Shown here one piece after another: positions 1 to 35,626 of a stretch of 35,626 nt of DNA. The first letter of the stretch is position 1; every line of letters starts with the position of its first letter. Below the pieces are notes generated by a model that was given only the letters and a program-made list of their open reading frames with translations, was not told the origin of the DNA and searched no databases. A program made the translations under genes and the position numbers. Source of the DNA: Bacteroidota bacterium (GTDB taxonomy: Bacteria; Bacteroidota; Bacteroidia; Chitinophagales; Saprospiraceae); NCBI GenBank assembly GCA_016124585.1, contig WGNL01000015.1:1-35626 (forward strand), in the 5' to 3' direction.

Positions 1-230
1 AAAGTTGCCGTGATAAAGCCCAATGGCTCGGTGATTAAGCCCAAAGTTGCCGTGATTAAGCCCAATGGCTCGGTGATTAAGCCCAAAGTTGCCGTGATAA
101 AGCCCAATGGCTCGGTGATTAAGCCCAAAGTTGCCGTGATTAAGCCCAATGGCTCGGTGATTAAGCCCAAAGTTGCCGTGATAAAGCCCAATGGCTCGGT
201 GATTAAGCCCAAAGTTGCCGTGATAAAGCC
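1..230. repeat. 42-bp tandem repeat (5.5 units)
   Basis: Five full units and one half unit of 42 bp, each made of two related 21-bp halves that share the core GTGATNAAGCCC. Units are near identical. The only clear variable site is GTGATA versus GTGATT in the first half. It alternates A,T,A,T,A,A over units 1-6, so the array probably grew by 84-bp duplications. The array runs off the left edge. It is open in one plus-strand frame and two minus-strand frames, so it may be coding or a non-coding minisatellite. Confidence 0.97.
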
Positions 231-261
231 TAGCCGTAAAATGGCTTTCTGGAAAGCTTGA
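1..261 (+). CDS. Possible C-terminal end of a KP-rich heptad-repeat protein (partial)
   Basis: The plus-strand frame through the tandem array is open from the window edge to a TGA at 259-261. It reads as alternating seven-residue repeats VIKPNGS and VIKPKVA, followed by a short tail SRKMAFWKA. The only variable site in the array (ATA/ATT) is synonymous (Ile) in this frame but not in the two open minus-strand frames, which is weak support for coding. The 5' end is outside the window. No family is recognised. It could equally be a non-coding minisatellite that happens to be open, because a 42-bp period keeps any stop-free frame open. Confidence 0.3.
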   Translation, partial: KVAVIKPNGSVIKPKVAVIKPNGSVIKPKVAVIKPNGSVIKPKVAVIKPNGSVIKPKVAVIKPNGSVIKPKVAVIKPSRKMAFWKA

Positions 262-266
262 CGTGT

Positions 267-292
267 TAGAGACATTGCCTGCAACGTCTCTA
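267..292. repeat. Palindromic GAGAC-type interspersed repeat
   Basis: Imperfect hairpin: the left arm at 267-278 (TAGAGACATTGC) pairs with 281-292 at 11 of 12 positions around a 2-nt loop. The arm resembles GTAGAGACGTTGC palindromes that recur between genes in many Bacteroidota and cyanobacterial genomes (established knowledge, recalled). It lies just 3' of the minus-strand dienelactone hydrolase gene and could act as a transcript-end hairpin, but no T-tract follows. Confidence 0.6.
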
Positions 293-300
293 CGGTAGGA

Positions 301-1149
301 TTAAAGATATTTCCCAAAAAACGCCAGCGTCCTTTCCCAAGCCAATTTAGCAGCCGCTTCATTGTACCTCGCCTCTGAAGTATCATTATGAAAAGCATGC
401 TGAGCGCCTTCATAAACATATTGCTCATATCGCACCCCAGCAGCTTTTAATTGCTCCTCATAAGCAGCCATGCCAGCATTTACCCGCTCATCCAAGCCCC
501 CATAATGCATTTGAACGGCAGCCTTGATTTTCGGCACATCCTCGGCGGCAGGTTGGCGACCATAAAAAGCGACGGCAGCTTTAAGGCTGGGTACATTTAC
601 CGCCAATGTATTGGCCATCGCACCACCCCAGCAGAACCCGACACATCCATAGCTGCCATTGCAGTCTTCCCTAGTTTTCAGAAAATCAAACGCCCGTATG
701 AAGTTGGCTTGTGAATCCTCTTGCTTCAAAGTCGTGAAAAGCTGACGGGCATCATCCTCGTTGGTGGGAGTGCCACCGAGCGGCGCCAACGCATTGGGTG
801 CAAATGCCAGATAGCCAGCTTTGGCAGCTCTTCGAGCAACATCCTCGATATGTGCGTTCAATCCCCGGTTTTCGTGGACAACCACGACTGTCGCATATTT
901 TTTATTCTTTTTCGGCCTTGCCAAATACGCTTTCATTTCACCTTGCACACCAGACCAAGTCACATATTCCATGTGTAGGTCTTCCCCCGATGTTTTTGCC
1001 CCCGCTTTACAACTGGTTTCTATCAATGGTAAAACAGCCAACGCAGCGGCCATTCCGCCTGTGAGCTTTGCCAATCGTTCAAGGAAAACCCTGCGAGGAA
1101 GCGGTTTGTGGGTGTATTCGTCGTAAAGGTTGATGATTTGTTGGTCCAT
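301..1149 (-). CDS. Dienelactone hydrolase family protein, Tat-type leader
   Basis: An alpha/beta hydrolase of the dienelactone hydrolase (carboxymethylenebutenolidase) family, 282 residues from the chosen ATG at 1149. The frame extends further upstream, but that part overlaps the neighbouring dipeptidase gene and has no leader. The N-terminus carries twin arginines (PRRVFLERLAKL, about 18-29) and a hydrophobic stretch ending near a Cys at 47. This suggests Tat export, possibly with lipidation. Seen motifs: VVVVHENRGL (about 88-97), nucleophile Cys173 in GFCWGG, Asp220 in GGLDERV and His251 in QHAFHND, which together form the family's Cys-Asp-His triad. The substrate is unknown; in heterotrophs these enzymes often hydrolyse lactones or esters. 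It is the last gene of the minus-strand run, 61 bp after the dipeptidase. Confidence 0.9.
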   Translation of the reverse strand: MDQQIINLYDEYTHKPLPRRVFLERLAKLTGGMAAALAVLPLIETSCKAGAKTSGEDLHMEYVTWSGVQGEMKAYLARPKKNKKYATVVVVHENRGLNAHIEDVARRAAKAGYLAFAPNALAPLGGTPTNEDDARQLFTTLKQEDSQANFIRAFDFLKTREDCNGSYGCVGFCWGGAMANTLAVNVPSLKAAVAFYGRQPAAEDVPKIKAAVQMHYGGLDERVNAGMAAYEEQLKAAGVRYEQYVYEGAQHAFHNDTSEARYNEAAAKLAWERTLAFFGKYL

Positions 1150-1210
1150 AGTTGAGTATTTTATTTTGGTAAAAATAGGCCTATGATATGTGATTGTCTG
1201 GGTACTCGTC

Positions 1211-2284
1211 CTATGCCCATGCCCGCCGCAAAAATCGCAACCAATTCCCGTGCATGAAATTTGCCACATCGGCTTGGGAATAGCCCCGGCGCTCCAAAAT
1301 ACCAGTAAATTTCTGCAAATCAGCAATCGTTTCAATATCATATGGACATTGCTCCCGACCAAAGCCACCGTCCAAGTCGGAACCTATGCCGACATGCTCG
1401 GCGTTGCCTGCCAACTGGCAAATATGGTCGATATGGTCAGCGACCCGCTCTAGCTTAAGGCCCATGTTCTCTGGGGTTGATTTGCCTTTTTCCCAACCAT
1501 TGATAATCATCCAGGCATCCATCACTGCCCCAATGACCGCACCACGGGAAAGCAGTTCCCGCAGCATTTCATCCGAAAACTGACGGTTATGGTCGGCCAA
1601 GGCTCTGCAATTGTTGTGACTGGCCCAGATAGGCCCATCGTATTTTTCAATCGCTTGCCAAAAAGCATCGTCGCAAAGGTGTGTGGCATCCAAAATCAAA
1701 TTGAACTCTGCCATTTTCTTCAATAAATCAAGGCCAAGATGGCCCATCTTGCCTGTAGCGTTTGTGCCATTGGCGTAGCGACCGGGACCGTAGTGGCCAG
1801 GCCCAATGGCCCTAAGCCCATAGGCATAGGCTCGCTCCACATAGTCTGGCGTTACCAGCGAATCAGCACCCTCCAAACTCAGAATATAGCCAATAGGCTT
1901 TTCCGCTTGCGCAATGAGGGGGTCATTCCAGTAAGTGAGGTGTGCTTCCAACGAAGGTAAATCCGTGATTTGCGTCAGCTCCCCGGCTTCTTCCATTGCC
2001 CGATACCATGCCAATTGACCTTGGGTATGTGCCCATGCTTGTTCCGGTGAATGCCAGCCAGACAGCGGATTATCGGGTGCGACGTATCGAGCCAATTGCG
2101 TAGCTACCACCAGCCCAATATTGCCCCTGCGCAGTTCCTCAAAACATACCGACGCATTCCCACGACCCGGCAGGTCAGTTTTGCCAGCCTCACGTCGGTT
2201 GATTTCAGCAATCGGTGAACGCAAGTTTCGGTTCCATTCCATCGCATTCATGGAGAGGTCAAGATGGGCATCAATTGTAAACAT
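1211..2284 (-). CDS. Membrane dipeptidase (peptidase M19, renal dipeptidase family)
   Basis: A 357-residue zinc dipeptidase of the M19 family, which cleaves dipeptides and accepts substrates with a D-residue at the C-terminal position (family knowledge). The N-terminal DAHLDL gives the metal-binding HxD (His7, Asp9). Other family signatures are LSLEGADSL with the bridging Glu, LDATHLCDDAFW, ASHNNCRAL with further metal His residues, and GIGSDLDGGFG. Length is typical for the family. There is no signal peptide, so it is probably cytoplasmic like many bacterial M19 enzymes. It is 41 bp downstream of a D-amino-acid PLP enzyme and in the same orientation, fitting release and then breakdown of D-amino acids. 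Start at 2284 chosen because the HxD motif begins only four residues in. Confidence 0.93.
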   Translation of the reverse strand: MFTIDAHLDLSMNAMEWNRNLRSPIAEINRREAGKTDLPGRGNASVCFEELRRGNIGLVVATQLARYVAPDNPLSGWHSPEQAWAHTQGQLAWYRAMEEAGELTQITDLPSLEAHLTYWNDPLIAQAEKPIGYILSLEGADSLVTPDYVERAYAYGLRAIGPGHYGPGRYANGTNATGKMGHLGLDLLKKMAEFNLILDATHLCDDAFWQAIEKYDGPIWASHNNCRALADHNRQFSDEMLRELLSRGAVIGAVMDAWMIINGWEKGKSTPENMGLKLERVADHIDHICQLAGNAEHVGIGSDLDGGFGREQCPYDIETIADLQKFTGILERRGYSQADVANFMHGNWLRFLRRAWA

Positions 2285-2325
2285 ATTAGCAAGTAATTGA
2301 GTGATTGGTTAAGTGAGAGAATAAA

Positions 2326-3426
2326 TTATTGGCTGAGAATTCTATCACGGGCGGTAGTTTTCCAGTGGCCTTTTGCTATATTGTTTTCAACAATAAATAC
2401 TTGCTCATATAATGCCACTGTCGGGCATATATGATAAGGTATGCCAATTAACACATCACCAATTTTGTAATCATGGTTAGTTCCAGCCTCAATAACCAAA
2501 TGTTCTTCACTTTGACTAATGGGAACCAAATGAGGTGCATCCATGAAATAAACCCGTTTTGATATTTCATTTTCTGCTGCTACAGATTTATGGCCTAAAT
2601 CAAGGCATATTTTCGTGGCATCAGGTAGGGAAATAACTCTGGTTACCAGGAAGGCAGCAGGTGAAAAAGGTTGTTCAGAGCATAAGTCCCCATAGCCTTT
2701 GTCCCAGTAAATAAAGGTACCGGGACTACATTCCACGTCTTGCCTTTTGGCATGAATGGGGAATGTGGGCGAGCCTCCTGCGATGATATTTGGATTGTCA
2801 TATCCTGCCGTCACTATTTGTTCTTTCAAATCGGAAACCCTTTTAAAGGCGGCATTGCACAGTTTCGTCCTTTTATCAAAATCAATATCCCTAATATGGC
2901 CATCATAAGCATGCATTCCAACAGGTATTACCCCCTTAATATGCGCACATAATTCATATAGTTCAAAGGCTCTTTCAGGAAATATACCCGTCCTGTGTTG
3001 TCCAATATTAATGTCTAAATAAACTGGCAATTCCAAGTTGTTTTCAGAAAACACCTTACCCATTTCTAGGGCAACTGCTTCATGGTCAACCAAGCATGAG
3101 AAGTTGGTCTGTGGGAATTTTTTGACAACTGCCACCAATCGATGCAATTTGGGGCCAACTGGCTGATAGGCTAACAGCACATCCTTTGCCCCACATTCGC
3201 CCAGCATCTCTATCTCTGCGATCGTTGCAGCTTTGAATTTCGTGACGCCTGCTTCCAGCATCAGTTTCGTGGCACTACTGGATTTGTGGGTCTTAACATG
3301 TGGCCGCAAACGAACCACATCACTTACCATGTTCACTGCATAGGCGATATTCTGACGAACTTGTGCTGGGAGAACCACCAAGGCTGGCGAGTCAATTTCA
3401 TCTATATTTTGAATATAAAACGCCAT
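2326..3426 (-). CDS. D-threonine aldolase / D-serine dehydratase-like PLP enzyme
   Basis: 366 residues of the fold-type III PLP family that contains D-threonine aldolase and eukaryotic-type D-serine dehydratase. The N-terminal alanine-racemase-like barrel has RPHVKTHK, whose first Lys (Lys45) is the expected Schiff-base residue. The C-terminal domain has the family's metal pair as PYHICPT (His332, Cys334), which with a divalent metal acts on the beta-hydroxyl of the substrate. The sequence does not settle aldolase versus dehydratase. A RidA-family gene next door, whose products remove the enamine/imine released by dehydratases, slightly favours D-serine/D-threonine dehydration (inference). 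It lies between RidA (54 bp) and dipeptidase (41 bp) genes, probably in one operon. Confidence 0.88.
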   Translation of the reverse strand: MAFYIQNIDEIDSPALVVLPAQVRQNIAYAVNMVSDVVRLRPHVKTHKSSSATKLMLEAGVTKFKAATIAEIEMLGECGAKDVLLAYQPVGPKLHRLVAVVKKFPQTNFSCLVDHEAVALEMGKVFSENNLELPVYLDINIGQHRTGIFPERAFELYELCAHIKGVIPVGMHAYDGHIRDIDFDKRTKLCNAAFKRVSDLKEQIVTAGYDNPNIIAGGSPTFPIHAKRQDVECSPGTFIYWDKGYGDLCSEQPFSPAAFLVTRVISLPDATKICLDLGHKSVAAENEISKRVYFMDAPHLVPISQSEEHLVIEAGTNHDYKIGDVLIGIPYHICPTVALYEQVFIVENNIAKGHWKTTARDRILSQ

Positions 3427-3480
3427 ATCCTTTGCTGACTATTATTTGGAGGGCTAAATTGGCAAAATAGGACGAATAGT

Positions 3481-3948
3481 TCAAATCTCAACTATTCCCT
3501 CAATTTCCACCGCTACATTTCCCGGAAGCGAACCCATGCCAACAGCACTGCGCACCCCTACCCCATTTTCAGGGCCCCATATTTCGGCGAAGAGTTCACT
3601 ACAGCCGTTTATCACAATCGGATGCTTGTCATAATCAGGAGTTGCATTGACCATGCCCAGCAATTTCACTACCCTTTTCACCTTGTCGAGACTACCAAGA
3701 TGCTGTTTGAGTGCCGCCAAAATGGCAAGGCCACACTGACGGGCTGCTTGGTAACCCGCTTCATCGGATAAGTCAGCACCAAGTTTGCCGAAGATGAAGC
3801 TGCCGTCAGTTTTCACAGAAACATGGCCCGAAAAATAGACTAGGGTGCCCAAGGTGAGGCAGCGCTGGTAAACACCTTTGGAAGTGGGCAGAATGGGCAG
3901 GACAAGGCCCATTGCTGCTATTTTTTCTTCAATCGAGTTGTTGTTCAT
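3481..3948 (-). CDS. RidA (YjgF/YER057c) family protein
   Basis: 155 residues from ATG 3948. A GTG six codons upstream is also in frame but less likely. Recognised as the longer RidA-like subgroup from LVYFSGHVSV, GKLGADLSDEAGYQAARQC, AALKQHLGSLDKVKRVVKLL, GVGVRSAVGMGSLPGNVAVE and EIEGIVEI. Family members hydrolyse reactive enamines/imines made by PLP-dependent dehydratases. The conserved Arg that binds the substrate carboxylate is plausibly the one in VGVRSAVG. The gene directly precedes the PLP enzyme, consistent with quenching its intermediate (inference). It is 45 bp downstream of the beta-barrel receptor gene. Confidence 0.9.
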   Translation of the reverse strand: MNNNSIEEKIAAMGLVLPILPTSKGVYQRCLTLGTLVYFSGHVSVKTDGSFIFGKLGADLSDEAGYQAARQCGLAILAALKQHLGSLDKVKRVVKLLGMVNATPDYDKHPIVINGCSELFAEIWGPENGVGVRSAVGMGSLPGNVAVEIEGIVEI

Positions 3949-3993
3949 TTCGTTTGCTTGATGCACAAATCTAAGTTATTTGGCATCCCATTG

Positions 3994-6384
3994 TTAGTCC
4001 TCCATGTTTTCCTGTGCCTTTTTTTCCTCTTTTTTCTTCTGTTGGTGCAAGCGATAGCTGAATGTCAGGTTGACTTGCGTGGATTGCCACTGGAAGTCGT
4101 TGGAGGAATAGAAATATTCTCCTTCGGTAACAGAACGGTGTCGGCGGGTATTGAAAACATCACTGACGTTGAGGGTCAGGGTGCCGTTGTTTTTCAAAAT
4201 ATCCTGGCTGACAGCTACATCGATAAACCACTGAGGCTTACGGTAGCCTTGTGTTTCCTGTTGTTTTGCCCGGTAATGCCCACGGAGTTGGAGGTCAGTG
4301 TTTTTCCAGAATGTGAACCGTGAAGTGAAGCGGGTGAACCAGCTATAGTTGTCGCTTTTAAAGTCGGCACCCAAGTTGCCACCGTCTTTGATCGCCCGGA
4401 AAAAATTGAAGTTGCCATCCACTTTCCACCATTTTGTGAGGTCGTAAGAAGCGGTAAACTCTGCTCCAAATGCATCCTCGGTATTGAGGTTTTCAGGGCG
4501 TGTAACACTATTACCCAAGGAATCAACCCGGCGGATGCGGTCTATTTCACCTATCGTATGGCGGTAGTAAATAGAGGAACTTAGGGAGCCTTGGTCGAAA
4601 TACTTGATATGACCTAATTCAAAGGCATTGGTAAATTCCGGCTCAAGGTCAGGGTTGCCGCTCCAGAAGTTCCGGTTGTCCGTGTAGGTCATGAAGGGGC
4701 TGAGGTCATTGTAGCGAGGACGACGCACCCGGCGACTGTAACTGATTTGAACAGCATTTTGGTTTGGAAGGTCATAAGTGAAATGGGCACTTGGGAAAAA
4801 GTTCGTGTAGTTGCGGGCATTCACTTCATTGGTTTTCACCAGTTTTGTGGTCACGTCGGTGTGTTCCGCACGCAGACCAAGCTGGTAGGAAAACTTACCT
4901 GTTTTGTTACCAAAAATACCATACGCAGCATGAATCTGTTCATCGTACAAGAACTTGTTGTCAAGCCCTGGGAGTGGCTCCCAGTTGCCATCGTTCAACT
5001 GCGTGACCCTAAAATCATTCAGCATATTGCGGAACGAGCTGCGCACACCACCTTCTATCCTACCTTCTTTTGAAAAAGGGTGAACGTAGTCCACTTGCAC
5101 CAAAAACTGTTTCTCAGTTTCATAATTATAAGAGTTTTGAAGCAGTTCTGGCAAACTGGTGGGGGTAAAGTCAGGGTAGTAAAATTTTTCGGTAAAGTCC
5201 TGGTCTGAGTCTTCCCAGTTGTCCAAAATTCGTACCTCGGCGTTCAGCTCTTGATCCTTGCGGTTGAAGGTTTTCTTGTAGGACAAGGAATATTCCGAAT
5301 TGGGTTCAATCTCATCTTCATCCTGGCTCCTAGTACTAATGCCGGTCGGGTGGTTTTCGTCGAAAATATAATCGGTGTAAATGAGGTCGGTCAGGCGATT
5401 GGAGTCGCTACGACGGAAAGTATATGCGGCAGTCAGGATGTTCTGCGGGTTGAAATAATAATCCAACCCACCCCGGATGCTCTGGTGGAATCCGATATTG
5501 TTTCGTTCGTTCGTTTGCCTGTAAATGAAAGTTGTATCCCCGCTGGACACCCGCTGGTAAATGGAACCTTTACCCGGAGAATTGCGGTAGGAAATGCCAT
5601 AATTGACAAAGAAATTGAGACGTTCCTTGCGGTAATTGAGGTTCAAGGCCACCCCATAGTTGGTTGGATAACCGGTGATGAGGTCGAAGCTACCGTTGAA
5701 ACCATTAGTCCTTTCTTTTTTCAAGATAATATTGATGATGCCGCCAACGCCTTCCGCTTCATAGCGGGCACTTGGATTTGTAATGATTTCCACCCGTTCG
5801 ATGAGGCTGCCCTGCAATTGTTGCAGCCCAGCTGCACCATTGAAACTGACAAGACCACTTGGCTTCCCATCGATGAGAATGCGCACGGCGCCGCTGCCCC
5901 GTAGGCTAACGTTGCCCTCCACATCTACGGAAACGGAAGGGATGTTTGAGAGCAAATCGGCTGCGTTGCCGCCTGCATTTCCCAAGTCTTTGCCCACGTT
6001 GAAGATTTTCTTGTCCAACGACATCTGCATGGTACTTTTCTCAGCCTGAACCACCACTTCCTGAAGGGTGGTAGAGGCAGCACTTAGCTTGATATTGCCC
6101 AAATTGACAGGAACGTTTCCCACTTCTATGTTTTCTATGAAAAAAGGCTCGTAGGCCAAGAATTCAGCTTTGATATAGTAGTTGCCTTTGTTTGCAGCTA
6201 ATGAAAAACTGCCCGATTCGTCGGTAATCGTTCCATCAACGAGCAGACTGTCTGTTTTTGAAAAAAGGCTGACTGTGGCGTAGGGCAAACTAGCACCCGT
6301 CGCTGCATCGGTGATTTTACCTTGGATTTGGGCTTGGAGGCTAAAAATGGAGGTGGTGAAAAAAAATAGTAGGAATGCTCTCAT
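3994..6384 (-). CDS. TonB-dependent-receptor-like outer membrane beta-barrel protein
   Basis: 796 residues from ATG 6384, chosen because it gives a clean signal peptide (MRAFLLFFFTTSIFSLQAQ); an upstream TTG in frame does not. Domain order: signal peptide 1-19; carboxypeptidase-regulatory-like beta domain from about 20 to 105 (IQGKITDAATGASLPYATV); plug-like domain about 110-220 (LQEVVVQAEKS, DLLSNIPSVSVD, VSLRGSGAVRILIDGKPSG); then an aromatic-rich beta-barrel to the end (NPSARYEAEGVGGIINIIL, repeated alternating strands). This matches the Bacteroidota outer membrane beta-barrel family. It ends in an unusual charged tail rich in Lys and Glu. Cargo is unknown; co-orientation with RidA, PLP enzyme and dipeptidase genes suggests a peptide or amino-acid-related ligand (inference). 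No SusD partner is adjacent. Confidence 0.92.
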   Translation of the reverse strand: MRAFLLFFFTTSIFSLQAQIQGKITDAATGASLPYATVSLFSKTDSLLVDGTITDESGSFSLAANKGNYYIKAEFLAYEPFFIENIEVGNVPVNLGNIKLSAASTTLQEVVVQAEKSTMQMSLDKKIFNVGKDLGNAGGNAADLLSNIPSVSVDVEGNVSLRGSGAVRILIDGKPSGLVSFNGAAGLQQLQGSLIERVEIITNPSARYEAEGVGGIINIILKKERTNGFNGSFDLITGYPTNYGVALNLNYRKERLNFFVNYGISYRNSPGKGSIYQRVSSGDTTFIYRQTNERNNIGFHQSIRGGLDYYFNPQNILTAAYTFRRSDSNRLTDLIYTDYIFDENHPTGISTRSQDEDEIEPNSEYSLSYKKTFNRKDQELNAEVRILDNWEDSDQDFTEKFYYPDFTPTSLPELLQNSYNYETEKQFLVQVDYVHPFSKEGRIEGGVRSSFRNMLNDFRVTQLNDGNWEPLPGLDNKFLYDEQIHAAYGIFGNKTGKFSYQLGLRAEHTDVTTKLVKTNEVNARNYTNFFPSAHFTYDLPNQNAVQISYSRRVRRPRYNDLSPFMTYTDNRNFWSGNPDLEPEFTNAFELGHIKYFDQGSLSSSIYYRHTIGEIDRIRRVDSLGNSVTRPENLNTEDAFGAEFTASYDLTKWWKVDGNFNFFRAIKDGGNLGADFKSDNYSWFTRFTSRFTFWKNTDLQLRGHYRAKQQETQGYRKPQWFIDVAVSQDILKNNGTLTLNVSDVFNTRRHRSVTEGEYFYSSNDFQWQSTQVNLTFSYRLHQQKKKEEKKAQENMED

Positions 6385-6561
6385 GGAAAATGGTGATGAA
6401 TGAAAGTTTAAATCGGGTGCAAAAGAGTTAGTGTTCAAAACACAACTTCACATGGGTTGACAGCCAAAAAACAGCCAAAGCTGCATTTTGTTATGCACTA
6501 GTCGCTCAATTCGGGGATTGTGGCGATGAAAAACGGGCGAGAATTGGAATTTTAATGAAAA

Positions 6562-6964
6562 GCACTGCAAACCAATAAGCCGGATTCTGTACTCCGCCGA
6601 AGCGGGCTCCATCATTTATCTGGGGCCGGCCTCACGGACGGCCTCTAGCTGCCTACCCCCCGGCTCGGGCGAGCAGCCCTTTTGCCCCGATGACTCGGGA
6701 CAGCACCGGTGTACATGACATTTCAACCCGCAAGGTTTATCCGCCCTACTTGTTGCCAAGCAGCGCCGTGCGCTCTTACCGCACGTTTTCACCCTTATCC
6801 CGATTGCTCAGGACGGTAATTTTCTGTGACACTCTCTGGCCTCCGTTTTACAGGAGTCCCACCCGTTAGGTGGTGCGGCGCTCTACGTTGTCCGGACTTT
6901 CCTCCAACCTCACGAGCCCAAAAGGACAAGTTCAGCTGGCGATGGAGTAGTTCGCAGTGCCCGG
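6562..6964 (-). ncRNA. rnpB: RNase P RNA (bacterial type A-like)
   Basis: On the minus strand the RNA begins near 6964 and ends near 6562. The ends pair as P1: GCACTGCGAAC at the 5' side (6951-6961) with GTTTGCAGTGC at the 3' side (6564-6574). The universally conserved core GAGGAAAGTCCGGAC follows shortly after the 5' end, and ACAGAATCCGGCTTA lies near the 3' end. Length is about 400 nt. It starts about 10 bp after the stop of the upstream lipoprotein gene, so it may be co-transcribed and processed, or have a promoter inside that gene. The 3' end is followed by about 180 bp before the receptor gene. Confidence 0.96.
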
Positions 6965-6974
6965 CAAAGATACG

Positions 6975-7526
6975 TTATTCCTGCTCCTTGCTCCATTTTA
7001 CCAAAAACTGTTTCCAGGCCACATAGGCACGGGCAAGTGTCCGATCTTGTACCCGGTCGTACCAACCTATGGTAACATCCGTCACTTTGCGACCAGGTTC
7101 GTTGCCAAAAGGCTCTTGGGTAAAGCTGATTCCTTTTTTGGCTGGGATGATTACAGCAGTATATTTTTCGTCAAGGGATGTTATAATCCTGAGATTTTCA
7201 ATATCTAAGTCCTTTAGGGGCAACCTGTACTTGGAGCCTCCGAATATGGAATCTTTATCAGTGGTTTTACGAAGTTCCTGTACTTCTATCACTTGGTTAC
7301 TATCGGCACGGGGCAGGCTCATAGAAAAGGATTTACGGTAGGTTTTACCATTCAAGGAGTCGGGGTAAGTAGAAGGCAATTGCATGGTGAGCAGGTCATT
7401 GAGTGTCCATCTCAAATTGGCAAGGCTGGCATCGGTGGATGGTACTTCAGGTTGTTTTGTTTGACCAGTTTGGGAAAAACAACCAACCGCAAAAAACAAT
7501 AAGAACAACAAGGGGGAAAACTTCAT
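6975..7526 (-). CDS. Hypothetical lipoprotein upstream of rnpB
   Basis: 183 residues from ATG 7526. The start was chosen because it opens a lipoprotein signal peptide, MKFSPLLFLLFFAVGC, with lipobox AVGC (Cys16). The frame is open further upstream without a leader. The mature part is polar and mixed alpha/beta, with TLNDLLTMQLPSTYPDS, KYRLPLKDLDIENLRII and VTDVTIGWYDRVQDRTLARAYV. No family is recognised. It is followed almost immediately by the RNase P RNA. Confidence 0.8.
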   Translation of the reverse strand: MKFSPLLFLLFFAVGCFSQTGQTKQPEVPSTDASLANLRWTLNDLLTMQLPSTYPDSLNGKTYRKSFSMSLPRADSNQVIEVQELRKTTDKDSIFGGSKYRLPLKDLDIENLRIITSLDEKYTAVIIPAKKGISFTQEPFGNEPGRKVTDVTIGWYDRVQDRTLARAYVAWKQFLVKWSKEQE

Positions 7527-7972
7527 GGGCAAAATTTTTTGGCAAAAATAGCTGAAACTGTGCCGGGTTTTGCTGCATACGGAAAAGTCAATAATACTTT
7601 GCACCAAAACTGTGATTTATCGTTGTGAAAATCCAGGTTGCTGCTAATGCTAGAACCACCAATGAAAATCAGGAAGGTTGGTTCATCAGGGGTTATTCCA
7701 AGTGTCATCTAGGGCATTTAAGTGGTAGACGAAAGCCATGTAGTTCATTTCACGGAGACACTGCTCGCTTAAAGTTTCAATTTTCTGAACCAGGAGTAAG
7801 CCCCGAATGATTATGAAAAAAGGCTGAAAAGCAAATTCCGGAGATGGACAGCTTATCACTCGACCAATTGGGCTGATTAGGTATTCGGCATACTAAGAAT
7901 TCTTCTAAAATTGAATTGGATTCCATCGTTGAACCTAAAGCATTTGCCACCCCTGTTTCAGATAAGATTAAG
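7527..7972. other. Intergenic region, no gene recognised
   Basis: About 446 bp between two minus-strand genes. Short frames exist on both strands but none has a plausible start, leader or recognisable motif, and no tRNA-like or strong hairpin structure was seen. It presumably carries the promoter of the downstream lipoprotein and rnpB genes on the minus strand. Confidence 0.5.
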
Positions 7973-10393
7973 TCAATCCGCCACCTTCATGAGCCTCGCA
8001 GTTTTGCTCAATTTCCCATCTACTTGGAAGCAAACAAAATAAGGTGCAGCTGGCAAATTGCTCAAATTAAACGGCAAACGTCCCCGCTTCTCTGTGAGTG
8101 AGTATTCTAGTACTATTTGACCCAAGTCGTTGAAAATCAAAAATTTGGCTTTGTTAAAGTCTTTTTTGATATAAAAATCTACTGTCAAATTATTTGCGGT
8201 AGGATTGGGGAAAAGCCTAAACTGCGCCAATTCATCCCGAACATTCAGCATTTCATCGGGAAGCGCATCCCATACCCTGAAATTATCTAGCCCAGCCTCT
8301 ACTATATTTGGAGTTGCGAAGCGATCTGCAACAGTGAGAATAAGCCGCATATCATCAGTGATTTGAAGAAAGTCGGCGATATCAAAAGTGTCTGCCGAAG
8401 TCCAAGCTTCCACGTTGTCAGCATCCGTAGCGATGACTGCCAACAACTTGGTTTCCAATCCATTATTGATGCTGATAACTAATGAATCATGAGCGACATT
8501 GTTGGAGATGGCATCCACCCACCAGTAATCAAAGCTCAACTGGGGGCGGTTGTACCTGCTCCGCAATTGCATGCTTGGAGAAGTCAAAGTCGTACTCCCG
8601 TCATCTACTTGATCGTCAAATATCGTGAGGCCCTTGTTTCCGGTCACGTAGGCATGATTGCCTAGATCGTTCGGAGAGTCGCCATCTGGTGCGAATTGCC
8701 TGTTCGCTGCCTTTGCTCCAAGGGGTTTTCCTCGCTCCCACAGACCACTGTTTGCCGTACTTGCTACCGTCCAACCTAGGTCATTGTTGAAATTATCGGC
8801 ATAGGCCAAGCCAAGTTCATAGCTAATATCATCGTCCGATTCCACAACGACATTTTCAGACAAATTTTCGTAGCCCCAGCTTCCAATGAACAACTGGTAA
8901 TTGCCTTCGAGAACATTTTTTAATTCAAAAACGCCATTTATATCAGTAACGCCTTCATAGCTAAAATCTTGATTTTCAAGTAGAATCTCTGCTTTCGCAA
9001 TGGGGCGTTTTGTGTTTTTATCCAAAACCACCCCACTCAAGTTGTAATCGGGCAGTGGTGTCATTTGCGCATCCAATACCGTAATTTGTCCAGCAACCAA
9101 ATCCGTTGACAATTCCAAACCATAAAAACCTTTGGCTTTGAAATGCACTTTAAAATTCCCTGCAGTGGCCTGTCCAGTTTTGTAGATTCCCGCAAAACTG
9201 CTAGTGGCGAGGTTTGCATCGCTTGACTGGATATCCACTTTTGCGCCAGCAATGACCTCACCGCTTGTCGCATTTGAAATAGTACCTTCGAGGTAAGTAG
9301 CCCGAGGATAGCTTGGTTTCAAAATATACAACCCATTTTCGATGTCTGTCGCTGCAATTAAACCGGAAGGGAAATACGGATACGCCCCCCAACAGCCATG
9401 AAAACCATCGTTAAAATCTGTATTGGTATCATAGTTTTCTACTTCAATCAAGCGGTCAGGACGAGTGGCATCCACCACTACCACGCCATCAGTGTAATGA
9501 GAAATGACCGCATAGTTCCCAATTGCATGGGCATTGTGGGGGATTACACCTGTATTCAGGGTGGCTACTGGCCGAAATTCGTCTAATAATTTTATGTCAT
9601 TCAAATTGGTCAGGTCGTAGGCAGCTGTGGGAGCATTCGCCCGTTCATCGGTAGTGAAAAGTACGCTGCCATTTGCATTAGCCCAGACGTTGTGACAAAA
9701 ATCGAAAGGCGTGGTTTGTGTTGCAAGCAACTGAATGTTCTGCTTGTCGCTTACATCCAGCACACCGAACTGGCCTTTGTAAATCTCAGCAGTGTACAGC
9801 AAGCCATTTTGAGCAAAACAATCATGTGCGTAAACAGGCGGAGTGTAAGCGACAAATTGTGGTTGTCCTGGTGTAGAAAATACATCAATAATGATAGGCC
9901 CTCCGCTGTTTTGGTCGCAACCCGATAAGTAGCAGTAACCATCGTCATCGATGTAAAGGTTATGACAAGTGTATAGGGAGTCTGTTTGTCCAGGCAACAC
10001 TGGCCGCCAATTGCTCCAAGTTACGCCATTTGGCAAGCCAGACAAATCAATGACCAAAATACCTTCGTGGGTGCCAGGCTGGTCAGCGGTCACATAAGCA
10101 AAATGCCCCCAAGTTTTTAAGTCACGCCAAGTGGATTGCTCACCGGGGATGTACTGAATCTCGACCGGATTCGTGGGATCTGCTAGACTAACAACGGAAA
10201 CCCCTCCCCGAAGCCCAACTAAAGCATACTCGGTTCCATCTGGAGCAGTGTAGCCCCACACATCGTTGGCCAAGGAAACATAGTCCAAGTGCGACAACAG
10301 CTCAAGTTGCTTTTGTGAAAATACAGGTGTGAAGAAAGCGAAAAAGGCAATCACCAAAAGATGGCTGATTTGGAAACTGGAAAGCTGTTTCAT
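7973..10393 (-). CDS. T9SS-exported choice-of-anchor-B / LVIVD-repeat protein
   Basis: 806 residues from ATG 10393, chosen because it opens a signal peptide (MKQLSSFQISHLLVIAFFAF). An ATG ten codons upstream is also in frame. Domain order: signal peptide; LVIVD/choice-of-anchor-B beta-propeller-like region to about residue 370 (ALVGLRGGVSVVSLADPTN, TDGVVVVDATRPDRLIEVE, ENGLYILKP); two carboxypeptidase-regulatory-like domains (about 375-525; YLEGTISNATSGEVIAGAKV and LSGVVLDKNTKRPIAKAEI); a jelly-roll-like domain (about 530-710); and a C-terminal type A sorting domain starting FRLFPNPTANNLTVDF. The last is the T9SS signal, so the protein should be secreted or surface-attached. Function unknown; extracellular binding is likely (inference). 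Confidence 0.92.
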   Translation of the reverse strand: MKQLSSFQISHLLVIAFFAFFTPVFSQKQLELLSHLDYVSLANDVWGYTAPDGTEYALVGLRGGVSVVSLADPTNPVEIQYIPGEQSTWRDLKTWGHFAYVTADQPGTHEGILVIDLSGLPNGVTWSNWRPVLPGQTDSLYTCHNLYIDDDGYCYLSGCDQNSGGPIIIDVFSTPGQPQFVAYTPPVYAHDCFAQNGLLYTAEIYKGQFGVLDVSDKQNIQLLATQTTPFDFCHNVWANANGSVLFTTDERANAPTAAYDLTNLNDIKLLDEFRPVATLNTGVIPHNAHAIGNYAVISHYTDGVVVVDATRPDRLIEVENYDTNTDFNDGFHGCWGAYPYFPSGLIAATDIENGLYILKPSYPRATYLEGTISNATSGEVIAGAKVDIQSSDANLATSSFAGIYKTGQATAGNFKVHFKAKGFYGLELSTDLVAGQITVLDAQMTPLPDYNLSGVVLDKNTKRPIAKAEILLENQDFSYEGVTDINGVFELKNVLEGNYQLFIGSWGYENLSENVVVESDDDISYELGLAYADNFNNDLGWTVASTANSGLWERGKPLGAKAANRQFAPDGDSPNDLGNHAYVTGNKGLTIFDDQVDDGSTTLTSPSMQLRSRYNRPQLSFDYWWVDAISNNVAHDSLVISINNGLETKLLAVIATDADNVEAWTSADTFDIADFLQITDDMRLILTVADRFATPNIVEAGLDNFRVWDALPDEMLNVRDELAQFRLFPNPTANNLTVDFYIKKDFNKAKFLIFNDLGQIVLEYSLTEKRGRLPFNLSNLPAAPYFVCFQVDGKLSKTARLMKVAD

Positions 10394-10421
10394 ACAAATT
10401 ATGTTATTGGGCGGTGGGGTC

Positions 10422-10453
10422 ATCGGGGCGTGAAGCTATCTCCATGCCCCGAT
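10422..10453 (-). terminator. Strong GC-rich hairpin between two genes
   Basis: Perfect or near-perfect 11-bp stem (10422-10432 with 10443-10453, one G-U) around a 10-nt loop. It sits 8 bp beyond the stop of the papain-fold gene and 28 bp before the start of the T9SS protein gene. No T-tract follows on the minus strand, so it may be an attenuating or RNA-end-stabilising hairpin rather than a classic intrinsic terminator. Confidence 0.45.
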
Positions 10454-10461
10454 AATCCATC

Positions 10462-11283
10462 TCAAAAACTGGGCACCAGGACGTATCCATTCTGAGCTAT
10501 TTCACCAAAATCATCAAAATCAATCCACAAATAGCCGTTCGTTCCCCACTCGGTCCCCCAAGAGCTTACTACCTCAAAGGCTTCAAGCTCCAAATTGTAG
10601 CCAACGACCATGAAAGGCAAGTTAATCCGGTCAGCATTTGTGCCAATGGACGACCAGAAGCGAGTATTGGTTACGTTTTGAAAACTCCGAGGCACCCTCA
10701 ATTCCACAACTACCGGATTCCCACGCATCAATGCTTTTTCCACCTCAAAGACTTTTTGCGATTCCCTGCTGGTTTCTTTGAATATCTGTAGGTAGTTGGC
10801 TATTCGGAATTTTTCAGTATTGGATGCCGTCTTTGGCACGCTTGGCGAATCATACGGCATTACATCAGCACTCACCGTGCCATCAGTAACGAGGAAACGG
10901 AGACCATTTTTCAGATCGGGCTGGCCTTCTTTTACAAGATTGATGGCCACATAGTCCGGACTGAGGTTTACTTTGTAATTCTTGCGATAATTGGTGTAAA
11001 ACTCCATACAAGCCGAAAGTATGTAGCTGGTAATTGTGCCGTGCTCACCCACTTTTCGTGGAGTCATCAGGTAGGTTTTGATGCTTTGCTCATTCATCAT
11101 CGACTTGGCATTGGAGCCAATGCCGGGCATGGTGACCATCAATTGGTCAATCATTTCTGGTGCGCTGATGCCGATTGCCATGCCCTTGATTGTAAAATCG
11201 GGGGGGATGGTGTCAGTCTGTGCGTTGGTGTTTACGAAGAAAATAGAAAGGAAAATACTGGAAAGCAGAAGCCGAGTTTGCAT
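10462..11283 (-). CDS. Papain-fold (C1-like) protein lacking the catalytic residues
   Basis: 273 residues from ATG 11283, which opens a signal peptide (MQTRLLLSSIFLSIFFVNTNAQ, cut near 22). An upstream frame extension has no leader. The order of motifs follows Bacteroidota C1A-type peptidases: GEHGTITSYILSA (where active enzymes have GTC), LSPDYVAINL, PYD, KALMRGNPVVVELRVPRSF, LPFMVVGYN (where active ones have HAMxVVGY), and SSWGTEWGTNGYLWIDFDDF. By this reading the catalytic Cys, His and Asn are replaced by Ile84, Leu222 and Ser240. The fold seems intact and the reading frame is undisturbed, so it is probably a functional pseudoprotease (binding or scaffold) rather than a decayed gene (inference). 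Confidence 0.78.
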   Translation of the reverse strand: MQTRLLLSSIFLSIFFVNTNAQTDTIPPDFTIKGMAIGISAPEMIDQLMVTMPGIGSNAKSMMNEQSIKTYLMTPRKVGEHGTITSYILSACMEFYTNYRKNYKVNLSPDYVAINLVKEGQPDLKNGLRFLVTDGTVSADVMPYDSPSVPKTASNTEKFRIANYLQIFKETSRESQKVFEVEKALMRGNPVVVELRVPRSFQNVTNTRFWSSIGTNADRINLPFMVVGYNLELEAFEVVSSWGTEWGTNGYLWIDFDDFGEIAQNGYVLVPSF

Positions 11284-11454
11284 TAAATATGTTTTTGTTT
11301 CGAAATAAGTCGCTAGGCCATTTAACGTGCATGGATGGGGGAAATGTTTTATGGCAGGGTTGATTTCTTGCTGGATAGTTGATGATTTGAGCATGAACTT
11401 GCCATTGCTCAATTACCAGCCTAGCCATCAAATTGAAATCTGTTTTTTAGGTAC

Positions 11455-12531
11455 TTATTTGCAAATAAGTGGCAACAACTTTTCCACGACATCAAGGTAG
11501 ACAATTCCACGCACTTTCTGTAAATCCTCACAGGCTTCCGTCAAACGATTCATGTTCATGTAAGCTTGGCCCCGGAGGTAAAGGAAATTGGCGTTGTTTG
11601 GGAATAATGCCAATGCCTCCGTCAATTTTGCAATGCCTTCTTCCTTCATCCCTTCATTGTAAATATCGCCGCCCTCCTCAGCGAGCTTGGTCGCTTTTTC
11701 ATACCGGGAAATAGCCTGCGGACAGCGCTTTGCATCAGGCATAAATGCAACTGTGATTTCCACAGAAGAAGGCACTTGGCGGCCTTTCCGAACGGCAGGA
11801 GACCATTGGCCCCAAGTTGCAGTGGCAGCTTTCACTGCTTCCCAACGGAATTCATTGCCTAGGTTCCAATAATCACTTAGGTCGAGCACTTCTACGTATC
11901 CATCTGGTTCGGCCAGCAAGGTCATGTCCATGGAGCCTATCAAGCAGCTATCTTTAAATTGCTCAGGATATATAAGATTTTTTGCAAAAAACTGCTCCAG
12001 CCCGGTATCGCCCGTTTTAAAAGTCAATGAATCATCCACTACAATGTAAACCGTGTCCCTCCCAACCATTACATAATCCTTAGGTTCTTCCAACTTGAAC
12101 TTAATGGGAATAGACACCAAGCTTCTGACGACTTTTCCGTTATTTTTACCCGGTACCCAAGTAAGTTTGGCTTCTTTCAGGGCATCGTTCATGCCATTAA
12201 TCACACGCATAGCCTCTTCTCCACAGCCACCTTCCAAGTCTTTGAGCAAATTAGGATTGGATATGTATCCATCTTTCTCAACCACAAAACTCACCACAAC
12301 CGACCCTTGTATATTCTTCTCCCTCGCCTCGTAAGGGTAGTTGACGTTTTGATTGATAAAAATCAGCAGGGCACGTTGGGCGCATTGGTTTTTGACGGCG
12401 ATGGTCGTATCCAGCATTTCACAACCTGGGAAACGAGGAACCTCCTCTACAATTTTATAGATGGTCGTGTCATTTTGGGCTAAGAGTGGTAATGTAAAGG
12501 CCAGCAAAAAAATGATTAGTAGTTGCTTCAT
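11455..12531 (-). CDS. Periplasmic protein with TonB C-terminal-like domains and TPRs
   Basis: 358 residues. Signal peptide MKQLLIIFLLAFTLPLLAQ. A TonB-C-like domain follows at about 45-155 (FINQNVNYPYEAREKNIQGS, VVVSFVVEKDGYISNPNLLK, GGCGEEAMRVI, LTWVPGKNNGKVVR). A second, more divergent copy is at about 175-265 (FFAKNLIYPEQFKDSCLIGS, WGQWSPAVRKGRQVPSSVEI). A TPR pair closes the protein at about 285-350 (EGMKEEGIAKLTEALALFP, ANFLYLRGQAYMNMNRLTEA). There is no N-terminal membrane anchor and no proline-rich linker, so it is not a classic TonB. Such energy-transducer-like proteins are common in Bacteroidota and their partners are usually unknown. First gene of the minus-strand run, divergent from the DUF4153 gene. 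Confidence 0.85.
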   Translation of the reverse strand: MKQLLIIFLLAFTLPLLAQNDTTIYKIVEEVPRFPGCEMLDTTIAVKNQCAQRALLIFINQNVNYPYEAREKNIQGSVVVSFVVEKDGYISNPNLLKDLEGGCGEEAMRVINGMNDALKEAKLTWVPGKNNGKVVRSLVSIPIKFKLEEPKDYVMVGRDTVYIVVDDSLTFKTGDTGLEQFFAKNLIYPEQFKDSCLIGSMDMTLLAEPDGYVEVLDLSDYWNLGNEFRWEAVKAATATWGQWSPAVRKGRQVPSSVEITVAFMPDAKRCPQAISRYEKATKLAEEGGDIYNEGMKEEGIAKLTEALALFPNNANFLYLRGQAYMNMNRLTEACEDLQKVRGIVYLDVVEKLLPLICK

Positions 12532-12628
12532 GTTTGTTTAAAATGAATCATGGTGAAAATTGGTGCGCAAATGTACCAAACCCACCCCAATTCCCGTACG
12601 TCTTGTTAAGGCATTGATTATCATGCCG

Positions 12629-12660
12629 TTGTGAATAAACCAAAAAGCTTTGTAGCTTTC
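12629..12660 (+). promoter_or_regulatory. Candidate Bacteroidota-type promoter for the DUF4153 gene
   Basis: TAGCTTTC at 12653-12660 differs in one base from the Bacteroidota -7 element TAnnTTTG. A TTG at 12629-12631, 21 bp upstream, is a plausible -33 element. The start codon follows at 12691. Pattern match only. Confidence 0.3.
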
Positions 12661-12690
12661 GGTCTTTAAAATTGACCAAAATTCTTCCAG

Positions 12691-14484
12691 ATGAAACTGC
12701 CGTCCATTCCCTATCTCGCTGCCGCCTTTCTTGGTGTAGTTCGCCGTTTTCCATTCGTGATGGTTTTTGCTACGGTTGGCGTTTTCGCAGCCATGTACCT
12801 TATCGAAAGGGATAGTGCAGCACATGACGATGAATTGGGCAAAATGATAATGACTTGTTCACTTGGGTTGGCTATTATGCTTAGCGCTAGCTTGGTCGTT
12901 GAAAAATGGAAACTCAAGCAACCGCTTTCTTTACTGCCTCATATTGTAGGTCTTGTATTGATTACAGTTTACTTTTTTTCGTTGCGCTGGGGCAATTTCG
13001 ATTCAATCATCACACCAGTTCGTTTCGTGGGACTGAATCTTGCAGCCCACCTTTGCGTGGCATTTATTCCCTATCTCGATCACTCGCATGTAGAGGACTT
13101 TTGGGAGTATAACAAAAGGCTGTTTGGAAATTTCATGGTGGGTGCATTTTACAGCTTGGTAATTTTTGCTGGGCTAAGCGTTGCCATTTTAGCCATCAAC
13201 GAGTTGTTTGATTTGCGCATCAATGAAAAAATATATGCTCATCTGTTTATCATACTTGCTGGCATTTTCAATACTGCGTATTTCCTGTCGCAGTTTCCGA
13301 AGGAGTTTGATTTTGCTTTAAAAAACTATGAGAATCAAGCCATTGAGGTGCCAAAAGGAACCTACACAACTGCATTCAAGAACCTGACGAAGTTTATTCT
13401 CATACCCATCATTGCTATTTATTTCTTGATTTTATATGCCTTTTCGGCAAAAATCCTTGTTCAATGGGAACTGCCACAAGGCTGGGTGGGCAAGCTAGTG
13501 CTTGGCTTTTCTGTGGCAGGCATTTTCACCTATCTCCTCAACTACCTATTAGTGAAATTCGATGACAGCCAAATTGTGAAGGGATTCCGAAAGTGGTTTT
13601 TCTATGTTTTACTGCCGATGGTAATATTGCTTTTTGTCGCTATCGGTCGTAGGATTAGTGATTACGGCGTCACAGAAGCAAGATATGTTGTAGCTACCGC
13701 TGGAATTTGGTTGCTCATAATCTCGCTTTACTTCATCATTTCGAAAAGGGACAATATCAAGTTTATACCCATCAGTTTGGTCTTTTTTTGCCTGATTACA
13801 GTACTTGGCCCTTTCAGCGCCTTCAAGGTTTCTGAACGAAATCAGCTTAGCCGTCTCAAAGCTGCTTTGTTGAAAAACAACATGCTTCAAGATGGTAAAA
13901 TGGTAGTCGCTACAGATTCCCTATCAAAAACAGATGCAGAAACCATACGCTCAGCAGCTGATTTCCTTCAAAACAACGGACATTCAGAAGAATTGGCAAA
14001 GTTGCTCGGCTTGGCTATCACAGATGGTAAAATTGACTGGCAGGCTTTCAACGACCGAATGGAAAATCTTGGAATTGAGCAGCCTTATTATGACTCAAAG
14101 TATTGCTCTGTTTATTTTGGAAGGAGTAATCAAAACGAAATAGACATTGCCGGATTCAATTTGTTATATCAGGTTTACGCTTACGAAAATTCAGTGCCTT
14201 CCAATGATTTTTCAGGCTTTCAAATTTCAAAAAGCGGTACTGCACTCCAATATTTCAAAAATGGTCAGGTCTTGGACAGTTTTGACCTAAAGCCTTTCTG
14301 CAAAGTTCTGGAAGAAAAAGGAGCATGCAACGGAGTGACACAGCCCGACTCACTAGCCGATATTGAATTGATCAGCAAAACACTCGACCTGAAAATCTTA
14401 GTGGATAACCTTTCTTTTGAATCGGAAGGAACTCAAAAAATCCGTGAATTTAACGGCAAAGCGTTAGTACGGGAAAAACAATAA
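12691..14484 (+). CDS. DUF4153 family polytopic membrane protein
   Basis: 597 residues. Residues 1 to about 385 hold roughly ten hydrophobic segments (for example MVFATVGVFAAMYLI, LVIFAGLSVAILAINELFDL, IAIYFLILYAFSAKILV, MVILLFVAIGRRISDYG, ITVLGPFSAFKVSERNQLSR). The rest, to about 597, is a soluble region with SLSKTDAETIRSAADFLQNN and later beta-rich sequence. The layout and the FSAKILVQWELPQGWVGKLV and ISDYGVTEARYVV regions match DUF4153. The family has no firmly established function. Monocistronic, divergent from the TonB-C/TPR gene. Confidence 0.85.
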   Translation: MKLPSIPYLAAAFLGVVRRFPFVMVFATVGVFAAMYLIERDSAAHDDELGKMIMTCSLGLAIMLSASLVVEKWKLKQPLSLLPHIVGLVLITVYFFSLRWGNFDSIITPVRFVGLNLAAHLCVAFIPYLDHSHVEDFWEYNKRLFGNFMVGAFYSLVIFAGLSVAILAINELFDLRINEKIYAHLFIILAGIFNTAYFLSQFPKEFDFALKNYENQAIEVPKGTYTTAFKNLTKFILIPIIAIYFLILYAFSAKILVQWELPQGWVGKLVLGFSVAGIFTYLLNYLLVKFDDSQIVKGFRKWFFYVLLPMVILLFVAIGRRISDYGVTEARYVVATAGIWLLIISLYFIISKRDNIKFIPISLVFFCLITVLGPFSAFKVSERNQLSRLKAALLKNNMLQDGKMVVATDSLSKTDAETIRSAADFLQNNGHSEELAKLLGLAITDGKIDWQAFNDRMENLGIEQPYYDSKYCSVYFGRSNQNEIDIAGFNLLYQVYAYENSVPSNDFSGFQISKSGTALQYFKNGQVLDSFDLKPFCKVLEEKGACNGVTQPDSLADIELISKTLDLKILVDNLSFESEGTQKIREFNGKALVREKQ

Positions 14485-14548
14485 ACAATTGAATGCCAGT
14501 CGACTACGATTGGAATAATTGTTTTGTCAAGTAAGATGAAGTTGCAAA

Positions 14549-14731
14549 TTAGCAGTAACCAACATCACTGTAATCATCCCAAAACAGATCTCGGGGCTGA
14601 GGCTCGATTGCTTGGCCATTTGACTGGGCTGGGGCTTGGATTTTGTCAGCCTTAGAATTTGCTTTCTTAACATTTTGTAGCGGCTTGTCTTCCCGCTCTT
14701 TCGTCCGGATAAGGTCTATAAACTTCTTCAT
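14549..14731 (-). CDS. Small hypothetical protein ending in FWDDYSDVGYC
   Basis: 60 residues from ATG 14731; an ATG ten codons upstream is also in frame. The first half is basic and helical (MKKFIDLIRTKEREDKPLQN), the middle is Gln/Ala/Pro rich, and the end is acidic-aromatic with a single final Cys. This leader-plus-short-core layout recalls ribosomally made peptide precursors. No maturase or export gene is near, and it may be an ordinary orphan small protein. No family recognised. It is the only plausible gene between the DUF4153 gene and mgsA. Confidence 0.45.
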   Translation of the reverse strand: MKKFIDLIRTKEREDKPLQNVKKANSKADKIQAPAQSNGQAIEPQPRDLFWDDYSDVGYC

Positions 14732-14887
14732 GGGTAACACAATGGTTTTTCGGCAGTTCACACGAATAATGTTTCAGTATGGATTGCCTTAGTATCAGAT
14801 TTAACTAGCCAACAGGGAAATTGTTACGGATGTTCGAAGAAATGGAGGTTTTTTTCGCAATTCTTCAGAAAAAATTTTAGTTCAAAT

Positions 14888-14895
14888 TAGCTTTG
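14888..14895 (+). promoter_or_regulatory. Candidate -7 element (TAGCTTTG) upstream of mgsA
   Basis: An exact match to the Bacteroidota -7 consensus TAnnTTTG in an AT-rich leader about 140 bp before the mgsA start. No convincing TTTG -33 box was found at 19-21 bp. The same octamer occurs at 20286-20293 ahead of another gene. Confidence 0.3.
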
Positions 14896-15033
14896 CCAGA
14901 ATTGCAGAATTGATGCGCAATTTGCAACAATTAATTTTTAAAGTCAAGTACCGAACAATTAATTGACTATCAATCGTTAACGAGAGGATAATGGGTAAAA
15001 TCATGCCCGTTTAACCATTTAAAAAGATTCTTG

Positions 15034-15411
15034 ATGAATTTGGCACTGATAGCACATGATGGGAAAAAACCAGAAATGGTGGCCTTTGTCCTACAAAACA
15101 AAGGCATGCTGATGGATGCAACGCTTTTTGCCACAGGTACTACAGGCGGTCATATCGAAAAAGCTGGAATTGATGTGGAGCGGCTTTTATCTGGACCAAG
15201 AGGCGGAGATGCCCAAATTGCAGCTATGGTTGCTGAAGGTAAATTGGATGCAGTTATTTTTTTTAGAGACCCACTTGACAAGCACCCCCACGAGCCCGAC
15301 GTACAAATGCTCATGCGCCTTTGTGACGTTTACAACGTTCCATTGGCTACCAATCCTGCGGCAGCCAACATGATGTTAGCTGGTCTGAAAGCATTTGCAA
15401 GGGCCAAATAA
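15034..15411 (+). CDS. mgsA: Methylglyoxal synthase
   Basis: 125 residues. It converts dihydroxyacetone phosphate to methylglyoxal and phosphate, a bypass of lower glycolysis used when phosphate is short, and acts in the cytoplasm. Start ATG 15034 gives MNLALIAHDGKKPEM, the standard N-terminus; a TTG one codon earlier is not needed. Family signatures: ATGTTG phosphate site (34-38), SGPRGGDAQIA with catalytic Asp59, FFRDPLDKHPHEPDV with Asp79 and catalytic-region His, and VPLATNPAAANMML near the end. Length is close to the compact core enzyme. It stands alone, with AT-rich DNA upstream. Confidence 0.95.
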   Translation: MNLALIAHDGKKPEMVAFVLQNKGMLMDATLFATGTTGGHIEKAGIDVERLLSGPRGGDAQIAAMVAEGKLDAVIFFRDPLDKHPHEPDVQMLMRLCDVYNVPLATNPAAANMMLAGLKAFARAK

Positions 15412-15503
15412 ATTGGACTCAAAATGACATTTCCTTAAGTTTTCAAAGCAAGGCGTTTTGAAAATCATAGAGTTTACTAACTTGTTGATAAATTTTCTCT
15501 GTT

Positions 15504-18500
15504 ATGCGTAAATCATGTTTTGCCCTGTTTTTGGCAATCTTTTTATTAAACGGTCAAACGTTGTTTTCCCAAAGTTGTGAGGGCAAAATTGTCGAAGACA
15601 AGGTTGTCGGTGGCACACAATTAATCAAAACAGCGCCTGAAGTAATAATTGTGCGTGGGACTTACACTTACAGCGTCGATTTCAGGAACGAACGTAACGG
15701 GATTTTTGCAAGGGTTTATTCAAAAGGCGGGGAGATTTTCAACCAAAACGACGAGCTGATTTTCATTGATGAAAACAATACCCGTCGCAGTTTTCGATTT
15801 GTAGAAATGGGTGAAATGGCAAAGGATGGTGGCACACCTACCCATCAAAATACGCTTGCCCTTGACCTTGCTTCCATGGAATGGCTTTCGGCAAACGTGA
15901 TTACAACGGTTTTCATAAAGAACAATGTAAAAAACCAGATGCTCAAGTTCACGGTAAATACTAACCGACAAGCTGAGTTTCAAAATGTAGCACAATGCTT
16001 TTTTCAAAAATTGGACAAGTCCCTTGTAAATGATAACCCATTGGTGAGCAATGAACGTCAGGTAACTGGCAATGAACCTATCAGCAAAACTGGTGGTACG
16101 CCGGTTTCACAGACAACTGGTGGGAGCGTAAAGCGTGTTGCTGATATAAGCCAGTTAAACGACCAAGAGCTGGCCGACCTTTATGATGAACTTAAAAGAA
16201 CCAAAGAAAGGGTAAGGCAGGAAATAGCAGCTGAAAATGATAGGCTTGAAAAATACAAATCCCAAATTCAGCAAGAAGTGGCCAGCGCTAGGGAACTTGC
16301 ACAAGCTGAAAAAACAAAATATGCGCAAGAAGTGCTGGAGGCAAGAAGGCGCTCCCAAGAAGAAATAAATAACAGCCAAGCTGAAAGCGCTGCGAGCGTA
16401 ATTTCAAACAAGGAAAAAGCTTCCACAGAGGTTGAAAAAATAAACTCATCAGTAGCCGAAGCCCGTCAACGGGCAAATGAAGAAATTCAGAAAGCGAAAA
16501 TGGAATCGGCAGAGCAGGTGGCTGCTGCCAGAGCTGCAGCCGCTGAGGAAATCAAAAAAAATAAAGAGGCCATGGAAATGGCCAAATTGCAGTATGCTGA
16601 TGAAATTTCCTCCGCTAGGGAAACCTCCGCCGCAGAGATGAAGCGAATTCGGGAAGAAAGTGCATTGGAAGTTGAAAAGGCCCGTACCCAAGCAAAACTG
16701 GAGCGGGAAAAAACGACAGAGGATGTTGTTGGGACTAAACGAAGTGCCTCGGATGAAATCCTGAAAGCCAAAGAAGAGGCAGCTGCAGAAGTGGCCAAGA
16801 CAAGGGAAGCAGCTGTAATCGAAAAAGAAAAAATAGCTTTTGAAGTAGCAGAAAGTAGGCGAAAAGCTGCGCAGGATAAAGTAGCTTTTCAAGAAAAGAA
16901 TTCAGCTGAAATTGCTGAAATGCAAGAAGCCGTAGCCCTTCAAAAGGAAGCTTCAGCTTTGGAAGTGACAGCTACCAAAAAGAAAGCTGCAGAGGAAATC
17001 CAGCAAACTCAAATGCAGGTTGCTGAGGAAAAAAGCCGGGCTGCCGAGGAAGTTGCAAAAGCAAAACAAGAAGCTGCACTTCAAGTAGCTGCGGCGAAAC
17101 AATTGGCGGAAGCAGAAAAATTAAAATCGGCAGAAGCAGTGAAAGCAGCCAAGGATGAAGCAGCTCGTCAGATTCAAGAGATTGCGAAGCAGGAAGCAGA
17201 CAAAGTAGCTGAATCCAGGGCGAAGGCCGAGGATGAGCAAAAGCGAATTGCTGAAGAAGTTTTGGCTGCAAAAAAACAAGCGGAAGCTGAAATCACCAAA
17301 ATACAACAGGAGGTGGCCGCCGCCATCGAAGCAGCCAAAGCCAATGAGGACAAAATAAAACAACAGGCTGCTCAAGAAGTGGCTGCCGCCAAGCAACGTG
17401 CATCAGAGGAGATAACAGGTGCTCAAAAAACAGCAGCACAAGAAGTACAAGAAGCGCAGAAGCGTTCAGATGAAGCTAAAAAAGTTTATGCCAGTGACGT
17501 AGCAGGCGCTCAAACAACTGCCCAAGACCGCATCAAACAAATCCAGGAGGAGGCTGCCAAATCTGTGCAAGAAGCAAAGGATAGGGAAAAACAAGCCAAA
17601 GAAATGACTGCCAGCGAAGTTGTTTCAGCCCGTGACAAGGCAGCTGCAGAAGTAGCAGCTGCTCAAGAAAAAGCCGCAAACGATATTGCGAAGGCTAAAG
17701 AACAGGCTGCACTTGCGGAGCAAAAATCTGCGAACGATGTAGCAGAAGCCAAGCGTAATTCCACGGAAAACATTTCGAAAATTAGGCAAGAAGAAGCCGA
17801 ACAAGTACGTCAGGCAAGAGAAAATGCGGCCACGGAAAAGCAAAAATTGGCAGGTGATGTAGCAGCGGCAAGGGAGGCATCCGCTCGTGAAATTGCTGCA
17901 TCGAAAGAACAGACTGCAAATGAAATTAAAGCTGCCAAGGAAACAGCAGCCAAACAAAAAGAAGCTTCTGCTTTAGAAGTCTTGGATGCAAGGAAAGATG
18001 CAGCCCAAAAAATTGCAAGCACTAAAGAAACAGCAGCCAAAGAAGTAGCTGCCACCCAAAAACAGGCGCAAGAAGCAATTGCCCAGGCACAGGAAGACAA
18101 GCAAAACAAACTTGCGGAGGTACAAGCCCAAATAGCAGAGGTAGAGGCTACTGCCCAAAAGCAGATAACCACAGCTCAGCAACAAGCCAATGCCTTGATA
18201 ATGGAACAATCCAAACGGGTGGCAGAGGCTCAAGCTCAATCGCAATCTGACATCAATGATGCTAAAAAACAGTCTGACGAGGAGATTGCAAAGCTGAAAA
18301 ATGAAACCGAAGCCAAGAAAACACAATATGCGAATGAAGCGGAGGAAGCTCGCAAACAATCCTTGGAGGAGATAACCAACGCTAAAAAAGAGGCGTCTGA
18401 TGCTGTTTATGCTGCTAAGCAGCAAGCAACCGACCAAGTTACCAAGGTGAAGGAGGATGTTGCCGTACAAATTGCGGAAGAACGTACTAAGTTGGAAACG

Positions 18501-18596
18501 GAGAAAAAACAGGTAGCCGAAATGGAAAAGCGCAAAAAAGATTTGGAAGCCGAAATCAAAAAACTGGAGGACGAACTTTCCAAAAAGAAAAATTGA
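15504..18596 (+). CDS. Exported giant coiled-coil protein with 18+11+11 superrepeat
   Basis: 1030 residues. Signal peptide MRKSCFALFLAIFLLNGQ, with likely cleavage after FSQ (23). Residues about 24-170 form a beta-rich globular head (TAPEVIIVRGTYTYSVDF, NGIFARVYSKGGEIF, NQNDELIFIDENNTRRSF) containing Cys25 and Cys165. A Gly/Thr/Ser linker runs from about 171 to 212. From about 215 to the end the chain is an uninterrupted Ala/Glu/Lys/Gln-rich helix with almost no Gly or Pro. From about 258 to 985 it is phased in units of 11 and 18 residues (see the repeat entry). The last ~45 residues switch to ordinary heptads (EMEKRKKDLEAEIKKLEDEL). There is no T9SS tail, LPxTG motif or OmpA domain. No family recognised; a long periplasmic or surface rod/spacer is the best guess (inference). 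Confidence 0.88.
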   Translation: MRKSCFALFLAIFLLNGQTLFSQSCEGKIVEDKVVGGTQLIKTAPEVIIVRGTYTYSVDFRNERNGIFARVYSKGGEIFNQNDELIFIDENNTRRSFRFVEMGEMAKDGGTPTHQNTLALDLASMEWLSANVITTVFIKNNVKNQMLKFTVNTNRQAEFQNVAQCFFQKLDKSLVNDNPLVSNERQVTGNEPISKTGGTPVSQTTGGSVKRVADISQLNDQELADLYDELKRTKERVRQEIAAENDRLEKYKSQIQQEVASARELAQAEKTKYAQEVLEARRRSQEEINNSQAESAASVISNKEKASTEVEKINSSVAEARQRANEEIQKAKMESAEQVAAARAAAAEEIKKNKEAMEMAKLQYADEISSARETSAAEMKRIREESALEVEKARTQAKLEREKTTEDVVGTKRSASDEILKAKEEAAAEVAKTREAAVIEKEKIAFEVAESRRKAAQDKVAFQEKNSAEIAEMQEAVALQKEASALEVTATKKKAAEEIQQTQMQVAEEKSRAAEEVAKAKQEAALQVAAAKQLAEAEKLKSAEAVKAAKDEAARQIQEIAKQEADKVAESRAKAEDEQKRIAEEVLAAKKQAEAEITKIQQEVAAAIEAAKANEDKIKQQAAQEVAAAKQRASEEITGAQKTAAQEVQEAQKRSDEAKKVYASDVAGAQTTAQDRIKQIQEEAAKSVQEAKDREKQAKEMTASEVVSARDKAAAEVAAAQEKAANDIAKAKEQAALAEQKSANDVAEAKRNSTENISKIRQEEAEQVRQARENAATEKQKLAGDVAAAREASAREIAASKEQTANEIKAAKETAAKQKEASALEVLDARKDAAQKIASTKETAAKEVAATQKQAQEAIAQAQEDKQNKLAEVQAQIAEVEATAQKQITTAQQQANALIMEQSKRVAEAQAQSQSDINDAKKQSDEEIAKLKNETEAKKTQYANEAEEARKQSLEEITNAKKEASDAVYAAKQQATDQVTKVKEDVAVQIAEERTKLETEKKQVAEMEKRKKDLEAEIKKLEDELSKKKN
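16275..18458 (+). repeat. Protein-level superrepeat of 18, 11 and 11 residues
   Basis: Cutting the helix before each [E/D/Q/K/S/A]-[V/I]-x-x-[A/S/T]-[K/R/Q] start gives segments of exactly 11 or 18 residues almost throughout. Examples of 11: DVVGTKRSASD, EILKAKEEAAA, EITGAQKTAAQ. Examples of 18: KVAESRAKAEDEQKRIAE, EVQEAQKRSDEAKKVYAS, QVRQARENAATEKQKLAG. The dominant order is 18-11-11 (40 residues), held for about 15 cycles with only a few dropped or added 11s. Amino acids vary strongly between copies while the spacing does not, so this is a maintained structural period and not a recent DNA expansion. Confidence 0.88.
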
Positions 18597-18603
18597 CGGG
18601 CTT

Positions 18604-19395
18604 TTAAGTCACTTTGGCCTTGCGAAGCAGGTTGGTAAAAATAGTTGGGAAAAAGCGTTTCACATAAATGCCAGCCAGTTCCCTCCCCCCAAAACTAATT
18701 TCATATTTCCCTTTTTCCACGGCGGAAACAATGGCTTTGGCCAATGACTCGGGGCTTTTGCCAGCACGGGTGGCATTGTCCATCGAACCTTGTGGCGAGC
18801 CGTCACCCGTCAGGGCGTTTAAGCTGACTTTTGTGGTGATGAAGCCAGGGCACACAAGAGTCACCTGCACGTTTTCCCGCCAGACCTCAGCCCTCAGCGA
18901 ATCAAAAAAACCGTGAAGACCATGCTTGGCCGCCGCATAGGACGAGCGGAGCTGGGTACCAAACTTGCCCGTTAAGCTAGTAATCACCACGTAATGCCCC
19001 GATTTCTTGGCTAAAAAATGAGGCAAAAGCGCTTTTGACAAGGCTATCGTTCCAAGTAAGTTTACATTGATTAGTTTTTTGTCTACCTCAAAATTGGTGT
19101 CCTTCGCCAAGGAGCGCTGAGAAATCCCGCCGTTGTTTACTAAGACATCCACATTTCCAGTTTTTGCCAGCACAGTTTGTACAATGCCTGGCAAGGAATC
19201 ATGATCACTTAAATCAAGTGGTTGAATTATTGTATCAGGGCGACCACAATCGGAAGCAACTCGCTCCAACTCCTGTTGGTTACGGGCAGAAAGCACCAAC
19301 CTAGCGCCTTGCTTGGCAAATTCGTGCGCTAAGGCCTCCCCTATCCCAGAGGATGCGCCAGTGATCCAAACGGTTTTATGCTCAAAATTTTTCAT
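18604..19395 (-). CDS. Short-chain dehydrogenase/reductase (SDR)
   Basis: 263 residues from ATG 19395, which places the Rossmann motif TGASSGIG at 12-19, the normal distance. An upstream frame extension is unlikely. Other classical SDR signatures: NNGGIS (87-92), catalytic Ser140, Tyr153 and Lys157 in YAAAK, and PGFITT. The C-terminal KYEISFGGRELAGIYVKRFFP resembles the DHRS7/YqjQ-like SDR subgroup. NAD(P)-dependent oxidoreductase of unknown substrate. Its 3' end is only 7 bp from that of the convergent coiled-coil gene, and its 5' end is divergent from the HAD gene. Confidence 0.92.
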   Translation of the reverse strand: MKNFEHKTVWITGASSGIGEALAHEFAKQGARLVLSARNQQELERVASDCGRPDTIIQPLDLSDHDSLPGIVQTVLAKTGNVDVLVNNGGISQRSLAKDTNFEVDKKLINVNLLGTIALSKALLPHFLAKKSGHYVVITSLTGKFGTQLRSSYAAAKHGLHGFFDSLRAEVWRENVQVTLVCPGFITTKVSLNALTGDGSPQGSMDNATRAGKSPESLAKAIVSAVEKGKYEISFGGRELAGIYVKRFFPTIFTNLLRKAKVT

Positions 19396-19511
19396 GTTGC
19401 AAATTAGATAGACAGTTGATGGCGCAATAATAATCAATACAATTTTGGCTACGCAATTTTGGAGTTTGGGCGACTGTAAAGCCCTAAATTTACGCTCAAT
19501 TTTTTGCAAAA

Positions 19512-20201
19512 ATGAAAAATCTAAAAGTTATTGCCTTCGATGCAGACGACACTTTATGGGTAAATGAACCCTATTTCCAAGCGGCAGAACAAAAATTCTG
19601 CGCCTTGTTGGAGGATTATCTGCCGCATCACACAGTGTCACAAGAGCTTTTCAAAACGGAAATGCAGAATCTATCACTCTACGGGTATGGCGTCAAAGCA
19701 TTTATGTTGAGTATGCTTGAAACGGCCTTACGAATAACAGAAAACAAAGCCAATCCGGTCATTTTGCTAAAAGCGATAGAGTTTGGTCGGGAACTGCTAG
19801 CAAAGCCTATCGAACTGCTCGATGGTGTGACCGAAGTATTGGAGGCACTGAAAGGCAAGTACAGATTGGTGGTAGCTACAAAAGGAGACCTACTTGACCA
19901 GGAAAGGAAATTGGTTAAATCTGGATTGGAGCATTATTTTCACCATATCGAAATCATGAGCGACAAGCAGGAAAAGGATTACCAAAAACTGATTCGACAC
20001 CTTGATTGCCAACCCGAAGATTTCCTCATGCTGGGCAACTCCCTGAAATCAGATGTAATGCCAGTACTGAACATTGGTGGTTACGGTGTGCATGTACCTT
20101 ACCACACGACTTGGGCGCATGAAAAAATTGAGCATAAAATTGAGCATCCGAAGTTTTTACAACTGGAAAAAATCAAAGAAATTTTGCCACATCTGATTTG
20201 A
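19512..20201 (+). CDS. HAD-superfamily phosphatase
   Basis: 229 residues. HAD motif I FDADDTLW (Asp10 nucleophile, Asp12 acid/base), motif II Thr in VVATKG, motif III Lys in the KQEKDYQKLI region, and motif IV as LGNSLKSD. The alpha-helical cap lies between motifs I and II (C1 cap), as in YjjG-like and phosphoglycolate-phosphatase-like members. Probably a small-molecule phosphatase; substrate not predictable. Start ATG 19512 gives the expected short N-terminus. Divergently transcribed from the SDR with a 116-bp shared upstream region. Confidence 0.9.
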   Translation: MKNLKVIAFDADDTLWVNEPYFQAAEQKFCALLEDYLPHHTVSQELFKTEMQNLSLYGYGVKAFMLSMLETALRITENKANPVILLKAIEFGRELLAKPIELLDGVTEVLEALKGKYRLVVATKGDLLDQERKLVKSGLEHYFHHIEIMSDKQEKDYQKLIRHLDCQPEDFLMLGNSLKSDVMPVLNIGGYGVHVPYHTTWAHEKIEHKIEHPKFLQLEKIKEILPHLI

Positions 20202-20285
20202 AGACTTGATAATTTGCTATCAAAAAACACGGCCTGCTTTTTGTAAATAAGCGAAATCACTAATGTCAAAACTGCCAATCGGGTT

Positions 20286-20293
20286 TAGCTTTG
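20286..20293 (+). promoter_or_regulatory. Candidate -7 element (TAGCTTTG) upstream of a lipoprotein gene
   Basis: Exact TAnnTTTG match 43 bp before the ATG at 20337. Embedded in TTTAGCTTTGCAA, closely like the element upstream of mgsA. No clear -33 box. Confidence 0.35.
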
Positions 20294-20336
20294 CAACATT
20301 TTCAACTTAATTTTATTCAAAAACGAATTCCGAGTC

Positions 20337-20996
20337 ATGAAAAAAATCCCCCTTTTATTGGCCCTTGGCCTATTTATTTTTTCCTGTCAAAACGATAAAA
20401 ATCAACCCCAAGACAAAAACGACGCCTCGACTTACAATGAAAAAGACCAGTTGAATGATGGCATTCTTGAAACCGTTCAAGTTGTGGACACGATGACCGG
20501 AAACTTCCACTACGGAAAGAGGCCCATTGCTGCCCTAAGCACTGCCATCGGCGCCAATCCGGTAATCAAAATGGACGCAAAAAAGCCGGTGCCCGTGACA
20601 CCTAGCCCAACGACGCCACAACAAGAACGCATCGTTAAAGTACTGACCAGCAATTATTGGGTGGTACAAGGTCTTGTTCGAATCCGTGACAAAGAAGCTT
20701 CCCGCACCAACCCGGGTGCATGGTTCAAATTCATGCCGGATGGCAGCTACGATTACGGGTACATGCAAAACAAAATCGGAACCGGTGCATGGAGCATCGA
20801 CGGAAAGCTAGGTACCTTATTGCTTGATTCACCACTGTACGGTGACGACCGAGAATGGAAACTTCAAATTGCCAAAACAGAAGATGTGATGGTCTGGGTT
20901 GGCACGCTGAAATACAACACAACATCCATCAACTTAAAGCTGCTAAACCTGCTTTTCATTCCGAAGAACAGAAAGGAAATTGGGTTGGATTATTGA
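20337..20996 (+). CDS. Hypothetical lipoprotein with lipocalin-like C-terminal part
   Basis: 219 residues. MKKIPLLLALGLFIFSC is a lipoprotein signal with the Cys at 17, followed by a charged Asp/Asn/Lys-rich tether (QNDKNQPQDKND). Residues about 100-219 form a beta-rich domain (NYWVVQGLVRIRDKEAS, GAWFKFMPDGSYDYGYM, GTGAWSIDGKLGTLLLDSP) whose layout resembles small lipocalin-like domains. The similarity is by pattern only. Followed 25 bp later by a strong intrinsic terminator, so it is probably a single-gene unit with the promoter near 20290. Confidence 0.78.
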   Translation: MKKIPLLLALGLFIFSCQNDKNQPQDKNDASTYNEKDQLNDGILETVQVVDTMTGNFHYGKRPIAALSTAIGANPVIKMDAKKPVPVTPSPTTPQQERIVKVLTSNYWVVQGLVRIRDKEASRTNPGAWFKFMPDGSYDYGYMQNKIGTGAWSIDGKLGTLLLDSPLYGDDREWKLQIAKTEDVMVWVGTLKYNTTSINLKLLNLLFIPKNRKEIGLDY

Positions 20997-21020
20997 GCTA
21001 CAACCATTGATTCCTGACAA

Positions 21021-21061
21021 AAAAGACAGGATGGGCAGTATGCTCATCCTGTCTTTTTTTT
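21021..21061 (+). terminator. Rho-independent terminator
   Basis: Sixteen-position stem with one mismatch (AAAAGACAGGATGGGC at 21021-21036 pairing with GCTCATCCTGTCTTTT at 21042-21057) and a 5-nt loop. It runs directly into a T-tract to 21061. Sits just after the lipoprotein gene. Confidence 0.92.
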
Positions 21062-21112
21062 ACCAAATCGGTTATTATTTTAAAAGTCGTTTTACCTTTC
21101 CAGCAAACAAAA

Positions 21113-22501
21113 ATGGTAATTATGGAAGATAAGATTTTGGATAATGGCGGATTTGACGGAAACATATTGGGCAAAAAAAGCAAGCCCAAACTTTCCATCC
21201 CTCAGATATTCAATATGAGCGTTGGCTTCATGGGCATCCAGTTCGGTTTTGCTCTTCAGAACGGGAACGCCAGCCGTATACTCCAAGGCTTTGGCGCCAA
21301 CGTGGAGGAGCTTCCCAATTTCTGGCTGGTAGCCCCCGTCATCGGCATGATAATCCAGCCCATCATCGGACATTACAGCGACCGGACTTGGACGAAACTT
21401 GGACGCAGAAAACCGTATTTCTTGGGTGGAGCCATCTGCGCTTGTATTGCCCTCTGCCTGATGCCCAATGCAGGTTCCCTCACCAGTGTCATGGCACCGT
21501 TGTGGGTGGGTGCTGGCATGTTGATGATAATGGATGCCTCCTTCAACGTCAGCATGGAACCTTTCCGGGCGCTGGTGGCGGATAAACTGCCGGATACCCA
21601 ACGGACTTTGGGCTTTTCCATCCAAACATTTTTGATAGGCGTGGGAGCAGTAGTTGGGTCTTGGATGCCTTCCATCATGACCAATTGGTTTGGCGTCTCT
21701 AATACGGCAGGCGTTGGAGAGATTCCGCTGAATGTAAAATATTCATTCTATGTAGGCGCTATCATTTTCATTCTGACGATACTTTGGACCATAATCACCA
21801 CTAGGGAATATTCGCCATCGGAAATGGCACAATTCGATGACGGCGAAGGGCATGAGGAAGAACACGGTAGCTTTTTCGATATTTTCAAAGACATTTTCAA
21901 TATGCCAAAAGCCATGCGGCAGCTAGGGATTGTCCAGTTCTGCTCTTGGTTTGGCTTGTTTTCCATGTGGGTTTTCACAACACCTGCGCTTGCACATCAT
22001 ATTTATGGCTGCGCAATTGACGATTCCAGCTCACAGGCCTACCAAAATGCTGGTGACAAAGTGGGTGAGATTTTCGGCACCTACAATTTAGTCGCCATGG
22101 TTTTTGCGCTGGCACTTCCCATCATTGCCAATTCGGTGGGAAGAAAAGTGACCCACGCCATTGCACTGGCCTGTGGTGGATTGGGTTTGATTTCGATTTA
22201 TTTTATCAAAGACTCTGCGTTATTACACCTCCCGATGATTGGTGTAGGCATTGCTTGGGCGAGTATTCTGGCCATGCCTTACGCAATGTTGGCAGGCTCT
22301 ATTCCGGTGAAAAAAATGGGTGTCTACATGGGCATCTTCAATTTTTTCATCACCATTCCACAAATCATGAGCGGCCTTTTCAACCGCCCATTGGTGAAAT
22401 ATGCATTCAACCAAGAAGCTATTTATGCCCTCGTAATGGCTGGTGTTTTGTTTTTCATTGGAGCGTTTGCGGTGCTGTTTGTGGATGACAAAAAGGATTG
22501 A
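21113..22501 (+). CDS. MFS transporter, SLC45/GPH-like sugar symporter
   Basis: 462 residues, about 12 membrane segments. The cytoplasmic loop GHYSDRTWTKLGRRKPYFLG (motif-A-like) and the N-terminal QIFNMSVGFMGIQFGFALQN are characteristic of the sucrose/maltose-type MFS transporters found near alpha-glucan utilisation genes in Bacteroidota. A long charged central loop (MAQFDDGEGHEEEHGSFFD) separates the two halves. Likely proton/sugar symport at the inner membrane; substrate inferred only from family resemblance. Two ATGs (21113, 21122) are possible. No glycosidase genes are in the window. Confidence 0.85.
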   Translation: MVIMEDKILDNGGFDGNILGKKSKPKLSIPQIFNMSVGFMGIQFGFALQNGNASRILQGFGANVEELPNFWLVAPVIGMIIQPIIGHYSDRTWTKLGRRKPYFLGGAICACIALCLMPNAGSLTSVMAPLWVGAGMLMIMDASFNVSMEPFRALVADKLPDTQRTLGFSIQTFLIGVGAVVGSWMPSIMTNWFGVSNTAGVGEIPLNVKYSFYVGAIIFILTILWTIITTREYSPSEMAQFDDGEGHEEEHGSFFDIFKDIFNMPKAMRQLGIVQFCSWFGLFSMWVFTTPALAHHIYGCAIDDSSSQAYQNAGDKVGEIFGTYNLVAMVFALALPIIANSVGRKVTHAIALACGGLGLISIYFIKDSALLHLPMIGVGIAWASILAMPYAMLAGSIPVKKMGVYMGIFNFFITIPQIMSGLFNRPLVKYAFNQEAIYALVMAGVLFFIGAFAVLFVDDKKD

Positions 22502-22763
22502 CTCTTAGCTTCTCGAATAAAATTTTAAGCAATTATAACAATTAGACTTTTGGGGAACAACTCTTAGACTATCTATTAAAATAGCATTGAAAATCCCGAA
22601 GTGATTAATTGCGTATTGGAACCATAGACAATCAATGGGTTGCCTATAAACATATTTATCCTAGTTAGAACAATATACACTTTTCAAACTCTCATAAATA
22701 AGGGCCTATTGTCTGCCACAAAACATAAAAAAACTCATAAATTGGCCCCATAAAATCAACAAT

Positions 22764-22862
22764 ATGGAAAGCTCCGAAAACACAAAGGTACCTCTCGACA
22801 TCTCAGGCAATGAACGGCTATACCATTTGCAAACTGTTTTATCGCTTTTAATTAGAGACTGA
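22764..22862 (+). pseudogene. Decayed copy of the 24894 gene (5' part)
   Basis: The frame reads MESSENTKVPLDISGNERLY and then diverges to a stop after 32 codons. It is clearly related to the start at 24894 (MENTENIKIPLDIPAQERLY). The stretch up to the terminator at 23049 is about half the length of the other copy, so internal sequence has been lost. Together with 23109-23235 it is the remnant of a duplicated two-gene block. Confidence 0.7.
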
Positions 22863-23048
22863 TATATGAGGATAAAGAAGGCCTACGCCAGTAATTATAT
22901 CTGCCCTGACCAGTCAACGAGTACAGCTTGTGTCTATCAACGTCTTTTTCAAATTTAGTGTTGGAGGTACACCCCTAGGGAATTACATTCCCATAAAGCA
23001 GATTTAAGCTATACCATAAAAAACATAGCAATACATCATAATAAACCA

Positions 23049-23089
23049 AATAAACAAAGCCCAGCAGTAACTACCAGGCTTTGTTTATT
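23049..23089. terminator. Bidirectional hairpin between two decayed convergent genes
   Basis: Perfect 13-bp stem (23049-23061 with 23077-23089), 15-nt loop, AT-rich outer stem giving T-runs on both strands. The corresponding place between the better-preserved copies (about 25470-25507) keeps the right arm but only a partial left arm. Confidence 0.7.
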
Positions 23090-23108
23090 GATTAAATTAT
23101 ATACAAGA

Positions 23109-23235
23109 CTAATCTACAAGTTCCAATTCCACCTCCAACCGGTTAATTCTGCCCTTAAGCAGCTTTTGTTCAGCCACCACCTCATAAGGCTTATATCCTG
23201 GTGCATTTACTTGAAGCAAGAATAACCCTGCTTAC
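23109..23235 (-). pseudogene. Decayed 3' end of a copy of the 25525-26442 gene
   Basis: The minus strand reads QVNAPGYKPYEVVAEQKLL then KGRINRLEVELELVD and a stop, matching the C-terminus of the 25525 gene (GYKPYEVVEQRLYKGRINRL). Relative to it there is one in-frame codon insertion and, near 23229, a 1-nt deletion. Homology stops at about 23235. Many differences are synonymous, so the copy diverged while still coding before it was truncated (inference). Confidence 0.8.
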
Positions 23236-23497
23236 TAGGTCCCAATACCACCAGTCCAATATGAAGGGTGATTGGCCTGCCACTTATAAATAGCCATTCC
23301 TTTGAACTTGTATAACTTATCATTATACGCTGGCTTTTTCTAAGCCAACGGACGGATTTATAAGCCCCCCCTTTAACTCAGGTTTAGTCTTGTGCAAAAC
23401 CTGAAACCCTAAAATCCTCAAGGAAAGAGATATGGCCGTAAAACAACAAAGCAAGCTCGCCGCCATATGATGAAATTGTAACGCTAGTATCAAAACA
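23236..23497. other. Intergenic, nothing recognised
   Basis: 262 bp between the truncated gene copy and the 3' end of the Cys-rich lipoprotein gene. Short frames lack plausible starts or motifs. A small GGCTTTTTCTAAGCC hairpin is the only structure noticed. Bases 22502-22763, before the decayed copy, are likewise AT-rich and without recognisable genes. Confidence 0.4.
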
Positions 23498-23977
23498 TCA
23501 AGGACAAACACTCAAATTGCAACTCCCATCTGTTCTTAGATTTGCAGTGCCACCACTTGCTGCTATGTTATTACTGTATGTCATCGCACCACCACAATCT
23601 ACAAATACCCTTATAACAAATGCATTTTGGTTGATGATGCTAAAAGGCTCCCCAGGTGTGTTGTTAAAGTTGTAGGAAGGGTTAAGTAAAACACCCGCAG
23701 TAAGCAAACTGGCCACGCTTGAAAAACAAGGAACACTACATGTGACTGTACCAGCAAGGTCTCCACAAATATCTATAGTAGCGGCAGATGGAGATACTGC
23801 AGTGACTGTACAACCACATGGACCACGGCTCGTAACTTCCATATTGCCCTCGCCATCTCCTTGCACTTTAATAGTAGGCGTTACAGTGCTTTCACTCATT
23901 GAAGCATCGTCTTTTGTGCATCCAATTGAAAACAATAAAAGTGATAAGCTGAGAAAAAGAATGAGACCATTTTTCAT
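23498..23977 (-). CDS. Cysteine-rich hypothetical lipoprotein
   Basis: 159 residues. Lipoprotein signal MKNGLILFLSLSLLLFSIGC with lipidated Cys20. The mature part is small, Ser/Thr/Gly-rich and beta-like, with nine more Cys in pairs or singles: GPCGCTV, DICGDL, TCSVPCF, VDCGGA and GSCNLSVCP at the very end. The pattern suggests several disulfides in a periplasmic or surface domain. No family recognised. It stands alone, flanked by non-coding DNA, within the accessory stretch. Confidence 0.75.
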   Translation of the reverse strand: MKNGLILFLSLSLLLFSIGCTKDDASMSESTVTPTIKVQGDGEGNMEVTSRGPCGCTVTAVSPSAATIDICGDLAGTVTCSVPCFSSVASLLTAGVLLNPSYNFNNTPGEPFSIINQNAFVIRVFVDCGGAMTYSNNIAASGGTANLRTDGSCNLSVCP

Positions 23978-24314
23978 GACAGAATTTATTTAGGAAGCCA
24001 TGCTTGTCTTATGGGCAAAGGAAAACTTGCCCCGAAGCATAGACAAAGCTTCAAGGTGAAATAGTCTAGAAATGTAAAAATAGTATAGCCGATTCAAGAG
24101 AAGCCATGAACATCCCTCAAAATGCTAAATATTAATTAGTAGCTGGCAAAAGGTGTTGTACTGGGTAAGCAGACGCTTTAAAGCGTAAAAAATTCATCCG
24201 TCAATCTACAATATCAATCCTTGAGCACATTCAAAAAATAAACACAAACATATTGTCCTTTCAAAACGAATCCTAATATTAAATAGGACTTAATAGGACA
24301 TTTTGGCACATGGT
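23978..24314. other. Intergenic, nothing recognised
   Basis: 337 bp, AT-rich, upstream of the Cys-rich lipoprotein gene and downstream of the small HTH gene. No gene, tRNA or strong hairpin seen; presumably contains the lipoprotein promoter on the minus strand. Confidence 0.4.
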
Positions 24315-24524
24315 TCAATGTGCATCCTTTTTCTGCCTATCAATTTGAGGATGACCAAAAGCGTTGTAAATAAGGTCTTGGAACTTGGGAGTTATCAACT
24401 TCCGGCTGGGCAATTCAATGCCACTTCCTTTAATCCACCTCTGAAAGGTTCTGTAAACAATTCCATACTCTTCTGCCAATTGCTGACGTGTTTTTGCTTG
24501 ACGATTTTGTGTTGTTTGGTTCAT
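24315..24524 (-). CDS. Small helix-turn-helix DNA-binding protein
   Basis: 69 residues. The central RQQLAEEYGIVYRTFQRWIK is a good HTH, with GIVYRTFQRWI as recognition-helix region. A second basic helical segment LPSRKLITPKFQDLIYNAFG follows. Small HTH proteins of this kind recur in Bacteroidota accessory regions, often with unknown targets. Stand-alone, so it may regulate itself or a neighbouring accessory gene (inference). Confidence 0.65.
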   Translation of the reverse strand: MNQTTQNRQAKTRQQLAEEYGIVYRTFQRWIKGSGIELPSRKLITPKFQDLIYNAFGHPQIDRQKKDAH

Positions 24525-24738
24525 AAAAAGAAAATTAAAGAATAAGAGAATTAATATATCTTGACCACAAATAAATGGGTATTAGCAAAGAAGGGCTTAA
24601 AGTGTAGGCATAACAGTTGGGGCTAAGCTAGGGTGGTACATAAAAAACAACTGCTTGCTTACGCTTAAGTAAATGTGTTCAACGAGTGTGCTAGTGTTTC
24701 GATATAAAGGTCAATGCAAATGTAAGAAGCTTTTGCTT

Positions 24739-24801
24739 ATGAAAAAAACCATGACTATAGCAGTACCCTTATTTCTATGTTGTTTCTTTTCTCAAGACTA
24801 A
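24739..24801 (+). pseudogene. Signal-peptide-only ORF, probable gene remnant
   Basis: Twenty codons, MKKTMTIAVPLFLCCFFSQD, then stop. It has the charge, hydrophobic core and end of an export signal but no mature protein. Probably the 5' stump of a lost secreted-protein gene; a chance frame is possible. The rest of 24525-24893 holds nothing recognisable. Confidence 0.3.
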
Positions 24802-24893
24802 AACCAAAAAACGATTAAATCCTCAAAATGAATGAACAGTTTACCACTACAAATACATAAAAATCCTTTCATTTGTACCATTAAACTATCAAC

Positions 24894-25507
24894 ATGGAAA
24901 ACACTGAAAACATAAAGATACCACTAGACATCCCAGCCCAAGAACGGCTCTATATTACTACGCTTTATGGTCACTCTCCAAGCACCTTAAATTTGCACAG
25001 GACGATTTCATCCTCGAAGCCGTGCAACAGATACCAGCATTGGCCGACCACATCAACACTTGTTATCAGCTTGTGGAAACCACTCCTAAAACAGAACCAT
25101 ATATGCTCCTGCCCCAGGAGCTGCTGTCCTTTTTCATCTGCTTTGACCTCAGCCATAAAGCCATGAACGGCCCGGAACATTTTAACCTAATGATACAGCA
25201 TCAGGACGAAGAGGATGAAATCTGTGTAGCCAGTTTCGAGGATGCACTCAGGAATAAGGAGCGCAGCTTCGAGTTGCTCGTCCCATTTCTGGATTCCATG
25301 CAGGATTTTGCCGATAAAAACCCTGAAGCACACCAACTCCACCAATACCTGCGCATCGCAAAGCGGCTCCCACTGCCCGGCAACAAAGGTATTCGGCCGG
25401 ATTTCGCCCCCTTCGATAAACCCTTTAACCTACCAGAATCCCATCCCGAATTCCCGTTGTCCCAAGTATGTCAAATAAGCCGCAAGCTCCCAGGCTTTGT
25501 TTATTGA
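24894..25507 (+). pseudogene. Unknown gene (about 204 codons) with a frameshift near 24953
   Basis: The reading starts MENTENIKIPLDIPAQERLY and continues in another frame as YYYALWSLSKHLKFAQDDF, then MQQIPALADHINTCYQL to the stop at 25507. An AT-repeat CTCTATATTAC at about 24948-24958 holds the shift (plus two, or minus one, bases). Restored, it would be about 204 residues, helical and acidic, with LLPQELLSFFICFDLSHKAM and FELLVPFLDSMQDFADKNPE; no signal peptide and no family recognised. Its 3' end is 17 bp from that of the convergent 25525 gene. A decayed copy of the same pair lies at 22764-23235. The shift could be real decay, a sequencing error, or (unlikely) programmed. Confidence 0.7.
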
Positions 25508-25524
25508 TTAAAATATACACAAGA

Positions 25525-26442
25525 CTAATCCACAGGTTCCAATTCCACCTCCAACCGGTTAATCCTGCCTTTATATAGTCGCTGTTCAACCACCTCATAA
25601 GGCTTATATCCCGGTGCATTTACTTGAAACAGGAATAAGCCCTGCTTAATAGACACGAACACTGCCAGGCCATCCACATCGGTCAGCGCACTGTTCACTA
25701 CCCCATTCACCAGTTTAACTTCAGCCTGGTAAATAAATAGTTTTGACACTTTATCCTTCACCGTTACTTTCGCCTGTGTGGTAGTGCTCGGAAAATCCAC
25801 GATATTCCTCGTCTGGTTCCAAAGCCCAACCAACTCAGGGTCGGTTTCAGACAGGGTGTACACATTATTATCCAATTGGTTTTTCACCAATTTCATATTC
25901 TCGCCAATATTCTTCTCCAAAGCCTGCTTTGCCTGACTAATAGCCACCTGCTTATTGCGGGTAGCCGATTCCTTGGCTATCCAAGCGTCATAATCGTCCT
26001 CCAGTTTATCCAGTTTAGCTTGGTCAAGGCCATGTGGGCCAGCAGGTACCAGCAGCGATTCCCCTTTTTTAAATATATAGTCGCATTTAGGCCCCAATTG
26101 GTCCAATGGTAACCGTCTCAGTTTAGACACCGTCCAATTCATATCGCCTTGTAGTTCCACGTTATTTATACTTGCAGCATACCCAACTACCGCCTTTGCT
26201 ACCACCACAGCCGACATATATAGTGGTGTTCGAAGCGCGTCCCGCTGCTGGGTTATCGGTTTAGTATCTTCGGTAGCCAAGGGCATCAAATCATCAATCA
26301 CATCATTGCGGTTCTGTAAGGAAGTCATACCAATAGTCATAGCAGTTACCACGTCGAAACGTGCATTGTAGGTAAGATAGAGCGTAACTAAAGCCTTGAA
26401 CATTTTGATTTTGGCATCCAATGCCTTTTTAATTTTTGACAT
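25525..26442 (-). CDS. Hypothetical protein with C-terminal carboxypeptidase-regulatory-like domain
   Basis: 305 residues, intact. The N-terminal about 215 residues are helical (MSKIKKALDAKIKMFKALVT, TEDTKPITQQRDALRTPLYM, LEKNIGENMKLVKNQLDNN). The C-terminal about 85 residues form a beta-sandwich of carboxypeptidase-regulatory type (VSKLFIYQAEVKLVNGVVNS, LTDVDGLAVFVSIKQGLFLF, NAPGYKPYEVVEQRLYKGRI). No signal peptide, which is unusual for this beta-sandwich in Bacteroidota. Faces the frameshifted 24894 gene tail to tail; the pair has been duplicated, so they probably belong together. Function unknown. Confidence 0.75.
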   Translation of the reverse strand: MSKIKKALDAKIKMFKALVTLYLTYNARFDVVTAMTIGMTSLQNRNDVIDDLMPLATEDTKPITQQRDALRTPLYMSAVVVAKAVVGYAASINNVELQGDMNWTVSKLRRLPLDQLGPKCDYIFKKGESLLVPAGPHGLDQAKLDKLEDDYDAWIAKESATRNKQVAISQAKQALEKNIGENMKLVKNQLDNNVYTLSETDPELVGLWNQTRNIVDFPSTTTQAKVTVKDKVSKLFIYQAEVKLVNGVVNSALTDVDGLAVFVSIKQGLFLFQVNAPGYKPYEVVEQRLYKGRINRLEVELEPVD

Positions 26443-26714
26443 TGCTTTCTGGTTTTAATTATTCCACGCCATAGGGTTGGCAGCTAACAGGAATATAGGC
26501 TGTTATATGTCAGAAGCTAACAGCGTGAAATAAGTTTGTTAAATAACCTAACACTGCTAACGCCGTGCCATATTTTCACGAAAAAGGCAGTGGATGAAAA
26601 ATAAATTTTTTACAATAATTATTCAAGGCCGAATATTATGCTTTATATAACCCCAATTGTTGTAAATTTTCCTTGCATTCCCATTAAGTTTCACAGTCAC
26701 CCTTGAAAAATCCA

Positions 26715-26790
26715 CTGTTTTCAAGAGTCTAGCGAGGCGGCTCTTGCAGGTGGCTGCTGGAAACCCGCCAGTGGTGCAGCGCCGTTCACC
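26715..26790 (+). repeat. Interspersed ~70-bp element, degenerate copy 1
   Basis: Shares CAAGAGTCTAGCGAGGCGG, then CTCTTGC, and later CCCGCCAGTG with the copy at 35389-35462 and, less closely, 33378-33452. The first part is a hairpin (CAAGAG with CTCTTG). Confidence 0.6.
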
Positions 26791-26914
26791 GCCTACACAG
26801 CTTGATGTTCCCTACATCTTAAAGGATATCTATGGTATTGGTGCCGATGTTTACCTACTTTAGCAAAAGTAGGTTGTTAAAGACTTGTAAGGGTCGGAGG
26901 CCTTTGCCTTAACC

Positions 26915-26938
26915 CGTCAACGAGCATAGCTCGTGACG
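26915..26938. repeat. Hairpin repeat (CGTCAACGAGC-type)
   Basis: Ten base pairs with one bulged A and a 3-nt loop: CGTCA and CGAGC on the left pair with GCTCG and TGACG on the right. A diverged copy (GTCAACGAGTACAGCTTGTG) lies at 22913-22932. Probably a REP-like intergenic palindrome. Confidence 0.55.
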
Positions 26939-27172
26939 AGCAGTGACTTTTTTCAATTGAAGGGGCAGGGTGTGCGCCAGCGGGAGTTGTAAATTGAAAT
27001 TATATTTCTTGTAACCCCGCAAATTGAATAGAACTTTTTTTAATAGAAGCAGGAAATACAAATGTATTAAATGGGAAGGCCCAACGATAAATGCCCTACG
27101 AAGCAGTAATGACAAGCCGTTGTAAAAAGCCGCCAATCCTGCTTCGCTAGAACACCTAGTCACTTTTGTCCA

Positions 27173-28108
27173 TTATCTTGGGTCTGCATCATCAATATAA
27201 TCCTTTACACTCATCTTAATCATGTAGTGATCAGACAAAAAGCGGTCGTGCAAAATTAAATCTGATGAACGCAATACATACTGACGGCTGTATTTAAATT
27301 CTGGTCTTCCCTGTGCAATAAAAATACGGTCAAATGGCGCCTCATTAAAATCTTTACTCCAATAAGTTGCAGCATCATTATTGTTCAAATCTATGAACCC
27401 ACGATTAATAAATGTTTCAATAGCAGGCTCATCGTTCCGTAATATGTTAGTGTCTCCAAGCATGACTAGGCTCGGGTCGTAAGTACCACTAATATTGGTT
27501 AAAGCATCACATAATGTATTTGCCTCCAATGCTCGCACTTGCCTATTCTTTGTAACACCGCCATAGTTTGATTTCATGTGTAAAGGAACTATTGATATAG
27601 TTCTATTTTCAGGCTGCTCCGACCATTCACCAGCCTCCGACCTTCGCCAGACCTTAATTGACGATGTAAATGAAAGAAGATGTGGCTTGCGGTCCCAAAG
27701 CCCTAAGCCATCTTCGTTATGACTAACATCCAGCGGACGAACATTGCTTAGCGTCAATCGCTGAGTATTCCATAATACAGCACAAAGTTGTGATCTATCA
27801 CCTGCCTGTCGGTTAGGCAAAATGATGTATCTCCATTTAGTATCCAAATGCTCTTCAAGCAGATAACATACAATGTCTAAATCTGAATTTCTTCGTTCAG
27901 TTTCAGCTCGACTTTCAATGATTGGTTGATTTTCAAAAAGTCGCACCTCCTCATTTGTGTCAGTAACGTAAACTTCTTGGAGTGCAATCAAGTCGATTCC
28001 AGCCATTTCAATGTGGTCAGCTAACGCATATGCGCTTTGTTTTTTTTCTGCTCTTGGTTGACCAGAAAGATGCTCAATATTCCAGCTTGCAATTTGAAGA
28101 AAACTCAT
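27173..28108 (-). CDS. Endonuclease/exonuclease/phosphatase (EEP) family nuclease
   Basis: 311 residues with the full EEP (DNase I-like) motif set: IASWNIEHL (Asn10), LIALQEV with the metal-binding Glu45, VPLHMKSN with catalytic His, VMLGDTNIL (Asp, Asn), FDRIFIA (Asp) and FLSDHYMIKM with the final Asp-His. No signal peptide, so it acts in the cytoplasm, on DNA, RNA or phosphoesters. It lies 7 bp downstream of the truncated DUF262 gene and is the last gene of the minus-strand island, probably in the same transcript. A role as the nuclease effector of a defence operon is possible but inferred only from context. Confidence 0.85.
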   Translation of the reverse strand: MSFLQIASWNIEHLSGQPRAEKKQSAYALADHIEMAGIDLIALQEVYVTDTNEEVRLFENQPIIESRAETERRNSDLDIVCYLLEEHLDTKWRYIILPNRQAGDRSQLCAVLWNTQRLTLSNVRPLDVSHNEDGLGLWDRKPHLLSFTSSIKVWRRSEAGEWSEQPENRTISIVPLHMKSNYGGVTKNRQVRALEANTLCDALTNISGTYDPSLVMLGDTNILRNDEPAIETFINRGFIDLNNNDAATYWSKDFNEAPFDRIFIAQGRPEFKYSRQYVLRSSDLILHDRFLSDHYMIKMSVKDYIDDADPR

Positions 28109-28115
28109 AATTAAA

Positions 28116-28508
28116 TTATTTTATGGTTAATGTAATTGTTGATATCAAATTTTGCCAACTCTTTCCTTTTGTTTTGTGTGATAGAATTCTGAGTTTAAGG
28201 TAGTTCTTGTCCACCACATAATCGCCGAGGATGGCCGCCTTCAGCGCCGTCACCCGCTGCTGCCCGTCTATCAGTATCTTCTTGCCCTCCGACAGCGAAC
28301 CGTCCTTGAGCCGCACATTCGGGTTGCGCCATGCGATGAAGTAGCCCACCGGGAAGCCTTTGTACAGCGAGTCCATCAGGTCACGCACCTTGCTGCTATC
28401 CCAGACGAAAGGGCGCTGTATCTCCGGGATGGCTATCTCGCCGCTGCGTACCCACGATAGCAGGGTTTGGATGAGATGTTGGTTGACGGCGTATTTTTGA
28501 GTTTTCAT
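28116..28508 (-). pseudogene. Truncated DUF262 (GmrSD/ParB-like) gene
   Basis: 130 codons from ATG 28508. Residues about 10-105 are the N-terminal half of a DUF262 domain: [32 protein letters not shown], and the signature [18 protein letters not shown]. After [15 protein letters not shown] the sequence turns AT-rich and unrelated and soon stops. Complete DUF262 proteins are several hundred residues long (GmrSD-type enzymes attack modified DNA), so this is a 3'-deleted remnant. GC content is visibly higher than in the HD-ATPase gene upstream, suggesting a different origin. Confidence 0.8.
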
Positions 28509-28601
28509 GTAAATGGTGGTTTTGAATTTATACTGGCTGCTTTAGTTTTTGTAAAGATTATGAGTTTTAGATTTTGCTGGTATCATACTTGCCACAACTA
28601 A

Positions 28602-31310
28602 TTATATTTTTTTTGCTTTCTTCTTTAGAATTCCCTTAAGTAAAGGCAGCGAATATTCATAGATAGAATCTTGTCCCTTAATCTTTTTTTCCGTAAAAAG
28701 ATTTTCTAATGTAAAATCGATTTTATTACTTTCAAAAACATCGACTACTTTGTCGATTATTGCATTTTGAATCTTGCCACCGATATTTTCCATCCAGTTT
28801 TCAAGTAGAATAGGGGACTCATTGATTGAATTTCTTGTGATATTCAACTCAAATCTTGCTTTACCAAAAAAATTAACTTTCCCATAGCAGGATCCTATTG
28901 GTGCGATAGCCCATGCTTTTAACGGTAAAATTATTCCATCTTGATAAACTGAGCTGTTTAGTTGATATAGAATTAATGACTCTATTGCTGCAATTTTCTT
29001 ATCATCTTCATCAGAAACAAATTTCTTAACGACCTTACCTTTTTTATCAAGAATAGGTGACCTTTGATTTTCAAAAAACTTAAATTCTTTTAACGATTCT
29101 TCTTGAATGTCAGAAATCATTATACCATTGATATTCTCAGATAACTTCAACCTGTCATTGTCAGAGTAATTATTCACACTAAAAGAAGATTCGCTTCTGC
29201 TAAAACTAATTTCATTGACAAACGAATAAAAATCGTCTTCATTTTTGCCGTAATCCAAATCTCCTTCATAATCATCATCTTCTTCGTAAAAATCGTCATC
29301 CAAATCAATATCTTCTACATCTTCGTTCTGCCATTCATATTCACTCCTAACAATAATTTTGTCTTCATTGCGATACCTATCAGCTAGACCAGTATATCTA
29401 ATGATTGTTTTCTTATGACATCTTTCATGGAGAACAAAACCATGTACAGAAAACCACTCAATCCCAATTTCATCATCAATATATCTCACAGAGATAAAGA
29501 CTAAAGAATTTTCATGAATCAAATCATTCTTTGTAAAACTACTTGTCAGATATCTTATTTGAAACATTTTATCCAAAAATAAAAAAATAGGACTAGTGAG
29601 TTCTCTTCCAATATTGTCCTTGGGTTCAAAACGGTAGTGGAATGATGAATGAGTAAATTTATCCTTATTAGTCTTGTTATGATTATTTATCTCACTTTTA
29701 ATAATTGATAATAAATTTTCATTGTTTTCCATAGATTCGAAACTTAGACCGTCGGTAAGCCTTTCTTTAATGTTAAGGAATTCCGCAATGTAATTGATTG
29801 TGTCTAAATCAAAAACATTAATTGAAACAGAGGGTGAGTAAAACCTAGATTGAAGATAGATTAAAATGTCATTAAATGTTATCTTCTTGTTTAAAAGCAA
29901 CGTAATTATTGTTCCATATTCACATTCTTTAATCTCAGAATAGGCGTCCAATGCCTCCGTCTTCAACACTACTTCTCTTCCATCTTGGTCAATTGCTTCC
30001 CTTGATTTAGTATTTATAATTATTTTATTTGCTCTAACTAGGCATGAGACAAAACCAATCCCAAAACTTGCAATTGATGGAAAGGGGATTCCATTTTTAA
30101 TTTCGGTGCCTTTATATCCTGAGCTCGCAACATTGAATAGAAATTTCTTTAGTGAATCTTTGCCCATCCCTATACCATTATCTTGTATTGTCAGTTTTTG
30201 CGACTCATTGGAAAAATAAATGCTAACTAATGGTTGATAGTTTTTTAAAATCCATTTTTTGGGATTTGAGTATTTGACAATCCCGGCTGGGTTAATATAT
30301 ATCCATTTCAAACAAGCATCTATAGCATTTTGAATTAATTCTCTTATGAAATCAAATTTACCGGTATAGACTGATTGCGAAATTATGTCCCATATCCTAC
30401 CCTTCTCATCAATTTCAAATCTTAATGGCCATAGTTCGAAATTTGCATTCTTGTTTCTAGTAACTTTTGGATAAAATTTGGGCAGCTGAAACTTGCCAAG
30501 ATCACCCTTCAAAACGTATGTATTAGCGTGAAGTATATCTTGGCTCAAATAACCAAACCATTCTGTCCAAATAGCATGCTCTTCTTTTGAATCTGAAACT
30601 ACCTCTACTTCAATTATTTCTGTATCATAATTGAAGTGACATACTTTTTTATGCCTATCGTGATGAAAGTTTGATTCTACATTGTCGAAATAATTAGTAT
30701 ATTTTCTAAGGGGGTCACAACTCCTATCGGAATCTAAGTCAAGCAAATCTCCTACTCTTATCAATATTGACAAAACATTTACACGTAAAGGCTGTTCTAA
30801 TATGCGTTCTATTCTATTGAAATATTCATTAGAGTTCAAATCTTCCCATGTCATACCATGCGCCCTTGCAATGAACCCGATACACTTAACAAGTCTACTT
30901 GAATATTCGCTTATACTTGACATTCTTTCACTCAGAAATGAATTCAAGAATTCTTCCGACTTTTCATGGTGTATTCCTCTAAGTATTTTACTATCTATTT
31001 CCTTGTCTATCATACCAATATCATGAAATGCAACAGCTATGATTAGGGAAAATATCTCTATAGTTGATAGAGAGTTAAGAGCTTCATCAGTAATGATGGC
31101 CTCTATTCGTTTTAAAATTCTCCAAGAATGTTGTAAGTCATGGCTTGTATATGATGGGAATTTATATCTAACAAATCCCAATAATTCACTTGCGTCTCCT
31201 GAAAGAGATATCAATAATCCGTTCAAAACAGAAGCTACTGAATCACCTTTTTCAATACGATTCAATAATATTTTATGCAGTTTAAGGTGGTTTATTTCTA
31301 TGTTAACCAT
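28602..31310 (-). CDS. HD-domain plus GHKL/Hsp90-type ATPase protein
   Basis: 902 residues, intact. N-terminal HD phosphohydrolase-like domain (about 40-270): SHDLQHSW (His57, Asp58, His61), AFHDIGMID (His96, Asp97), IHHEKSEEF (His114/115), ARAHGMTW (His151) and RVGDLLDLD (Asp188). The GHKL/Hsp90-type ATPase follows: N-box FIRELIQNAIDAC (Glu324, Asn328, Asp331), G1 IQDNGIGMG (Asp377), G2 SFGIGFVSC (415-423), and CEYGTIITLLL near 464-473. A long C-terminal part includes a very acidic stretch (around 665-700). Both active sites look complete. Such fusions occur in bacterial conflict systems (inference from architecture). The start overlaps the stop of a methyltransferase tail by 8 bp, implying translational coupling. 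The gene is markedly AT-rich. Confidence 0.88.
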   Translation of the reverse strand: MVNIEINHLKLHKILLNRIEKGDSVASVLNGLLISLSGDASELLGFVRYKFPSYTSHDLQHSWRILKRIEAIITDEALNSLSTIEIFSLIIAVAFHDIGMIDKEIDSKILRGIHHEKSEEFLNSFLSERMSSISEYSSRLVKCIGFIARAHGMTWEDLNSNEYFNRIERILEQPLRVNVLSILIRVGDLLDLDSDRSCDPLRKYTNYFDNVESNFHHDRHKKVCHFNYDTEIIEVEVVSDSKEEHAIWTEWFGYLSQDILHANTYVLKGDLGKFQLPKFYPKVTRNKNANFELWPLRFEIDEKGRIWDIISQSVYTGKFDFIRELIQNAIDACLKWIYINPAGIVKYSNPKKWILKNYQPLVSIYFSNESQKLTIQDNGIGMGKDSLKKFLFNVASSGYKGTEIKNGIPFPSIASFGIGFVSCLVRANKIIINTKSREAIDQDGREVVLKTEALDAYSEIKECEYGTIITLLLNKKITFNDILIYLQSRFYSPSVSINVFDLDTINYIAEFLNIKERLTDGLSFESMENNENLLSIIKSEINNHNKTNKDKFTHSSFHYRFEPKDNIGRELTSPIFLFLDKMFQIRYLTSSFTKNDLIHENSLVFISVRYIDDEIGIEWFSVHGFVLHERCHKKTIIRYTGLADRYRNEDKIIVRSEYEWQNEDVEDIDLDDDFYEEDDDYEGDLDYGKNEDDFYSFVNEISFSRSESSFSVNNYSDNDRLKLSENINGIMISDIQEESLKEFKFFENQRSPILDKKGKVVKKFVSDEDDKKIAAIESLILYQLNSSVYQDGIILPLKAWAIAPIGSCYGKVNFFGKARFELNITRNSINESPILLENWMENIGGKIQNAIIDKVVDVFESNKIDFTLENLFTEKKIKGQDSIYEYSLPLLKGILKKKAKKI

Positions 31311-31466
31311 GCTTGTTTTGTTTATAAAATTCTTGGCAAGTTACCTCCCCCCACTTCCCAAACAACCACCCCACCCTACTTGCCTCGCTCTCAAACTCCT
31401 TCCGCACCCCGTAGCAGGCATCCACGGCGGCGTCGAGTTGTTGATGCAGGGCCAAAAGTTGTCGTA
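31303..31466 (-). pseudogene. MmeI-like DNA methyltransferase 3' end, copy 1
   Basis: The minus strand reads LLALHQQLDAAVDACYGVRK, then EFESEASRVGWLFGKWGEV and a short tail to the stop at 31303. This is the conserved C-terminus of type IIG/IIL (MmeI-like) methyltransferases, without the rest of the gene. It is one of two copies in direct orientation (other at 31850-31990) and overlaps the HD-ATPase start codon by 8 bp. Confidence 0.75.
31343..31457. repeat. Direct repeat, left copy (partner 31875-31988)
   Basis: About 115 bp, roughly 90% identical by eye to 31875-31988 in the same orientation (shared runs include ACTTCCCAAACAACCACCCC and CCTCGCTCTCAAACTCCTTC). Both encode the methyltransferase C-terminus. 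Homology ends abruptly at the membrane-protein segment between them. Confidence 0.9.
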
Positions 31467-31481
31467 GCGTTTTTAGTGGAG

Positions 31482-31847
31482 TCAAGATGTCTGATTTTGT
31501 TTTTTATGGTTATCAAGGTAATAAATGTGTCTCCAAAGAAAAACTATCACTGTCACAATCAGCCAGTAAAGACTTAGGACTAGTGTAGAATTATCCTCGT
31601 AAGAAATAAGTTGTAAAATAAATCCAATCATAGAGATTGAACTTAAAGCCCATGTAGCGCCAAAAGCGAGACGCTTTAGGATAGTATCATCATCTTCTAA
31701 ATCGTGATAGGCATGGAGGCAAATTAATAAAGTCAGGCTCACAACAATGTTCAACAAGGTGTATGGACCATCTGCTGTCATTATAGTGATAATTCCAGCT
31801 AATGCAATTCCTAGCATTGTGCCTTCGTTGCTTCTTTGATTTATCAT
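31482..31847 (-). CDS. Small polytopic membrane protein between two methyltransferase tails
   Basis: 121 residues from ATG 31847, which follows the stop of methyltransferase tail copy 2 by 2 bp; the frame is open further upstream but overlaps that tail. Four hydrophobic segments: MLGIALAGIITIMTA, LLNIVVSLTLLICLHAY, LSSISMIGFILQLIS and LVLSLYWLIVTVIVFLW, with an acidic loop HDLEDDDTILKRL between the second and third. AT-rich compared with the flanking repeats. No family recognised. Small membrane proteins are frequent effectors in defence operons, but that role is inference here. Confidence 0.7.
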   Translation of the reverse strand: MINQRSNEGTMLGIALAGIITIMTADGPYTLLNIVVSLTLLICLHAYHDLEDDDTILKRLAFGATWALSSISMIGFILQLISYEDNSTLVLSLYWLIVTVIVFLWRHIYYLDNHKKQNQTS

Positions 31848-31849
31848 AG

Positions 31850-32406
31850 TCAATAATTTTTTTGAGCTTTTACCACCTCGCCCCACTTCCCAAACAACCA
31901 CCCCACCCTCCTCGCCTCGCTCTCAAACTCCTTCCATACACCGTAGAAGGTATCCACGGCAGCGTCGAGTTGTTGGTGCAGGGCAAAATCTTATTCAGGT
32001 CGTAGTGGTCTATGATTGTGTTTTCGATAGTTTGAAAAATAGCTTTTAGTTTTTTAACAAACTGCCCGGTGCGCAGGCGGATGGCCCGCACCACGTCGAA
32101 GTCGAGGCGGCGCAATTCCCGGTAGGTGACCACGAGGAAATTGCCGCAACCGCAGGCGGGGTCGAGGAAACGCAGCCCGTGCAGCTTGCGCTGGAAGGCT
32201 TCCAGTTTCTTATCGAGCTTGACGAAATTTCTACGTCTTATTTTAAAGTTTAGCAGTAACTCGTCCCAAAAGGAATGGGCTTCGCCTTTTTCGTCGGTTT
32301 CGTGCGCCCAATCAAGGGCGAAGCGGCGGGCATTGTCGGTGTATTGTTGCCAGTGGTCGGCAGTCGTAGTTTTTGCAGCAATGATTGGGAGGCTTACGGG
32401 TTTCAT
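31850..32406 (-). pseudogene. Internally deleted MmeI-like (type IIG/IIL) DNA methyltransferase
   Basis: From ATG 32406 the protein begins like the N-terminus of MmeI-type enzymes (NARRFALDWAHETDEKGEAH, SFWDELLLNFKIRRRNF, about 25-62). It jumps directly to the SAM-binding motif I LRFLDPACGCGNFLVVTYRE (78-97), so the nuclease domain and the region before the methylase are gone. After IRLRTGQ (about 115) nearly all of the methylase and target-recognition region is missing. A frameshift near 31985 separates the C-terminal tail LHQQLDAAVDTFYGVWKEFE, which ends in VKAQKNY at 31850. Intact enzymes exceed 900 residues. Without the PD-(D/E)xK region and motif IV it cannot be active. Confidence 0.85.
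31875..31988. repeat. Direct repeat, right copy (partner 31343-31457)
   Basis: Second copy of the ~115-bp methyltransferase-tail repeat. The two copies are about 530 bp apart start to start and bracket the small membrane-protein gene. Confidence 0.9.
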
Positions 32407-32572
32407 GTATTTGGTTATCTAGTGGGTGCAAGATAGCCAAAACTTGTATTCGTGGTGTTTTTTACGAATGTTTTTTGCCTCGAAATGTAATGCCTGATAG
32501 ACAGTGCATAATCTCTGTATTACTGAAGCCGACATTTTACAGGCTTATCGTTAAGGTATTGATAGATAAACC

Positions 32573-32947
32573 TCAATTCCTCACCTCCCAAGGCACCTGT
32601 ATCACTTTGGAAAAATCCATCTCCTTTTGCAAATCTGCTGGCACCCATTCCGGGAAGCGCTCATGGAGTTCCTTGGCGAATTGGGGTAGGTAGCGAAGAA
32701 AACGGGCATTCTGTTCGTACCAGCGGTCGTAGTTGCCCTCAAACCGCAATTCGGCGTTGTTGCCATTGAAAAACTCCACGGCATGCTTACAGCATGTGAT
32801 GTGCATCTCCTTTAATGTATCGATATAGGGCTGCACCTTTGACCGCTCTACAGGGAGAGTGACCAAATATTCAATCAGCTTCACCACGACAGGGCTTCGC
32901 CATTTCTCAACTTTATCTACAAATGCTGCACAGTGATTGATATTCAT
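32573..32947 (-). CDS. Hypothetical protein in the defence-like island
   Basis: 124 residues, soluble and mostly helical (KVEKWRSPVVVKLIEYLVTL, DTLKEMHITCCKHAVEFFNG, YEQNARFLRYLPQFAKELHE). The C-terminal part is RFPEWVPADLQKEMDFSKVI. No motif or family recognised and no signal peptide. It lies upstream of the methyltransferase remnant with a 166-bp gap. GC content resembles the methyltransferase remnant more than the AT-rich HD-ATPase gene. It could be a complete small gene or a fragment. Confidence 0.5.
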   Translation of the reverse strand: MNINHCAAFVDKVEKWRSPVVVKLIEYLVTLPVERSKVQPYIDTLKEMHITCCKHAVEFFNGNNAELRFEGNYDRWYEQNARFLRYLPQFAKELHERFPEWVPADLQKEMDFSKVIQVPWEVRN

Positions 32948-33139
32948 GCTTGTTTTATTAAAAAGTGATAATTAACTGTAATTGGTCTTGAATTGAAGAA
33001 ATAAGGTCTTCACACGCCTACACTAATATTAATACGGCTGTTCCAAGTATTTGGGTACAATAGTGACCGGATAATTTTGAGTCACCCGGTCACTTGGGAG
33101 CTAGGAATTGGAAAATATTTTAGCATCCCGACTTAAGTT

Positions 33140-33340
33140 TCATTTATTGACAACACTAAACCTTGTAGTTGATATAAGGCCGCCATCATCTAAACTTAAG
33201 ACGGCAAAATAATTTCCCGATACATAATCCGCTGAATTTATATCAATACTTCCTTGTCCAGCTGTAAAACCACTTTTATAGGTATATAAGCAGCTTCCAT
33301 TGCTATCAAAAATCTCCGTTGCCGCAAGTCTTCCCATCCC
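33140..33340 (-). pseudogene. Orphan T9SS C-terminal sorting domain (3' gene remnant)
   Basis: The last ~65 codons read AATEIFDSNGSCLYTYKSG, then SADYVSGNYFAVLSLDDGG and RFSVVNK, the end of a type A T9SS sorting domain. No exported protein precedes it: upstream sequence has no PNP motif and runs into the interspersed element at 33378-33452. It is the surviving tail of a deleted secreted-protein gene. Confidence 0.75.
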
Positions 33341-33377
33341 GCCCACAAAGCACACCCACCCGTGAATAAAACCAATG

Positions 33378-33452
33378 CTCCAGCAAGAGTTTATCAAAAC
33401 AGCGCTTGTGGCCATCTGTTACAACCCCGCCAGGGCCGCTGCGCTGAACACT
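33378..33452 (+). repeat. Interspersed ~70-bp element, copy 2
   Basis: About 80% identical by eye to 35389-35462. On the plus strand it translates as LQQEFIKTALVAICYNPARA, closely matching the peptide from copy 3. It borders the truncated T9SS-domain gene. Confidence 0.75.
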
Positions 33453-33540
33453 GGCTTGAACTTGTGGCTTTGATTTCAAAAATAGTGGTGTTATTGGAGA
33501 AGGTGGACAGTACACTTGTAACAAAGTGGATTGGCATTTA

Positions 33541-35247
33541 CTAAAGCCTTTCCTCATTTCCATTGATATCTAAAAGCACAACCGAGCCATCAGTAGTTAA
33601 AGTTGCCCATGCAACCCAGCTTTCAAAGTTTTTTTGGTCGCTGAGAGCTAAAAACTTCTGTAAATCTTGTGTATTGAGTTTATAAAGCGGTTCGATGCTT
33701 GAATACTTGAAGGGTGTTAATTGGTTATACTCAATATTGTACAGCGCAAAAGAATCATCATTCTTGATGACGTAATATTTATTATCTATGGATAAGGTCA
33801 TCAAATTGGGCAATTCAGCTTTTTCATTACCTGAGTCATCAAAAACAAGGTATGTTTTTGGCTTTTTCTTGGTTTCAATTAGGAGTTTATCCAGTCTGAG
33901 AAATTTGCCGTAATAACTTGCATATACTTTTCCATCAAAGGAGTGAACCTCAATCAATTCATCTTTCCTTGTCACATAGGCACTGTCAGATAGAACGTAT
34001 AAGTCATCATAAATGGGTTGGTGGATTAGACCTTTTGAAACATGCCAAAGCCCATATTTGAGCCAAATACTATCATCTATTTTCTGACCCAAAGTGACAT
34101 ATCCAGTTGAATCGTACTTAAAAACAAGTTCACCTTTAATAACTTTTCTCTTTTCAAGGACAGATGGTAGGGCATAAGAGTAAATTGTATCCAAAACCAA
34201 TTCTCCTTTATAATCAACTATACCATAATGTTCATTGCTCGTTTTGACGACAAAAAAATTACTGCGTTTGATGGTTTGAAACAAATTATATTGAGGTGGA
34301 ATTACGATTTCGAGTTGTCCGTTCATTAGGCCATAATACTTATTATAGCCCTTTTGATTGTAAAAAATAAAATTATCATTGCTAACTGGCTCAAGAATAT
34401 TGGAAAAATTTAAAACATGTTCCTTTTGGTTCTTAATATCGTATAAGGTTCTGGTTTTTCCGTCATAATTATAGAGATAAGCCCAGTCCTTGTTTATCCA
34501 ATCTAAAAATGAGAATTTTGCAGGAACAATTGTCCTGCAAAGACTGTCGGCCACACCATTTGCATATACTTTTCTTCCCTCTATCAGGTAGTCTTCTAAT
34601 GTATTCCATCTATCGGAAGAAAGATGACCTGAGAATCTACAATTATAGCTACCTATTTTTTTTCCTTTCAAATTGTACCTAATATAATGTTTTGATAAGG
34701 TATCATAGGCAATAATCCCCAAATATTCATCATCCAAAGTAATATTTTCTGGAATGATTAATTTGCCTTTGAGGTCAATAGCATAACGTTTTTGCCCTTT
34801 ATAACCTATGAAATATTTATTAACGGCTCCATAGGCAACAGACTCATATTCCAAGGGAATGACTTGTTTTCCCTTGTCGTTAATAACACCATATTTCTTT
34901 TTTTGACCTACTATCATAAGCGGTGCAAAATCATCTTGAATATAGTCATAATCAAAAGGTATGACCATCTGATGCTTGATGTCAGCAAATCCAAATTTAC
35001 CAAAGCGGTTTCTGCATTTGTGGAATTTCTTGATATGCTGAAATTCACTGCACAGCCTCAAAGAATCCTTTAAATACTTTTCTTCATTTTTTTGATATTC
35101 CATTTTTTTCATCGTCGCATTATCATACTCTCTTTGCGGCGGCGGTATCACTTCATTTGGCTTATTGCTCGGCACATGAATAATTTCAATCTGAGCATTC
35201 AATTGACAGGAAAGCATGGCGACTAGAAAAATGATTGTGTATTTCAT
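33541..35247 (-). CDS. Exported WG-repeat protein
   Basis: 568 residues. Signal peptide MKYTIIFLVAMLSCQLNAQ (the Cys at 14 may be part of a weak lipobox). A charged linker is followed by multiple WG-type beta repeats, recognisable from FGKFGFADIKHQMVIPFDYD, KKYGVINDKGKQVIPLEYES, YYGLMNGQLEIVIPPQYN and EHYGIVDYKGELVLDTIY, becoming more degenerate toward the C-terminus. WG-repeat proteins are common in Bacteroidota and probably form a propeller or solenoid for binding; no enzyme activity is expected. AT-rich, monocistronic, with no T9SS tail. Confidence 0.88.
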   Translation of the reverse strand: MKYTIIFLVAMLSCQLNAQIEIIHVPSNKPNEVIPPPQREYDNATMKKMEYQKNEEKYLKDSLRLCSEFQHIKKFHKCRNRFGKFGFADIKHQMVIPFDYDYIQDDFAPLMIVGQKKKYGVINDKGKQVIPLEYESVAYGAVNKYFIGYKGQKRYAIDLKGKLIIPENITLDDEYLGIIAYDTLSKHYIRYNLKGKKIGSYNCRFSGHLSSDRWNTLEDYLIEGRKVYANGVADSLCRTIVPAKFSFLDWINKDWAYLYNYDGKTRTLYDIKNQKEHVLNFSNILEPVSNDNFIFYNQKGYNKYYGLMNGQLEIVIPPQYNLFQTIKRSNFFVVKTSNEHYGIVDYKGELVLDTIYSYALPSVLEKRKVIKGELVFKYDSTGYVTLGQKIDDSIWLKYGLWHVSKGLIHQPIYDDLYVLSDSAYVTRKDELIEVHSFDGKVYASYYGKFLRLDKLLIETKKKPKTYLVFDDSGNEKAELPNLMTLSIDNKYYVIKNDDSFALYNIEYNQLTPFKYSSIEPLYKLNTQDLQKFLALSDQKNFESWVAWATLTTDGSVVLLDINGNEERL

Positions 35248-35626
35248 TTCTAAAGTTTGTTAATAGAGAAACTACTACTTTATTGGTGCAAGATTAGATT
35301 ATTTTTCAAATTTATAAAGCACATCTCGTTGGCACAAGTCTCCCATGACATCCAACAAAGCTACAAACTCATTTTTTGAAAGAACCTCTGTTCCAGCAAG
35401 AGTTTAGCGAAGCGGCTCTTGCGGCCATCTGCTACCACCCCGCCAGTGCCGTTGTGCTCAATAAATGGTATAATCCATTCTTGATAATGGTACTGCTTCA
35501 TAAACTGTGTAAAATGGGGAAAAGGCACAGCTAGAGGTCAAGTGACCGCTTAGCAGCAAGAAAAATAGTGGTAGATTGGCCGTGTCAAGGTTTGCGACCG
35601 CAGGGAGCAACCCGCAGGGTTCGACC
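35248..35626. other. Intergenic to window end
   Basis: 379 bp upstream of the WG-repeat gene, holding its presumed promoter and copy 3 of the interspersed element. Past 35463 nothing is recognised; GC content rises toward the edge (GACCGCAGGGAGCAACCCGC). Confidence 0.4.
35389..35462 (+). repeat. Interspersed ~70-bp element, copy 3 (best preserved)
   Basis: Contains a 7-bp hairpin (GCAAGAG at 35397-35403 with CTCTTGC around 35416-35422) followed by a GC-rich part. Plus-strand translation is QQEFSEAALAAICYHPASA, open beyond the repeat. The protein-level resemblance to copy 2 suggests all three are remnants of one coding family, although a non-coding REP-like element is possible. Confidence 0.75.

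Follow-up and report, generated by a model that had tools for sequence, protein, structure and literature searches.

A 40-residue hydrophobic superrepeat in a predicted, probably exported rod protein of the Saprospiraceae

What kind of protein repeats its hydrophobic positions every 40 residues, and is such a spacing selected? The question is raised by the window analysed here (35,626 nucleotides, contig WGNL01000015.1, from a bacterium of the family Saprospiraceae), in which an open reading frame at 15504-18596 of the forward strand, stop included, encodes a protein of 1030 aa. A preliminary description had singled out positions 16275..18458, corresponding to residues 258-985, as an exported rod or spacer composed of 18-11-11 residue cycles.

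The 40-residue unit

Autocorrelation of V, I and L over residues 207-1030 was compared with 500 shuffles. Peaks were obtained at lags 40 (z 11.6), 80, 11, 29, 51, 69, 22 and 18, which include the four lags, 11, 18, 29 and 40, that the preliminary description had predicted. In the rod, lag 7 gave no peak (z -0.8), indicating that the canonical heptad period is absent, and lag 33 lay at z -0.6 as against 11.4 for lag 40, indicating that an uninterrupted 11-residue period is absent as well. When V, I, L and M were chained by steps of 11 or 18 only, a chain of 35 residues (477-928) was found, whereas 1000 shuffles gave a mean of 4.3 and a maximum of 9, and ten other choices of steps reached 2-12. 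The order of the steps was periodic by three, an interval being equal to the third-next interval in 87% of cases (matched by 0 of 5000 permutations). Exact residue identity peaked at lags 40, 80, 120, 200 and 160, and the periodogram of the window protein peaked at 3.636, the mean pitch of 40/11 that had been proposed. The autocorrelation, the step chain and the identity peaks bear out the 40-residue superperiod, and the observation of a superrepeat is confirmed as real.

A circular model with 40 states, trained on 74 proteins, placed the core positions at steps of 3,4,4 / 3,4 / 3,4,4 / 3,4,4. The unit is thus 11+7+11+11, or 40 residues in 11 turns at 3.636 residues per turn, and by autocorrelation, circular model and step chain the superrepeat rod extends over residues 259-985 (16278..18458). 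The three 'a' positions held a hydrophobic residue in 98, 91 and 92% of cases; their fourth counterpart (position 11), beside the main sector, is mostly Lys, which explains why a segment of 18 had been read in place of 11+7. In the window protein, the 'a' positions were V, I, L or M in 55 of 57 cases, the exceptions being one K and one A. It contains 15 complete 40-residue units and one of 39 residues at 808-846, with register slips at approximately 347, 510, 847, 874 and 975, and its longest run without a slip, residues 528-846, covers almost eight units. The described 18-11-11 order over about 15 cycles therefore holds for the V/I steps and for the number of complete cycles; the run is interrupted by slips, and the "18" is itself composite. 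At the DNA level, TRF at score 30 found the gene free of tandem repeats, suggesting that the repeat is old.

The segments next to the rod have other periods. The lead-in helix at residues 223-258 (16170..16277), delimited by lag analysis and by an AlphaFold helix starting at residue 223, is heptad-like, with strong lags of 4, 7, 11, 14 and 18 over residues 220-258. Lag analysis also identified a C-terminal heptad coiled coil at residues 986-1030 (18459..18593), the lags 7, 14 and 21 reaching z 26.2, 24.7 and 13.1 from residue 990 onward in 74 proteins.

Phase and conservation among homologues

Homologues were found at 80 loci, 60 of which are titled Saprospiraceae or Saprospirales; isolates carrying one include Lewinella cohaerens and Phaeodactylibacter xiamenensis. 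The 73 complete proteins among the 80 are 913-1083 aa long (median 1007). In 76 of 77 homologues of at least 500 aa, lag 40 ranked fourth or higher (z 5.3-13.7; L149 borderline), and the z of lag 7 was at most 0.8 in the 77. The spectral peak had a median of 3.636 with a 5-95% range of 3.634-3.638 (n=74). In ten further genomes from an order-level search, all ten peaks fell between 3.634 and 3.638, lag 40 ranking fifth in two (L166 and L167). Four homologues, L142, L143, L144 and L150, fitted the 40-state model only partly (10.7-16.8 units).

Distances between anchor residues were used to follow the phase along the rod. Three of them, 83 residues (281-364), 89 (364-453) and 134 (662-796), were identical in 73 of 73 proteins having both anchors (of 74). 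The interval 453-662 measured 209 residues in 43 of 74 proteins, 191 in 16, 180 in five, 198 in four and 224 in three, with 235, 246 and 155 occurring once each, and the interval 796-950 measured 125 in 44 of 73 proteins, 154 in 13, 114 in ten, 136 in four and 147 in two. Relative to the window protein, these two variable intervals gave nine distinct differences (7, 11, 15, 18, 26, 29, 37, 40 and 54), of which 11, 18, 29 and 40 were the commonest and 7, 15, 26, 37 and 54 were rare. All nine lie no more than 0.18 turn from a whole number of turns, as would be expected for 37% of lengths 1-60. In the same proteins, the linker (F166-L226) had 24 different lengths, from 42 to 83, and the tail had 36. 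Because the intervals of the rod are fixed or change in phase while linker and tail vary freely, the phase appears to be selected, as had been claimed; homologues losing the spacing would have spoken against this claim, and within the family the opposite was observed.

Among distinct rod indels, 21 of 25 deviated from whole turns by no more than 0.15 turn (for lengths 1-60, 28% would be expected to do so), a count that overstates independence, since related sequences share indels and aligners may favour in-phase gaps; the anchor distances are for this reason the better evidence of phase. Out-of-phase lengths also occurred, of 2, 56 and 59 residues, all in the divergent L142 and L144. Alignment gaps and anchors located two length-variable zones in which gaps cluster, the first at residues ~502-540 by gap starts (17007..17123), with a register slip at ~510, and the second at residues ~866-905 (18099..18218), with slips nearby; gaps elsewhere came from L142 and L144. 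Many of the 74 proteins show register slips near residues 346, 508, 845 and 940.

These data bear on whether the rod could be a single stable helix or a low-complexity spacer, its periodicity being left over from old duplications without selection on phase. The high E/K/R/A content and the relation of the units by duplication would suit such a protein. Its length changes are in phase beside a freely varying linker and tail, however, its 'a' positions are hydrophobic in 91-98% of cases, and each unit is kept among orthologues, so that we regard this explanation as scarcely credible.

Conservation of the units was compared within and between proteins. Median identity to the window protein was 0.45-0.53 in the rod, depending on the region, 0.46 in the head and 0.30 in the tail. 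A unit was on average 51% identical to its orthologous unit and 29% identical to other units (ten units), and in 589 of 703 comparisons no unit matched better than the orthologous one. Column entropy in blocks of 20 residues was 0.97-1.46 bits at residues 361-460 (16584..16883), the best-conserved stretch of the rod, and 1.38-2.49 bits in the rest of it. The drift of residue identities that had been described is thus found between the units of one protein; among orthologues, the units are conserved about as well as the head. Since each unit is conserved in its own right, the rod is more than a drifting spacer, and the spacer part of the earlier reading was not upheld.

Pure hendecad, heptad, LEA-like and low-complexity readings were considered and rejected on the basis of lag 33, lag 7, charge asymmetry and phase conservation.

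Export, head and predicted geometry of the rod

A signal-peptide-like hydrophobic start, judged by eye, occupies residues 1-23 (15504..15572), in line with the signal peptide described before. In 73 of the 74 proteins having C25, the first mature Cys, Gln precedes this residue at -1 or -2; such xxQ cleavage sites are usual in Bacteroidota. A lipobox before C25 was found in 0 of 74 proteins, giving no indication of a lipoprotein. Cleavage probably takes place just before C25, and the protein is probably exported, as judged from the N-terminal sequences. No type IX sorting domain (Pfam CTD types) was matched in the window protein, the tail of which is the heptad helix.

The head domain, residues 25-190 (15576..16073), was delimited by invariant columns and by AlphaFold, which predicted a beta sandwich with a terminal helix, in agreement with the beta-rich head noted from the sequence. 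Its first 16 blocks of ten residues had pLDDT values of 89-98. C25 and C165 were invariant among the homologues in the alignment columns and may form a disulfide. The head, for which an IalB-like beta sandwich was considered, had no clear PDB match by sequence or by fold, and Pfam searches of 61 heads returned scattered weak matches only (best E 0.0014, in one member). The window protein as a whole matched 0 Pfam families at E 0.1, and hence no Pfam anchor domain, and no NCBIfam model at E 1. The linker, residues 191-222 (16074..16169), was defined by anchor distances and AlphaFold; its length varies freely, and residues 194-213 were below pLDDT 50.

The same head also occurs at the N-terminus, in one to four copies, of TPR-CHAT proteins in related genomes (L177:711-3611:-, L178:500-3412:+, L040:3855-7784:- and L176:359-5701:-). 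Their CHAT domains were matched at E 3e-57 to 2e-63, and their starts appear signal-like by eye. Second head copies with internal stop codons, apparently decayed paralogues, were seen in three genomes (G007, G833 and G735).

On a helical wheel drawn at 40/11, V/I fell at 342-0 degrees and an Ala/V/I seam at 279-333 degrees. A row at 9-36 degrees was 75% K/R and 2% D/E, and a row at 243-270 degrees was 57% D/E and 9% K/R. A second Ala stripe lay at 45-99 degrees, with the K/R row between it and the main seam. At positions of the acidic row, D/E was accompanied by K/R at +5 in 37% of cases and by K/R at +4 in 0.3%. The opposite charges on the two flanks fit a parallel, in-register pairing. When adjacent rods were scored for charge stagger, no clear offset emerged; an axial charge period of 10 residues was obtained, which is a consequence of each 40-residue unit having four segments.

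Amphipathic 11-mer helices that lie on a surface are known from LEA proteins, apolipoproteins and synuclein, and the rod shares with them hendecad segments and a composition rich in Ala, Lys and Glu. A helix lying in this manner on membrane, wall or polysaccharide is nevertheless very unlikely here, because a pure 11-mer period is missing (lag 33), K/R occupies one flank and acidic residues the other, and the window protein has no Pfam match at the threshold given above.

The AlphaFold model of the full-length monomer was weak (pLDDT 68, pTM 0.28). It predicted helix over nearly all of residues 223-1029, in the pieces 223-403, 410-537, 546-700 and 706-1029, with breaks at 404-409, 538-545 and 701-705, and the predicted helical superrepeat region comprises about 730 residues. 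Low-confidence residues 518-550 and 869-897 overlap the length-variable zones; 404-412 and 701-707 do not. No Pro follows residue 215 in the window protein, and Pro occurred inside the rod in one of 74 proteins. The rod contains four glycines, of which Gly 410 adjoins a predicted break. Residues 250-850 of the rod had no match among PDB sequences at E 0.01.

The four helical pieces of the monomer model, and the overlap of both length-variable zones with low-confidence residues, would be in keeping with helices that fold back within one chain into an antiparallel bundle shorter than a 100 nm rod. We consider this unlikely: the breaks at 404-409 and 701-705 fall in fixed-length intervals, identical in 73 of 73 proteins, and lack Pro in the window protein; antiparallel pairing would bring like-charged flanks together; the model has a pTM of 0.28; and the authors of CCfrag have reported spuriously bent models of coiled coils (PMC11676326).

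An unstrained helix has been given 3.63 residues per turn (PMC9858780). Since 40/11, or 3.636, is almost equal to this value, the bundle would be nearly untwisted and straight, and residues 252-985 would measure about 109 nm if fully extended. Computed against 3.63, the supercoil would be right-handed with a pitch of ~300 nm; the estimate swings with the reference, being right-handed at 53 nm against 3.60 and left-handed at 145 nm against 3.65. With cores of small Ala residues, hendecad coils can form dimers, Scy and FilP being examples (PMC9858780), and a dimer is likeliest for the rod because its core is Ala-rich.

A bundle of three or four strands, right-handed or straight, or dimers that use the second Ala stripe to pack into filaments or sheets, would account for the stripe itself, set off from the seam by the K/R row, and for the conservation of individual units beyond the needs of a spacer; hendecad cores, moreover, are reported to require small residues, Ala for instance, unless more strands are present (PMC9858780). 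With a main hydrophobic sector as narrow (279-0 degrees) and Ala-rich as that of the rod, and with position 11 mostly Lys, these arrangements are possible but rather doubtful.

On balance, we favour, with some confidence, an exported structural rod that forms a parallel, nearly unsupercoiled coiled coil. Once the signal peptide is cleaved off, the mature protein would begin with a beta head closed by a disulfide, followed by a flexible linker and a single, very long helical stretch. The helices would pair in parallel and in register along the V/I and Ala seam, which recurs in the pattern 11+7+11+11 between a row of Lys/Arg and, on its other side, a row of Glu, and the C-terminal heptad zipper together with the heptad-like N-terminal turns would set the register. 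The structural reading is well grounded in the sequences; the coiled coil, its parallel pairing, low oligomeric state and straightness are inferred, as are location and function, the rod being tentatively placed on the surface or in the periplasm with a structural task.

Known rods, distribution and meaning

The Streptomyces cytoskeletal proteins Scy and FilP are cytoplasmic and have no signal peptide, and the Scy repeat comprises 51 residues (7+4x11), one hendecad more than the 7+3x11 of the rod, whose period is 40 and not 51. Scy and FilP belong with DivIVA-like cell-division proteins, whereas the rod protein has a signal-like N-terminus and a beta head. DivIVA (PF05103) was not matched in the window genome, the control matching seven of 14 genomes (five above the cut-off), nor in the window protein (Pfam, E 0.1). 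The likeness lies in long Ala-rich coiled-coil rods with hendecads (PMC9858780), and parallel dimers have been proposed for FilP (PMC6599971). In our best reading of the sequences, the rod would be a design cousin of Scy and FilP, exported and without a DivIVA head.

Tetrabrachion, from the S-layer of Staphylothermus marinus, is a tetramer built mainly on hendecads, whereas the rod has one heptad per 40 residues. Pfam and PDB searches of the window protein found no sequence relation to it. It resembles the proposed rod as a surface protein whose long coiled-coil stalk is non-canonical (PMC11676326). Trimeric autotransporter stalks and Omp-alpha are likewise similar in combining an exported head with a long coiled-coil stalk. 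These proteins have heptad or 15-residue periods and membrane anchors, in contrast to the rod, which shows neither lag 7 nor a Pfam anchor domain. The article by Martinez-Goikoetxea and Lupas 2023 (J Struct Biol) is reportedly a survey of hendecad families; in the literature searched outside it, neither a 40-residue hendecad/heptad repeat nor this protein was found. Decompositions of periods up to 40 have been enumerated, with no such protein named in the excerpted text (PMC9369452). As far as the search reaches, that survey apart, the 40-residue superrepeat is undescribed and would represent a variant of the hendecad-based coiled coil.

Of the genomes sampled, the head profile matched 36 of 298 in the order and four of 395 in the class, all in the family of the window and with its own genome counted. 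G081 (L041:3894-6497:+), weakly related and belonging to a different family of the order, has the same type of head and a pure 18-residue rod period at 3.604, and so lends itself to comparison with the 40-residue rod. Periodicity thus holds steady across the family and is different in the only relative observed outside it. This 18-residue period and the four partial fits to the circular model would count against the earlier interpretation, which the sequences support in part.

Near the rod genes, a carbamoyltransferase gene (pyrB-like) lay upstream at 51 of 72 eligible loci, a phosphoribosyltransferase gene (pyrR-like) was present at 41 of 64, and a DUF4369-DUF5106-AhpC/TSA thioredoxin-like gene lay downstream at 27 of 62; these gene names are interpretations, each cluster being named from one Pfam-annotated member. 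The window has instead an MGS-like gene and a short-chain dehydrogenase gene, relatives of which occurred at six and 15 of 80 loci. The neighbourhood was set aside as a guide to function, as it looks like housekeeping synteny and gives no functional link or mechanism.

Elsewhere in the window, positions 7973-12531 (-) encode a carboxypeptidase-regulatory/LVIVD protein with a type IX sorting tail, a papain-like cysteine protease and a TonB_C-TPR protein, a cluster kept upstream of the rod gene in four to five near relatives. At 28602-32406 (-), an HD-CE and HATPase protein (PF24391, PF13589) lies near a short open reading frame matching MmeI methyltransferase (PF20473), possibly the remains of a defence or restriction locus, and a 568-aa protein with WG repeats (PF14903) is encoded at 33541-35247 (-).

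Speculatively, and with little confidence, the proteins might be a new class of exported, intermediate-filament-like rods, straight and ~100 nm long, their repeat (7+3x11 in 11 turns) tuned against supercoiling, which would pack laterally through the second Ala stripe and the conserved units into an envelope skeleton of the Saprospiraceae; in some members the head might also dock TPR-CHAT proteins bearing the same head.

The results also point to a probably exported rod in a group of environmental bacteria. Within the family, 124 of 248 genomes were matched by the head profile, other head-bearing proteins accounting for a few of the matches. The family provides a natural test of coiled-coil theory, as it holds a spacing of 3.636 over some 700 residues, and its 73 complete homologues are material for examining how length and phase are selected. 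In evolution, the rod has gained or lost almost exclusively lengths by which the seam stays in phase; together with the spacing, this predicts a rod that is almost unsupercoiled.
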